Positions 1 to 64,000 of a stretch of 64,000 nt of DNA are shown piece after piece. The position numbers were made by a program, and so were the translations under genes. Under the pieces are notes generated by a model. It saw only the letters and a program-made list of their open reading frames with translations. It searched no databases and had not been told where the DNA came from. Source of the DNA: Sporomusa sphaeroides DSM 2875 (GTDB taxonomy: Bacteria > Bacillota > Negativicutes > Sporomusales > Sporomusaceae); contig NZ_CP146991.1 in the NCBI RefSeq assembly GCF_001941975.2, positions 3,593,001-3,657,000 of the forward strand, in the 5' to 3' direction. The number at the start of each line of letters is the position of its first letter. The stretch's first letter is position 1.

Positions 1-261
1 ATAGGCAATATAGGCCGCGCCCAGCATTTTTATCAGGTTATATATCTCGGCCGACTGCATGATAATCAGCGTCAAGCCCAGGCCGGACAGCAGGGCATTC
101 AGATAAACTGCCGTAACAATGCCAAATACATTGAAAAGGCCGGCCCGCTGGCCGCTAATGCCGACCGATTGCATCACCAATACGGTATTTGGCCCCGGAA
201 TCACAACAAGTAAGGCCACAATGCCAATATACGCATAAAGCTCGGCAAAAGAAAATGGCAA
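1..261 (-). CDS. LysE/RhtB-family amino acid exporter (partial, C-terminus outside window)
   Basis: Inner-membrane exporter of the LysE/RhtB family, which expels amino acids or similar small metabolites. Only the first 87 codons are present; the gene runs off the window start. The start is a TTG at 261, chosen because an AAGGAGATGA ribosome binding site lies just upstream and an in-frame stop precedes it. The first helix carries the family signature PGPNTVLVM, followed by hydrophobic segments. It lies about 40 bases downstream of the nitrilase stop on the same strand, so the two may be co-transcribed. Substrate cannot be told. A second LysE-family gene lies at 49664-50260. Confidence 0.85.
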   Translation of the reverse strand, partial: MPFSFAELYAYIGIVALLVVIPGPNTVLVMQSVGISGQRAGLFNVFGIVTAVYLNALLSGLGLTLIIMQSAEIYNLIKMLGAAYIAY

Positions 262-304
262 AACGCATCATCTCCTTTCACATTAAATGGGGCTCTTATG
301 CGGC

Positions 305-1126
305 TTACCCCTCATATAACTCCGGACGGCGGTGCTTTAAGAGCGGCAGTTCTTCCCGCACCCGGTCCACTATCTGCAGGTCAATTGTGCCAAAGATTAC
401 GGTCTCGGCTTCATCAGCCATTGCCATGATTCTGGCCCAGGGATCAACAATAGCCGAGTGGCCGTAGGCCTTATACTCTGCCGCGGCATTAAGGGCCGGA
501 GCGGCGCCGATGACAAAGGCCTGATTATCGACAGCCCGCGACCGCAGCAATAGCTCCCAATGCGCCGGTCCGGTTACCGGTCCGAAAAGTGCCGGATAAA
601 CCAGGATATCGGCGCCTTTAAGCACCATCGTCCGGGCCAGTTCGGGAAAGCGCACATCATAACAAATGGCCACACCAATGGTGCCAAGCGAAGTCTTTAC
701 CACTGTCACATCACTGCCGGCCGCTAAGGTTTGCGATTCCTGAAACACAGTACCCCCTTTAATATTCACATCAAACAGGTGGGTTTTACGGTGACGCGCC
801 AGCAGCTTGCCGTCTTCATCAAAGATAAAACAGGTGTTATAAATCTTGCCGTCGTCATCCCTTTCCGGAATAGAGCCGCCAATCAGGATTATTTTGTGCT
901 CGGCAGCACACTCGGCAAGCATGGTAATGGTTGGTCCGTCCGGATAGCACTCCGCATACCGGGCAAACAAATCTGACTGATAAGGGCAGTTAAACATCTC
1001 CGGCAGTACTACAAGACGGCTGCCGCCAGCTGCCGCCTCACCAATCATCCGGCGGGCTTTATTAATATTCGCCTGTTTGTCAGGCACAACACCCTGTTGG
1101 CAAATACCGACAGTAAAGGTTGACAT
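305..1126 (-). CDS. Carbon-nitrogen hydrolase, omega-amidase (Nit2/YafV) type
   Basis: Cytoplasmic nitrilase-superfamily amidase of 273 residues, the normal length. The catalytic triad is visible: Glu in VVLPEMFNCPY near residue 43, Lys in RKTHLFDVNI near 114, and Cys in GVAICYDVRFPE near 154. The motif set resembles omega-amidases that hydrolyse 2-oxoglutaramate or 2-oxosuccinamate left by glutamine and asparagine transaminases; the exact substrate is inferred. The start has an AGGAGGAGAAGCC site. It is followed by a LysE exporter on the same strand and is divergent from the HD-GYP gene. Confidence 0.88.
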   Translation of the reverse strand: MSTFTVGICQQGVVPDKQANINKARRMIGEAAAGGSRLVVLPEMFNCPYQSDLFARYAECYPDGPTITMLAECAAEHKIILIGGSIPERDDDGKIYNTCFIFDEDGKLLARHRKTHLFDVNIKGGTVFQESQTLAAGSDVTVVKTSLGTIGVAICYDVRFPELARTMVLKGADILVYPALFGPVTGPAHWELLLRSRAVDNQAFVIGAAPALNAAAEYKAYGHSAIVDPWARIMAMADEAETVIFGTIDLQIVDRVREELPLLKHRRPELYEG

Positions 1127-1332
1127 GGCTTCTCCTCCTAAATAGTAATTTGCTTAATTGCTAAAGTCAGGACTTCCGCTTTTCCCGGCGGCGCCGGTTC
1201 AGTTGGAACAGACACTTCGCCCAGCGCCAACAGCCCATTTTTAGCTCAAATAACCGGTGCCATTTAAAGGATTCATAGTATGGTTTGTCGAATAAATTTC
1301 GCATCAAAATACCGGAAGGATATTTCGCCGTT

Positions 1333-2481
1333 ATGCAAAAAGTTTCCACCAAACATCTACACCCGGGAATGGTGCTTGCCCGCAATATTTTCAGCACCGA
1401 TGGCATATTGCTGTTAAGTGCCGATACTGTTTTAAACAGTACGCAGATTGAACGTCTCCAGCATTTTAACCTGCCAAGTGTCTATATCAGAAATCCTCTG
1501 ACAGACCAGTTAACCGACAAGGATATGCTTGACACCATCCCGGAAGTCGTTCGTGAGGAAACGCGGGTGCAGGCCGTTCAGGTTGTCCAGACAGCCTTCC
1601 AAAACTTTTCAGCCAACCATAGGCTGGAATCACAGCCCTTTAAAGATACGGCTGAGTTTCTAATGAAGGAAGTTATTGAAAACCCCGGTGCCATGGTTCA
1701 TCTGACCGATATCCGGACCTGCGACGGGTATACCTTCGGCCACTCTGTCAATGTCTGCGTCCTGTCTACCCTTACCGGTATTCAGTTAGGGTATAACCGG
1801 TTTCAGCTCAAGGAGCTGTCCTTAGGCGCTTTGCTCCATGATGCCGGCAAGATGCTTATTCCTAAAGAAATTTTAACCAAAGCCGGGCCACTCACAGTCA
1901 GTGAGCGCAAGTCAATGGAACAGCATCCTACCCTTGGCTTTGATCTTCTCCGCCGCCAGAGAGACATTCCCTTAGTTTCCGCCCATGTCGCCTTTCAGCA
2001 CCATGAAAAATTTAACGGCACAGGTTACACCCGGGGGCTGAAGGGCGTACATATTCACGAATATGCCAGAATTGTCGCCATCGCGGATGTGTATGACGCC
2101 ATTACCTCCGACCGCCCCTATAAGGAGGGCTCCTTACCGCACCAGGCCTATGAAGTCATGCTGTCGCTTGCCAATACCCATTTTGATCCCATAATCTTAC
2201 GGACCTTTTTGAATCAGATTGCCATTTATCCGGTAGGCAGTATTGTCAGACTGACCACCGGGGAAATTGCGGTAGTAACAAAAGTTATTCCCGGACTGCA
2301 AACCCGGCCGGCGCTAAAGGTTATTTTTGACGCAAGCGGCAGCAAACTGGAAAATGGCCCGGAAATTGATTTAGCCCAGCAGTTGACTATTTTTATCGAT
2401 AAAGTGTTTACTGCGGCTGAGGTGGTAAAAATATCACTTGGCAACATGTATTTCAACCAGTCTCTCCGCCAGGCTCAATAA
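1333..2481 (+). CDS. HD-GYP domain phosphodiesterase-like protein
   Basis: Predicted c-di-GMP phosphodiesterase of 382 residues. An N-terminal domain of about 125 residues precedes an HD-GYP domain with the HD pair in LLHDAGKML, further metal-binding histidines (EQHP, FQHHEKFNG), and D in AIADVYDAITSDRPY. The GYP signature reads NGTGYTRGLKG, with Thr for the usual Pro, so activity is likely but not certain. A TTG lies 48 bases further upstream in frame, but ATG 1333 has a GGAAGGA site in front and starts a typical HD-GYP N-terminus (MQKVSTKHLHPGMVLARNI). The last 48 bases overlap the convergent anti-sigma gene. Confidence 0.88.
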   Translation: MQKVSTKHLHPGMVLARNIFSTDGILLLSADTVLNSTQIERLQHFNLPSVYIRNPLTDQLTDKDMLDTIPEVVREETRVQAVQVVQTAFQNFSANHRLESQPFKDTAEFLMKEVIENPGAMVHLTDIRTCDGYTFGHSVNVCVLSTLTGIQLGYNRFQLKELSLGALLHDAGKMLIPKEILTKAGPLTVSERKSMEQHPTLGFDLLRRQRDIPLVSAHVAFQHHEKFNGTGYTRGLKGVHIHEYARIVAIADVYDAITSDRPYKEGSLPHQAYEVMLSLANTHFDPIILRTFLNQIAIYPVGSIVRLTTGEIAVVTKVIPGLQTRPALKVIFDASGSKLENGPEIDLAQQLTIFIDKVFTAAEVVKISLGNMYFNQSLRQAQ

Positions 2482-3318
2482 TTCTTCCTCAGTGGCTGCC
2501 CCCTCCAGGGTTACTTCCAGGTCGTTAACAATCACGGTAACTTTATTTTTATCAGGCGGTTTGCTCGCGGCATAGGTCGACTCACCGGGAGGCAAAGCCG
2601 CCGTTCTCATCTTGGTTTGCGGCGGCCGGGGAGGTGCAGCCATGCTCTGCTGTTTGGGGGCCTGGGTAACAATAATTTCATCAGCTGTACCCTGATGGTA
2701 GATTTGGCGGATGGTTTTGCTGGCCGCATCAATTGTGACGGCATCGGCAGTAAGATCGGCTAAGGCCAGCATGGTATCAGCGGCTGCCGGAACGGGAGAC
2801 TCCGGCTCCACCAGGGTAACCAGCTCAGCAGGTGCCGCAGAGTCAGCCGCAGCATCGGCGTGGCCCGGCGATGTGGTGACAGCCGGCGGCGGCTCAACGA
2901 TTGCCGGCGGCAATGCTGCCACCTGAGGCGACGGGACGGCAGCCGGCGGCTGAGGCTGCTCAGCGGCCGGTGCCGGTGGCGCTTTAGCCAGTTCCCGTTC
3001 CGGCGTAACCGGCGGCATAAACTGCAACATGGCTGCCACCAGCACAGCGGCTGCCGCACTGGCTGCACCGGCCCAACGCCAGGGCCGGCGTTTTTTTTGT
3101 TTTTCACGGACCAGGGTATTTGACGCCTGTCTGACAATATTGTCAAGCACTGCCTGGGGGGGCGCGTCTGCCGACAAGCCGGCATCTTTGACTGCTTTGG
3201 CAATACCCACAAGTTCTGCTACCCCGGCAGCCGGTCTGTCCGGCAGCTCGCCCCGGTTAAGAGCATCTATCGCTGCCGACAGGGCCTCTGCCTGTTGTTC
3301 TTCGTAGTTATCTTGCAC
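2434..3318 (-). CDS. Membrane anti-sigma factor-like protein, partner of the ECF sigma factor
   Basis: Predicted single-pass membrane regulator of 294 residues. About 80 cytoplasmic residues, a basic stop and a transmembrane segment (WAGAASAAAAVLVAAMLQF, residues about 84-102) precede a long Ala/Pro-rich extracytoplasmic part and a short ordered C-terminus (VTVIVNDLEVTLEG). The start is a GTG at 3318, preceded by AAGGAGGT at ideal spacing; it overlaps the sigma gene stop by 11 bases, so translation is probably coupled. No zinc HxxxCxxC anti-sigma motif is visible, so the anti-sigma role rests on topology and gene order. It converges with and overlaps the HD-GYP gene. Confidence 0.72.
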   Translation of the reverse strand: MQDNYEEQQAEALSAAIDALNRGELPDRPAAGVAELVGIAKAVKDAGLSADAPPQAVLDNIVRQASNTLVREKQKKRRPWRWAGAASAAAAVLVAAMLQFMPPVTPERELAKAPPAPAAEQPQPPAAVPSPQVAALPPAIVEPPPAVTTSPGHADAAADSAAPAELVTLVEPESPVPAAADTMLALADLTADAVTIDAASKTIRQIYHQGTADEIIVTQAPKQQSMAAPPRPPQTKMRTAALPPGESTYAASKPPDKNKVTVIVNDLEVTLEGAATEEELLSLAERLVEIHVAK

Positions 3319-3892
3319 CTGCTTTACCTCCTTCCATTCCATTTTCAACAAATAACTCTTTAAGTTTTTTAAGCGCCCGTTGCTGCAGCATTTTGACGGC
3401 AGCGCCGCTTTTTTCCATAAGCCGGGCGGTGTCGGCTACTGCCAGCCCCTGAATAATCCTAAACTCAATTACCTTTCGCTGCTCATCAGGCAATAGCGCC
3501 AGCAGCTTGAGGACTGCCTGCCGGCGTTCGGCATGGATCACAGCCTCGTCCGGCTGCAAGCCGGTATCAATAATTCCCGCACTGTGTTCGGCAATATCAA
3601 CTACCGGGGGCGCATGCCCGCGACGGCGATAATAATCGGTAATCAGGTTCAGCGCAATCCGCGAAAGGTAGGTCTTAAAGGCGGCATTGGTTTCCTTATA
3701 GCGCGGCAATGCAGTAAACGCCCGCAGAAAAGTGTCTTGCGCAATTTCCTGAGCATCATCCGGGTTGCTGGTCTTGCTTAAGGCCAAACGGTAAATATAA
3801 GGCCAATGGCTGACCACCAGCGCATTAAGCGCGGCGCTGTCACCTTCCCGGGCCCTGGCAATAATAAGTTTTTCTTCCTCAGACAATCCCAT
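3308..3892 (-). CDS. ECF-family RNA polymerase sigma factor
   Basis: Alternative sigma factor of the sigma-70 ECF group, 194 residues. Region 2 shows the classic run AQEIAQDTFLRAFTALPRY (residues about 47-65), which binds core polymerase and the -10 element. Region 4 near residues 125-180 (LALLPDEQRKVIEFRIIQG, then a helix-turn-helix ADTARLMEKSGAAVKMLQQR) reads the -35 element. It lies 62 bases after the FliK-like gene and overlaps the anti-sigma gene, giving a three-gene unit. ECF factors with a membrane anti-sigma partner usually respond to envelope stress; the signal here is unknown. Confidence 0.92.
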   Translation of the reverse strand: MGLSEEEKLIIARAREGDSAALNALVVSHWPYIYRLALSKTSNPDDAQEIAQDTFLRAFTALPRYKETNAAFKTYLSRIALNLITDYYRRRGHAPPVVDIAEHSAGIIDTGLQPDEAVIHAERRQAVLKLLALLPDEQRKVIEFRIIQGLAVADTARLMEKSGAAVKMLQQRALKKLKELFVENGMEGGKAGAR

Positions 3893-3954
3893 GTCACCAC
3901 GCTTTAGTCTTTCATATAATTTAACGCTGGCTGCGCCAATAAGTAACGCAGCCG

Positions 3955-5691
3955 TTATCTTACCAAAAACTCGCCTAACTGGAAGGGCAGCTGGCCTAGT
4001 TGCTCTTTTACCGCGGGAACACTGTCGACAAAGCTGTCCGCCGCTTCACTATCGTCAAATCTGACTTTTACATCCAGGTTCTGTCCGTCATAGAGGCGGA
4101 AAGCCGCTTCTACCATACCGATATTTTCTGTTTCCAGACAAATTCTCAACCACGTCTCGGTCATCTGCTGACCGGATTTTTTTTTGTCTTCTTCTTCCTG
4201 GTAATATATATGAATGTGAGCCGGATAAACCGATTGTCCGTCGCCAAAATATAATGGCACCGTAAAGGACAGCACACTGTGACCGGCTTGGCGTTCTGCA
4301 AGTACGCCTGGTTTGGGCATAGTGTCAGCCAGTTCCCGCATGGCCTTAGCCGCAGCCCTTAGTACTTCCTGATTCTTATTGCGCCAGGCATTGATTAGTT
4401 CAGCCAGCACCTGTTGTCCGCCGACTGCCGTTTGCAGGGCAGAACCTCCGTCCTGCCTGAACGATCCGGCAGCCTCTGCCAGCATGCGGGCAAGCATGGT
4501 AAATTTATCGGCTGCCGGCTGCGGTGATTTTAACAGCGTAGCCAAAGGTTCCGGCAGATTGGTAGTTACCGGCTTATTTGCGTCAGTCTGCTTGAGCAGG
4601 ACTTGAATAAATTCTTTGATTTCCGCCGGCATATTTTTCATTATTTCCGGCCGGGCGGCAAGCATACGGGCAAGTACTGCCGCTTCCGGCTGCTCTGGCG
4701 TGCCACCGCCGGAACGGGCTGCCGCACCGGGAGCCTGCTGCTGCTTCATAACACTATTGACCTCCGGTGTATCTGCCGCCGGCAAAGCCGCTGCCGGATT
4801 CTTGTTTTCCGCGGCCATACTGTTAGGCTTTTGCGGAATTGCCGGTTGGGTTGCCGGCCTATTTTCCGGCTGATTCGTGCTATTGTTTGGCCGGGCCAGC
4901 GGTGCATCCGGCTCCTCTGCCGGCTGTGAGGCCGGCACCGGCGCAGCAGGCGGTTCGGCCGGCGCTCCCGCCGGGCGCGGCATTGCCGCCCCCTGTTGCA
5001 TGACAGGCAATCGTCCCGCTTGTGGCGCCGGCGTGTCCGACTGTTTACCCGCCGCCTGGCCTGGCTGTGGCGTGGTTGGCGGTTCCTGTTGGCGGGCGGC
5101 CGCCTGACCCGGCTGGGAGGGTTTCGCAGGCAGCTCCTGAGCCGCCTGCTTACCGGCCTGATTCGCGGCAGTTGCCAGCTCCTTCAGCATTTTAGCGGCT
5201 GCCTTAAGTTCATCCGGATTACTGTCACGCAAAGCATTCATAAATTTTTCCGGAACCTGCTGTTTGCCGGCGTTTTTTCCGTCAGCCTGTTCAGCGGTCT
5301 TCGCCGTATCAGCCCCTGCTGCTTCTTCCAGCATAGCTGCCAGCAGGCTGAGTTTTTCGCCTGCCGACCTGGAGGAGGCCAGCAAGGCGGCTAACCCCGC
5401 CGGTAAAGCGGTTTGCGCCGCCTGAGTCTGGTTGAGGATTTTTTGCACCAGTTCCTTAAACTCCGGCGGCAATTTGTTCATAAGTGTTGTCCTGGTGGCA
5501 ATCGTTCGCGCAAGAGCATCCAGTTCTGTACTCATTAAACTTTTTAAAGCCACCAGCACCGCTTTACTGGCGGCAGCGGTCTGCTCTGCCGCACTTTGCC
5601 TGGCCTGAACAGAGTCACGTGTGGTAGTCTGCTCCTGTATTGGCGATACTGCCGTCCCATTGCTGGCAGTAGTTACATTATTGATATTCAT
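3955..5691 (-). CDS. FliK-like (flagellar hook-length control C-domain) protein with duplicated N-terminal module
   Basis: A 578-residue Ala/Gln/Pro-rich protein. Residues about 472-578 resemble the FliK C-terminal domain (TWLRICLETENIGMVEAAF, then DVKVRFDD). A helical module at about 52-178 recurs at about 337-457 (compare NKLPPEFKELVQKIL with KNMPAEIKEFIQVLL); the two are separated by a disordered Pro/Gln linker. The start is ATG 5691 with an AAAGGTGG site; an ATG 30 bases upstream lacks one. No other flagellar gene is in the window. It is first in a unit with an ECF sigma and anti-sigma gene, so it could act in envelope sensing instead of hook length. Confidence 0.65.
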   Translation of the reverse strand: MNINNVTTASNGTAVSPIQEQTTTRDSVQARQSAAEQTAAASKAVLVALKSLMSTELDALARTIATRTTLMNKLPPEFKELVQKILNQTQAAQTALPAGLAALLASSRSAGEKLSLLAAMLEEAAGADTAKTAEQADGKNAGKQQVPEKFMNALRDSNPDELKAAAKMLKELATAANQAGKQAAQELPAKPSQPGQAAARQQEPPTTPQPGQAAGKQSDTPAPQAGRLPVMQQGAAMPRPAGAPAEPPAAPVPASQPAEEPDAPLARPNNSTNQPENRPATQPAIPQKPNSMAAENKNPAAALPAADTPEVNSVMKQQQAPGAAARSGGGTPEQPEAAVLARMLAARPEIMKNMPAEIKEFIQVLLKQTDANKPVTTNLPEPLATLLKSPQPAADKFTMLARMLAEAAGSFRQDGGSALQTAVGGQQVLAELINAWRNKNQEVLRAAAKAMRELADTMPKPGVLAERQAGHSVLSFTVPLYFGDGQSVYPAHIHIYYQEEEDKKKSGQQMTETWLRICLETENIGMVEAAFRLYDGQNLDVKVRFDDSEAADSFVDSVPAVKEQLGQLPFQLGEFLVR

Positions 5692-5809
5692 GGCTGCCAC
5701 CACCTTTCTTACGCTGGGCATATATATATAGTATTATCGTTGGAAAATCTCAAACTCAATAGTTGAAGGTGGGCACAGTCCGGCGTGCAGCGGAAGGATT
5801 ATTCTAATA

Positions 5810-5838
5810 TTGACATAACACACAATGTCTGTTACAAA
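5810..5838 (+). promoter_or_regulatory. Sigma-A-like promoter for the 96-residue protein
   Basis: TTGACA at 5810-5815 and TACAAA at 5833-5838 with 17-base spacing, 37 bases before the start codon at 5875. The -35 is perfect and the -10 matches four of six. Confidence 0.45.
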
Positions 5839-5874
5839 CATAAACTATACTAAAACTGCAAGGGAGGCAACAGC

Positions 5875-6165
5875 ATGCCGAGTTTTCAACAAATGCTAGC
5901 CGGTCGCTGTACAAAGTTACCGGTATTTCAGCTAGTTCCCGGGCAGTCGTTAACTGCCGGTTATTTTTTAATCCAGGTTGAGCCTGCTATCCGGCATGGA
6001 TTAAGCGAGTTGACAAACAGCAATGCGCGTCATGCCATGACCGAGCTGGCGCTTATGTGTTATTTAATGGGCATGGGCTTTGATTACCGCACCGCAAAAG
6101 CAATTGTCGAGTCCTGGGAAACCGATGACAGCTTGCTGGCGCAGGGACTATTAACCACCGACTAG
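5875..6165 (+). CDS. Conserved-looking hypothetical protein, 96 residues
   Basis: I do not recognise this protein. The start has a good GGGAGG site seven bases upstream and a plausible promoter. There is no signal peptide or clear membrane helix. The C-terminal half looks like a compact helical domain (MTELALMCYLMGMGFDYRTAKAIVESWE was read in segments around residues 54-82), with Met-Gly-Met-Gly-Phe as a likely turn. It is divergent from the FliK-like operon and is followed by a palindromic repeat. Codon use matches its neighbours, so I take it as a real gene of unknown function. Confidence 0.6.
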   Translation: MPSFQQMLAGRCTKLPVFQLVPGQSLTAGYFLIQVEPAIRHGLSELTNSNARHAMTELALMCYLMGMGFDYRTAKAIVESWETDDSLLAQGLLTTD

Positions 6166-6285
6166 CAGGACGCATCTGTACGGCACTGAGACGCGGGCAG
6201 CCGTTGTGCGTAAGCGGAGGTTGAGCGCCAGCGGCGCAGCATTGGATGACGGCCGCCTGTACCGAATCTTGTGTTGATACAAAAT

Positions 6286-6364
6286 GAGATTGCCACACCA
6301 CACGCAATGACCTGCGAAATAAGTACATCCCCAAGTCATTGCGGCTGTTGTCTGTGGCAATCTC
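6286..6364. repeat. REP-like inverted repeat, copy 1
   Basis: A 79-base hairpin element between genes. The outer arms GAGATTGCCACA (6286-6297) and TGTGGCAATCTC (6353-6364) are perfect complements. The inner arms CGCAATGAC (6303-6311) and GTCATTGCG (6335-6343) pair as well. The same arms occur at 40032-40119. It resembles short palindromic repeats mobilised by RAYT transposases. Confidence 0.75.
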
Positions 6365-6450
6365 TGTTATAATGCCCATCCTGTTGTCAAGCCTGCAAAG
6401 CAGGAAATGAACTTTTGCTTCCCGTTGGCAACAGCCGGGAGTCAGGCAAA

Positions 6451-15620: not shown

Positions 15621-15764
15621 TTTTTTGTTTTCTTTTTTGTTTTCTTTTTTGTTTTCTTTTTTGTTTTCTTTTTTGTTTTCTTTTTTGTTTTCTTTTTTGT
15701 CTTCTTTTTTGTTTTCTTTTTTGTCTTCTTTTTTGTCTTCTTTTTTGTCTTCTTTTTTGTCTTC
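15621..15764. repeat. Tandem repeat, 12 units of 12 bases
   Basis: Twelve consecutive 12-base units, TTTTTTGTTTTC in the first six and the eighth, TTTTTTGTCTTC in the seventh and ninth to twelfth, with partial units on both sides (15609-15620 and 15765-15775). It starts at the outer RAYT flank, whose GACAAAA end looks like the seed of the array. All frames stay open because 12 is a multiple of three, giving spurious Lys/Thr-rich ORFs. Confidence 0.95.
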
Positions 15765-15885
15765 TTTTTGTCTTGTCCCTTTTGTCCTTGTCCATAAATC
15801 ATAAATTGAAGGTTAAAAAATTAGTATTAATATAAAAAATATTCTGAAGGAGTTTTAAGATGGATCTTTAACTCTTTTAATATAA

Positions 15886-15918
15886 TTATCCATAAAAGCT
15901 GATAGCATTTATGGATAA
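15886..15918. promoter_or_regulatory. Perfect dyad upstream of the Crp/Fnr gene
   Basis: TTATCCATAAA (15886-15896) and TTTATGGATAA (15908-15918) are perfect complements around an 11-base centre, about 95 bases before the regulator start. It could be an operator or a hairpin in the leader; there is no U-run. Confidence 0.45.
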
Positions 15919-16012
15919 CCGGGGTACGCCTCAAGGCAGGTTATTTTTTGACTCTATGGGACATTTTTTACCGCCGGGCTAGCGAATAAATAAAAGGAGA
16001 TTTTTCCGGTTA

Positions 16013-16705
16013 TTGAGTGGTAATAAACACGGGAAAAGCGGTGAGGATATGGAACTATCTTGGACTTCAGAAGAGTTAACCCTGATATTGAAGAATGGTC
16101 ATTTACGGAAGTTTCCAAAAAACCAGATCATTTTTTACGCAGGGGCGGTCTGCAATGAAATATATTATATTAACAAAGGATGGGTCAATATTTATAGCAT
16201 GACAGACGAAGGCAAGCGGGTTTCCGTAGGGCTTAGAAGCAAGGGTGAATTTATCGGTATTTCCGAAGCATTTTGCCGGAGCCCATGGCAATGCTTTGCG
16301 CAAGCGTTAGCAGAGGTCGAGGTCTATGCTATTGAACTCAAAAATTTGTATATTATTTTGGATAAATATCCAAACATCCTTCGTAAGTTTTTGAGTTTAA
16401 CGGCATACCGCCTCCAGCAGGCAAATACAACTATGCTCAATTATGTTTGCAAACAGGCACCGGGGAGGCTGGCCATTACTCTCCTCAATCTGGCAGAGAA
16501 ATCCAGCAGCAAAAAGAATGATAAAGTAAAGGTATCAATCAAATTAACGCAGGAAGAGCTTGCAGCCATTATCAGTACTACCCGGCAGTCGGCAAGCCGC
16601 ATTATAAATTCCTTTAAAAAACTGGGATTTATAGAAATGAAAGGCAGGCAGATACAGGCAATTTATCCGGATAAACTGAGAGCAAAATCCGTAGGGGAAA
16701 TATAA
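16013..16705 (+). CDS. Crp/Fnr-family transcription regulator
   Basis: DNA-binding regulator of 230 residues (or 218 if ATG 16049 is used). A cyclic-nucleotide-type beta barrel with a sensing pocket (IIFYAGAVCNEIYYINKGWV, GRKG-like GEFIGISEAF) is followed by a long dimer helix and a winged HTH (LTQEELAAIISTTRQSASRI). There are no N-terminal cysteines for an Fnr-type FeS cluster, so it may sense another effector. The TTG start has AGGAGA 12 bases upstream, a long spacing, so the start is uncertain. It ends at a strong terminator; the LarA-like operon follows on the same strand and is a possible target. Confidence 0.88.
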   Translation: MSGNKHGKSGEDMELSWTSEELTLILKNGHLRKFPKNQIIFYAGAVCNEIYYINKGWVNIYSMTDEGKRVSVGLRSKGEFIGISEAFCRSPWQCFAQALAEVEVYAIELKNLYIILDKYPNILRKFLSLTAYRLQQANTTMLNYVCKQAPGRLAITLLNLAEKSSSKKNDKVKVSIKLTQEELAAIISTTRQSASRIINSFKKLGFIEMKGRQIQAIYPDKLRAKSVGEI

Positions 16706-16769
16706 ATATGTGCTGCAAGTTGAACTGTAATAAGCCGCTTTAAAAACAGTAAAAAGGGTACAAACTATC

Positions 16770-16828
16770 ATGCTCCTCTTTGCAGTAGCCAGGATAAACT
16801 GGTCTACTACAAAAAGGAGCATATTTTT
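16770..16828 (+). terminator. Intrinsic terminator after the Crp/Fnr gene
   Basis: Long hairpin with ATGCTCCT (16770-16777) pairing with AGGAGCAT (16815-16822), continued by TTTGCAGTAG/CTACTACAAA, followed by TTTTT. The 270 bases from here to the next gene show no clear promoter; TTGACA at about 16908 has only a weak -10. Confidence 0.8.
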
Positions 16829-17115
16829 ATGGAACGAAATTTATGGGTTCCTCTTCTTTGCGCCAAGGTTGTGCCACTGGACATTTTCTAAGAAATGTCA
16901 CCTACTTGACATTATATTGGTATCTGATAAGCACTAAGGTGTCAGGCAAATAACGGAAATATTTCGAATAGAGTGCTATTATTAGCAAGTCAGACAATTA
17001 GGTATTGTATACATTGCAGTATTCTTACCCAGAACTACTTGTTCAATGAATCGCGATTCTTTATCAGAACAGTAACTAAATTGGGGAGGTAAAAAAAAGA
17101 ACCGGAGGCGGATTC

Positions 17116-18381
17116 ATGTTAGAAAAATTTTTAACCGATATATCTTTACCAAGAATGGTTAAAGTACGACAAAAATTCTCAACTGAACCTATTACTAATT
17201 TGCAGGCTGCTGTAAGTGAGCAACTAACTGGAAAAGAGATTGCTCAACTCATTAAACCGGGTGCCCGCATTGCGGTGCTGGTGGGTAGTCGTGGAATTGC
17301 GAAGATTGATGATATAGTGGCAATTACCATTAGCGAATTGAAAAGGCATGGCGCAGAGCCTTTTATTGTTCCGGCCATGGGAAGCCACGGAGGAGCAACA
17401 GCCGAAGGACAAGTCGAAGTATTGCAGAGTTTGGGTATTACGGAGGAGAAAGCCGGTGCCCCGATTATATCTTCTATGGATACGGTTGAACTTGGACGAA
17501 CAGGTTCCGGCTTACCGGTTTATTTCGATCGTAATGCCGCTGGTGCCGATGGGATCATTCCTATTGCCAGAGTTAAACCCCACACAGCATTTCGTTATCA
17601 CCATGAAAGCGGCGTCATAAAAATGCTTACCATTGGCGCCGGTAAGCAGCGTGGTGCCAGTGCATTGCATTCCAGGTTTAGTGTAAATGGTTTTGGCCCG
17701 TTACTGCATGAAGCCTATCAGCAGGTTTGCCGCAAATTGCCGGTTTTATTTGGGCTGGCTATTGTTGAAAACGCGCAGGAACAGGTGGCTATGCTTGAAG
17801 CCATACCTCAACAGCTAATTGAAAAAAGAGAGCCTGCACTTTTACAAAAAGCATTTGAGCTAATGCCTAAGATCCCTTTTACTAATTTTGATGTGTTAAT
17901 TGTTGATCAATTGGGCAAAAACATCAGTGGTGACGGCATGGATCCCAATATTACCGGACGCTATGCTGTTGACATAAAAGAGGATCTGGCCTATCAGCGG
18001 CTTGTGGCGCTGGACCTTACGCCGGAAACGGAAGGCAATGCGTTAGGTGTCGGTATGGCAGACATAACCACCCGTAAGCTGGTTGCAAAAATTGACTATA
18101 AAAAAGGCTATATGAATGCCTTTACATCGAAAATTGTGTTGGCAACGGTCAAAATACCAATGACACTGGAAAGTGACAGGGAAGCGATTGCGGCAGCAAT
18201 ACAGACCTGCGTTTGTGTTGAACCGGGGCAGCATAAGGTAATTAGAATAAAAAACACTTTGGAAATCAGCGAGATGGAGATTTCAGAAACACTGTTAACC
18301 GAAGCGGAACAGAAAGCTAGCCTGGAGATATTAGGGTACCCAGTGGAAATGAATTTTGATTCTAAAGGCAACCTGCTATAG
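17116..18381 (+). CDS. LarA-family (nickel-pincer) 2-hydroxyacid racemase-like protein
   Basis: Cytoplasmic protein of 421 residues of the lactate racemase (LarA, formerly DUF2088) family, whose members epimerise 2-hydroxyacids through a pyridinium-thioamide nickel pincer cofactor. Residues expected to bind or work with the cofactor fit: His91 in PAMGSHGG, His156 in RVKPHTAFR, Lys177 in TIGAGKQRGA. LarB/LarC/LarE cofactor genes are not in the window. Substrate is unknown; newer family members act on malate, phenyllactate or aldonic acids. The start has GGAGGCGG upstream. The MFS carrier starts 35 bases later and probably brings in the substrate. Confidence 0.75.
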   Translation: MLEKFLTDISLPRMVKVRQKFSTEPITNLQAAVSEQLTGKEIAQLIKPGARIAVLVGSRGIAKIDDIVAITISELKRHGAEPFIVPAMGSHGGATAEGQVEVLQSLGITEEKAGAPIISSMDTVELGRTGSGLPVYFDRNAAGADGIIPIARVKPHTAFRYHHESGVIKMLTIGAGKQRGASALHSRFSVNGFGPLLHEAYQQVCRKLPVLFGLAIVENAQEQVAMLEAIPQQLIEKREPALLQKAFELMPKIPFTNFDVLIVDQLGKNISGDGMDPNITGRYAVDIKEDLAYQRLVALDLTPETEGNALGVGMADITTRKLVAKIDYKKGYMNAFTSKIVLATVKIPMTLESDREAIAAAIQTCVCVEPGQHKVIRIKNTLEISEMEISETLLTEAEQKASLEILGYPVEMNFDSKGNLL

Positions 18382-18416
18382 CCTTGGAATAAGTTTAAAT
18401 TATAAAGGAGGCAATT

Positions 18417-19745
18417 ATGACTAACACCGTGTTTACCGAAGAAATGCAGAACAAGCTGATGACTAAACTGCGCTGGAGAATAGTACCTTATATTATGCTG
18501 CTGTATGTGGTATCTATGATGGACCGGCTGTGCATCAGTTTTGGAGCACTGCAGATGAACAAAGAACTTGGTATAAGTGCAAGTGCTTTTGGGATTATTG
18601 CCGGGATTTTCTTTATATCCTATTTCTTTTTCGAAGTACCCAGCAACGTGATCATGCATAAAGTGGGTGCCCGAGTCTGGATTACCCGGATACTGGTCAC
18701 CTGGGGAATCGTAACGATAGGTACCGGTTTTTCCGAGACGGTAACACATTTAGCCATTTGGCGCTTTTTACTTGGTGTGGCGGAAGCGGGTTTTTATCCT
18801 TGTATGATCTTGTATTTGACGCTATGGTTTCCGGCTAAACATTTAGGACGGACAATATCGTTATTCATGTGCGGTATGGCCATTTCCAACATTCTGACCG
18901 GGCCGCTTTCCACCTGGATCATGGACAATGTCACCTGGTTTGGTATGTCAGGCTGGCGCTGGATGTTTATTATCGAGGGTATACCGGCAGTTATTTTGGG
19001 AATAACCACTTTTTTCGTCTTAACGGACAGACCTGAACAAGCTAAATTTTTAACACCGGAAGAAAAAGCTTGGCTGATAGCAGAACTTCATCAGGAGCAT
19101 GAAGCAAAAAATAAAAAGCTGCAGGTTTCAAAATGGGCCGTGTTTTCTCAACCGCGCGTCTGGTACATGTGTATTCCTTATCTTTGCTACATCATGGCAC
19201 TATATGGTCTGGGAATGTGGGTGCCCCAAATCCTGCGTGCTTTATCGCAAACACTTACCAATTTTCAAATTGGCCTTATTTCGACCTTGCCGTATATAGT
19301 TGGTGTCATTGCCATGATACTTGTTGCCAGACATTCAGACAAAACATTAGAACGGCGCTATCACATCGGCATTCCTATTCTTTTCAGTTTTTTCAGCTTG
19401 ATCGCGTTAACTATGACAAAAGATTTGTGGCTGTCAATGTTGTTCATTTGCATTAGTACTGCAGGCATATATAGTTTTGTTGGTACTTATTGGACTTTAC
19501 CCAGTTCTTTTCTAAGTGAGGGAACGGCGGCAGTAGGTATCGGTATTATTAATTCCGTTGGCAATCTCGGCGGCTTTTTCGGGCCGTATGCTGTAGGTTA
19601 TCTAAAAGATATGACCGGCTCAACATCGGCCGGAATGTATGTGCTGGCAGCTTTTGCCTTATTTGCAACAATATCTGTTTTAGCTATTCCTGCAAAAGAA
19701 GTGGCGCTTAGAACGCAAACCGGTAATATAAAGGCTGATAGCTAA
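18417..19745 (+). CDS. MFS transporter, anion:cation symporter (ACS) family
   Basis: Inner-membrane carrier of 442 residues with 12 helices. The ACS signatures are visible: MDRLCISFGALQMNKELGIS after helix 1, a helix 2-3 loop with MHKVGARVW, and FLLGVAEAGFYPCMILYLT. The family imports organic anions such as hexuronates, galactonate, phthalate and tartrate with protons. AAAGGAGGCAATT precedes ATG. It is co-transcribed with the LarA-like gene and is a close paralogue of the carrier at 60933-62255, the two sharing long blocks of identity. Confidence 0.9.
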   Translation: MTNTVFTEEMQNKLMTKLRWRIVPYIMLLYVVSMMDRLCISFGALQMNKELGISASAFGIIAGIFFISYFFFEVPSNVIMHKVGARVWITRILVTWGIVTIGTGFSETVTHLAIWRFLLGVAEAGFYPCMILYLTLWFPAKHLGRTISLFMCGMAISNILTGPLSTWIMDNVTWFGMSGWRWMFIIEGIPAVILGITTFFVLTDRPEQAKFLTPEEKAWLIAELHQEHEAKNKKLQVSKWAVFSQPRVWYMCIPYLCYIMALYGLGMWVPQILRALSQTLTNFQIGLISTLPYIVGVIAMILVARHSDKTLERRYHIGIPILFSFFSLIALTMTKDLWLSMLFICISTAGIYSFVGTYWTLPSSFLSEGTAAVGIGIINSVGNLGGFFGPYAVGYLKDMTGSTSAGMYVLAAFALFATISVLAIPAKEVALRTQTGNIKADS

Positions 19746-19879
19746 AACTGCTGCGAAACTTTAATATGCTTTTTAGACTTGGCAATAAAGAAACCGCTGT
19801 TGCCCTTATCCTGCCACAGGCCTCACACCGAAACTGTATCGGTAGCTTAAATCCCTGGTAACATCCTGCTTATCAAAGT

Positions 19880-19899
19880 CCCTTACCACTTGGTAGGGG
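19880..19899 (+). terminator. Possible terminator of the racemase-MFS operon
   Basis: CCCTTACC-acttg-GGTAGGGG hairpin followed by ATTTCTTCTT, about 135 bases after the MFS stop codon. It is short and the U-run is broken, so only a modest call. The rest of 19746-20052 contains a 16-base motif shared with the permease leader and a short open frame on the minus strand that runs into the IS end. Confidence 0.35.
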
Positions 19900-20052
19900 A
19901 TTTCTTCTTGTGTTTCACAGCTCAAACAAATATGGATTACTAGTCCCCTTGTTCTATTTTACGGCATTGGTGGCAATATTCGTCCGGCAGTAAAAGTGGT
20001 GTTTTCCCTGCCATGGTGAGCGCACCGATCAGGTTGATGCCATCTCTCCTTT

Positions 20053-21743
20053 GTGGGACAAGGGACCTGTCAGACTGTGTGAAAAGTGCATTTAAAAATT
20101 ATATCAAATTACAAATATGTTAAAATATAGTTGTATACTGATTGAGAGGGTGAGAGTATGGGCTATATAAAAGGCGAAGAAAGAGGACAAACAATTTTGC
20201 TTCCCGAGAGTATCGACGATTACGCACGAAGATAATCCAGTTCGCATTATAGATGCGTTCGTGGAACAGCTTGATGTGTTGGAACTGGCATTTGAGCGAT
20301 CGACTAGCCCCACTTTCGGGCGCCCTCCCTATAACCCAAAAGTCTTATTAAAATTATACTTATACGGCTATTTAAACCGGGTCCGCTCATCGCGCAGGCT
20401 TGAGCAAGAAGCAGCACGAAACCTAGAAGTCATCTGGCTATTGCAAAAACTAAAACCAGATTATAAAACCATTGCGGACTTTCGCAAAAATAATAAACTC
20501 GCCCTCAAAAAGGTGTTTCGCCAGTTCGTACGCCTGTGCGATGAATGGGGCCTATATGGCAAAGAGTTAGTGGCGATTGATGGGACTAAAATGCGAGCTT
20601 GTAATAGCAAAAAGAATAATTATAGTGCCAAAAAACTGGAACGTCATATCCGGTATATCGATGAAAAAATTGAAACCTATATGAAAGAACTAGAGACAAC
20701 GGATAACGCGGAGACTCAGGAACGTAAGCTGTCGGTACAAGAAGTACAACAGCGAATTCAAGAACTTCGTAATCGAAAACAAACCTATCAGGCTTATCAA
20801 GAAACGATAGATAAAAAAGGCTGCAGTGAAGTCTCTACAACAGACCCGGATGCTCGACTTATGTCCAATAACAATAATACAGTAGATGTAGGCTACAATG
20901 TACAGACCACAGTCGATGCCAAACACAAATTAGTGGCAGACTTCAAAGTAACAACACAGGCCAACGATTTGGGTGAGTTAGCTAACATGGCCTTGCGTGC
21001 CCAAGTGGTGCTTGAAAAAAAAGAGCTCGAAGTGGTAGCAGATAAAGGATATTACAAGGTTGACGACCTCAAAACATGCGTAAAAAATCATATCACTCCG
21101 TATGTCGCGAAACAAACATATTCGAACGGGACCGGAGATAAAGAGTTTTACCCGGATAAGTTTCATTACGACGCAGAGGAAAATATATATCGGTGTCCCA
21201 GAGGAATTGAGTTATATTTTGCCAAGAAGAGAACCAGTAAGGAAAAAGGCGTTATTGGTTACGAATACCGAAATTATGCAGCCTGTTCCTCTTGTCCGGT
21301 AAAAGAACGCTGTACTCGAAGTGCAAAGGGTCGAAGTATCTTTCGGCATATAGACCAAGACTTTTTAGATACGATTAATCTAAAGACTGAGAAAAATAAA
21401 GATAAATACCGATTACGGCAAATGATCATTGAACATGTTTTTGGAACAATTAAACGAGGATGGGGAGCGTATTATTTCCTGACTAAGCGTAAGCGCTCAG
21501 TCACAGGGGAGCTTTCTTTGTCTTTTTTATCGTATAACCTTAGGCGTGTTATATCTATCCTGGGGACGAAAGAAGTATTAGCAAAATTGACTGCTAGAAA
21601 ATCTCCGGCTCTAGCCTAAATCCCGCTAGATGCTATTCAGTTCAACCAAAAGTTAACGATTTGCCTAGCATTTTGTATTTTAAGCTACTTTATTAGAGGG
21701 CGTGAGAGGATATTTCACACAGTCTGCTGTCCCCTTGTCCCAC
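20053..21743 (+). mobile_element. IS1182-family insertion sequence
   Basis: Element of about 1.69 kb. The left end starts GTGGGACAAGGG and goes on to CAGACTGTGTGAAA; the right end, read on the other strand, is GTGGGACAAGGGG followed by CAGACTGTGTGAAA. These imperfect terminal inverted repeats of about 31 bases bracket a transposase with IS1182 features. Codon use and GC are lower than in neighbouring genes. The transposase is frameshifted, so this copy is probably immobile. Confidence 0.85.
20158..21619 (+). pseudogene. IS1182-family transposase, frameshifted near its N-terminus
   Basis: DDE transposase of the IS1182 family. Translation from ATG 20158 gives MGYIKGEERGQTILLPESID and continues DYAR before a stop at about 20233. 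The remaining 460 residues lie in another frame that begins around 20227 with the phrase EDNPVRIIDAF, so one extra base or two missing bases broke the gene. The rest is complete: N-terminal DUF772-like helices, the acidic residues in VAIDGTKMRACNS and VVADKGYY, a coiled insertion, a Cys cluster CSSCPVKERC and the last Glu in IIEHVFGTIKR. No slippery sequence is visible, so programmed frameshifting is unlikely. Confidence 0.8.
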
Positions 21744-21828
21744 TTATACCCGCAAAAAAGATGTGCCCTTAAATGTTTTTAACACAAAGAAGCACATCTC
21801 TCAGCACAGATAAATAGTAAATCGCTGG

Positions 21829-23193
21829 TTAACCCTCTGCAGCGTTCTTGGTTAATTCTTTGCAAACGCTAATACCCCAGCCTAGGCATAAGCCAATTAT
21901 CATCGGTATAACCCAGCCCATCCCTATATCAAAAAATGGGACAAATTGCTGGTAACTGACGAGAATACTTTGCACTGCCTCCTTGTTCTTAATGAATTCC
22001 GGCATGGCATTAAGCGCATCACCAATACTGATAAGTAGCGCGCCTAACGTTGCCAGTACATAAACAGTCTGCCGGTTTTTGAACAGCGGCGATAAGAGTG
22101 CCAACAAAATCAAGGTAATAGCTAACGGATACAAAAACATCAATGCCGGAATAGACAGAGAGATTATCCGGGTTAGTCCTACATTGGCAATCAGACAGGA
22201 TAAAGCAGTAAACACCAGCACATAAGACCGGTAACTAAGTGATCCCGGAAACAATTCCTGAAAGGTTTCCGCACAAGCTGTAATTAAACCAATGGCAGTT
22301 TTTAAACAGGCCAGCGTAACAATAATTGCCAACAAAATACTTCCCAGCGAGCCAAAATAATAATTGGCAATTTGCGCCAGCGCAATACCGCCATTTTTTG
22401 AGACCTCATATTGGCCCACACTAGTTGCACCAATATACGCCAGGCAGCCATAAATCAAACCCATCAGAACAACAGTCACAGTACCTGCCTTCAGCGTACC
22501 TATCGCGATGCCGCGGGGCGATTGAACCCCTAACCCTTTCAGTGTCTGAACAACAATAATACCAAAAGCAAGCGAAGCCAAAGCGTCCATTGTGTTATAG
22601 CCTTCCGTAAAGCCTTTAAAAAAAGGATCGGTGGCATACTGACCATGAACGTCGGCAACCGAAATACTTCCCATAGGCTGCCAGAAGCTGACAACAACTA
22701 AAAAAGCTAAAAAAAGCAAAAATAACGGGTTAAGAACTTTTCCCACCCAGGTTAGAATTTCACTCGGGCGCAATGAAAAAAACAATGCGACCATAAAAAA
22801 CACCAATGTAAAGCAAGCCAGTCCTATTCCGTGATACTCGGCTGGAATAAATGGCACCAGTCCAATTTCATAGGAAACCGTCCCTGTTCTGGGTAGAGCA
22901 AAAAAAGGCCCGATAGTCAGATACAAGGCGATGGTCATCAAATATCCGTAGGTGGGATGAATACGGCTGGCCAGTTCAAACAAACCATTGCTTTTAGATA
23001 CGCCCATAGCTACAATTCCTAAAAATGGCAGCCCTATCCCGGTAATAAGAAAGCCGATGGTGGCCGCTGCAACATTGCTTCCGGCTTCTTGTCCCATATG
23101 CACAGGAAAAATTAAATTGCCGGCACCAAAAAACAAACCAAATAACATAGAACCAATAAACAGATAGGACGACAAGGACAACCGTTGATCCAA
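21829..23193 (-). CDS. brnQ: Branched-chain amino acid:cation symporter (LIVCS family)
   Basis: Inner-membrane carrier of 454 residues with about 12 helices that imports leucine, isoleucine and valine with sodium or protons. The N-terminal signature LFGLFFGAGNLIFPVHMGQE matches BrnQ closely. The start is TTG 23193 with TTAGGAGTGG upstream. It has its own promoter at 23252-23280 and lies downstream of a terminated YkvI-like transporter gene. I looked for a T-box leader in the 230 bases upstream and did not see the AGGGTGG element. Confidence 0.92.
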   Translation of the reverse strand: MDQRLSLSSYLFIGSMLFGLFFGAGNLIFPVHMGQEAGSNVAAATIGFLITGIGLPFLGIVAMGVSKSNGLFELASRIHPTYGYLMTIALYLTIGPFFALPRTGTVSYEIGLVPFIPAEYHGIGLACFTLVFFMVALFFSLRPSEILTWVGKVLNPLFLLFLAFLVVVSFWQPMGSISVADVHGQYATDPFFKGFTEGYNTMDALASLAFGIIVVQTLKGLGVQSPRGIAIGTLKAGTVTVVLMGLIYGCLAYIGATSVGQYEVSKNGGIALAQIANYYFGSLGSILLAIIVTLACLKTAIGLITACAETFQELFPGSLSYRSYVLVFTALSCLIANVGLTRIISLSIPALMFLYPLAITLILLALLSPLFKNRQTVYVLATLGALLISIGDALNAMPEFIKNKEAVQSILVSYQQFVPFFDIGMGWVIPMIIGLCLGWGISVCKELTKNAAEG

Positions 23194-23251
23194 TAAAATC
23201 CACTCCTAATTCAATTTGCAGCTTGTCGTGGCCCCTTTGGCCGCATTTTGC

Positions 23252-23280
23252 ATTATATATCTTTTCGAAAATTTATTCAA
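23252..23280 (-). promoter_or_regulatory. Sigma-A promoter of brnQ
   Basis: Minus-strand TTGAAT (23275-23280), 17-base spacer, perfect TATAAT (23252-23257). The transcript has a leader of about 50 bases with a small GGCC-aaag-GGCC hairpin. Confidence 0.65.
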
Positions 23281-23416
23281 TAAACGTTTTTTGTCACCAA
23301 CCGCCAGACTGCGAAAACAGGCATAATTCCCAATAGCAGGAAGGAGGAAAGTCTGCCAAAGATAAAGTAAACCGATTGAACCCTTAACAAACCGTCCCGT
23401 TGTGTTCTTTGATATA

Positions 23417-23445
23417 ACAAAAAAAGCAGCCATTTGGCTGCTTTT
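23417..23445 (-). terminator. Intrinsic terminator after the YkvI-like gene
   Basis: Minus-strand hairpin AAAAGCAGCC-aaat-GGCTGCTTTT followed by a T-run, eight bases after the stop codon. Confidence 0.88.
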
Positions 23446-23452
23446 GCTTGTT

Positions 23453-24604
23453 CTATTCCACAATTCCCTGCGCCTTGCGCAGAGCGGCGTTCTTATTAAT
23501 CTTATATGTGCCAACCGTCAACAGCGGCAGCACAATGAATATCAGGCCTATATACCCCACTGTGCCGTAGCCTTTGACCACAAGCGCGGTTAAGCCGAAT
23601 ACCGAAGCTCCGGTACACAGTACAATAGTCAGAATAGAAACAATCATGCGGCGTACACGAACGCTCTCGAACATGCCTGTCCTCTCCAAAACCTTCTCGA
23701 AGCGAGCTACTGAGGTGTATGTAAAAGATAGAGCTGTGCCAATCAGAGCTACAAAGAGAATCACGCTATATACGATCTTCAGCCAGGGCAGCCCCAGTTG
23801 ATTTGTTGCGTAATATACCGGCAAGGTTTCCTTTAGCACTTCCGGTGCAAAGCCAAGCAGCATAATGCACATGATAGCCAGGAAGCCGCCGTTCAGCAGG
23901 AAACCAAAGAGACCGAAGTAGTTGCATTCCTTGGTAGTGGTAACTTTATGAGAAACAGAAATAAGTGCTACGATGTTAATACTCTGAAAGCCGACATACA
24001 ATGCAGCTTTCAGCACTGCCTCCCACGGATCGGTGCCAAAGGTTTCCTTGGTTGCGATAAAGTTTTGCCATTTGGCAGCACCGGCTTCCAGTCCAAGATA
24101 CGCCAACAAAATCAGGGTAACGATAAGGAAATATGCCTTGTAGCGTAGTACACGGATAATCAGCTCGGCTCCGAAAATGGTTAAACCCAGTAAGACAGCT
24201 CCTAAGACGGAAATACCCACAAAGTAAGGAATGCCCAGGGTATTCAGGAGCAAGGCTCCCGCACCGGCAATGGAGCTACTGATGGCAATGAACATCGTGG
24301 CAATAACGCACAACTCGAAGATGAGTGAAAAGAACTTCTCGTAGGGGTGATACAGTATGGTTGAAAAACTTTTGTAATCATGGACCTGATGATCCTTAGC
24401 GAGAACCATGGCATTTCTGCAAAGCCAGCCGACAAAGAACATGGCAATAAACGGCAGTACCGCACTTAGCCAGCCATATTTCACATAAAAGTTAACCTCT
24501 TGATTACCGGTGGCAAAGCCGCCGCCGCAATGTGTGGAAAACCACACTGTCGCCATAGAAAAGGCGATCCACAACGAACTTGTTTCTGTCTTTTTTTCTA
24601 GCAT
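23453..24604 (-). CDS. YkvI-family membrane transporter-like protein
   Basis: Integral membrane protein of 383 residues with about 10-11 helices. The N-terminus FSTHCGGGFATGNQEVNFYVKY carries the Gly-rich broken helix typical of LeuT-fold carriers and of the YkvI group; substrate is unknown. I chose ATG 24604 because GGGGAG lies eight bases upstream; the GTG 15 bases before lies within that site. A terminator follows at once. A MITE-like repeat lies 40 bases upstream, between this gene and nrfA, and may separate it from its promoter. Confidence 0.82.
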   Translation of the reverse strand: MLEKKTETSSLWIAFSMATVWFSTHCGGGFATGNQEVNFYVKYGWLSAVLPFIAMFFVGWLCRNAMVLAKDHQVHDYKSFSTILYHPYEKFFSLIFELCVIATMFIAISSSIAGAGALLLNTLGIPYFVGISVLGAVLLGLTIFGAELIIRVLRYKAYFLIVTLILLAYLGLEAGAAKWQNFIATKETFGTDPWEAVLKAALYVGFQSINIVALISVSHKVTTTKECNYFGLFGFLLNGGFLAIMCIMLLGFAPEVLKETLPVYYATNQLGLPWLKIVYSVILFVALIGTALSFTYTSVARFEKVLERTGMFESVRVRRMIVSILTIVLCTGASVFGLTALVVKGYGTVGYIGLIFIVLPLLTVGTYKINKNAALRKAQGIVE

Positions 24605-24640
24605 TTCTTTTCTCCCCACAAATAAAATTACGAGCAGATC

Positions 24641-24821
24641 AGGGTCAGGCTTAAGTTATATGCAAGATTGACTTATTGCTCTTCATCCCACTCAATTAAC
24701 TCTTGCCAACTCCTCTATATTGGCTGAATCAATTTGTAATAATTTGGCTAACTGCGTCCTATCCCAGCTTAACAGACCATTTATTATAAGTCAATTTTTT
24801 TTATAACTTAAGCCTGCCCCC
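24641..24821. mobile_element. MITE-like inverted-repeat element
   Basis: About 181 bases bounded by imperfect inverted repeats of about 35 bases. The left end is GGGTCAGGCTTAAGTTATA then ATTGACTTAT; the right end, read on the other strand, is GGGGCAGGCTTAAGTTATA then ATTGACTTAT. No transposase is inside. The minus strand between the arms reads as a short peptide-like stretch ending in ANIEELARVN and a stop, which may be the scrap of a coding end. Confidence 0.65.
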
Positions 24822-24844
24822 GCACCCGCCGGGCGCACGTATAG

Positions 24845-24875
24845 AAAAGGACTGTGGAAAAACCACAGCCCTTTT
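24845..24875 (-). terminator. Intrinsic terminator of the ccm-nrf operon
   Basis: Minus-strand hairpin with AAAAGGGCTGTGG pairing with CCACAGTCCTTTT, seven bases past the nrfA stop codon, tail TCTATA. Confidence 0.8.
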
Positions 24876-24881
24876 CTACAT

Positions 24882-26165
24882 TTAAAACATCTTTATTCCT
24901 GCTGCTGTATTAGCGGCTTCGATAGCCTGATGGGCCAGTTCGTTGGCCTGCCCCAGGGTATTTAACGCCTGAGAGGGGTTATGGAAGCCCATGCTATTTT
25001 CGGCTGCCAGGAGGTCCCAGTAAAACTGGGCTTTACGCACCAGTTCACGCGCTTTTGCCAGTCCGGCCTGGTCGGCGCCAGGTTGGGCGGCCGCCGCCTG
25101 AATGGCTTGATGCGCTTTGACGATATTCTGCCCAGCCATATGCTGGAGTTCAAAGGTTTGATCCTGGATGGTTTTTACCCGTTCCTGCAGCCAGGCTGTG
25201 CCCTGGTTGTGACAAGGAGTACAGGAATCATCCAGAGTTTTGAGCGGACTGGTTACCCAGTGTGAGGTATATTTTTGTCCGTCTTTGCGGGTATAGGGCA
25301 TGTGGCAATCGGCGCAGGAAACTCCGGCGGTACCATGATTGCCGGTGGAGAACAATTCATAATCAGGATGCTGCGCCTTGAGCATGGCGGCCTGGGAATC
25401 AGGATGCTGCCAGTCCTGAACAAAGCCTCGCGGCGTTTCGCTATAGTAAGCGTACATTTCGGCCGGTTTGAGGCCTTTGTCCCAAGGGAACACCACTTTG
25501 GTGGTGCCTGGCTCAAAGTAATACTCGGAATGGCACTGCGCGCACACAAAACTGCGCATGTCTTCCCGTGATGCCTTGGTTACATCAATGCCGCGCGCGG
25601 CCTGGGCTTCAATGAACGCCGGGTTGATAACCCGCAGGTTCATGGTCGCCGGATCATGGCAGGTCGAGCAGGCAACGGAGAATTTGGCTTTATCCATCAT
25701 TTCAGTAAGGGGTTTATTGGCATAATCCCAGCCATGCTCTTTATAAGCTTGTTCCACATAAGGAGTTTTGCAGGTAATACAGGCTCCTTTGCTGGCCGGT
25801 CCAATCCGCTTAGTCTCACGCAAGTCCTCCATGGCATGAATGTGGCCACGGTCTTCTGCATAATCCTTGCTGAAAGGCATCCCCTTAAACAAGGTCAGCA
25901 TTTCCGGCTGCATCTGTGATTTTTGCACTAAGACACTGCCGCCATACCCTGTTGGCGAAGGTGCCCCTTCTGCTGTTTTCTGATAGCTGGCATATTGCAG
26001 CGGGTAATACTTCCCCCACACTGCCGGGTCCATTTCCCCTGCCGGAATAGCGGCAACTTTAACAGCAGAAGCAGGTTTGGCTACTCCGATGCGGACGACA
26101 ACAAACCCAAAGAATAGCAGACATACAGCCAGCAGGGCAATTAAAGATTTTTGCAGTTTATTCAA
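24882..26165 (-). CDS. nrfA: Ammonia-forming cytochrome c nitrite reductase, catalytic subunit
   Basis: Pentahaem enzyme that reduces nitrite to ammonium with six electrons on the outer side of the cytoplasmic membrane. 427 residues. Residues 5-27 form an uncleaved or cleaved signal helix. The active-site haem has the diagnostic CxxCK motif (CITCK, 129-133); four CxxCH motifs follow (CSTCH 166-170, CAQCH 208-212, CADCH 284-288, CTPCH 315-319). The start is a TTG inside the nrfH stop region (8-base overlap) with AAAGGAGGG upstream. It ends the ccmABCEF-nrfHA operon, whose first genes make its haem attachment possible. Confidence 0.97.
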   Translation of the reverse strand: MNKLQKSLIALLAVCLLFFGFVVVRIGVAKPASAVKVAAIPAGEMDPAVWGKYYPLQYASYQKTAEGAPSPTGYGGSVLVQKSQMQPEMLTLFKGMPFSKDYAEDRGHIHAMEDLRETKRIGPASKGACITCKTPYVEQAYKEHGWDYANKPLTEMMDKAKFSVACSTCHDPATMNLRVINPAFIEAQAARGIDVTKASREDMRSFVCAQCHSEYYFEPGTTKVVFPWDKGLKPAEMYAYYSETPRGFVQDWQHPDSQAAMLKAQHPDYELFSTGNHGTAGVSCADCHMPYTRKDGQKYTSHWVTSPLKTLDDSCTPCHNQGTAWLQERVKTIQDQTFELQHMAGQNIVKAHQAIQAAAAQPGADQAGLAKARELVRKAQFYWDLLAAENSMGFHNPSQALNTLGQANELAHQAIEAANTAAGIKMF

Positions 26166-26631
26166 CCTTTATCCCTCCTTTGCTCTTGTTCGTGCCATGG
26201 ACTACGCCGCGATGACATTTAATGCAATCCTGCCCGCCGGCTGCCATGGCAGTGTTTTCGATTGTCGATTGGTGGCAGCGCAGACAGTTGTCATTCGCGA
26301 TAGATTTACCTTGGGTTGATATCACCATAGTTGCGGGATAATCTCTAAGCACTTCATGATAAGTGTCGTTCATACCGGTCTTGGCTTTCACGATCATTTT
26401 GACCGCTAAGTTCTGTTGCGGCAAATGGCAGTCAGTACACTTAAACTGCTTGTGGTTTGATGCCTGCCAGCTGGCTGTGCTTTCGGCCATAGAGTGGCAC
26501 GAACCGCAAAACTGCGGACTATCGGAGTACGCGTACCCGGCTCCGGCCACCAGCATTCCCGCCGCCGCAAGCACCAAGACTGCCAGGGCAATCTTTAAAG
26601 CGTTACGGTTAAGGAATTGACCAGTATCCAA
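26158..26631 (-). CDS. nrfH: Cytochrome c nitrite reductase small subunit, quinol dehydrogenase
   Basis: Membrane-anchored tetrahaem cytochrome of the NapC/NirT family that takes electrons from menaquinol and passes them to NrfA. 157 residues. One N-terminal helix (ALKIALAVLVLAAAGMLVAG) precedes CGSCHSM at 42-48; the CxxCHxM form is diagnostic of NrfH, where Met ligates haem 1. Then CTDCH 65-69, CLRCH 116-120 and CIKCH 136-140. The start is TTG 26631 with GGAGGGG upstream; further upstream frames only read through the RBS. It overlaps nrfA by eight bases. Confidence 0.95.
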   Translation of the reverse strand: MDTGQFLNRNALKIALAVLVLAAAGMLVAGAGYAYSDSPQFCGSCHSMAESTASWQASNHKQFKCTDCHLPQQNLAVKMIVKAKTGMNDTYHEVLRDYPATMVISTQGKSIANDNCLRCHQSTIENTAMAAGGQDCIKCHRGVVHGTNKSKGGIKVE

Positions 26632-26672
26632 AACATCCCCCTCCTCTCCCACCTAGTTATTTGGGTTTTATT

Positions 26673-28871
26673 TTAGGTCCTGGCAGCAGGACCCTGACCC
26701 CTGTTTACCTGCCGGTTATAACCTGCCAGAGCGTTAAAGGCCGCCCAGCCTGCCCCGGCAGTTATCAGCGCCGCTCCCAGCCACACCAGGTTAATTAACG
26801 GTTTACGGCTGATTTCAACTTCCAGTTTTTCCAGTTCTGCGGCCTGGGGCGCCGCTTTTTCGTCTTTAAATTCTACAGTCACTTTGCCTTCCCCCGGCTT
26901 AAGCCCGGTAATGTGCAGCACATACCGGTCAAGGGCTTTCACTGTCGAACCGACAATATACCCGTTGCGATTGGTCAATTCAGGGCGTACTTCCTGGGTC
27001 TGCCCACCGGCAGCCACTTCGATTATGGCTTGCACCCGGACGTCCCCCGAACCATCCATACCGGCCATGTTAAATTTAATAAAGGTTAAGTCTACCCCTT
27101 CCTGGGTAAAAGGCTGGCCTTTGACCAGTGTCAGCTCCGGTCCGTGGTCAGCATCCTCCTGCGGGATAGGCGCAATATACATATCGGCAAGCAAAGTCCG
27201 GTAAATGCCCGGTTCCCGGGCAGCAGGCGCTCCCTGACTGTTAAGTTTGGTCAAAGACCTGACCTCGGTTTTATCCAAACCGGCGTGAAACGTATGATGA
27301 AAGCCGGCGCCGCCTGCCGCCGGTTCTGTGCCGGCAAAAATAACCCTTTCTCCCAAAATCGTCTGCGACTGGCCCTGAATAAGTGTGACAACAGCCGACT
27401 GGCTGCCTGCGCCTGAGGCCATAATCCCCACAAGCATAACCGTCACACCGATATGGCTAAAGCCGGCGGCAACAGAGATTTTCCGGGTATAGGCGCCATA
27501 GACGTTAGCCGCGGTGGCGGCGCACGCCAGGCCAACGGTAAGCATGATCAGCGGCCGGTACAGGGTAAGACTGCCGGCCAGCAGCAGCCCGCCCAGGAAA
27601 AACAGCGCCAGCCAGATATACTGTTTGCGACTGCCTGTTTGTGTACGGCCCCAGCCAAGCAAGGGTCCTGCCGTCAGGGCCGCCGCCATGGCAACAGCCA
27701 ACGGCAGGGCGGCGTTATTATAAAAAGCACTGCCAACACTCTTGGGGCTGCCAAAGGCCATGGTGACAAGCGGCGTAGACATACCGACAAACACCAGGAT
27801 GCCGAAAAAGGCTAAGAGCAGCGCCGTAAGCGCCAGGGTAAACTCCCGGCTGGCAAGCCCGGGATAGAGCTCACCTGACGGCATGCCGGGCAATTTGGCA
27901 ATATAGAGCGCAAATGCCAGAAATGCCACCACCAGCACTGTCAATCCCAGCAGTCCGCCTACCCCTTCATCGGCAAACGAATGGGTGGAAAAATCGCTCA
28001 AAATACCACTGCGGGTAAGAAAAGTTCCATATAACACCAGGGAAAAACTGCAAATTACACCGGCATAAACGGCTTTAACCGCACCAGGGCGGACCTTAGC
28101 CAAAAACAGCAGATGCACCAGGGCTCCGGCAGCCAGCCAGGGAACCAGTGAGGAATTTTCCACAGGATCCCAGGCCCAGTAACCCCCCCAGCCTAATACC
28201 TTATACGCCCAAAAACCGCCGATAAACATCCCGGCACCGAGAGTGGACAGGGCAAACAGCGCCCACGGCGCAGCCGGCCGCAGCCATTCTTGATGCTTTC
28301 CTGTCAGCATGCCGTCAATGGCATAGGCAAAAGGCACTGCCAGCGCCGCATACCCTAAGAACAGCACCGGCGGATGAATAACCATCCATGGATCTTGCAG
28401 CAGCGGATTTAAGCCGGCCCCGTCCAGGCGGGGCTCTGCCAGCATCATGAACGGGCTTTTCACCAGCAGCATAATGAGCAGTACTGCCTGCAGTAAGCTA
28501 TATACCGCCATAGTGCCTGCCGGGGCTGCCGGTTTGCGGGTCAGAAGCAGGCCAAATACCGCATGAAACACCAGCCATAACAGAAAGGAGCCTTCCTGCC
28601 CGGCCCAAAAGGCCGAGAATTTATATGCCAGCGGCAAGTCACGGGAGGTGTAGCCAAATACATAGGCATATTCAAATCGATTTCCCAAAATGAGATACAG
28701 CAGATATACGGCAGCGATACCAATAAGTCCGGCCGATATCTGATAGCACACCCGGCCGTTTTGCTCCCAGCTTTGCCTGCCGGCCTTCCTGACCATTCCC
28801 GCTGCGCCGGAGCAGACTGCTGCCGTCATGGTTACGAGTAGCGCTAAGACGATTGCACCATAGCCAATCAT
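26673..28871 (-). CDS. ccmF: Cytochrome c haem lyase subunit
   Basis: Large polytopic membrane protein of the haem-handling (HHP) family, 732 residues with about 14-15 helices. The tryptophan-rich WWD domain reads GWGGYWAWDPVENSSLVPWL near residue 235 and lies between conserved histidines (HPPVLFLGYAAL; HLLFLAKVRPG). It ligates haem from CcmE to apocytochromes; here the targets are NrfA/NrfH. The start is ATG 28871 with AGGGGAG upstream and overlaps the ccmE stop (ATGA). NrfE and CcmF are homologues; ccmF is used because ccmABCE are adjacent. No ccmH or ccmG is next to it. Confidence 0.93.
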   Translation of the reverse strand: MIGYGAIVLALLVTMTAAVCSGAAGMVRKAGRQSWEQNGRVCYQISAGLIGIAAVYLLYLILGNRFEYAYVFGYTSRDLPLAYKFSAFWAGQEGSFLLWLVFHAVFGLLLTRKPAAPAGTMAVYSLLQAVLLIMLLVKSPFMMLAEPRLDGAGLNPLLQDPWMVIHPPVLFLGYAALAVPFAYAIDGMLTGKHQEWLRPAAPWALFALSTLGAGMFIGGFWAYKVLGWGGYWAWDPVENSSLVPWLAAGALVHLLFLAKVRPGAVKAVYAGVICSFSLVLYGTFLTRSGILSDFSTHSFADEGVGGLLGLTVLVVAFLAFALYIAKLPGMPSGELYPGLASREFTLALTALLLAFFGILVFVGMSTPLVTMAFGSPKSVGSAFYNNAALPLAVAMAAALTAGPLLGWGRTQTGSRKQYIWLALFFLGGLLLAGSLTLYRPLIMLTVGLACAATAANVYGAYTRKISVAAGFSHIGVTVMLVGIMASGAGSQSAVVTLIQGQSQTILGERVIFAGTEPAAGGAGFHHTFHAGLDKTEVRSLTKLNSQGAPAAREPGIYRTLLADMYIAPIPQEDADHGPELTLVKGQPFTQEGVDLTFIKFNMAGMDGSGDVRVQAIIEVAAGGQTQEVRPELTNRNGYIVGSTVKALDRYVLHITGLKPGEGKVTVEFKDEKAAPQAAELEKLEVEISRKPLINLVWLGAALITAGAGWAAFNALAGYNRQVNRGQGPAART

Positions 28872-29239
28872 TGATTCACACTCCCCTGATATTTCGAAGG
28901 ACATTTTACTAACAGTTTATCGGCCTGAAACTCACCGTCACTGTATTTACCAATTGCGACAATACCTGTGGCCTGCTCCAGACCGTCCGGCTGTACGCCC
29001 CGGTAAACAACGGCCGCCTCTTCTCCGGCGTCATCCCGCAGCATAAAACGGATCGACCTGCCATCCCCGGCCTGAGTTATCTGAGAACCGGCCAGTGTAC
29101 CTTTAACCTGAACAGCACTTTGCGTGGCTTTGGCCTGCGCGAAAGTAACATAAGGAGTGACTGAGTCATTGAACGCGAAGGCACTATAGGCAATAAAGCC
29201 GACAATAATCAACAGACAAATCACCCGGTGTTTGTTCAT
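28868..29239 (-). CDS. ccmE: Haem chaperone CcmE, CxxxY variant
   Basis: Membrane-tethered OB-fold protein of 123 residues that carries haem from CcmC to CcmF. After an N-terminal anchor (VICLLIIVGFIAYSAFAF) the beta-barrel follows with VKGTLAGSQ and RFMLRDDAGEEAAVVYRGV. Where most bacteria have a haem-binding His (HDEKY), this protein has Cys113 in KCPSKY, i.e. the CxxxY motif. That variant is known from Desulfovibrio and archaea, where it goes with loss of CcmH. It overlaps ccmC and ccmF by four bases on each side. Confidence 0.93.
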   Translation of the reverse strand: MNKHRVICLLIIVGFIAYSAFAFNDSVTPYVTFAQAKATQSAVQVKGTLAGSQITQAGDGRSIRFMLRDDAGEEAAVVYRGVQPDGLEQATGIVAIGKYSDGEFQADKLLVKCPSKYQGSVNQ

Positions 29240-29895
29240 AGCTGGGTCCCCCTTTTTGACAACATTGTCTGTGCGGCAACACTTCTGGCCAATAACAGGC
29301 CGTAGAGCGCGGTACAGGCACCAACAGCAGCCAGCAGCACCACCAGCATGATGGGGTCCATATCCACTTTGCCTGCGCTGTTGAGCACCGGTTCCGGATG
29401 CAGGGAAAAATACATTCTCGGAATGATAAACACCAGAAACGGCACCGTAAGGAAGGATAGCAGGGCGTAAACCGCCGCGATGGCCGCCCGCCGCTCTTCC
29501 TCCTCAATAGCTGCTCTGAGTGCCAGATAAGCGCCATAAATCAAGAGTAAGATAAAAACGGTGGTCTGCCGGGGATCCCAGTTCCAATACGCGCCCCAGG
29601 TCAGTTTGGCAAACACCGCCCCGCTCACGGTGGCCAGCAGACAAAAAATCAGTCCTAATTTGGCCGAGCAGGCACTGATCGAATCAAATTTAAGGCTACG
29701 GGTTCTAAGATACTGAACGGCAGTTACCGCCGACACCAGGAAGGCCAGCACCGATACCCAGGCTACCGGGATATGAAAAAAAGCCATCCGGACAAGATAA
29801 CCCAGCCCCTCGGCCGGCGGCACCAGATAAAAGACGGCGTAGACCACTCCGGCCAGGCATACTGCAAGGATTGCGTCAAATCTTTTTGAGTCCAT
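29236..29895 (-). CDS. ccmC: Haem exporter/handling protein CcmC
   Basis: Six-helix membrane protein of 219 residues that presents haem to CcmE on the outer side. The WWD domain is WGAYWNWDPRQTTVFILLL near residue 105, with flanking histidines (MAFFHIPVAWVS; YFSLHPEPV). The start is ATG 29895 with AGGAGGGT upstream; an upstream in-frame ATG lacks a site. It is 14 bases after ccmB and overlaps ccmE by four bases. Confidence 0.93.
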   Translation of the reverse strand: MDSKRFDAILAVCLAGVVYAVFYLVPPAEGLGYLVRMAFFHIPVAWVSVLAFLVSAVTAVQYLRTRSLKFDSISACSAKLGLIFCLLATVSGAVFAKLTWGAYWNWDPRQTTVFILLLIYGAYLALRAAIEEEERRAAIAAVYALLSFLTVPFLVFIIPRMYFSLHPEPVLNSAGKVDMDPIMLVVLLAAVGACTALYGLLLARSVAAQTMLSKRGTQL

Positions 29896-29909
29896 ATACC
29901 CTCCTATGT

Positions 29910-30587
29910 TTAATCCTGCCACAAATAATCAAATAACAGTATACCTGCGGCTATGACAGCGGCATCATAGCCTGCCATAAAAACAAATTCCCGCAGTTCA
30001 GGCGCACTACCGGCCAGCACCTTGGCGGTAGCACTGATAACACTCAAAAATTGCGGCAGCAGCACCGGAAAAGTAAGGACTGTAAAAACAGCATGCTTCC
30101 CCTGTGCATACATGACCATGGCCGCCGTCAGGGTGGATACTGCCGCAATGCCAGCAATGCCAAGCACCAGGATCAAGGCAAAGGACAGCCATTCCCCCAC
30201 CGCAACATTCAAAAACATGATAAACAGCGGTACCACCAGGCAGGTCAATCCGGCTAATAAAACCAGATTAAACAACAGCTTGCCAAAATATACAGCCATA
30301 CCGGTGGCATATAGTCTGAGAACCAATAAGGTACCGGCCTCCTGCTCCTGAACAAACACCCTGGCCAGACCGGCCATAGCGCAGAAGAACATCACTACCC
30401 ACAATAACGCGGCGGCAAATTCCGGCGGCAGCGCCGCCCCGGCCAGCGTCATGCTGACACTGGACAAGGCCGTAAGTGCAAACATAACCAAGGCGCCAAC
30501 AGCGTACCTTGTCCGAAACTCACAGACTGCATCTTTGGCAATTATTGCCCATACCGCCCTGCTAAAGTTCAATTTTATCGGTGGCAT
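29910..30587 (-). CDS. ccmB: Haem ABC exporter, membrane subunit CcmB
   Basis: Membrane permease of 225 residues with six helices that works with CcmA and CcmC in the transfer of haem to CcmE. It has the typical N-terminal AIIAKDAVCEFRTRY coupling helix and the run QEQEAGTLLVLRLYATGMAVYFGKLLFN. The start is ATG 30587, preceded by GGAGGAGGCCCGGT; it overlaps the ccmA end by 26 bases. Longer in-frame readings upstream fall within ccmA and lack a ribosome binding site. Confidence 0.92.
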   Translation of the reverse strand: MPPIKLNFSRAVWAIIAKDAVCEFRTRYAVGALVMFALTALSSVSMTLAGAALPPEFAAALLWVVMFFCAMAGLARVFVQEQEAGTLLVLRLYATGMAVYFGKLLFNLVLLAGLTCLVVPLFIMFLNVAVGEWLSFALILVLGIAGIAAVSTLTAAMVMYAQGKHAVFTVLTFPVLLPQFLSVISATAKVLAGSAPELREFVFMAGYDAAVIAAGILLFDYLWQD

Positions 30588-31188
30588 ACCGGGCCTCCTC
30601 CGGTTCGTTGGTCGCAAGCAATATAACAGCCTGATTGCGCAGGGCATCTGCCATTAAATTCTGTACATAGGCCTTACCGTCAGTGTCCAGATTGGAAGAC
30701 GGCTCATCCAGCAGCCAGACACACGGCTCCAGGGACTTGCCCACAGCCAGTTTCAACCGCTGGCGCATCCCGGTAGAGTAGGTTTGCACCGGCGCCAATC
30801 CCGCCCGGCCCAGGCCGGCCTCCTGGCAGAAGACCGCAGCTTCTGCCGGGGTACAGGAGACACCTCTTACTTTTGTCCAAAAAAGAATATTCTCAATACC
30901 TGTTAATGCCGTATACATGGCCATATCCGGCGCTACCATGCCAATACAGGCCAGTTGCTGCTCTTTGCTGAGCACGGCGCCCTGGGTATCCAGAAAGCGC
31001 ACCTGACCGGCACTGGGACGCAGCAGTCCGGCAACAATTTTAAGCAGGGTGGACTTGCCGGAGCCGTTGCGTCCGGTCACTGCCAGGCACTGTCCTGCCC
31101 TGAACCGGGCATTAATATTCTCAAACAGTATTCTGCCGCCAAATCTTTTGCCGATATTCTCCAGATAAATTTCCATTGTTTGCCTCAT
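30562..31188 (-). CDS. ccmA: Haem ABC exporter, ATPase subunit CcmA
   Basis: ABC ATPase of 208 residues that powers release of holo-CcmE. Walker A is GRNGSGKST near residue 39, signature YSTGMRQRLKLA near 133, Walker B CVWLLDEPSSNLD near 155. The start is ATG 31188 with GGAG seven bases upstream. It is the first gene of the ccmABCEF-nrfHA operon; a -10 box (TATAAT) lies about 37 bases upstream. Confidence 0.94.
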   Translation of the reverse strand: MRQTMEIYLENIGKRFGGRILFENINARFRAGQCLAVTGRNGSGKSTLLKIVAGLLRPSAGQVRFLDTQGAVLSKEQQLACIGMVAPDMAMYTALTGIENILFWTKVRGVSCTPAEAAVFCQEAGLGRAGLAPVQTYSTGMRQRLKLAVGKSLEPCVWLLDEPSSNLDTDGKAYVQNLMADALRNQAVILLATNEPEEARYATDKIEL

Positions 31189-31224
31189 ATGGTTGCTCCA
31201 AACAATATTTCCCATAATAATGTT

Positions 31225-31253
31225 ATTATACCATTCTCATCACATAATTAAAA
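31225..31253 (-). promoter_or_regulatory. Promoter of the ccm-nrf operon (-10 with weak -35)
   Basis: Minus-strand TATAAT at 31225-31230 preceded by GG; the -35 position (31248-31253) reads TTTTAA, a poor match, as expected for an activator-dependent promoter. TGTGATGAG lies between the two. I do not see a full Fnr box. Confidence 0.4.
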
Positions 31254-31292
31254 TGATAAAAGACTGACTATTGTGTCAGAATTTTATCATTT
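31251..31292 (-). terminator. Bidirectional hairpin between the sensor kinase gene and ccmA
   Basis: AAATGATAAAA (31251-31261) and TTTTATCATTT (31282-31292) are complementary, with an inner CTGAC/GTCAG pair. It follows the kinase stop codon on the minus strand and touches the ccm promoter. Confidence 0.65.
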
Positions 31293-31315
31293 ATTCTAAA
31301 TGGTATTCACTTGTT

Positions 31316-32845
31316 TCAGGACTGGCAGGATGCCAGCTTAAACCGCACATAGATGGCAGTTCCCGTTTCACTACTTTTTATATCAATAATCGCCTGATGC
31401 CTGGCAGCGATGCTGAAGCAAATAGCCAGCCCCAGACCGGTACCGGTATCTTTGGTAGTGAAAAAGGGAGTTCCCAGTTTAACCAGAATATCCGGCTCAA
31501 TCCCCGAGCCCTGGTCCTCGACGACCAGTACAACCTCTCCCGCTTCTTCATAGGCGCGCAATTTCATTGTCCCGCCAGTCTGCATTGCTTCCAAGCCGTT
31601 CATCGCCAAATTTAAGATAAGCTGCCGGATTTCTTTGGCATCAAAAGGAAAGTCGGTAAGGGGGCCAATGTCTTCAACTACAGTTTTCCCGTCCAGAATG
31701 GCTTCGGCACGGATCAGCGGCAGCAGGGATTCAATGATATTCCCTAAGTTTTGCAGCTGTTTATCGGTATTCTTATTTTTAGCCAGACTTAAAAACTCGG
31801 TAATGATACTATTGGCCCGGTCCAGTTCCTCCACCATCAGATCAAGATTGGCCGGCGATAAAGCCGCCTTGCCGCTTTTCGCATATTGCAGGAAACCGCG
31901 TACGGTTGTCATCGGATTCCGTATTTCGTGGGCAATTCCTGCCGCCATTTCACCGATAAGGTTGAGACGGTCAAGGCGGGCCATTTCCTTATCAATTAGT
32001 TTGCGTTCCGTAATATCGTTCAAATAAACAGACAGACCGTTCTTGGCCGGATAAACCCGCACCTCATAGCAGCGTTCCGGTAAAAGGCAGGCACTTTCAA
32101 AACATACCGGCTCCTCACTTTCACCGGTTGAAACGGCAACAAGCTGTTCGGTAAGAACCGGATTATGGCTTAATACCTCAAACAGTGTCTTGCCCAGCAG
32201 TTCCTGGCGCGACCAGCCAAGGATGGGCTCTGCCGCCTTGCTTACATAGGTAAATTTATAATCGGCATCTACCGCAAAAAAACCGTCCTTGATGCTTTCC
32301 AGGATGCTGCTGATGCGCTGAGTCCGCTCGGCCACCATACTTTCCAGCAGTATTTCGTTGCGGCATAATTCCAGCGTAGTATTGGTCAATTGTTCATTAA
32401 GATTATCCATCTCGGCAATTTGGCGTTTAAGCATCTCCCGCTGCTGTACCAGCTTGAGCTGGCAATGATGCATCCGCAGGAAGGCATCCACTTTGGCTCT
32501 CAGGATCTGGGGATTAAAGGGTTTGAAAATATAATCAACAGCACCCGAGTCATAGCCTTCCAAGACATTTTCCTCGGTTTGACTGATGGCGGTTATGAAA
32601 ATAATCGGGATGTTCTGGCATTTTTGCCTTGTGCGAATAATTTTAGCTGTATCAAAGCCGTTAAGGTTCGGCATCTGCACATCCAGTAAAATCAGCGCAA
32701 AATCGTCGTTTAGCAGACATTTTAGCGCCCCCTCGCCGGATGTCACCCCCACCAAAAGATAGTCGGGACTTGCCAGCACCGCCTCCAAAGCCATCAGATT
32801 TTCCGGACGGTCATCGACCATCAATATTTTAAACTGTTCTTTCAC
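31316..32845 (-). CDS. Response-regulator/PAS/histidine kinase hybrid
   Basis: Cytoplasmic signalling kinase of 509 residues. Residues 5-125 are a receiver (acidic VDD early, phospho-Asp in ILLDVQMPNLNGFD, Lys in DYIFKPFNP). A coiled coil (about 130-175) leads to a PAS domain (about 180-285). The HisKA box is MAAGIAHEIRNPMTTVRGFL near 300 with the phospho-His, and the HATPase shows NLAMNGLEAM and DQGSGIEPD, GTGLGLAI. There is no membrane segment, so input comes through the receiver or PAS. GTG start with GGGAGG upstream. It lies 75 bases after the large hybrid kinase, and the pair probably forms a phosphorelay. Confidence 0.9.
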   Translation of the reverse strand: MKEQFKILMVDDRPENLMALEAVLASPDYLLVGVTSGEGALKCLLNDDFALILLDVQMPNLNGFDTAKIIRTRQKCQNIPIIFITAISQTEENVLEGYDSGAVDYIFKPFNPQILRAKVDAFLRMHHCQLKLVQQREMLKRQIAEMDNLNEQLTNTTLELCRNEILLESMVAERTQRISSILESIKDGFFAVDADYKFTYVSKAAEPILGWSRQELLGKTLFEVLSHNPVLTEQLVAVSTGESEEPVCFESACLLPERCYEVRVYPAKNGLSVYLNDITERKLIDKEMARLDRLNLIGEMAAGIAHEIRNPMTTVRGFLQYAKSGKAALSPANLDLMVEELDRANSIITEFLSLAKNKNTDKQLQNLGNIIESLLPLIRAEAILDGKTVVEDIGPLTDFPFDAKEIRQLILNLAMNGLEAMQTGGTMKLRAYEEAGEVVLVVEDQGSGIEPDILVKLGTPFFTTKDTGTGLGLAICFSIAARHQAIIDIKSSETGTAIYVRFKLASCQS

Positions 32846-32920
32846 CTACTCAGTACCTCCCTCAGCTTATCCCTGAACATTATATTGCAAAACCCGGGAT
32901 CGTAGTCGATCATTGATGAT

Positions 32921-35629
32921 TCACGGCTGCAGCCTGAGGCGCATCAGTGAAAACAATTTATCGAGCTGTACCGGTTTACTGATATAATCCAGTGCTTCAT
33001 CGTCCGGATAGCTGTCCTTGTCCTGCTGCGCAGTTTTAGCGGTAAGCACAATAATCGGCAAAGCCTGAAGATCGGGTAATTCACGAATTGCCTGAATGGC
33101 CTCAGAGCCATTCGCGTCAGGCATAATGGTATCCATAATCACGAGTTTTATATCAGGGTTAGCTTTCAGGCATTCCAGGCCCTCCCGGCTATTTTGGGCA
33201 AACAGGGCGGCAATGCCCCTGGCTTCCATAGCGGCAACCAGTGCATACACATTGCGCATGTCATTATCCACAATCAGCACTTTCAGTCCACGAAAGGCAG
33301 TTTCACTGCCATTCACTGGCTGCGGCGACAGCAAATCAGACCCGCCTTGTAGCGTCAGGACAGTCTGCTCAGGCTTACCTGCCGCCGCTTGGGCCTTTAC
33401 GCTCTCGACCGCGTCGATGATAACACTGCCCTCAATGGGCAGATACAAAGCAAAAGAGCTGCCATAGCCTTCCCGGCTGTCCAGATTAATGTAGCCGCCC
33501 AGGAGCAGGGACAGCTCCCGGCTGATGGATAAGCCCAGCCCGGTACCGCCGTATTTACGGCTGGTTGTACCGTCTGCCTGACGAAAGGCTTCAAAAATCA
33601 CGGCCTGTTTTTCGGCGGAAATCCCAATACCGGAATCGCTTACTACAAACATAAGCCATTCCCGATTGAGGGCCCTTTTTATCTGGAAATTAACCCATCC
33701 CTTTTCGGTAAACTTAAACGCGTTTGACAGCAAATTTTTCATAATTTGCTGCAACCGTAGGGAATCTGTGTAGATTGTGGCCGGTACATCCTGCGCAATG
33801 TCAAAATTAAATGCCAGTCCCGCATTCTCAGCTACCGGCTTAAACTGCTTTACCAATTTTGCGGTGAAGTTGACTATACTCACCGGTTCCGGGTTGATGC
33901 TGAGTTTACCTGACTTTAATTTAGACAAATCCAGGATGTCGTTAATTAACAGCAGCAGGTCATTGCCGGCCGAGTGAATGGCATGGGCATACTCCAACTG
34001 TTTGGACGTCAGATTTCCTTCCTGGTTGGCTGACAGCATTTGAGCCAATAGCAGCAGACTGTTCAGCGGGGTTCTAAGCTCATGCGACATATTTGCCAAA
34101 AATTCGGACTTATATTTGGCAGTAACATCCAACTGCTGCGCCTGCGCTTCCAGGACTGCTTTGGCGTGTTCCAATGCCCGGGTTTTTTCCTCTGAGTGTT
34201 TGTATTGTTCCTCCAGGCGCTCGTTAATAATGCGCAGTTCTTCCTGCTGCTGCTGCAATTCGGCCGACCGATGCTGCAGCTCTTCGGCAAACGCCTGCGA
34301 TTCGGCGAGCAGTTGGTCGGTCTGCCCCTTGCTTATCACCCGCATAAAGCTGATGGCCACATTATTCATGACTTGTTTCAGGTATTCAGTATGAGTTTCC
34401 GTTAACCGGCCAAAACCGGCCAGTTCAACAACCGCCAATACCTTGTCTTCCACGGCAGACGGAAAAACAGCCACATAATCGGGCTTAGAGCTGCCTAGTC
34501 CTGAAGCAATTTTTATATACTCGTTAGGCACCTGTTCCAGAATCACCGGCTGGTTTTGCAGGGCACACTGCCCGGTAATGCCTTCACCCATTCGAATTTT
34601 ATCAAGCCCCAGAGAATCGCCGGTATCGGCATAACTGGCGATTTTGCTTAATACCTGGTTATCATTTTCACTTTCCACGAGATAAAATACTCCATAGCTT
34701 GCTCCCACAGTTGGCACAAGTTTGGCGATAAAGGCCCTGCCCAGCGTCGTCCGGTCATTGACCCCCTGCAGCATTGTCGACATTTCAGCCAGCTGCGACT
34801 TCAGCCAATTTTGCTGTTCCATCGCCTGAATAAACTCTTTTTCCTGTTTACGATGCCGCTCCAAGGCCGCTGCCATCTCATTAAAAGCAACGGCGATGCA
34901 ACCGATCTCATCCCGGGTGGAAGCTGCAATGCGGGGAAAGCTTTCACTGTCAGCCGCCTGCACACTGCCGATTACTTTCGCCAGCCGTCTAAGGTCATAG
35001 GTAATACTGCCGACAACCTGGATGGCAATGGTTCCCCCGGCCAGCAGACAGGTGATAATGCAGACGGCCAGCAGGATTTGCGCCAAGTTGCTGGTGAATG
35101 CCGATTGTTCTAAAAGCTTAGCCAGGCTTCCTTCCTCGGTAATCTGAATTTCTTTGGCCACGCCTATCGCCTGACCAATAATCCGCTGTCCGTCAAATGC
35201 CAAAAGACTGGCTGCTTCCACCTGGCGGCCGGACTTGGTCAAAATAATAATATCCATGGTTAATTGTCTATAGTTATCCTGAGTGGCCTTAAGCCTTGGT
35301 AAAAGCCCTGCCACCTGGGAGTTATTCGCCAGCTTTATATAGGTCTCATAAGCCGCTTGCAATTCTTCCTGATGTTCGGCAATTCGCTGCAGTGCAAGTT
35401 CTGTTTGGCTGTACTCGGCAGCCATAATAAGAGTTTTAAGCTCACTTTCAATCAACCGGACCTCTTGCAAAATGCCGGTGGTTAGCCTGACTTTTTCATA
35501 CCTGTTTCTCATAACCTCATTCACATTGGTATCAAGCTGATAAATCAAAAACATGGCTATTCCCAGAAACATCACCAGTATCGCTACGATAGAACCAAAC
35601 GCCAAATACAATTTACTCTTAAAACCCAT
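32921..35629 (-). CDS. Membrane hybrid sensor histidine kinase with C-terminal receiver
   Basis: Sensor kinase of 902 residues. TM1 (about 8-32) and TM2 (about 181-205) bracket an extracytoplasmic four-helix-bundle sensor; then HAMP (about 206-260), a GAF domain (about 285-430), a coiled coil, HisKA with FLANMSHELRTPLNSLLLL, HATPase with NLLSNAFKFT and GTGLGLSIS, and a receiver at about 780-900 (LVIMDTIMPDANGSEA, phospho-Asp). This domain order is common in kinases that feed the sporulation or biofilm phosphorelay in this lineage; the signal is unknown. GGAGG precedes ATG. The next gene on the strand is the receiver-kinase at 31316-32845. Confidence 0.9.
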   Translation of the reverse strand: MGFKSKLYLAFGSIVAILVMFLGIAMFLIYQLDTNVNEVMRNRYEKVRLTTGILQEVRLIESELKTLIMAAEYSQTELALQRIAEHQEELQAAYETYIKLANNSQVAGLLPRLKATQDNYRQLTMDIIILTKSGRQVEAASLLAFDGQRIIGQAIGVAKEIQITEEGSLAKLLEQSAFTSNLAQILLAVCIITCLLAGGTIAIQVVGSITYDLRRLAKVIGSVQAADSESFPRIAASTRDEIGCIAVAFNEMAAALERHRKQEKEFIQAMEQQNWLKSQLAEMSTMLQGVNDRTTLGRAFIAKLVPTVGASYGVFYLVESENDNQVLSKIASYADTGDSLGLDKIRMGEGITGQCALQNQPVILEQVPNEYIKIASGLGSSKPDYVAVFPSAVEDKVLAVVELAGFGRLTETHTEYLKQVMNNVAISFMRVISKGQTDQLLAESQAFAEELQHRSAELQQQQEELRIINERLEEQYKHSEEKTRALEHAKAVLEAQAQQLDVTAKYKSEFLANMSHELRTPLNSLLLLAQMLSANQEGNLTSKQLEYAHAIHSAGNDLLLLINDILDLSKLKSGKLSINPEPVSIVNFTAKLVKQFKPVAENAGLAFNFDIAQDVPATIYTDSLRLQQIMKNLLSNAFKFTEKGWVNFQIKRALNREWLMFVVSDSGIGISAEKQAVIFEAFRQADGTTSRKYGGTGLGLSISRELSLLLGGYINLDSREGYGSSFALYLPIEGSVIIDAVESVKAQAAAGKPEQTVLTLQGGSDLLSPQPVNGSETAFRGLKVLIVDNDMRNVYALVAAMEARGIAALFAQNSREGLECLKANPDIKLVIMDTIMPDANGSEAIQAIRELPDLQALPIIVLTAKTAQQDKDSYPDDEALDYISKPVQLDKLFSLMRLRLQP

Positions 35630-35848
35630 GACTCTAAACCTCCAATTACATCTAACCGTTTAGTCATTCTACAATATACTGTTGTTTCCTTCTAAAAATT
35701 CAATATTTTTACAACAAACTTCTAAATCCTACTTCTAATAAAACAATTTTTGACTGAATAAACAGGCCTTAGCGGCAGGAGCTGTCACGGATAAAATGCG
35801 GTACCCTGGATAAGCTAATTGTACATTTTTTTTAAAAAGGGCTTATCT

Positions 35849-36340
35849 ATGGAAATTTCACTGGAACATATCATTCTTGGCATTTCCTGGCTTGCTATGG
35901 CACTGGCCCTCTGGCGCTGGGTTCCCAAAGACAGGCACAGCTTACGTAAAGCGCAGATAGCTTTTTTCTGTAAGCAGGCAATAACCTGGTTGTTTGGCCT
36001 GATGGTAGTCGAGTGGGGACTGCTTTCCTATCCTATTCATGAATTTGAGCACGCCACTAATACCAGCTTTACTTTCGAATTTTTTGTTTACCCGTCTATT
36101 TGCGTGCTGTACAATCTGCATTTCCCGGAAAATCAAGGCTATGTAACCACTTTTTTGTACACCGCCGCGTATTGTAGCGGCATCACGATACTGGAAGTAC
36201 TGCTGGAGAAATACACCCTGCTCATCCATTATATCTACTGGACCTGGTACTGGACCTGGATCACCCTCTTTCTTACCTTCTGCCTGTCACGCACATATGT
36301 TAAGTGGTTTTACCACGGCTATGATCAAAAAAAAACTTGA
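35849..36340 (+). CDS. CBO0543-family membrane protein
   Basis: Small integral membrane protein of 163 residues with four or five helices and many aromatic residues (IYWTWYWTWITLFLTFCLS). The N-terminus and the phrase PIHEFEHATNTSFTFEFFVYP match the CBO0543 family of spore-forming Firmicutes, whose function is unknown. ATG 35849 has AAAGGG seven bases upstream; a start 30 bases earlier has none. It stands alone between the kinase operon and gluQ. Confidence 0.72.
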   Translation: MEISLEHIILGISWLAMALALWRWVPKDRHSLRKAQIAFFCKQAITWLFGLMVVEWGLLSYPIHEFEHATNTSFTFEFFVYPSICVLYNLHFPENQGYVTTFLYTAAYCSGITILEVLLEKYTLLIHYIYWTWYWTWITLFLTFCLSRTYVKWFYHGYDQKKT

Positions 36341-36452
36341 CCTGTGTCAATTCCTTTACCAAGGTGCGCAAAACATATACATCCTGTTAAACAAAAAACA
36401 GCTATGAGACAAGCTCATGCTGTTTCTTTATATGTTACGCCTGGATTTTCAA

Positions 36453-37391
36453 TCATACCTGCCAAAGTTCATAGCTTTCAACAATCACTGCCTCACCAGG
36501 CAGTTTCGCAATGTCAAAGCAACCCGTCAACTCGGCCGCTTTAACCGGCTGGAAAATATCAATCAAATTTGCTTTCCAGGCTAAATAGCCGATAATGGTT
36601 TCCGGCGTAATGCCATGCGCTCTGAGAGCGGCAACAGACAAGGCCTGCTGCCGCTTGGACAGGCGGTAGCCCTCTGCATCCACCAAGAGCGGCACATGGG
36701 TAAACACCGGCGCCTGGCAGCCCAGCAGCCGGTACAGCAATAACTGGCGCGGAGTGGAGCCTAATAAATCATGCCCCCGCAGCACATGGGTAATCTCCAT
36801 GGCAGCGTCATCAATGACAACGGCTAATTGATAGGCATGCACACCATCGGAACGCCGCACAACAAAGTCACCCACTTCCCGGGCAAGCTCCTGGCAAACA
36901 TACCCGGCATGCAAATCGGTAAAAGCAATTTCACCATCAGGCACTGCCAGCCGGAGCGCCGGCCGCCGGGCCGACCGGCGGTCGGCCGGCACCGGGCTGT
37001 GCCGGCAGGTTCCGGGATAAAGCCGTTCCTGGTCACCGGCATGCGGCGCCGAGGCAGCTAATTCAGCCCGTGTGCAATAGCAGGGATAGACAAGACCGGC
37101 GGCAGCCAGACGGTCAAGCGCAACCTGGTAAAGAGCACGCCGCTCGTTTTGGCTGTAAGGCCCATACCGGCCGCCAACATCCGGCCCTTCGTCCCAGTCA
37201 AGCCCCAGCCACTTCATATCTGCCATCAGCTTGTCCGCATAGGCCGGCCGCGACCTGTCAGGATCAAGGTCTTCGATTCGCAGCACCATGGTTCCACCGG
37301 CGCTGCGTACCTGCAGCCAGGCCAGCAGCGCTGTCCAGACATTCCCCAGATGTATTTCACCTGTCGGACTGGGAGCAAACCGCCCCCGCAT
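36453..37391 (-). CDS. gluQ: Glutamyl-Q tRNA(Asp) synthetase
   Basis: Class I synthetase-like enzyme of 312 residues that attaches glutamate to queuosine at the wobble position of tRNA-Asp. The HIGH-like motif is FAPSPTGEIHLGN at residues 5-17, KMSKS-like is RLSKRQQ near 240, and zinc-binding residues CYCTRAEL and PGTCR lie near 104-128. It lacks the C-terminal anticodon-binding domain of GltX, which fits GluQRS. Its ATG overlaps the cupin gene stop (TGATG). Confidence 0.93.
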   Translation of the reverse strand: MRGRFAPSPTGEIHLGNVWTALLAWLQVRSAGGTMVLRIEDLDPDRSRPAYADKLMADMKWLGLDWDEGPDVGGRYGPYSQNERRALYQVALDRLAAAGLVYPCYCTRAELAASAPHAGDQERLYPGTCRHSPVPADRRSARRPALRLAVPDGEIAFTDLHAGYVCQELAREVGDFVVRRSDGVHAYQLAVVIDDAAMEITHVLRGHDLLGSTPRQLLLYRLLGCQAPVFTHVPLLVDAEGYRLSKRQQALSVAALRAHGITPETIIGYLAWKANLIDIFQPVKAAELTGCFDIAKLPGEAVIVESYELWQV

Positions 37392-37714
37392 CAGTCAAGA
37401 AAATCCTCTCTGACAGGTACAAAGACCTCGATAAGCTCCGCCGTTTGCAGCACGTTGACACTATGTTCCGCTCCGCCGGGAATGGCCCAGCTGTCACCAG
37501 AACATAGCCGGTGCTCCTGTTGCCCGATAGTCATGACGATTTCACCGGTTATCAGGTAACCAATCTGCTCATGCGGATGACTATGGGGCTGTAGCTCTGC
37601 GCCGGCAGCAAGCACAAACTTGGTTAATAAGCCTTTTTCTCCCACTGCCAGCGTTTTCCGCTCCACACCGGCAAGCGGTTCGACAAACGGTTTATCCTTA
37701 TCTCTGACGATCAT
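37391..37714 (-). CDS. Small cupin-domain protein
   Basis: Single cupin barrel of 107 residues with motif 1 as AELQPHSHPHEQIGYLITGE and motif 2 as GDSWAIPGGAEHSV, giving three His and one Glu for a metal. Enzymatic or binding role is not assignable. ATG 37714 has GGAGGG eight bases upstream and is preferred to a TTG two codons earlier. It is translationally coupled to gluQ and 15 bases after uraA. Confidence 0.82.
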   Translation of the reverse strand: MIVRDKDKPFVEPLAGVERKTLAVGEKGLLTKFVLAAGAELQPHSHPHEQIGYLITGEIVMTIGQQEHRLCSGDSWAIPGGAEHSVNVLQTAELIEVFVPVREDFLD

Positions 37715-37735
37715 CGGCAAATCCCTCCCTGAAGT

Positions 37736-39004
37736 TCACTGATTTTGTTGTTTTTCACCCATATCATTGGTCAGTCCCAGTTTATCAAACACCTTGTAGG
37801 TCAGGCTGATAGCAATGGCGACAACGGTTGCCAGCGCCATTCCTTTCAGGGTGACTGAAGCCAGGGTCAGCGACGCGCCGCTGATGCCAATGATGAGGAC
37901 AACGGCTGTTAAGATCAGATTGCGGGATTGATTATAGTCGACTTTGGCATCAACCAAAATCCGGATACCGGAAGCGGCAATAACACCAAACAGCAGCAGG
38001 GATACACCGCCCATGACCGGGGTGGGAATGCTCTGAATCACGGCTGCCAGCTTGCCGACAAAGGATAAGACAATGGCAAAAACGGCGGCAAAGCCGATTA
38101 CCCATACACTGTATACCTTGGATATGGCCATAACGCCGATATTTTCACCATAAGTGGTGTTCGGGGTGGAACCAAAGAAACCTGACAGCATGGTGGACAG
38201 GCCGTTACCGAGCAGCGAACGGTGCAGGCCGGGAGAAGCCGCCAGATCACGGCCGACAATATTGCTGGTAACTACCAGATGGCCGATGTGTTCGGCAATA
38301 ACTACAAGTGCCGCCGGCACAATAATGGCCATAGCCTGCAGGTTAAATTCAGGCGCATAGAAGGTCGGCAAAGCAAACCAGGGTGTGGTGCCGATGGGCG
38401 TGAGATCAACCAGCCCCAGCACCAGCGCCAGGATATAGCCGGCAACAATACCAATGAGGATCGGAATAACGGCAAGAAAGCCGCGGAATAAAATCGACCC
38501 CAGTACGGTGACCGCTAAGGTAAACAACGAAACCGTTATGGCCTTGGCATCAGGCACTTTGGCCGTCAGGCCGGCCATATCGGCAGCCACCGGGGCCAGC
38601 TCCAGGCCAATGATAGCAACAATGGCCCCCATGGCGGCAGGCGGAAAGACGACATCAATCCACTTTGTCCCGACAACGCGAATGCTCAGTGCCACCAGTG
38701 TAAAAACCAGACCGGTTGCAATAAAACCGCCCAAAGCCGCGCCATAGCCAAACTGGGGTAATACGAGAAATACCGGTGAAATGAAAGCAAAGCTGGAGCC
38801 AAGATAGGCTGGGATTTTCCCTTTAGTAATAAAAATATAGAGCAGAGTGCCGATACCATTCCATAACAGAATGGTGGCCGGGTTAACCTTAAATAACATA
38901 GGAACAAGTACGGTTGCGCCAAACATGGCAAACAAATGCTGCAGACTTAGCGGCAAAGTCTCCAGCAGCGGCAGCTTTTCTTCCACCTGAATTGTACGTC
39001 TCAC
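37736..39004 (-). CDS. uraA: Uracil:cation symporter, NCS2 family
   Basis: Inner-membrane uracil permease of 422 residues with 14 helices. Conserved elements include QHLFAMFGATVLVP near residue 22, AEHIGHLVVTSNIVGRDL near 240 with the substrate-binding Glu/His, and NTTYGENIGVMAISKVYS near 285. GTG start with GAGGAGG upstream. It leads a uraA-cupin-gluQ unit from a good promoter at 39068-39096; I see no PyrR-type attenuator in the short leader. Confidence 0.94.
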   Translation of the reverse strand: MRRTIQVEEKLPLLETLPLSLQHLFAMFGATVLVPMLFKVNPATILLWNGIGTLLYIFITKGKIPAYLGSSFAFISPVFLVLPQFGYGAALGGFIATGLVFTLVALSIRVVGTKWIDVVFPPAAMGAIVAIIGLELAPVAADMAGLTAKVPDAKAITVSLFTLAVTVLGSILFRGFLAVIPILIGIVAGYILALVLGLVDLTPIGTTPWFALPTFYAPEFNLQAMAIIVPAALVVIAEHIGHLVVTSNIVGRDLAASPGLHRSLLGNGLSTMLSGFFGSTPNTTYGENIGVMAISKVYSVWVIGFAAVFAIVLSFVGKLAAVIQSIPTPVMGGVSLLLFGVIAASGIRILVDAKVDYNQSRNLILTAVVLIIGISGASLTLASVTLKGMALATVVAIAISLTYKVFDKLGLTNDMGEKQQNQ

Positions 39005-39067
39005 GAAATTTCCTCCTCAAAATTAGTCCTGCTTTATTATACTATCTTTTGGCAAAGTTTTCATAAA

Positions 39068-39096
39068 ATTTTAATACTCCTGCCGGATATTGTCAA
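39068..39096 (-). promoter_or_regulatory. Sigma-A promoter of uraA
   Basis: Minus-strand TTGACA (39091-39096), 17-base spacer, TAAAAT (39068-39073), 64 bases before the GTG start. Confidence 0.65.
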
Positions 39097-39205
39097 GTTA
39101 TTCTCATTGCCTTTATTTACATGCAGCTGTTGCTAACACCTGGCGGTTATTATTAACCTGCCATACATTGCCTGTGATTATGCAAATGCCGGGTCCTGTC
39201 AGGCC

Positions 39206-39248
39206 AAGAAAAAAGGAGGCAGCGCCCCGGTTGGGGCATTGACTCCTT
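39206..39248 (-). terminator. Intrinsic terminator of the pfl operon
   Basis: Minus-strand hairpin with AAGGAG pairing CTCCTT outside and GCCCC-aacc-GGGGC inside, followed by TTTTTTCTT, 10 bases after the pflA stop. Confidence 0.85.
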
Positions 39249-39257
39249 GTTAGTATA

Positions 39258-40004
39258 TTAACCGGCCATAGTTTCGTAAAGAACATCGATATCCTGTTCT
39301 TTCAGCAAGGCCTGTACTCTGGCCACATCCTGCGGGACAGCATCAGGAACACCTTCCAGAAGATAGGGTTTGCCAAGCTCGGCCCACTTTTTGCGGCCAA
39401 AAGTATGGTAAGGCAATAGTTCCACAACCGCCTGTCCTGGCAGTGTTTTTATCAGTCCGGCCAAAGCATGGATGTCTTCCCGGCTGTTGGTTATCCCGGG
39501 AATGACGACATAGCGAACAGTAACAGGCATGACGGCTGAGACTTTTTGCAGATTAGCCAGTATCCGGGTATTGTCGGCACCTGTCAGCCAATGGTGTTTT
39601 ACCGGGTCAACGGCTTTAATACTGAACAATACCGCATCCGTGTAGGGTAGCACCTTGTCCAGATGTCCGGCAGGGTAATTGCCGGCCGTATCCAGTGTAG
39701 TATGCACTTTCTGTTCCCGGCAGCGTTTAAATACGGCTGCGGCAAAGTCCGGCTGCAGCAGCGGCTCACCACCGGAAAGGGTGATGCCGCCGCCGGAAGC
39801 TTCATAATACCGGCGGTATTTTTTTATATCGGCCATTACCGCTTCCACGGTAATGGTTTTATCGCCACGCACCCAGGTATCAGGGTTGTGGCAAAATTTG
39901 CAGCCCAAAGAGCAACCGCCCAGGAATAGTACATAGCGAATGCCCCGGCCGTCAACTGTGCCAAAGGTTTCGATAGAGTGATAGTAGCCATATTGCTGTG
40001 TCAT
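39258..40004 (-). CDS. pflA: Pyruvate formate-lyase-activating enzyme (radical SAM)
   Basis: Radical SAM glycyl-radical activase of 248 residues. The 4Fe-4S motif CxxxCxxC is GCSLGCKFCHNPDTW at about residues 29-44; ITLSGGEPLLQPDF is the SAM-binding GGE segment. It uses SAM and reduced flavodoxin or ferredoxin to set the radical on Gly717 of PflB. AGGAGGGGAACAGT precedes ATG. It is 175 bases after pflB, with a REP-like repeat between the two, and ends at a terminator. Confidence 0.95.
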   Translation of the reverse strand: MTQQYGYYHSIETFGTVDGRGIRYVLFLGGCSLGCKFCHNPDTWVRGDKTITVEAVMADIKKYRRYYEASGGGITLSGGEPLLQPDFAAAVFKRCREQKVHTTLDTAGNYPAGHLDKVLPYTDAVLFSIKAVDPVKHHWLTGADNTRILANLQKVSAVMPVTVRYVVIPGITNSREDIHALAGLIKTLPGQAVVELLPYHTFGRKKWAELGKPYLLEGVPDAVPQDVARVQALLKEQDIDVLYETMAG

Positions 40005-40031
40005 ACTGTTCCCCTCCTAGTACGATGTAAT

Positions 40032-40119
40032 GAGATTGCCATACTCCACTGCATTTCGCCCGCAATGCCGCTGGCCGTGAAAGGTACTCCGGTCATTGCG
40101 GGCGCAGCGTGGCAATCTC
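40032..40119. repeat. REP-like inverted repeat, copy 2 (between pflB and pflA)
   Basis: Outer arms GAGATTGCCA (40032-40041) and TGGCAATCTC (40110-40119); inner arms CCCGCAATG (40059-40067) and CATTGCGGG (40094-40102). Same family as 6286-6364. In the pfl transcript it would fold into an 88-base hairpin and could set the relative amounts of pflB and pflA mRNA. Confidence 0.75.
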
Positions 40120-40179
40120 GTCTCCCGGTATTGTAGGGCGGGAGCTGACATGGCAATCGCATTCTATTTATTCTGGTTT

Positions 40180-42408
40180 CTAAACGGCTTCATAGAAGGT
40201 GCGGCTGATGACCTCCCGCTGCTGGGCAGGAGTCAATTTAATGAAGTTAACGGCATAGCCTGAGACACGAATGGTCAACTGCGGGTATTTCTCCGGATGC
40301 AGCATGGCGTCTTCCAGCACAGCCCGGTCAAGCACATTAACATTGATATGATGACCATTGCTTTCCGAATAACCGTCAAGGACTGCGGTCAGGTTGTTGA
40401 CCCGCGAATCGGGGCATTTGCCCAGTGCTGCCGGCACAATGGAAAAGGTGTAGGAAATGCCGTCCCGGCAATCTTCATAGCTAAGCTGGGTTACCGAGTT
40501 GCAGGCAGCCAGCGCACCGCGGCGGTCACGGCCATGCATGGGGTTAGCTCCCGGGGCAAAGGCTTCACCGGCTCTGCGTCCGTCCGGGGTTGAACCGGTC
40601 TTTTTGCCATACATAACGTTTGAGGTAATTGTCAGCACCGATAAGGTGTGTTCGGCGTCACGGTAAGTGGGATGCTTTTTCAGATTGGCGGAGAATTCGG
40701 CAGTCACTTCCTTGGCCATCAGGTCAACCCGTTCGTCATCATTGCCATAGCAAGGAGCCTCACCGATGATTTCAAAGTCGGTGGCAATGCCGCGTTCGTC
40801 GCGGATAGGCTTAACTTTAGCATGCTTTATTGCGCTTAAGGAATCGGCCACAACCGACAGGCCGGCAATTCCAAAAGCCATGAGACGGCCGACTTCCGTA
40901 TTGTGCAAGGCCATTTGCGCTCTTTCATACGCATATTTATCATGCATGTAGTGAATAAGGTTCATAGTATTAACATACAGACCGGCCAGCCAGTCCATAA
41001 CCACCGAGTAGTTTTGCCGAACGGTTTCGTAATCCAGATATTCCCCGGCCGGAACAGGTATAACCGGAGCTACCTGTTTGCCGCTGACTTCATCGCGCCC
41101 GCCGTTGATAGCCATGAGCAGCGCTTTGGCCAAATTGACCCGGGCACCGAAAAACTGCATTTGCTCGCCGACCCGCATGGCTGATACGCAGCAGGCGATG
41201 GCGTAATCATCCCCATACTCGGGACGCATGACATCGTCGTTTTCGTATTGAATAGCACTGGTATCAATAGATACCTGGGCGCTGAATTTCTTGAAATTTT
41301 CCGGCAGCGCCGTTGACCAGAGCACCGTCAGATTGGGTTCAGGCGCCGGGCCAAGGTTATACAGGGTATGCAGTACGCGGAAAGATGTTCTGGTAACCAG
41401 CGGACGGCCGTCAAGACCAACCCCGCCAATTGCTTCGGTTACCCACAGCGGGTCACCGGCAAACAGTTCATTGTATTCCGGAGTTCTCAACTGGCGTGCC
41501 AGCCTGAGTTTTATCACCAGCTGGTCGATAAGCTCCTGGGCTTGTTCTTCGGTAATTAACCCTTTCGCTAAGTCACGCTCAAGATAGATGTCAAGGAAAG
41601 TGGACACCCGGCCTAAAGACATGGCTGCGCCATTTTGTTCCTTAATGGCGGCCAGATAGCCGAAATACAGCCACTGCACCGCTTCTGCCGCCGTTTCAGC
41701 CGGACGGGAAATATCCAGTCCATAGATTTCGCCCAAAGTAATCATTTCCTTGAGGGCCCCAATCTGGCGGGCCACTTCTTCGCGCAGGCGGATCACGTCT
41801 GACAGCATCGGCTTTTTCGCCAATTCCTGCATATCTTGCTTTTTGGCTTCCATCAATTTATTGATGCCATATAAAGCAATCCGGCGATAGTCACCAATAA
41901 TCCGGCCACGGCCATAGGCATCAGGCAAACCGGTAATAATGGCGGCGCTGCGGGCCAGCTTCATTTCGTCAGTATAGGTCATGAATACGCCGTCGTTATG
42001 GGTGGTAGCATGATTATGGTAGGTTTCGCTAATGGCTGCATCCAATTTATAGCCATAAGCCTCGCACGCTTGTTCGGCCATGCGGATACCGCCATTGACA
42101 ATAACTCCGCGCTTCAGCGGAGCATCTGTCTGGAAACCCACGATAACTTCTAAGTCTTTATCTACATAACCTGCGCCATGAGAAGTAATGGTTGATACCC
42201 GGGTAGGATCAATATCGAGAACACCTTTATTATCACGCTCTTGCTTTAAAAGTTGAGAGCATTTTTCCCACAACTGAGTGGTTCTGGCGGTGGGACCTGC
42301 TAAAAATTGGCTGTCACCTGCGTATGGAGCATAGTTTTGCTGGATAAAATCACGGACATTAATACTCTCCTGCCAAGCTTTTCCCTGGAAACCTTCCCAT
42401 GCTTTCAT
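40180..42408 (-). CDS. pflB: Formate C-acetyltransferase (pyruvate formate-lyase)
   Basis: Glycyl-radical enzyme of 742 residues that splits pyruvate with CoA into acetyl-CoA and formate under anoxia. The catalytic Cys-Cys pair is in [14 protein letters not shown] and the glycyl loop is RVSGYAVNF near the C-terminus (Gly717). Length is typical for PflB and the Cys-Cys pair separates it from diol dehydratases. GGAGGACTTACAC precedes ATG. It starts a pflB-pflA operon, controlled at the 5' end by a probable riboswitch-terminator. Confidence 0.96.
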
Positions 42409-42450
42409 GTGTAAGTCCTCCTCTTAGAAATATTCTAATAATTGGTATAT

Positions 42451-42545
42451 AAAAACCGTCTGAGCATGAATGCCCAGGCGGTCGGCCTTCACCGTTTACA
42501 AACCGTCTATCACTTTTTTGCGCCGCCCGGTCTGCCTTCGGTCAT
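42451..42545 (-). ncRNA. Probable ZTP (pfl-type) riboswitch with intrinsic terminator upstream of pflB
   Basis: The pflB leader ends with GCCGACCGCCTGGGC (42474-42488 on the minus strand), the conserved 3' part of the ZTP/ZMP-sensing pfl motif. The same segment forms the 5' arm of a terminator: CCGCCTGGGCAT pairs with ATGCTCAGACGG and is followed by TTTTTATA (42451-42482). The upstream half (GACCGGGCGGCGC, AAGTGATAGACGG, ACGGTGAAGG) is where the first subdomain should be, but it matches the consensus I remember only loosely. Ligand-bound RNA would favour antitermination and pflB expression when 10-formyl-THF is short. Confidence 0.6.
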
Positions 42546-42754
42546 ATAAAATTACTTAACATAGGATATTACTTCTTACGACATATATCGACGTATTTTG
42601 CCTTTGTATACATTATGCGGCATTGTCTACACTTTGTCCAGTAGCTGGTAAAAAGTAAATATTTTCTCAAATATTATAAAAATCACAACTTACAGTTAAT
42701 AGTGCAGCAAAGTCATAATTTGTATTATGTAAATATAATATTGGGCAAACATAA

Positions 42755-42791
42755 GGGGCTGCCGCACTCATATAGTCAGTGCGGCAGCCCC
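42755..42791 (-). terminator. Terminator after the radical SAM gene
   Basis: Very stable hairpin GGGGCTGCCGCACT/AGTGCGGCAGCCCC, five bases past the radical SAM stop codon on the minus strand, with a weak T-rich tail. The 200 bases to the pfl leader are AT-rich and include the pflB promoter region, in which I could not fix a clear -35/-10. Confidence 0.75.
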
Positions 42792-42795
42792 GGAT

Positions 42796-43689
42796 TCACT
42801 CAACATTATTATACGGATCCCAGTCAGTCACATCAGCCAGTTCCTTCCGGGCTGCGGCAATGTCGTCAAGCAGCCTGTCCTTATCTTTCGGCAAGGTGGC
42901 TGCCAGGGCAATATGGTTGGAAATATGATTGCTGCGAAACAAGCAATGCTCGGCTGGTGGCAAGTCAATGCCACTCACCAGTTCATAGAGTTCCCCCATA
43001 ATTTCAGCCGGCGACAGCGGCGCAAACCGGCCGGATTCAAACTGCTCCAGCAATTCACTGCCCCGGTACAGCATCAGCGTTAAAGCGCTCAGCATCTGGG
43101 GCCTGATGGCATTTACCACCCGGGCCGTATTCGCGGCATGCCGGGCCGAATGTTCTTTGCCGCCAAGGCCGGCAATAATCATAACCGACAATTTGATGCC
43201 GGCAGCCACAATGCGCTGACCGGCCTCAATGGATTCGGCCGCCGTTACCCCTTTATTTACCCTGCTCAACACCACATCATCACCGGACTCCAGGCCATAG
43301 TAAACCAGCTTAAGCCCGGCAGCTTTCAAAGCCTCCAATTCTGCCGGAGTCTTATTCAGCATATCTCTGGGGCCTGCATAGCATGCTACCCGCTGCAAAC
43401 GCGGAAAGGTGCGGGCCAGCGCGTCAAGTATGGCTAATAACTTGTCTGTTGCCAAAACCAGCGCATTGCCATCTGCCAGAAATATCCGCCGGATGTGCAT
43501 GGCATATGGCTTGGCGGCATGAATCTGATCCATAATTTCATTCATTGGCCGGGTGCGAAATTGCACCGACTTGTACATATTGCAATACGTACAGGCATTA
43601 TGCGAGCAACCGACAGTCACCCGCAAAATAAAGCTGTGTGCTTCACTGGGCGGCCGGAATACCGGCCCTTCGGCATTATCAAAATACAA
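42796..43689 (-). CDS. Radical SAM protein of unknown function
   Basis: Radical SAM enzyme of 297 residues. The cluster motif is spaced unusually as CX4CX2C (TVGCSHNACTYCNMYK, residues about 27-42), followed by a GL-ESGDD segment (YYGLESGDDVVLSRVNKG) typical of the Elp3/HemN-like fold. There is no TRAM or B12 domain. The product is not known. The start is TTG 43689 with GAGGTGAT upstream. It lies four bases after the ferredoxin-domain gene, so the two form an operon and probably work together. Confidence 0.8.
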   Translation of the reverse strand: MYFDNAEGPVFRPPSEAHSFILRVTVGCSHNACTYCNMYKSVQFRTRPMNEIMDQIHAAKPYAMHIRRIFLADGNALVLATDKLLAILDALARTFPRLQRVACYAGPRDMLNKTPAELEALKAAGLKLVYYGLESGDDVVLSRVNKGVTAAESIEAGQRIVAAGIKLSVMIIAGLGGKEHSARHAANTARVVNAIRPQMLSALTLMLYRGSELLEQFESGRFAPLSPAEIMGELYELVSGIDLPPAEHCLFRSNHISNHIALAATLPKDKDRLLDDIAAARKELADVTDWDPYNNVE

Positions 43690-43693
43690 GGTA

Positions 43694-44965
43694 TCACCTC
43701 TTTATGTTGGCCCCGGCAGCAATGGCGGTAAGAAAAGCCGAACGAATGGGCTTGACTGCCATCAGTGCTTTGACCGGAGCTGATTTTTCAATAACTGCAG
43801 CAATACGGCCTAATGCCCGGTGACTTAACCGTGAGGGATCATCGAACAGAAAATTGCTCAGTTTTCCCCGCTCGATGGCCATCGTCACCATGCGGTCAAA
43901 GGTTGTTTCCGGCACCATCACCCGCCGGTCACGGCTGGCCATACTGATACAGCCAAGCTTACAGGCCGTATAGCATACCCCGCAGCCCAGGCACAGCTCC
44001 GGCTCGCACACCGCCCTGGGCCGCTCGGCCCCGCTGGCACTGTCAACAGTAATGGCCTCCACCGGACAAGCCTTAACACACAGGCCGCAGCCGGTACAGC
44101 GTGAGCTGTCTATTTGGGCTGCCCAGTTGGAGGTCACGATGGCAGTCCGGATATTAAAGGTCCTGACAGCCTGGAACATGCCGCAGCAGCAGCCGCAGCA
44201 ATTACACATAAACCCCACCGCGTGCTGTACATTATCGGCAATCTGTGCTAAGCCCGCCTGCTTGCACTGTTCCAGCACCTGCATGGCTTCACCGACAGTT
44301 GCCGCTTCAGCCATCCCCTTATTTATCAGTATCCGGGCACTGTTGCCAAAAGTCAGGCAGGTCCGCAGCGGCGCCGCGCAGGCCTTGTCCAAATGACCGG
44401 CTTTGTGCCGGCAGGCGCAGAGCGATATCCCTACAGTTTCGGCGGTTGTAATAACCTGGCTGGCCTTTTCCCAGTCAAGCACTTCCGAGTAATCACCCAA
44501 AGCCTCTTCTCTGACCAGAGTACGCCCCAGTTGGGTGGTCTCCCGGAAAACGTCGCGGGCAAAACGGTCATCCCGGAACATATATTCTTCAAACAGTTCT
44601 GCCAGCTCCCGCAGATCAAGGTTATCGCGGCTACGCATATAGACAAATTCAAAGAAGCCAATCACTACCGGGGCCAGCACCACATGACACTGGCCTTTAT
44701 ATTCGAAATCAAATACCAGCCCTTTTTCCGCCATAATGAGCAGCTTTTGCCGCAAGTCCTCCGGCTCAAGGCCGGTCTTACGCGCCAGCGCCGCTATTGC
44801 GACCGGTCGCAGTGGAATTTTTCTGGCGATAGCCGCCTCTGCCGGTGAAAATAACAGCTGGAGTATGCGGATAAATACCGGCGAATACGGTGCGCCGGTG
44901 ATATTTTGGTCCAGCCGCTGCTGCAGCAGCCGGTACTCACGTTCCTGATTTACTATATGCCCCAA
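43694..44965 (-). CDS. 4Fe-4S dicluster (ferredoxin-domain) protein
   Basis: Cytoplasmic iron-sulfur protein of 423 residues. The N-terminal 110 residues look like a winged-helix (RPVAIAALARKTGLEPEDLR). A middle Cys region (SLCACRHKAGHLDKACAAP, GFMCNCCGCCCGMFQA) may hold further clusters. Two ferredoxin motifs follow: CTGCGLCVKACPVEAI and CLGCGVCYTACKLGC. It belongs to a widespread anaerobe family of oxidoreductase-like proteins with no assigned reaction. TTG start with GGGAGGACTAAGCT upstream. Co-transcribed with the radical SAM gene. Confidence 0.78.
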   Translation of the reverse strand: MGHIVNQEREYRLLQQRLDQNITGAPYSPVFIRILQLLFSPAEAAIARKIPLRPVAIAALARKTGLEPEDLRQKLLIMAEKGLVFDFEYKGQCHVVLAPVVIGFFEFVYMRSRDNLDLRELAELFEEYMFRDDRFARDVFRETTQLGRTLVREEALGDYSEVLDWEKASQVITTAETVGISLCACRHKAGHLDKACAAPLRTCLTFGNSARILINKGMAEAATVGEAMQVLEQCKQAGLAQIADNVQHAVGFMCNCCGCCCGMFQAVRTFNIRTAIVTSNWAAQIDSSRCTGCGLCVKACPVEAITVDSASGAERPRAVCEPELCLGCGVCYTACKLGCISMASRDRRVMVPETTFDRMVTMAIERGKLSNFLFDDPSRLSHRALGRIAAVIEKSAPVKALMAVKPIRSAFLTAIAAGANIKR

Positions 44966-45045
44966 AGCTTAGTCCTCCCGCCATGCAAATGCCTTTGGCC
45001 GAATTCATACATAGTATTGCTATTATACCAAATCCACCCGAAATT

Positions 45046-45065
45046 AGCACCGGCAAACCGGTGCT
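45046..45065. repeat. Short palindrome in the 45-kb intergenic region
   Basis: AGCACCGG-caaa-CCGGTGCT hairpin without a clear U-run. The gap 44966-45566 holds this palindrome, the MITE at 45217-45409 and a scrap of the acetyltransferase gene at 45426-45462; nothing else is recognised. Confidence 0.4.
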
Positions 45066-45216
45066 GTAAGGCGAAATTATCGTGCTTGGTGTTAAAGCAA
45101 GGCAAAGCTAACGCTATTTTTTTTGATTTAAGATCAAATCAACTATGCCAGTTTCTTTTACAGTTTTCGAAAGCTTAGCGTTGTCTGCTATCCACTGATC
45201 CCTAAATTGATCTACA

Positions 45217-45409
45217 GAAGCAAGGGAACGTCAGAGTGTGCGAAAACAAAATTCCCATAATTTCCATTCACCATTTAGATATTTAAAACAGGCACTAACA
45301 TTGAATTTAGGAACAAAATAATAGCAGAATATCGCTAATGCTCTCCACTTTTTCAGTATTTTCCCAACTAACCTGGAGTTTTCGCACAACCTGACGTTCA
45401 TTTTGCTTC
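45217..45409. mobile_element. MITE with IS1182-like terminal inverted repeats
   Basis: 193 bases bounded by inverted repeats of about 31 bases. The left end is GAAGCAAGGGAACGTCAG then AGTGTGCGAAAAC; the right end, read on the other strand, is GAAGCAAAATGAACGTCAG then TTGTGCGAAAAC. The TCAGaGTGTGcGAAAA core resembles the ends of the IS1182 element at 20053 (TCAGACTGTGTGAAAA). There is no coding region inside. A truncated relative lies at 52291-52350. Confidence 0.75.
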
Positions 45410-45425
45410 TCTTTTTGAACTATCT

Positions 45426-45462
45426 TTCTACAGGCGCTTTGAGTCCTCTCAATGCCAATTGA
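45426..45462 (-). pseudogene. Scrap of the 3' end of a GNAT gene
   Basis: 37 bases aligned with 47515-47551 (last codons of the acetyltransferase gene) with about seven mismatches. The reading ends in APVER and a stop where the intact gene ends in APVEG and a stop. It sits next to the MITE right end, as the intact copy sits next to the short palindrome at 47480-47506. Confidence 0.6.
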
Positions 45463-45566
45463 CAGAGGGACTGGGGAAGGTGCTTATGTCCTCAGGAAAG
45501 GATTATTGAAAAACAAGACAGCACCACCCTCCCCTGCCTTCTAATCATCGTACTGGCCGGCAAAAC

Positions 45567-46439
45567 TCAGGAGATCACGGATAATACCGCATTGATAATA
45601 ATATCCGGTCTATCTATATGGACACCATGTCCTGATTGTTCCGCTTCAATATATTTGCTATTTTTCGATAAATCCAATTGCTTTGTAATTAATTCCTGCC
45701 AAACGTCTTCGATCTTTTTAGCCAACTGCTCCGGCATGCCCTGCTTGGTAAGCAACCGGAATGAATAATCCGGGTCTCTTCCTATCACAGTTAAAGGAAT
45801 CTGAGGAAAACTACCTGCCACTCGAATGGCTTGTGCAGAATTCTCCAGTTCCTCCATTTCTTCAGCCATTGCCTGATACATCTTAGGGTTGATTTTAAAC
45901 TGCAATATTCGCTCTCTGGCCTCGACAGAAAAATTAGTGAGATCAGGTACTGATTGAGAAGAAAGTTTACTGTTAATCTGCGCCGGTTCCATTTTAGACC
46001 AGAGCCGCCATATCTCAATCATGTGTTTATTTTGATTACTGCCTATAGCGTCATTCAGCAGATGCATTTCTGTGGAGTTGGCTTCTACTAAAATAACGGC
46101 ACTTACATAATTAGGATGACTGATGGCAAAATGCTGCACACATAAGCCGCCATATGAATGTCCAACTAAAATGACAGGATCATGGATATCTAAGTTGCCA
46201 AGCAGTTTATATAGATCATTCACGGTGGAATTCGTATTCTTTTTTTCTTCGCCTAGTTCGCTTTTACCACACCCTGCCCGATGAAATACTATGACTTTCG
46301 CTTGTTTAGCTAAGCCATTGACTACTATCTCCCATTCATCCATTGAAGAAGCCATCCCAGGTAAAATGCATATACATTGCCCCTCGCCGGTAAGCATAAC
46401 TTCAATGTTCTTGTTTCCTATATTTACTAAATTTCGCAT
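45567..46439 (-). CDS. Alpha/beta hydrolase
   Basis: Alpha/beta-fold hydrolase of 290 residues. The nucleophile elbow is VGHSYGGLCVQHFA (Ser near residue 95), the oxyanion region is ILPGMASSMDEW, and the catalytic His lies near the end in EQSGHGVHIDRPD. Substrate is unknown. GGAGGCTTATT precedes ATG. The first 195 codons and the upstream 260 bases are duplicated in tandem at 46702-47510. Confidence 0.85.
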   Translation of the reverse strand: MRNLVNIGNKNIEVMLTGEGQCICILPGMASSMDEWEIVVNGLAKQAKVIVFHRAGCGKSELGEEKKNTNSTVNDLYKLLGNLDIHDPVILVGHSYGGLCVQHFAISHPNYVSAVILVEANSTEMHLLNDAIGSNQNKHMIEIWRLWSKMEPAQINSKLSSQSVPDLTNFSVEARERILQFKINPKMYQAMAEEMEELENSAQAIRVAGSFPQIPLTVIGRDPDYSFRLLTKQGMPEQLAKKIEDVWQELITKQLDLSKNSKYIEAEQSGHGVHIDRPDIIINAVLSVIS

Positions 46440-46619
46440 AATAAGCCTCCATCGCTACAACAGTCCCACACTTAGGTTCACCAGTAAATGGGCATTCATG
46501 TAAAGGGGCTAATACCACAACGGAAAATTTATTAGCAACCATCATAACATAAAAACCAGGAAGCCGACTATCGACTCCCTGGCTTAATGTCGCCAAATAG
46601 TAATATGGTACAAGTCCTG

Positions 46620-47246
46620 CTAACGTATTCTTAATGAAAAGGAAATACTCAATGGGGGAGTAAAAATCAAAGAAGCAAAATGAACGTCCCCTTGCTTCCT
46701 CTTAAACTGCAATATTCGCTCTCTGGCCTCGACAGAAAAATTAGTGAGATCAGGTACTGATTGATAAGAAAGTTTACTTTTAATCTGCTCCGGTTCCATT
46801 TTAGACCAGAGCCGCCACATCTCAATCATGTGTTTATTTTGATTACTGCCTATGGCGTCATTCAGCAGATGCATGTCTGTGGAGTTGGCTTCTACTAAAA
46901 CAGCGGCACTTACATAATCAGGATAACTGATGGCAAAATGCTGCACACATAAGCCGCCATATGAGTGTCCGACTAAAATGACAGGATCATGGATATCTAA
47001 GTTGCCAAGCAGTTTATATAGATCATTCACCGTGGAATTCGTATTCTTTTTTTCTTCACCTAGTTCGCTTTTACCACACCCTGCCCGATGAAATACTATG
47101 ACTTTTGCTTGTTTAGCTAAGCCATTGACTACTATCTCCCACTCATCCATTGAAGAAGCCATCCCAGGTAAAATACATATACATTGCCCTTCGCCGGTAA
47201 TCATAACTTCAATATCCTTGTTTCCTATATTCACCAAACTTCGCAT
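46620..47246 (-). pseudogene. Truncated duplicate of the alpha/beta hydrolase
   Basis: Copy of the hydrolase gene with its own GGAGGCTTACT site and ATG. It is the same protein up to ERILQFK at residue 180, after which the frame leaves into repeat DNA (RKQGDVHFASLIF...) and stops. It keeps the nucleophile HSYGGL but loses the catalytic His and the last 110 residues, so it cannot be an active enzyme. It arose from the tandem duplication. Confidence 0.88.
46672..46698. repeat. 27-base palindrome, MITE-end type, copy 1
   Basis: GAAGCAA...TTGCTTC with AACGTCCCC inside. It looks like the left and right ends of the 45217 MITE joined without the middle. A second copy is at 47480-47506, one duplication unit away. 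Confidence 0.65.
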
Positions 47247-47479
47247 AGTAAGCCTCCATCACTATAACAGTCCCCCACTTAGGTTCACCAGTAAATGGGC
47301 ATTCATGTAAGGGGCTAACGCCGCAACGTAAAAATTATCAGCAATCATCATAACATAAAAACCAGGAAGCCGACTATCGACTCCCTGGCTTAATGCCGCC
47401 ACATAGTAATATGGTACAAGTCCTGCTAACGTATTCCTTAATGAAAAGGAAATACTCAATGGGGGGAGTAAAAATCAAA

Positions 47480-47506
47480 GAAGCAAAATGAACGTCCCCT
47501 TGCTTC
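47480..47506. repeat. 27-base palindrome, MITE-end type, copy 2
   Basis: Same sequence as 46672-46698, three bases from the GNAT stop codon. It may serve as a weak terminator for that gene. Confidence 0.65.
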
Positions 47507-47508
47507 CT

Positions 47509-48021
47509 CTAGCCTTCTACAGGTGCTTGGGGTCCTTTCAATTCTAATTGATAAAAAGCAAGATCCAGCCATTTATCAAATTTAAAGCCTGCTTTTTTAA
47601 TTACACCCGAAAATGTAAAGCCCAGCTTCTCATGCATTTTTATGCTGCTTTCATTTGCTGCATCAATTCCGGCAACAAGTGTTGCGTATTCTCTTTCATT
47701 GGCAATTTTTATTAGCTCCTGCATTAATTTTGTTGCAAGCCCCTCTTTTCTATAGTTCTCATGCACATATACCGAATGTTCTATGGTGTATTTATATGCC
47801 GGCCAGGGTCTAAAGGGGCCAAAGGTAGCAAATGCAGCCACTTTACCATGTTTCTCAAATACTAACAACGGATAGCCAGCCTGCTTCTTCTGTTCATACC
47901 ATTGTGTCCGGTCTGCCAGCGTATGAGCCTGATAGTCATAGACAGCAGTGGTGTTTAGTATAGCATCATTATAAATTTCCAGAATGTCCATTAAATCTTT
48001 TTCGGTTGCTTCCCTGATCAT
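47509..48021 (-). CDS. GNAT N-acetyltransferase, phosphinothricin acetyltransferase-like
   Basis: Acetyl-CoA-dependent acetyltransferase of 170 residues. The N-terminus IREATEKDLMDILEIYNDAI, YEQKKQAGYPLLVFE, the acetyl-CoA loop VHENYRKEGLATKLM and GFTFSGVIKKAGFKFDKWLD match the PAT/Bar-like subfamily, which acetylates small amines such as phosphinothricin or methionine sulfoximine. ATG 48021 has AAAGGAAC upstream; the GTG six codons earlier overlaps that site. A scrap of its 3' end is found at 45426. Confidence 0.87.
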   Translation of the reverse strand: MIREATEKDLMDILEIYNDAILNTTAVYDYQAHTLADRTQWYEQKKQAGYPLLVFEKHGKVAAFATFGPFRPWPAYKYTIEHSVYVHENYRKEGLATKLMQELIKIANEREYATLVAGIDAANESSIKMHEKLGFTFSGVIKKAGFKFDKWLDLAFYQLELKGPQAPVEG

Positions 48022-48092
48022 TCTTTCAGTTCCTTTCACAATAAATTTGGATTCTACATGTTAACCGGCTTCTTTCTCGAATTTTTGAAACT

Positions 48093-48815
48093 TTATGTTA
48101 TCCCATTAATAATACTAATTACACCACACAAAAAGATAATCGTTATCGAAACCTTGCGAAAAACACTCTTACTAATTTTTACAAAAACCTTTTCTCCCAG
48201 CCATGCCCCGAGTAAAACTGCCGGAACAACGTAAATACTCTCTCTAAAGGCATTGAGGTCTAATGTTTTCATTAAATACATGATGATAAGTGTTGCAATA
48301 TTGGCAAGGCAAAAGTAATGTACTATATTTGTGCGCAAAGTTTCTTTTTCCTGCTGTTGATTCATAAAAAATAAAGCAACAGGGGGGCCGTTGAGACTTG
48401 TTGACCCTCCCAGAAAACCGCTTACAATTCCAACCAAAATGGCTGCAAGCTTTATCCTTTTAACTTTAATTACATAATTGCCTGCCATAAATGCCGCCAT
48501 AAGCAAAACCAGAATGCCAATGTATAATTTAAGGACAGCCGCATCTACTATCGTAAGCAGGTATACCCCTGGCAAAATGCCAACAAGACTGGCAGCAAAC
48601 ATCGGCCATACAAGCTTGGGGTCTGATTTGCCTTTTGTTTTATACATAACCCAAAAATTAGATACTAAAGCGCCAAAAACCGTTAATCCCACAACATAAT
48701 TAGGATTTATATACAACAGCAGCAAGGGGGCGCTTACTGCCGCAAACCCAAATCCCGTTATTGACTGTATAAATGAAGCAAAGCAGATAATCAAAAAAAT
48801 AATGATATAATCCAT
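48093..48815 (-). CDS. TauE/SafE-family membrane exporter
   Basis: Membrane protein of 240 residues with eight helices of the TauE/SafE family, implicated in export of sulfite, sulfoacetate and related organic anions. The duplicated motif is present (SITGFGFAAVSAPLLLLY near residue 20 and GFLGGSTSLNGPPVALFF near 135). GGAGGAAGAGAAATTC precedes ATG 48815. The same 22 bases of RBS and start are repeated at 52356-52377, marking a past rearrangement. Confidence 0.85.
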   Translation of the reverse strand: MDYIIIFLIICFASFIQSITGFGFAAVSAPLLLLYINPNYVVGLTVFGALVSNFWVMYKTKGKSDPKLVWPMFAASLVGILPGVYLLTIVDAAVLKLYIGILVLLMAAFMAGNYVIKVKRIKLAAILVGIVSGFLGGSTSLNGPPVALFFMNQQQEKETLRTNIVHYFCLANIATLIIMYLMKTLDLNAFRESIYVVPAVLLGAWLGEKVFVKISKSVFRKVSITIIFLCGVISIINGIT

Positions 48816-48881
48816 GAATTTCTCTTCCTCCAAGTTCCGGGATGACTATCTTGTACTTCTTTGGCATTGTTCGCTGTTATT

Positions 48882-49658
48882 CTAATTCAAATGCGACTTA
48901 TATTCAAACGCTGTTATTCCATAGATTCTTTTGAAATACTTATTTAAGTGAGATAGATCAACAAATCCACATTCTGCTACAACTGAATAAATATCCTTGC
49001 TTTTTTCTAGTAACTGCTTGGCACGATTTACTTTACAAAAGATAAAATACTGATATGGTGAAGTTCCGGTATTAGCTTTAAACAACCTGATAAACTGAAA
49101 TTTTGACAAAGAAACTTCTTTGCATATTTCATCAAGGCTCATTACACCTTCTAATTTAGAATAAATCATTTCTTTTGCTTTGTTAACCAGCTTATTATCT
49201 CTTTTATAATCTGTAAAGATATTAGTTGGATTAATGGTATCTATGAGAGATAGGAGCAGTTCACTGCACAAGGCTTCATCATCTTCACTCTGAATTGCAT
49301 TTGAAAGATTTAGGATACTATTCCTAAGAACCTGACTATAGACGACCGGGGACGCAAACCGAACCATATCCTTTTTGCCTAATATATCCAAAAACAGTTT
49401 CGGCTCAATATATAGCATAACATAATCAAGACCCGAACTATCATGTGCTCTACCATCATGCACCTGTTCAGGATTAAAGAGCATAACACCATTCTCATAT
49501 GAGGCATGGAAACTGCCATCTAAATTATACTCTTGAATGCCGCGCAGGGTTACACCTAAAGCGTATTCCTCATGACAATGCTTTTTATATGTGAAATCTG
49601 TAAAGCTAGCTGATAGTGCAGTAATATCTGATGATTTTTTATATATGAATCGCTCCAC
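48882..49658 (-). CDS. AraC-family transcription regulator
   Basis: Regulator of 258 residues. An N-terminal cupin-type sensor (KHCHEEYALGVTLRGIQEY, NPEQVHDGRAHD) is followed by two HTH motifs in the AraC domain (MSLDEICKEVSLSKFQFIRL, YSVVAECGFVDLSHLNKYFK). GTG 49658 is preferred because GGGAGGTGA lies upstream at good spacing; a GTG three codons earlier lies inside that site. It follows the LysE gene by five bases. AraC regulators paired with LysE exporters usually respond to the exported amino acid. Confidence 0.88.
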   Translation of the reverse strand: MERFIYKKSSDITALSASFTDFTYKKHCHEEYALGVTLRGIQEYNLDGSFHASYENGVMLFNPEQVHDGRAHDSSGLDYVMLYIEPKLFLDILGKKDMVRFASPVVYSQVLRNSILNLSNAIQSEDDEALCSELLLSLIDTINPTNIFTDYKRDNKLVNKAKEMIYSKLEGVMSLDEICKEVSLSKFQFIRLFKANTGTSPYQYFIFCKVNRAKQLLEKSKDIYSVVAECGFVDLSHLNKYFKRIYGITAFEYKSHLN

Positions 49659-49663
49659 GTCCC

Positions 49664-50260
49664 TCACCTCCCAATAAGCTCAACCAATCCTGAGCCCATT
49701 ATAGCAGAATATATCAGAAAAAGTGCCATACTTACATTAACCAGTTTTTGATATTTCAGCAAGATTTCCTTGAAAATCGCCCCGAAAAGCACCCAGGTGA
49801 CAAATGCTAAAAAGCCAATAGCAGTGATAATCGCAACAAATATTGCTAATAAATAGGGTTCAGTGTAGTATGGCATAACAAAACCGGGAACTACCGTCAT
49901 GGCAAATAACACTACCTTGGGATTGACAAACTGCATGATAAATCCCGACCTAAATGTTGCAACTTGTTTTTCAATTGACCCTGATGTGTCCATTTTGTAT
50001 ATCTGATATGCCAAATACAAAATATAAAGAGTTCCTATTATCTGCATCACAATCAATAGTTTCGGTATTACGGCCACAAGCATGGTATTTAATATGGCGG
50101 AGATGGTAAGTAGGGTCCCAAAGGCAATGGTTGCTCCATACGAATATTCCATAGCTTTTTTTATTCCAAATCCCTGCACCGTAGACAATATAACAATATT
50201 GGTAGGTCCAGGTGTAAAGGTTACAATAACGCAGTATAGTAAAAAAGATGTAATGTTCAT
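49664..50260 (-). CDS. LysE/RhtB-family amino acid exporter
   Basis: Six-helix exporter of 198 residues. Helix 1 has VTFTPGPTNIVILSTVQGFG, the LysE signature; helix 4 shows FVNPKVVLFAMTVVPGF. GGAGGAGCTTATATC precedes ATG 50260. It is the first gene of a two-gene operon with the AraC regulator, which probably controls it. Substrate is not assignable. Confidence 0.88.
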   Translation of the reverse strand: MNITSFLLYCVIVTFTPGPTNIVILSTVQGFGIKKAMEYSYGATIAFGTLLTISAILNTMLVAVIPKLLIVMQIIGTLYILYLAYQIYKMDTSGSIEKQVATFRSGFIMQFVNPKVVLFAMTVVPGFVMPYYTEPYLLAIFVAIITAIGFLAFVTWVLFGAIFKEILLKYQKLVNVSMALFLIYSAIMGSGLVELIGR

Positions 50261-50365
50261 GATATAAGCTCCTCCGAAAGTTAATATCATGAATTATATA
50301 TCAAGTAAAGTTGATGAGATAGTATATTATTGCAAGGCTGCATCAGCCCGGCAAGTAATTAATAT

Positions 50366-50405
50366 AACGGCTCATCCATCTTTGAGCCAAAATAGATGAG
50401 CCGTT
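50366..50405. terminator. Bidirectional terminator-like hairpin
   Basis: AACGGCTCATC (50366-50376) pairs with GATGAGCCGTT (50395-50405), T-rich on both sides. It lies between the HTH-like gene (ending 50533) and the LysE operon. Confidence 0.7.
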
Positions 50406-50532
50406 TTCCTTCTTATATGTATGCTATATTCTCTTGAATAGTGCTGGTAGTCCGTTGGAGTCCCAGCAGCCTTTGCTTCTTTCGAAGATCAGAACTTAAG
50501 AATTGAAACTAAAAGCCCTTTCCCTGCTGGCA

Positions 50533-50988
50533 TTACTTCAAGTCTGCCGTTTGTTCCAATTTGTCAATGCGGAATTGCAGCTCCATCAATTTTTCCTCAA
50601 TCAACTGAACCAGCTTTACAATTTCACTATCCATATTCTCCTGGTTTTCCGTCACCTGCTGTATTAAAAGCAGCAAAGGCAGCAGCTTGTTTACCTCAAT
50701 CATTACAGAAGGATGTTCCGGCTTAACTGCGGGCCCGGCACCAGGCTGTCCGCCCAGGGCAAGATGGCTGGCAATTGTCTGTTCGATCTGTTCTAATGAT
50801 AATCCGCTTTCCTCCATCTTTTTGAAATTTCTTAAAATCTCCGGCACACGCCACGAAACCGCGCCGCCTTGCATCAGGGCGCAATCAGAGGGAACAAACT
50901 GCGAAATGCTAGACAAATAGCGTTTCGCGTCAAAAGCAGATACCTCTGCTTTTTTTAATGCTTCCGATTTTGGTATCCAGTTTCTCAC
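50533..50988 (-). CDS. MerR-like/coiled-coil hypothetical regulator
   Basis: Protein of 151 residues that I recognise only loosely. The N-terminus MRNWIPKSEALKKAEVSAFD and the next 60 residues look like a degenerate MerR-type winged helix (ISQFVPSDCALMQGGAVSWRV, then FKKMEESGLSLEQIEQTIAS). The C-terminus is a coiled coil rich in Glu/Leu (VKLVQLIEEKLMELQFRIDKLEQ). GTG 50988 overlaps the preceding small frame (GTGA) and has GGAAGGAG upstream. Third in a unit with the V4R gene. Confidence 0.6.
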   Translation of the reverse strand: MRNWIPKSEALKKAEVSAFDAKRYLSSISQFVPSDCALMQGGAVSWRVPEILRNFKKMEESGLSLEQIEQTIASHLALGGQPGAGPAVKPEHPSVMIEVNKLLPLLLLIQQVTENQENMDSEIVKLVQLIEEKLMELQFRIDKLEQTADLK

Positions 50989-51116
50989 TGTTTTCTCCTT
51001 CCTCTATCAACTCTCGTACCCAGAAACACGGCCAAACATTCTTCGCCCGCCATACCGGCCCAACATATCGGATGCTGCAACTGTTTGTTCAACACCTTGC
51101 TGATTTCGACCAGCAC
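50985..51116 (-). CDS. Small open frame between V4R and HTH-like genes (start uncertain)
   Basis: A frame, open from inside the V4R gene to a stop at 50985 that overlaps the next start as GTGA. The sequence after the V4R stop reads like real protein (LRDKVNDFYGNQTEDQVLVE and later HPICWAGMAGEECLAVFLGT). No ATG with a ribosome binding site lies in it; a GTG at 51116 (43 codons) is the best conventional start. It may be a frameshifted tail of the V4R protein. Confidence 0.35.
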   Translation of the reverse strand: MLVEISKVLNKQLQHPICWAGMAGEECLAVFLGTRVDRGRRKQ

Positions 51117-51165
51117 CTGATCCTCAGTCTGATTACCATAGAAATCGTTGACCTTATCTCGGAGA

Positions 51166-51675
51166 TTACTTGACTTCCGTAACCAGGAAACGGCAAGTCC
51201 TTGCTCCTGTGCACCAGCAATCAATTTCTTTTGCCCGCCATGATTTTTGGGTACAACTTTCAAATAGAGCCGAAATAAAGCCCTCGTCATAAATGCACGT
51301 TTCATAGTCTAGCTCTGAGAGACCGGAACAATCTATATCCTCATCAATTGTCAGCACAACCCTGCCTTGTTCAAGCAGAGCTTCCTCAATTTTTAAAATA
51401 CCTATACGTTTTTCCTTCAGAATGCTTTGCGTTTTACTGATAAATTCATCAATAGAAGTTACCGGGTAAATATATTGCTGATAAAATTCAGTTCCGGCCA
51501 GTTTGCCGGCTTTAAAAAAAATAGCATCTGTGTTCTCCGTACCGTAGTCTCTCTCCAACACATCTCGCAGGGTAAACTGCATCAGCCGGTATGTCTCCAG
51601 CTCAACTTGTGTTCCTAAATTCGGTCTGTCGTTCATATTACCAAGTAAATCCCAATTAAACTGATATTTTCTCAT
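51166..51675 (-). CDS. V4R-domain (4-vinyl reductase/XylR-N-like) protein
   Basis: Stand-alone V4R sensor-like protein of 169 residues. The V4R fold is recognisable from EKAGKLAGTEFYQQY (read as FKAGKLAGTEFYQQYIYPV), then DIDCSGLSELDYETCIYDEG, and the C-terminal zinc or ligand motif CWCTGARTCRFLV. Such domains bind small hydrophobic molecules or hydrocarbons. AAAGGACGATTTCA precedes ATG. It begins a unit with the small frame and the HTH-like gene. Confidence 0.8.
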   Translation of the reverse strand: MRKYQFNWDLLGNMNDRPNLGTQVELETYRLMQFTLRDVLERDYGTENTDAIFFKAGKLAGTEFYQQYIYPVTSIDEFISKTQSILKEKRIGILKIEEALLEQGRVVLTIDEDIDCSGLSELDYETCIYDEGFISALFESCTQKSWRAKEIDCWCTGARTCRFLVTEVK

Positions 51676-51787
51676 TGAAATCGTCCTTTCATCATGTCAT
51701 ATCCTGAAGTACGGTGCGGCAATTTCACCAACGGTCTTGCTAATGCAGAGAAAATAACCGTTTTTCAAACATCAACTGTATTGATAG

Positions 51788-51858
51788 AAAATCCCTCCCG
51801 TTCTAACCGGCTGTAGAACCGACATCAGTCCAAGTATTAAAGCATTAGAGGGATTTTT
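51788..51858 (+). other. Candidate structured RNA 3' end or terminator
   Basis: AAAATCCCTC (51788-51797) pairs with GAGGGATTTT (51848-51857) and runs on in T residues; an inner GTTCT/AGAAC hairpin lies between. On the plus strand this would end a small transcript that is divergent from the V4R gene; no ORF precedes it. Confidence 0.35.
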
Positions 51859-51976
51859 TGTTAAAAATAGCTTATCATTGCTGATACTATGTTTCAATTA
51901 GACCACTCTCATAAAAACATACCGTCCAAGTTATACCAGCATTCGAATTTATACCCTATCTCCGGCGTATACTGGC

Positions 51977-52195
51977 TCACCACCTTATGTCATGACCATC
52001 TCTCCATTTCTTGGTTCTAGTCCCTCTTTCCGTCCGGGTCAACCGATGCAGGATAGCCATCCTGTCCCGGCTTTTTTGTTGCCTGATATAATCAAAAAGA
52101 CTCCAGATTATACAGACGGTAGAATTAAATTTCCCTACTTTCCTGTTGATTCTACCGACAACGTATCCAAGAACCAATATGATTATAGTGGGCAT
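51977..52195 (-). CDS. Possible small membrane protein, 72 residues (weak)
   Basis: Open frame with a hydrophobic N-terminus (PTIIILVLGYVVGRI) and a basic tail (LTRTERGTRTKKWRDGHD). There is no convincing ribosome binding site, and a hairpin with a T-run (CAGGATagcCATCCTG, GGCTTTTTTG at 52048-52078, plus strand) lies within. It could be the remnant of a gene or no gene at all. The rest of 51676-52433 holds the two hairpins, a MITE scrap and a duplicated start region. Confidence 0.22.
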   Translation of the reverse strand: MPTIIILVLGYVVGRINRKVGKFNSTVCIIWSLFDYIRQQKSRDRMAILHRLTRTERGTRTKKWRDGHDIRW

Positions 52196-52220
52196 TGAAA
52201 AGAGAAGTGTTATGTTACAT

Positions 52221-52266
52221 AATAAAAAGATACCCCGAAATTCGCACTATCCGAATTCGGGGTATT
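52221..52266 (-). terminator. Intrinsic terminator downstream of the EamA-type gene
   Basis: ATACCCCGAA pairs with TTCGGGGTAT; on the minus strand it is followed by CTTTTTATT. About 170 bases after the transporter stop, with scraps of repeat DNA in between. Confidence 0.7.
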
Positions 52267-52290
52267 TCTCAATTATTTCGTATTTCAGAT

Positions 52291-52350
52291 GCAAAGAGAC
52301 GTCAGGCTGTGCGAAAACGATTTGCCGTAAAATTCATTCACCACTTAGAC
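52291..52350. mobile_element. Truncated copy of the 45217 MITE
   Basis: GCAAAGAGACGTCAGGCTGT and then GCGAAAAC match the MITE left end; 20 bases later ATTCATTCACCACTTAGA matches the MITE interior at 45264-45281. The right end is missing. Confidence 0.6.
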
Positions 52351-52355
52351 TGTAA

Positions 52356-52377
52356 ATCCATGAATTTCTCTTCCTCC
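52356..52377 (-). pseudogene. Scrap of the TauE/SafE gene start (RBS and first codons)
   Basis: 22 bases identical to 48810-48831: on the minus strand the GGAGGAAGAG site, ATG and the first codons of the exporter. Nothing of the gene follows. It borders the truncated MITE. Confidence 0.6.
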
Positions 52378-52433
52378 CCAAGGACCGATTAGTCATCCCC
52401 TAGTTATAATAACACCTGAACAGGCTAAGGGTA

Positions 52434-52865
52434 TTATCCTAATGCGACAAGCATTGCTCCCAAGGCAATCAAAGCCACGCCGACACCAGCTAAAATACTG
52501 ACTTTTTCGCCCAATAAAGCAGCTGCGAGAATTGTGGCAATTACGACGCTCAGCTTGTCAATGGGCGCAACCTGGGATACCTTACCGAACTTGAGGGCCA
52601 GGAAATAGAACAACCAGGACAGTGCTCCGGCAACGCCACTGAGGGCTATATAGGTTATGGCCTTTTTGTCAGCAAGAATTGCCGGAATTTCCTTCAACGT
52701 TCCCTGGAAAACAACAACAGCAAGCAAAAATACCGCCATAATGACCGACCGTATCGCCGTAGCGGCATTAGCATCGACCGATTGCAGGCCGATTTTGCCA
52801 AATATCGCCACTAACGCTGCCGTGACAGCCGATAACAGCCCAAAAACCAGCCAAAGATTCTCCAC
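52434..52865 (-). CDS. EamA-type small multidrug/metabolite transporter
   Basis: Membrane protein of 143 residues with five predicted helices, a one-domain member of the DMT superfamily. It ends LLGEKVSILAGVGVALIALG, the typical EamA tail; LSWLFYFLALKFGKVSQVAPIDKLS was read in parts and is the conserved middle. It must work as a dimer. GTG 52865 has GGGAGAGGAG upstream. It lies 26 bases after the histidine kinase and may be part of the same operon. Confidence 0.82.
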   Translation of the reverse strand: MENLWLVFGLLSAVTAALVAIFGKIGLQSVDANAATAIRSVIMAVFLLAVVVFQGTLKEIPAILADKKAITYIALSGVAGALSWLFYFLALKFGKVSQVAPIDKLSVVIATILAAALLGEKVSILAGVGVALIALGAMLVALG

Positions 52866-52891
52866 GTAACTCCTCTCCCTTATGACAACAA

Positions 52892-54187
52892 TTACCCAGG
52901 TAAAGTAACAATAAAGGAACTCCCTTTCCCCGGAGTGCTTTCCACCCTTATTTTCCCGCCATGGACATCCACAATCCACTTGGCGATAGCCAGACCAAGA
53001 CCGGTACCGCCCTCTTCCCGCGACCTTGCCTTATCCACGCGGTAAAAGCGTTCGAAAATCAGCTGCCGGTCATTTTCCGCAATCCCTTCCCCCGTATCGC
53101 TTACAGCAATCGTAATCGCTGGCTTCGGTGTCGCCGCCCTTGTGAGCAAGATATCCACCTTACCGCCGGCAGGGCTATATTTGATGGCATTATCAAGCAA
53201 AATCAAAAGCAATTGGCTTATTCTTTCGCAATCGGCCATAATGGGCAGCGTCTCTTCACCGCGCCTTTCCAAATTGACTGCTTTCACCACCGCTAACGGC
53301 TGCAGGGAACGAATAAGCGTCTCCGCCACAGCAGCCAAGTCGAATTTTTCTTTGATAATATTGGTTGCCCCGACATCTGCCCGCGCCAGGGTTAATAAGT
53401 CGGTTACCAGTTTGGTCATTCTGCGGATTTCACTGTTCATGTCATCAAGCACTTGGATGGAAAAGGAGGATAGCTTTTGGTCATTATCGTTCTGCACCGC
53501 CTCCACGGAGAGCTGAAGGACACTGAGAGGCGTACGCAGTTCATGGGAAGCATCGGCGACAAATTCACGCTGCCGGAAAAAAGCCTGTTTAATGGGAATC
53601 ATTGCCTTCCCTGCCAGCAGGTGCCCGGCAAAGGCGGCGATGGTCAGAAAAATAACAGAAATCACGACCATCATCAGCAACAACATTTTCAGCATGTGAT
53701 AATAAGCGCTGATATCTTCCCCCACAAAAACAGTGCCTACCATTTCAGAGCCGTCATATATTTTCATGCCGCATAATATGACTACCGCTCTGTCGCCATC
53801 AGCAAGGCGAAATTTCTTCAGTTCAACTTCTCCGTCGGCTGCGTCCCAATTGTGGATAAAGCGCAATACACCGCTGCGAATGGCAGGCGGTGGCTCCTCG
53901 GCCGCAGCCAGCTGCTGATTGGGATCGAAAACATAGTAAAATATCTTTGCACCGTGATCGGTATCCTCAGTTTCCTTTGCCGGCAACTGAAAAAAAGATT
54001 TTTTTTCTTTGTATATCCCGGCTTGCTCTCTGGCCTCTTCTGCCGCGAAAGAACGCAGGTCCTGTCTTTCCTCCTGATACAGGATCCAAAGCAACCCGGC
54101 AGAACTTACGATAATAAAGGCCATCATCAGCAGCATCATAACCAGCGCATAGCGCAGAGTTAGCCGGTTACGGATTCTGGCAAACAT
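52892..54187 (-). CDS. Membrane sensor histidine kinase
   Basis: Two-component kinase of 431 residues. TM1 (about 13-34) and TM2 (about 165-188) flank an extracytoplasmic sensor; then HisKA with FVADASHELRTPLSVLQLSV (phospho-His near 216) and HATPase with LLDNAIKYSPAGG, DTGEGIAEN and GTGLGLAI. Its start overlaps the response regulator by 20 bases, so it is the cognate kinase. The operon order regulator-kinase-EamA together with upstream ArnT-like genes suggests an envelope or cationic-peptide signal (inference). Confidence 0.93.
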   Translation of the reverse strand: MFARIRNRLTLRYALVMMLLMMAFIIVSSAGLLWILYQEERQDLRSFAAEEAREQAGIYKEKKSFFQLPAKETEDTDHGAKIFYYVFDPNQQLAAAEEPPPAIRSGVLRFIHNWDAADGEVELKKFRLADGDRAVVILCGMKIYDGSEMVGTVFVGEDISAYYHMLKMLLLMMVVISVIFLTIAAFAGHLLAGKAMIPIKQAFFRQREFVADASHELRTPLSVLQLSVEAVQNDNDQKLSSFSIQVLDDMNSEIRRMTKLVTDLLTLARADVGATNIIKEKFDLAAVAETLIRSLQPLAVVKAVNLERRGEETLPIMADCERISQLLLILLDNAIKYSPAGGKVDILLTRAATPKPAITIAVSDTGEGIAENDRQLIFERFYRVDKARSREEGGTGLGLAIAKWIVDVHGGKIRVESTPGKGSSFIVTLPG

Positions 54188-54860
54188 CTTGCACCTCCAG
54201 CTTATAGCCTATGCCACGAATGGTTTGGATAACGACCGTATCTTCAAATGGGCTGAGTTTTCGCCGCAGCAGCCGGACATAAGCATCCAGGTTATTGGAA
54301 GACACATCTGTCTCCAAGCCCCAGACGCGCTCTAAAATAACTTCGCGCGGAAGTACGCGCTCCTGATTGCGGACCAGCAGATCAAGCAGTTGAAATTCAC
54401 GGCTGGTAAACTGTACCTCGGTATCTCCCCGCCGCACACAGTGCGTCAAGCCATTGAAGACTAAGCTGCCCACTTGCAGGATATCTTCCATTAACCGCGC
54501 CCGGCTGCGTCTGGCTAAGGCCCGGAGTCTGGCCAGCAGTTCCGCAAATTCAAAAGGCTTGACAAAATAATCATCAGCTCCCGTATCCAGTCCCAGTACC
54601 CGGTCATCAAGGGCGTCTTTTGCCGTCAGCATTAAAACAGCTCCCTGATAGCCGTGTTTTCGCAGCTGGTCACAGACGGCAATACCAGATTGTCCGGGCA
54701 TCATCCAATCCAGGACAATGACGTCATAGGGATCGTAAAGCGCATACTCCAGCGCCATATCCCCATTCAACACCCAGTCAACCTGTATCCCGGACTTTTC
54801 CAGCATATGCTTGATTAACTTTCCCAGCTTTTTGTCGTCTTCTGCAAGCAATACTCTCAT
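54168..54860 (-). CDS. OmpR/PhoB-family response regulator
   Basis: Response regulator of 230 residues. The receiver has acidic LLAEDDKKLG, phospho-Asp in DVIVLDWMMPGQSG (near residue 51), and Lys in DDYFVKPFEFAEL; the winged helix (EVQFTSREFQLLDLLVRNQE, NNLDAYVRLLRRKL) binds DNA. ATG 54860 has GGAAGGGG upstream; an ATG further upstream in frame lacks one. It follows the GT39 genes by 26 bases and precedes its kinase. Confidence 0.94.
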   Translation of the reverse strand: MRVLLAEDDKKLGKLIKHMLEKSGIQVDWVLNGDMALEYALYDPYDVIVLDWMMPGQSGIAVCDQLRKHGYQGAVLMLTAKDALDDRVLGLDTGADDYFVKPFEFAELLARLRALARRSRARLMEDILQVGSLVFNGLTHCVRRGDTEVQFTSREFQLLDLLVRNQERVLPREVILERVWGLETDVSSNNLDAYVRLLRRKLSPFEDTVVIQTIRGIGYKLEVQDVCQNP

Positions 54861-54886
54861 TCCGGCACCCCTTCCTTTCTCCAAGA

Positions 54887-56557
54887 TCAGCGACACTGCT
54901 GCTTGATGATTGAATAATAAGATACTCCGCCGCTGCTTGTTAACAATTGATAATCAAAATTAGCTGCCTCCAGCAGAAACGGGACCTTTTGCTTGTCCTG
55001 TACGATAATCAGACTTGCCGCCGGCTGAGGCTGCCCCAAAAACTCGGGTAAATCCTGGCTCGGCATGGTGTATTTGCTTGACCAGTCCAGCGCTTCCGGC
55101 TGACGCGAAGACGCTGCAGCCGCCGTGGTAAGCTTCACCGCGGTATGGCCGCTATAAAAAACAGCCGAGGTGCTGTAAAACTGATACATCCCTATTTTTT
55201 TCTCACCAAGGGCGCTCATACTGTCCGCCATGTCTTTGCCTGAACGGGTTGCCGCTATGGCAGGAAATATAAACAGGGAAAGTATGATATATGACCCCAG
55301 CTGGCACAGGCAAAGCAGCTTGAAAACACCGGCCGCCCCCTTGTTTTTTGCTGTCCACACACTAAACAGCAGGAGCAGCGATAGGCAGACGGCAGTCAGG
55401 CCAAATTCCCACCCCGCCAGATAGCGATAGGCGGCAAGCATATAAACAAACAGCAGCAGTACCACTGGAATTCCCGCCCAGCGAAGAATGGCTGCTGCCT
55501 CATTCTGTGCCAGCATTCGCTCAAGCTGAACGGCTGTCAGCATTGCCAGGGGAAACAGTATCGGAAACGTATAGGTCAGATATTTGGTAGCCATCAGCGA
55601 ATAAAAGCCAAAGTAAGCGGCTATCCACAGAAAAAGGAATACCGGCAGCGGGGAAGCCTGGGACCGCCGGTCCTGCCAGCCCTGCAGCACAGCTTTGATG
55701 GTCAAAGCAGACCAGGGCAGCATGCTGAGCACAAACACTCCAAGATAATAATAACTGACATTATCCTTCGGATGTTCGGAAACGGTAGCGCGAAGATAGT
55801 TGTGCACACCGAAAAAGGTATCGATAAACTCTGTTCCGTGCAGAGCATACATCGCGCCATACCAGGGCAGCGTCAGAGCGGCAAAAAGGAAAATACCGGC
55901 CGGTGTAAACAATGCCTTCACTTGCGCCCAATCGCGCTGTACGCCGATAAACAGCAGCACGACCAGACCGGGCAGCAAAGCGCCAACCGGCCCTTTGGTC
56001 AGTACGGCCAAAGCCACGCCGGCATACATGGCAAGATACCAGCGCCCGGCCTGCGCCCTGTTCACATATCCCAGATAAAAAAATACCAGGGCAGCACTGT
56101 TAAACACAAAGAACACCATGTCGGTAATGACCAGCTTTGCCAGAATGATATATTCAAAAGAGGTCCCCATAATCACCACCGCCAAAAGTGCCACTGTTGG
56201 CTTGGTTGTTTTCATTGTAAACCAGTATAGCATAACCAAGCCAACAGCGGCAAAAAAGGCGGGCACCAAACGCGCTGCCCATTCGGAAAAGCCAAAAAGT
56301 TGAAAGGCCATGGCCGTAAGCCAGTAGAAAAATACCGGCTTGTCAAACCAGACATTGCCATAGATTCTGGGTGATACCCAGTCTGCCGACAATACCATTT
56401 CCTTGGCGGTAAGCGCATAGTTGGACTCCACCGGATCGGTAATAGGAATGGCCTGGTTAAAAAACATATAGCCTAAAAACGAAATTAGAAATATAGTCAA
56501 ATACAGCTTCCTGGAAGCCACAAACCTATTTGCGTCGCCGGATAGTTTCATTTCCAT
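54887..56557 (-). CDS. GT39-family membrane glycosyltransferase (ArnT-like), second copy
   Basis: Polytopic glycosyltransferase of 556 residues with about 12 helices. ITDPVESNYALTAKEM near residue 40 gives the acidic catalytic motif of the PMT/ArnT family; DKPVFFYWLTAMAFQLFGFS follows. The soluble C-terminal domain (SALGEKKIGMYQFYSTSAVF) is as in ArnT. It transfers a sugar from undecaprenyl phosphate to an envelope acceptor, perhaps lipid A. Its start overlaps the preceding gene stop (TAATG). It is a paralogue of the next gene upstream. Confidence 0.87.
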   Translation of the reverse strand: MEMKLSGDANRFVASRKLYLTIFLISFLGYMFFNQAIPITDPVESNYALTAKEMVLSADWVSPRIYGNVWFDKPVFFYWLTAMAFQLFGFSEWAARLVPAFFAAVGLVMLYWFTMKTTKPTVALLAVVIMGTSFEYIILAKLVITDMVFFVFNSAALVFFYLGYVNRAQAGRWYLAMYAGVALAVLTKGPVGALLPGLVVLLFIGVQRDWAQVKALFTPAGIFLFAALTLPWYGAMYALHGTEFIDTFFGVHNYLRATVSEHPKDNVSYYYLGVFVLSMLPWSALTIKAVLQGWQDRRSQASPLPVFLFLWIAAYFGFYSLMATKYLTYTFPILFPLAMLTAVQLERMLAQNEAAAILRWAGIPVVLLLFVYMLAAYRYLAGWEFGLTAVCLSLLLLFSVWTAKNKGAAGVFKLLCLCQLGSYIILSLFIFPAIAATRSGKDMADSMSALGEKKIGMYQFYSTSAVFYSGHTAVKLTTAAAASSRQPEALDWSSKYTMPSQDLPEFLGQPQPAASLIIVQDKQKVPFLLEAANFDYQLLTSSGGVSYYSIIKQQCR

Positions 56558-58128
56558 TAATCCTCTCCGAGAATGCGGTAATTGTTTTCATGAAATAAAA
56601 GCACTTTATCGGCTTGAATAACAAGCACTTGAAATTGTGCCTGAATTTCCGGAGACAGTTTCTCATAATTGTTCTTTTTCATAACCAGGTACGCGTTTTT
56701 ACCGGCTGCGACCGCCTGCAAATCCTCCCGGCTTAATTCAATACCAGCCATACCGCTGTAATACAGGAAGCCGGGCCGGTAAAATTTTTCGACATAAACC
56801 GGAGCCTGCCGGTCATAATGCTGATTAAATTCATCGACAAACGACTTTACCGAAAATTCAGGTGTAATAACAGGCAGAGTGTGCGTCATTAACAAAGCTA
56901 AGAACAGCATCATTCCCAGGACATGGGCAGTAAATACGGCACGGAAGTTATGACGAACGCTCTGAAATAAAACGAAAACCGCCAGCAAGGCTAACAGCAC
57001 TGCCATTATTTTGACAGAAGGCAGCAATTCCACCACTACCCCTGCCCCGGCATAAAACAGGCCGGTAATCAGGAACACGGCCGCCATGCCAAAAATGACA
57101 GCAGCGGCGTTTAAGGCCCGATACTGCTGACCGGCCCATATTTTGTCAAAATAATAGCCGGTCAGCAAGGCTAAGGGGGGATACATCGGCAGGATATATG
57201 AGACCAGTTTGGTCTGTGATATGGAGAAAAACATGAACACGACTGCCGCCCATATAATCAGGAAAACACAAGTATTGTAATACTCCCCTTTTTCCTTAAG
57301 CCCCGTAAACAAGGCCTGCGCCAGAAAAGCCGACCACGGGAAGAAGCCCAGAATCAGTACCGGAATATAGTAGTACCAGACTGCACCTGCCGTATGCTCA
57401 GGCTGCAAAAAGCGGGTTACATTATGAAACCCTAAGAAGGTGTCAATAAAGTCCATTCCATGGAAAGAGTACATTGCTGCATACCACGGCAGGGCAATGG
57501 CAGCAAAAAGCAGACTCCCCCTGACCACTTTCATGGTCTTTAGTATTTTTACGTTCCCTGTAAAAACCTGATACAATAGAATAATTACACCACAAAAGAA
57601 AAGGGCAACCGGACCTTTGGTCAGCACGGCAAGCGCGGCAAAGCCAAACAGCAGATAATATTGCCGGTGCAAAAACGCCAGCAAGGCCGCCGTCAGAAAA
57701 AAGGTCAGCGACATATCGGTAACAGCAGCGTTGCCAAGGTAAAAATATTCCAGGCTGGTGACCAGCACCAGCGCGGCAAGCAGACCGGCCCGTTCATTAA
57801 ACAGCTTCCGGCCCGATACATAGACAAGCACAGCACCGCCTACCGCAAAAACAGCCGAAGGAAAGCGGGCGGCAAATTCACTCATGCCAAAAAATTTGAA
57901 GGCCGCTGCCACCAGCCAGTAATACAGCGGCGGCTTGTCGTACCAGAAATCACCGTAAATGCGGGGAGAAATAAAATCCTGGGATTGCAGCATTTCTCTG
58001 GCGGTCTCGGCATACACCGGCTCGTCCGGGTCCATCAGGGGATGTGTTCCCAGAAAAGCAAACATGAGTATACCGGCCGTACAAAGAATGATCAGCAGCG
58101 AGAACCAAACTTTTTTATTTGTCATCAT
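56557..58128 (-). CDS. GT39-family membrane glycosyltransferase (ArnT-like), first copy
   Basis: Polytopic glycosyltransferase of 523 residues. The catalytic motif is LMDPDEPVYAETAREML near residue 33; then YDKPPLYYWLVAAAFKFFG and a large extracytoplasmic loop with HGMDFIDTFLGFHNVTRF, shared with the downstream paralogue. The C-terminus is a short soluble domain. AAAGGGAC precedes ATG. It lies between the GT2 gene and the second GT39 gene in one operon. Confidence 0.87.
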   Translation of the reverse strand: MMTNKKVWFSLLIILCTAGILMFAFLGTHPLMDPDEPVYAETAREMLQSQDFISPRIYGDFWYDKPPLYYWLVAAAFKFFGMSEFAARFPSAVFAVGGAVLVYVSGRKLFNERAGLLAALVLVTSLEYFYLGNAAVTDMSLTFFLTAALLAFLHRQYYLLFGFAALAVLTKGPVALFFCGVIILLYQVFTGNVKILKTMKVVRGSLLFAAIALPWYAAMYSFHGMDFIDTFLGFHNVTRFLQPEHTAGAVWYYYIPVLILGFFPWSAFLAQALFTGLKEKGEYYNTCVFLIIWAAVVFMFFSISQTKLVSYILPMYPPLALLTGYYFDKIWAGQQYRALNAAAVIFGMAAVFLITGLFYAGAGVVVELLPSVKIMAVLLALLAVFVLFQSVRHNFRAVFTAHVLGMMLFLALLMTHTLPVITPEFSVKSFVDEFNQHYDRQAPVYVEKFYRPGFLYYSGMAGIELSREDLQAVAAGKNAYLVMKKNNYEKLSPEIQAQFQVLVIQADKVLLFHENNYRILGED

Positions 58129-58166
58129 AGCAATTGTCCCTTTCTATGCCGGTAAGCCTTCTCGGC

Positions 58167-59171
58167 TCACCGCTGCAACCTCACCGACGGGAAACAGTTA
58201 TCATTGTGCTGGTGGTATTTCATATTATTATGGCCGCGGCGTTGTCCGGAAATCAGCTCAGCACGTACCCAGTACAACGGCCGCTGTTTAACCTCCTCAA
58301 AAATGCGCCCGATATATTCACCGATGATCCCGAGTCCTACCAGTTGAACGCCGCCCAGCAGCAATATGCTGGCAGTTATCGTGGCCCAGCCCGGCACGGC
58401 ACCGGCCGTAAACAATCGCGTATACACCACATCCAGCGTCAAACCAAAACTCAACAGCCCCAGCAGCAGACCAAGATAAAAAGCGAAACGCAAAGGCAGT
58501 TTTGAATAGGCCGTAATACCGTCAAGGGCAAAAGAAAGCATCTTCTTGGGCGAAAACTTGGACTTACCGGCAAATCGTTCAGGTGCCACAAACTTCACCT
58601 GGGCCTGCCGGTAACCCATATCGCCGATAATGCCGCGGATAAACCGGGCCTGTTCTTTAAAACGTTGAAAGGTTTGCACTACCTTTCTGTCAAGCAGGCG
58701 GAAATCTGAACCGCCTGCCGCAATATGAACATCAGACATGGCATTCATCAACCGGTAGAACATGCCGGAGGTAAACTTCTTAAATCCGGAGACACCGGCC
58801 GTATCTACACGAATGGTTTGCACCACTTCGAAACCCTCTTCCCATTTCTGCAGCAGCAGCGGCACCAGCTCCGGCGGATGCTGCAGGTCGCCGTCCATAG
58901 TGATCACCGCATCACCGCCGGCATAATCAAGTCCGCAGGTTAATGCCACCTGATGCCCAAAATTGCGGGCCAGAAAAACCGCCTTAACCCTGGTATCCTG
59001 TTGTGCCAGCAGTTTAAGTATCCTGGCGGTATCGTCCCCTGAGCCGTCATCAATAAAAATCAGTTCATAGGCATAGCCCAGAGGATCCAGATATTTACAT
59101 ATTTCCTGATAAAACATCTGCACATTTTCCTGCTCATTAAAAACAGGTACAACTATTGAGATTAGCTTCAT
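58167..59171 (-). CDS. GT2 polyprenyl-phosphate glycosyltransferase (ArnC/DPM1-like)
   Basis: Glycosyltransferase of 334 residues. The GT-A domain has SIVVPVFNEQENV, the DDGSGDDT motif and the DxD-like TMDGDLQHPPEL; two C-terminal helices (FYLGLLLGLLSFGLTLDVVY, ILLLGGVQLVGLGIIGEYI) anchor it. It charges undecaprenyl phosphate with a sugar, which the two GT39 enzymes downstream can transfer on the outer side. AGGTGGCGAG precedes ATG. First gene of the operon. Confidence 0.92.
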   Translation of the reverse strand: MKLISIVVPVFNEQENVQMFYQEICKYLDPLGYAYELIFIDDGSGDDTARILKLLAQQDTRVKAVFLARNFGHQVALTCGLDYAGGDAVITMDGDLQHPPELVPLLLQKWEEGFEVVQTIRVDTAGVSGFKKFTSGMFYRLMNAMSDVHIAAGGSDFRLLDRKVVQTFQRFKEQARFIRGIIGDMGYRQAQVKFVAPERFAGKSKFSPKKMLSFALDGITAYSKLPLRFAFYLGLLLGLLSFGLTLDVVYTRLFTAGAVPGWATITASILLLGGVQLVGLGIIGEYIGRIFEEVKQRPLYWVRAELISGQRRGHNNMKYHQHNDNCFPSVRLQR

Positions 59172-59276
59172 TTATCTCGCCACCTTATCTATGAATATCA
59201 ATATGTCCTTCTTCAAAACCGAGTCTAGCAGGCCATTCTGAAAATAGTATGAAAAAGCAAATTTGCAAGTAATAAA

Positions 59277-59319
59277 AGGAAGACGACCTGAAGCGATATC
59301 GCTTCAGGTCGTCTTCCTT
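59277..59319 (-). terminator. Terminator after the PAS-AAA+ activator gene
   Basis: GGAAGACGACCTGAAGCG pairs with CGCTTCAGGTCGTCTTCC, a perfect 18-base stem; on the minus strand it is followed by TTTTATTAC. Confidence 0.9.
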
Positions 59320-59339
59320 TAGATCAAGTATACCAAAAT

Positions 59340-60761
59340 TTAATTACTACTAACTGATTCTTTTTTTAGCTTTGTCAGTTTGTAGGCAACACGATAGTAT
59401 TCTATATGATACCCTTGTTTCTGTAATTCTGCAGCAATTTTACGCGGTCCCAGTCCTGTTTTGTGGAGGCTTATAATTTTGGCATCAATGATATCATCAA
59501 TATCTCTGTCCACTTTTGTGCTTTGTTGCTGCCATAAATTCGACTCTACCATGGTCATCGGGATGTGTATGGCCTGCACCAGTACCCGGATTACCTCTTT
59601 ATCATCCTCCGGTAAGCTGCCTACCAAAGGAGCAGCTGCATCAATGCTCGCAAACACGACATCGCGGAATTGCCGGATATTCCGCTCATATTTTGCACCC
59701 AATATGATTTCTTTGGCCTGACCGGTAAAAGAGACTTGCAATTCAATACTGTTTCTTTCTTTAGCCCGGAGCATATACTGGCTTACAAATAAATTCAGCA
59801 GGGATTCCCGTTCTTCATTGCTGCGGTCACGCAGCGGCGGTATGTCAATTTGGTACTGAGCAAGGCGTTGATATAATTCCGGTAAAAACTCTTTCTTTAA
59901 ATCTTTACTTGATGCTGCAATAATAATCAAATCCAACTCGCGTTCGGTTCTTCCCCCCACTCTCCTGCTCATCCCGGATTCGATCAGTTTTAATAACATC
60001 GTTTGGTGCTGAACCAAAGTGTGGGCTTCATCTAAAAATAAAACCCCTTTGTCAGCCAATTCTACTAAGCCGGGTTTATCTATGGAGCCGGTATAAGCCC
60101 CTTTCTCTGTTCCGAACACTTCCATGGCAGCAATGTCCGAATTAATAAATTGCGCACAATTCACTTCAATAAAAGGGGCATCCGGCTTGATTACCTTAAT
60201 CTTCTTGGCAAAATAATACATGGCCTTGGCCAGCATGGTTTTGCCTGTGCCTGTTTCACCAAGGATTATGGAATGCCTTGGCCCGCCGATAGCGGCAATA
60301 CTCCGCTGCGCCTTGTCAATAACCCCTCTCAGGCTGTAGGACTTGCCAATAAAAACGTCAAATATATCGCTCACCTGACTGAGTATCAGTTCAATTTCCA
60401 GGCTCTCCAGCCGGTTTGACAGCTCCTCAATCTCGGTTATATCACGAAAAGTGGCTACCCCGCCAAAAAAGGTTTCATGGAAATATACGGGAAAAGCGTT
60501 AGTAATAAAGGTGCGGCCATTGGCATGAGTAATTTTAACATCGCGCATAGATTTTTGCGTACTAATAACTTCTAATAAGGCAGCCCGGGAATAATACTGG
60601 GTAATATGTTTGCCAATCATCTCGGCCGGACTGCTGGCACAGGCATATTTTGCAGATGTTTTGTTTGCATAAACGAGATACCCTTCAGCATTGACGACAT
60701 TGACGCCTTCGGGCAGGTTGTCCAAAATGATTGTGTATAGTTCTGTCTTGTCAATCTGCAT
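59340..60761 (-). CDS. PAS-domain sigma-54-dependent activator (GAYTGS variant)
   Basis: Enhancer-binding protein of 473 residues. A PAS domain (1-115) senses a small molecule; AAA+ has Walker A GETGTGKT (168-175), the sigma-54 loop GAYTGS (221-226) instead of GAFTGA, and Walker B GVLFLDEA (239-246). The C-terminus (about 420-470) is not Fis-like but resembles a resolvase/Sin-type HTH (LGPRKIAAELQKQGYHIEYY). Its expected targets are the two sigma-54 promoters at 62428 and 62664. AGAGG precedes ATG. It has its own transcript, being terminated before and after. Confidence 0.88.
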   Translation of the reverse strand: MQIDKTELYTIILDNLPEGVNVVNAEGYLVYANKTSAKYACASSPAEMIGKHITQYYSRAALLEVISTQKSMRDVKITHANGRTFITNAFPVYFHETFFGGVATFRDITEIEELSNRLESLEIELILSQVSDIFDVFIGKSYSLRGVIDKAQRSIAAIGGPRHSIILGETGTGKTMLAKAMYYFAKKIKVIKPDAPFIEVNCAQFINSDIAAMEVFGTEKGAYTGSIDKPGLVELADKGVLFLDEAHTLVQHQTMLLKLIESGMSRRVGGRTERELDLIIIAASSKDLKKEFLPELYQRLAQYQIDIPPLRDRSNEERESLLNLFVSQYMLRAKERNSIELQVSFTGQAKEIILGAKYERNIRQFRDVVFASIDAAAPLVGSLPEDDKEVIRVLVQAIHIPMTMVESNLWQQQSTKVDRDIDDIIDAKIISLHKTGLGPRKIAAELQKQGYHIEYYRVAYKLTKLKKESVSSN

Positions 60762-60854
60762 AGGATTTCATACCTCTCTACAAATTTTTTAACTCAACAT
60801 TCATCTGCAAACATACTCTTATTTACATTATAACATGACTTCAGGAAAACGTTT

Positions 60855-60895
60855 AAAATAAAACTGCAGCCCGCTTTAGGGCAGGCTGCAGTTTT
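60855..60895 (-). terminator. Terminator after the MFS gene
   Basis: AAAACTGCAGCC pairs with GGCTGCAGTTTT around a short loop; on the minus strand followed by ATTTTAAA. A TATAAT about 25 bases further downstream (60828-60833) is the probable -10 of the activator gene. Confidence 0.85.
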
Positions 60896-60932
60896 TCTTC
60901 ATTATCCGGCCAAAGGCAGTGGTTCTACCTAC

Positions 60933-62255
60933 TTACCTCTTGTCAGTTTTTAACGATTCAGCGGCAGCTTCCTTTTTGGGGATTGCCAGCACCGAAATGG
61001 TACAGAGAATAGCGAAGGTGGCTAAGAAATACATGCCGGCATTGGTCGAGCCTGTGGCATCTTTCAGGAAGCCAACCATATAGGGCCCGAAGAAACCGCC
61101 CAAGTTCCCCACCGAGTTAATAATAGCTATGCCGACAGCGGCGGTTGCTTCTGACAGGTACATGTTCGGCAAGCTCCAGAAGGTGCCGACAAACGCGTAG
61201 ATGCCCATCTGGCTTATGCACAACAGCAGCATAGAGACTGCCAGATTATTGGTCATGGTTAGCGCAATCAATCCGAAGAAGGCCAGTACCATCGGCAAGG
61301 CTGTATGATACCGGCGTTCCTGGGTGGCATCAGACCGTTTGGCAACATACACCATGGCGATTATGGCACATATATACGGGATGGTGGAGATTAGGCCGAT
61401 ACCGGACAGACTCATGGCCTGTGCCAAACCTTTCAATATCTGCGGCATCCACATGCCAAGACCATAGAGGGCAAGCACATAGCAGAGATAGCAGAAGGCC
61501 AGGTGCCACACGCGGCCGTTTTTGAATACTTCCCACTTACTGGCGACTTTGACTTTTAATTGCTTGGCTACATGCTCACGCTCTAATTCCGCAACCAGCC
61601 ATGCTTTTTCTTCGGCAGTCAGGAATTTGGCCTGGTCTGGCCTGTCCACCATGACAAACAAGGTGACAAACCCCAGGATAACGGCAGGCAAGCCTTCCAG
61701 GATGAACATCCAGCGCCAGCCGGCCATTCCCATCCAGGTAACATTCTCCATAATCCAGGAGGAGATTGGGCCAACTATGATATTGGCCAGGGCCATACCG
61801 CACATAAACAGCGACATGGTTTTGGCAAAATGCTTTGTCGGAAACCAAAAGGTAAAATAGAGGACAATACAAGGATAAAAACCCGCCTCAGCAGCCCCTA
61901 ATAAGCCACGCAGGATGGCAACATGGGTAACATTTTGAGCCCATGCCAGCAGAACAGTTACCAGCCCCCAGCTGATAAGAATTCTGGCAATCCATTTGCG
62001 GGCCCCCACTTTATGCATAATAACATTACTGGGAACTTCAAAAAAGAAATACGTAATAAAGAAAATACCTGCCAGCATACCGAACATGCTTGCACTGATC
62101 CCCAAGTCCTTGTTCATTTGCAAAGCGGCAAAACCGATATTAACCCGGTCCAGCATAGCAACAATGTACAGCAGCATGACATACGGTACAAGCTTCCACC
62201 GTATTTTACTCATTAGCTGATTTTCACGTTCTTCGCTCAACTGTATAGTAGCCAA
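60933..62255 (-). CDS. MFS transporter, ACS family, under sigma-54 control
   Basis: Twelve-helix organic anion:proton symporter of 440 residues. The signatures MLDRVNIGFAALQMNKDLGIS, MHKVGARKW and LLGAAEAGFYPCIVLYFT are those of the ACS family, and the sequence is collinear and highly similar to the carrier at 18417-19745. The start is TTG 62255 with GGAGGTGTACTAAT upstream. A perfect -24/-12 element lies 170 bases upstream. Divergent from the glycolate-oxidase-like operon, whose substrate it probably imports. Confidence 0.92.
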   Translation of the reverse strand: MATIQLSEERENQLMSKIRWKLVPYVMLLYIVAMLDRVNIGFAALQMNKDLGISASMFGMLAGIFFITYFFFEVPSNVIMHKVGARKWIARILISWGLVTVLLAWAQNVTHVAILRGLLGAAEAGFYPCIVLYFTFWFPTKHFAKTMSLFMCGMALANIIVGPISSWIMENVTWMGMAGWRWMFILEGLPAVILGFVTLFVMVDRPDQAKFLTAEEKAWLVAELEREHVAKQLKVKVASKWEVFKNGRVWHLAFCYLCYVLALYGLGMWMPQILKGLAQAMSLSGIGLISTIPYICAIIAMVYVAKRSDATQERRYHTALPMVLAFFGLIALTMTNNLAVSMLLLCISQMGIYAFVGTFWSLPNMYLSEATAAVGIAIINSVGNLGGFFGPYMVGFLKDATGSTNAGMYFLATFAILCTISVLAIPKKEAAAESLKTDKR

Positions 62256-62427
62256 ATTAGTACACCTCCATATATTTCCGGGGAAATTTAGTTACAATGA
62301 ATCCACTAGTACATTTTAATCTTTTTGATTATTCTGTCTTTCCGGGGCGTACAATGTTTATATATCCTGTATTGTCGTACTCATACCCCCTTTTTTTTAC
62401 AAATGCCTGCAAGCAATTACAATATAT

Positions 62428-62443
62428 TGCAATTTTCGTGCCA
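62428..62443 (-). promoter_or_regulatory. Sigma-54 promoter of the MFS gene
   Basis: Minus strand TGGCACG-AAAA-TTGCA (62443 down to 62428). GG and GC are spaced as required (-24/-12) and all consensus positions match. Confidence 0.85.
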
Positions 62444-62538
62444 AACCTACACTGAGTCAAAGTAGTTACAAAAACCCTTGTTTTTACAGCAATTTAGCAC
62501 TGCTCTTACTGTAATCAATGTTATATTTTTCTGAATAT

Positions 62539-62577
62539 TGTTATAAAACCTGTTAGTGTCTAACAAGTTTTATAACA
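62539..62577. promoter_or_regulatory. 39-base dyad, probable enhancer for the PAS-AAA+ activator
   Basis: TGTTATAAAAC (62539-62549) and GTTTTATAACA (62567-62577), with inner TGTTAG/CTAACA, centred at 62558. It lies about 95-105 bases upstream of both sigma-54 promoters, the usual place for an activator site serving both. Confidence 0.7.
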
Positions 62578-62663
62578 GCAACACACAAAAAAGGCTACTG
62601 GCACACAGGCAAAGCAGCCACCCGCTCGGGCGCTAACCAAACTCCTTACTCCTCCTCCATGTA

Positions 62664-62679
62664 TGGCACAATTTTTGCA
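62664..62679 (+). promoter_or_regulatory. Sigma-54 promoter of the GlcE/F-like operon
   Basis: TGGCACA-ATTT-TTGCA at 62664-62679, again a full -24/-12 match; transcription would start near 62691, about 60 bases before the ATG. Confidence 0.85.
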
Positions 62680-62753
62680 TATGAAATTCAGATAACGCTG
62701 GCTGCAACGTATGAGTCAGAGTAGCGTACTTATCACATTAGCAGGAGGACAGT

Positions 62754-63914
62754 ATGAATGTTAGCAAAACAGTAGCTATTGCCAGCAGCGAACAGCTCCA
62801 AAACATATTCCGGCAGGCTCAGCAAGAGAAAAACCCGGTCTATCTGTACCGCAAACCAGGTGATTATGGTATTAGCCTGGATCTAAGCAAATGGAATGAA
62901 GTGGAAGAGTTCGATGTTGACAACTTAATGATTATTGTACCACCGGGAATTCTCCTTAGAGAACTCAATGAACTTGTAACTGCCAAAGGGCTGCGCTTTA
63001 TTCCGGCTGATTCACCCTATCTGGCTGGTCTGAGTGTCGGCGAGTGGGTCTATCGGGGCTGCCCGAATTTGTCGTCCTGGAAATATGGGGCAGGTAAACA
63101 TTTTTTGCTTGGCTCCAGTTATGTATTTCCCAATGGAGAAATAACAGACGTTGGCGGCAAATGTATCAAAAACGTAAGCGGTTATGACCTGACACGCTTT
63201 TTGGCAGGCGCTTATGCCGATTTTGCCGTTGGTGTTCGCTTTGTATTGAAGCTTATGCCACAGCCGGCCTGCCGGCGGTGTTATGATGTCGCCATCAGCT
63301 CCCTGGCAGACGTGAACCGGCTTGTCAGCGCCTTGCACTCGCAGCCTGTGCCGCCGGCTTGGTTATACTGGGCCGACGCGGCAGCCGGCAGTCAGCTTTT
63401 TGCGCAGCAGCAAGCGGCGCACCGGATCATCTTTGAACTGGATGGCAATGCAGCCGAGGTCAATGACTATGCTGCAGCCGTTGACAAGCTATTAATCGCC
63501 TGTAATGCGGAAAAAGCTGCTTTGCTAACCGCGCTGCCTGATGTCTCACAGCTGGAGGAGCAGGCAGCAGGCTTCTGGCTGCTTGATGAATTTAAAGTTC
63601 CCTATCCTGCTATCAGTGAATTTGCTGAAAAGGTAACAGCAGCCTTAGCGGAATTTCATTGGAACGGCGGGCTTTTTGGCCAGCTGGCCAATGGAAAAAT
63701 CCATCTGTATGTGGAAAAAACCGACTCCCGGCTAAATAGCTTTATCGCCAGACTGCAAACAGAAGCTGCCGCCCTTGGCGGAGCGGCAAGCGGTAAATAT
63801 GAGCGGGTGTATGGTGATGGCGGCAGCGGCATTTTGGCTGTGATCGAAAAGAATTTTAAACAACAGCTGGATCCGGCCCAGATATTCAATCCGGCAGCAG
63901 AGGTGACAAAATGA
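62754..63914 (+). CDS. FAD-binding oxidase subunit, GlcE-like
   Basis: Protein of 386 residues with the FAD-binding PCMH fold seen in the N-terminal half of glycolate oxidase subunit GlcE. VPPGILLRELNELVTAKGLR (about 63-82) and FIPADSPYLAGLSVGEWV are the FAD-binding part; GKCIKNVSGYDLTRFLAGAY near 140-160 is the diagnostic second half. GlcE works with GlcD and GlcF to oxidise glycolate or other 2-hydroxyacids and pass electrons to a quinone or ETF. GCAGGAGGACAGT precedes ATG. The GlcF-like gene overlaps its stop. Confidence 0.85.
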   Translation: MNVSKTVAIASSEQLQNIFRQAQQEKNPVYLYRKPGDYGISLDLSKWNEVEEFDVDNLMIIVPPGILLRELNELVTAKGLRFIPADSPYLAGLSVGEWVYRGCPNLSSWKYGAGKHFLLGSSYVFPNGEITDVGGKCIKNVSGYDLTRFLAGAYADFAVGVRFVLKLMPQPACRRCYDVAISSLADVNRLVSALHSQPVPPAWLYWADAAAGSQLFAQQQAAHRIIFELDGNAAEVNDYAAAVDKLLIACNAEKAALLTALPDVSQLEEQAAGFWLLDEFKVPYPAISEFAEKVTAALAEFHWNGGLFGQLANGKIHLYVEKTDSRLNSFIARLQTEAAALGGAASGKYERVYGDGGSGILAVIEKNFKQQLDPAQIFNPAAEVTK

Positions 63915-64000
63915 ACAAACAGGAAAGACGCCAGTTAATCGAACAGGAAATTGTGAAATGCAGCCGGTGCGGCAACTGCCGTTCCATCTGCCCGGTATTT
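63911..64000 (+). CDS. GlcF-like iron-sulfur subunit (partial, cut by window end)
   Basis: First 30 codons of an iron-sulfur protein. KCSRCGNCRSICPVF is the first 4Fe-4S motif (CxxCxxCxxxCP) of GlcF/LutA-type subunits. The ATG overlaps the preceding stop by four bases (ATGA). It forms an operon with the GlcE-like gene; a GlcD-type subunit probably follows beyond the window. Confidence 0.85.
   Translation, partial: MNKQERRQLIEQEIVKCSRCGNCRSICPVF

Follow-up and report, generated by a model that had tools for sequence, protein, structure and literature searches.

A single PAS-AAA+ activator very probably switches hydroxy-acid uptake and oxidation in Sporomusa sphaeroides through a conserved four-part site and a panB promoter

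In Clostridiales, 39 groups of sigma-54 regulons controlled by PAS-type enhancer-binding proteins have been described (Nie et al. 2019, PMC6615313). These regulons have a one-component PAS-AAA+ activator encoded beside its targets, several upstream sites ~100-250 bp before the -24/-12 element, and targets in catabolism or fermentation. The same features recur at the locus described here, which lies in the window (the whole 64,000-nucleotide stretch of the Sporomusa sphaeroides DSM 2875 genome that we analyzed). Judged by the listed targets, none of the 39 regulons has those found at our locus, and neither Sporomusa nor Thermosediminibacter is mentioned in the text; relative to the groups it describes, the window system is marked by the half-site TTMTAACA and by a C-terminal helix-turn-helix (HTH) that is not of the Fis type. 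Within the genus, 5'-end sequencing has located SigL promoters of the form TGGCA-N6-TTGC in S. sphaeroides KIAC (PMC12456013); the promoter type is that of the window, and the available text describes the SigL regulon for betaine metabolism. Sigma-54 regulons with a PAS activator beside its targets and multiple upstream sites are known, whereas this activator group, with its own half-site and targets, is likely new.

The initial annotation proposed two full, divergent -24/-12 elements, and both are present letter for letter as exact matches: TGGCACGAAAATTGCA in front of an MFS carrier gene (62428..62443, minus strand) and TGGCACAATTTTTGCA in front of glcEFD (62664..62679, plus strand). We classified a site as sigma-54-type if it fit TGGCAY-N5-TTGCW with GG and GC invariant, as both of these do. 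The stricter pattern TGGCACN5TTGCW matches only this pair in the 64 kb (0.15 matches expected; no shuffle contained two). Using the looser TGGCAYN5TTGCW, we located sites across the S. sphaeroides genome and then read them from the surrounding stretches; this identified 61 sites, compared with five for the reversed control, and together with the sigma-54 gene present in the genome it supports sigma-54 control. A second divergent sigma-54 pair in this genome (locus L104, 5103 on the minus strand and 5332 on the plus strand; 4518587 and 4518831 on contig C1 of G000, the S. sphaeroides genome) separates a gene for a sensor kinase/AtoC-like regulator from a CoA-transferase-thiolase operon and has no TTMTAACA.

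The carrier (60933..62255, minus strand) resembles anion:cation symporters, based on HpaX and D-galactonate transporter models, and its gene has a TTG start after GGAGGTG. On the plus strand, the first gene encodes a GlcE-like FAD-binding subunit (62754..63914); glcF and glcD follow and extend past the window end to window-equivalent position 66600. The promoters were originally assigned to the carrier and a GlcE/F-like oxidase; both genes stand, but the oxidase operon begins with glcE and reads glcE-glcF-glcD. Judged by sequence, GlcEFD is a relative of the glycolate oxidase GlcDEF, and it has the three subunit folds (FAD-FAD-FeS) in common with the Escherichia coli enzyme; however, it differs in its operon order (E-F-D), in scores below the curated glycolate oxidase cut-offs (GlcE 78/284, GlcF 151/333, GlcD 473/568), and in having no glycolate-specific context. 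The closest GlcEFD orthologue, in genome G056 (70/76/81% identity), is preceded by genes for 4-hydroxy-2-oxovalerate aldolase and acetaldehyde dehydrogenase, both scoring above curated cut-offs. In another genome (G008, locus L142, 904-11760), GlcEFD relatives occur with 2-oxoacid:ferredoxin oxidoreductase, phosphate butyryltransferase, and butyrate kinase, a cluster that likely carries out ATP-yielding 2-hydroxyacid oxidation.

A gene predicted to encode a PAS-AAA+ sigma-54 activator (bacterial enhancer-binding protein, bEBP) lies at 59340..60761 on the minus strand. Its AAA+ domain (PF00158, 3.7e-34) includes the Walker A motif GETGTGKT and a GAYTGS loop, a domain content that places it among the bEBPs. 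AlphaFold2 predicted a three-helix HTH at the C-terminus (pLDDT about 73-84 there), and this region gave a weak match to HTH_12; a Fis-type HTH (PF02954) was not matched in the protein at E 0.05, nor in the C-terminus at E 1. Fis-type HTHs occur in most, not all, bEBPs and are not a required feature. Orthologues with 47-77% identity keep the loop as GA[FY]TG[AS] and also keep the C-terminal HTH; the predicted HTH, taken with the conserved half-site, points to a DNA-binding domain for upstream sites. In a whole-genome search, these orthologues were found in Sporomusa malonica (77%), in four Negativicutes genomes including G013 and G020 (~60%), in Thermosediminibacter and two further Bacillota (52-54%), and in another Sporomusa (47%); an extra scan of contigs added one Negativicutes metagenome-assembled genome and no other new activator orthologue. 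The best full-length named match to the activator is PrdR (NF041552), at 1.4e-60 over the PAS and AAA+ domains. PrdR is the sigma-54 activator of proline reductase, with a DNA-binding domain and targets unlike those of the window protein, and with a score of 205 bits, far short of the cut-off (795), we rejected this assignment.

Genes neighboring the activator orthologues encode LarA racemases, GlcD/GlcF, TRAP carriers, 2-oxoacid oxidoreductases, and PanB; this context, together with IlvD, supports the 2-hydroxyacid theme that had been proposed for the locus. The activator gene was also said to follow the carrier gene. It does lie downstream, but a strong intrinsic terminator (60857..60896, minus strand; -27 kcal/mol for the stretch, z -7.3) stands between the two, and the activator gene probably forms a transcription unit separate from that of the carrier. 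A possible sigma-A -10 element of the activator gene (60827..60835, minus strand), TGTTATAAT, contains an exact half-site; since this one short match lies inside the element, autoregulation is conceivable. On the 3' side of the activator gene, the window has a very strong terminator hairpin with a perfect stem of 20 pairs (59275-59320).

Between the divergent promoters lies a 39-bp dyad (62539..62577), which bears out the near-perfect dyad previously noted about 100 bases from each promoter. Its 18-nt arms are complementary at 17/18 positions around a 3-nt spacer, and its center is 106 bp upstream of the -24 element on the glc side and 115 bp upstream on the carrier side. Even when three mismatches are allowed, the dyad sequence has no second match in the window; 17/18 arm pairing occurs at three places in the 64 kb and in none of 20 simulated windows. 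The dyad consists of four copies of an 8-bp half-site, TTMTAACA, in a > > < < arrangement, and would form a composite upstream site for the activator. The outer copies, TGTTATAA (62539..62546, minus strand) and TTATAACA (62570..62577, plus strand), are exact; of the inner copies, TGTTAGTG (62551..62558, minus strand) keeps the TGTTA core with two mismatches to TGTTAKAA, and GTCTAACA (62558..62565, plus strand) has one mismatch. The dyad had been regarded as a shared regulatory unit; this idea is retained in that the dyad is the activator's predicted upstream site, but the conserved unit is the half-site, not the 39 bp. That the dyad instead works as an RNA hairpin, be it a terminator or part of a leader, is extremely improbable: although both strands fold well (-16.5 and -20.2 kcal/mol; z -5.3 and -7.7), the dyad is upstream of both promoters and hence outside both main transcripts, and no T-run follows it. 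An Rfam search of 59-64 kb returned only chance miRNA-like matches on a terminator and none at the dyad.

A third sigma-54 promoter of the cluster precedes panB, ~3.9 kb past the window (approximately window-equivalent positions 67618-67603, minus strand), and has its own -24/-12 element and half-sites (TGTTAGAA...TTCTAACG). The module was initially described as self-contained; with panB, its third promoter, and the motif, the regulon instead extends beyond the divergent pair. We ranked k-mers in eight activator-linked sigma-54 promoters taken from other species only and located upstream of different genes. In this unbiased 7-mer count, TCTAACA/TTCTAAC ranked first (nine occurrences in six of the eight promoters, 0.28 expected), with TATAACA further down, among the next entries. 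Exact TTMTAACA occurred 15 times in foreign activator-linked promoters, compared with a shuffle mean of 0.32 (0/5000 shuffles as high); the motif was given this final form with the own as well as the foreign promoters in view, whereas the k-mer ranking used foreign promoters alone. A shorter pattern, CTAACA with a sigma-54 site at fixed distance, was rejected after giving several chance matches, the full half-site being more specific.

Within the S. sphaeroides genome, exact half-sites lie upstream of 3/61 sigma-54 sites, all three in the cluster (carrier, glcE, and panB); there are five upstream of these promoters and none upstream of the other 58, and with random labels these three of the 61 would be drawn once per 35,990 draws. 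Across 61 genomes, a half-site and a sigma-54 site at the proper distance coincide at 16 places (reversed patterns, 0), eight of them within activator-carrying clusters of G000, G005, G013, and G020. The dctP promoter of S. malonica shows the same > > < < layout as the dyad with a different inner spacing. Adjacent half-sites are mostly 9-12 bp apart, about one helical turn; their number and spacing differ among species, and exact copies are absent from some activator-linked promoters (those of G036/G054 and one in G013).

The initial annotation held that the dyad should be conserved upstream of orthologues. The half-site does recur beside activator orthologues, but it is absent in front of GlcEFD orthologues in three activator-free genomes (G056, G008, and G025), which also have no strict sigma-54 promoter there. 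The same absence of promoter and half-site holds for the GlcEFD orthologue of G054, where the activator is encoded elsewhere in the genome, and for a paralogous GlcEFD operon of S. sphaeroides. Since GlcEFD orthologues without the activator have neither promoter nor motif, the site goes with the activator rather than with the oxidase, and conservation among orthologues would mislead if judged by the oxidase. These comparisons also bear on whether the dyad might serve some unrelated repressor or activator, such as one of GntR or IclR type, and lie as its operator between the promoters only by chance. Operators of that kind are typically near-perfect palindromes placed between divergent promoters, and IclR-type genes adjoin some GlcEFD orthologues; yet wherever there is an activator orthologue, the half-site turns up again in front of different genes, it is missing from activator-free GlcEFD orthologues and from the 58 other sigma-54 promoters, and the cluster contains no GntR/IclR-type regulator gene, which makes an unrelated operator very unlikely. 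Comparison among promoters and genomes shows that the promoters and the motif are present, that the motif is tied to the activator, and that three promoters make up the regulon. We put the probability of this regulatory reading at about 0.9; with 2-hydroxyacid catabolism added as its theme, it is still highly probable, if slightly less so.

The panB-family gene (window-equivalent 67556-66705, minus strand) encodes a protein that scores above the equivalog cut-off for ketopantoate hydroxymethyltransferase (TIGR00222, 306 versus 207.6 bits) and keeps the metal- and substrate-binding D, D, K, and E of that enzyme (1M3U, 1OY0). It differs from biosynthetic PanB in its separate clade, in its ties to LarA, IlvD, and GlcEFD genes, and in its predicted sigma-54 control. 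Residues beside the catalytic ones are changed relative to panC-linked PanBs (ECVP to EGVP, DGQ to HGQ). PanBs that are linked to panC in relatives fall into a clade of their own (100/100), whereas the cluster PanB groups with IlvD-linked ones (99/99); with no panC or panD linkage and a position outside the panC-linked clade, it does not classify as a pantothenate-biosynthesis gene. Members of its clade adjoin IlvD-type dehydratases, LarA racemases, C4-acid-sugar kinases (DUF1537), and a carrier 93% identical to that of the window; they also adjoin activator orthologues in S. malonica and, following EBP-GlcD-GlcF, in G013 and G020, where contig ends cut the clusters.

The S. sphaeroides genome has seven PanB genes (PF02548; contig C1 at 46115, 601869, 602723, 616899, 3659774, 3882733, and 4016356), including one tandem pair and several near IlvD, LarA, DUF1537, PanE-like, or MttB genes. 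Other near-complete Sporomusa genomes mostly have five to seven copies, with G003 as an exception at zero, and most relatives outside the group have one; in both G003 and G015 we found no PanB, though panC is present. A paralogous module (L116, 55-7305; G000 C1 612055-619305) contains a PAS activator with a different C-terminus, a DUF1537 kinase, an IlvD dehydratase, a PanB (89%), and the carrier 93% identical to the window's, and it looks like a C4 sugar-acid pathway. In three Sporomusa genomes, a separate PanB clade is linked to MttB-type methyltransferase genes (L118 8290-9204, L153, and L160).

Beside panB lies an aminotransferase gene whose product resembles BhcA (aspartate-glyoxylate aminotransferase); as it has neither a sigma-54 site nor a half-site in front, we did not count it in the regulon. 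This resemblance, and the glycolate oxidase subunits that are the best named matches of GlcEFD, would fit glycolate oxidation, in which GlcEFD forms glyoxylate, the aminotransferase converts this to glycine, and PanB only makes ketopantoate. We consider this unlikely: all three subunits score below the curated cut-offs, the aminotransferase gene lacks the promoter and motif, glycolate is achiral, so that the linked LarA racemases would be meaningless, and a distinct PanB clade accompanies the activator in three arrangements.

For the steps from activator binding and inducer to substrate and PanB direction, we infer the following course. The PAS-AAA+ protein (59340-60761) would act as a one-component sigma-54 activator that binds TTMTAACA half-sites, with the four half-sites ~110 bp upstream of the divergent promoters serving as one enhancer for the carrier gene and glcEFD and the second half-site cluster serving panB. 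Its PAS domain would sense a signal, presumably a 2-hydroxy or 2-oxo acid; the activator would then hexamerize, and its GA[FY]TG[AS] loop would contact the polymerase, opening all three promoters. The carrier would import a 2-hydroxyacid and GlcEFD would oxidize it to a 2-oxoacid, most likely a 4-hydroxy-2-oxo acid. The PanB paralogue would then run opposite to the textbook reaction and split this acid, yielding a 2-oxoacid along with 5,10-methylene-THF that would enter the Wood-Ljungdahl pathway. 5,10-Methylene-THF is an intermediate of the acetogenic methyl branch. One chemistry would fit all contexts: a 4-hydroxy-2-oxo acid arises through an oxidase or a dehydratase and is then cut by a C-C lyase, which would be MhpE in G056 and PanB here.

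The panB gene looks recruited to break the acid down, and possible substrates are 2,4-dihydroxybutyrate, pantoate, and related acids. Gene context tentatively suggests a C1-releasing PanB step in which a 2,4-dihydroxy acid is oxidized and then split into a 2-oxoacid and methylene-THF; with similar reserve, a catabolic PanB might alternatively be fed by IlvD-type enzymes that dehydrate a tetronate to a 4-hydroxy-2-oxo acid. A LarA relative from S. termitida showed only poor activity on 2,4-dihydroxybutyrate (PMC11770544), which counts against this pathway. If pantoate were the substrate, it would be oxidized to ketopantoate and cleaved by PanB to 2-oxoisovalerate and methylene-THF. Ketopantoate is the textbook substrate of PanB, the catalytic residues are kept, and another PanB gene of the same genome adjoins genes for a PanE-like reductase and a LarA-like protein; however, the nearest PanB relatives adjoin IlvD dehydratases, whose expected products are unbranched 2-oxo-3-deoxy acids, and the pocket-flanking residues are unlike those of panC-linked PanBs, so that pantoate is an improbable substrate. 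PanB could also run here in the biosynthetic direction, as panC is present in the genome and no PanB gene adjoins it. In the literature searched, with limited coverage of subscription journals, we found no description of a catabolic PanB pathway, no paper on ketopantoate hydroxymethyltransferase together with 4-hydroxy-2-oxobutanoate, and none relevant to PanB in acetogens or to Sporomusa and pantoate.

The sigma-54 network of acetogenic Negativicutes has been poorly charted, and the present cluster contributes a new activator group to it, together with its target site and regulon. A dedicated, sigma-54-controlled PanB clade acting in the catabolic direction in Sporomusa and relatives might, at somewhat less than even odds, represent an unrecognized C1-releasing sugar-acid pathway. 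If the proposed role of PanB is correct, it would help explain the five to seven PanB genes in most Sporomusa genomes, and a vitamin-pathway enzyme would have become a catabolic lyase that releases C1 units for acetogenesis.
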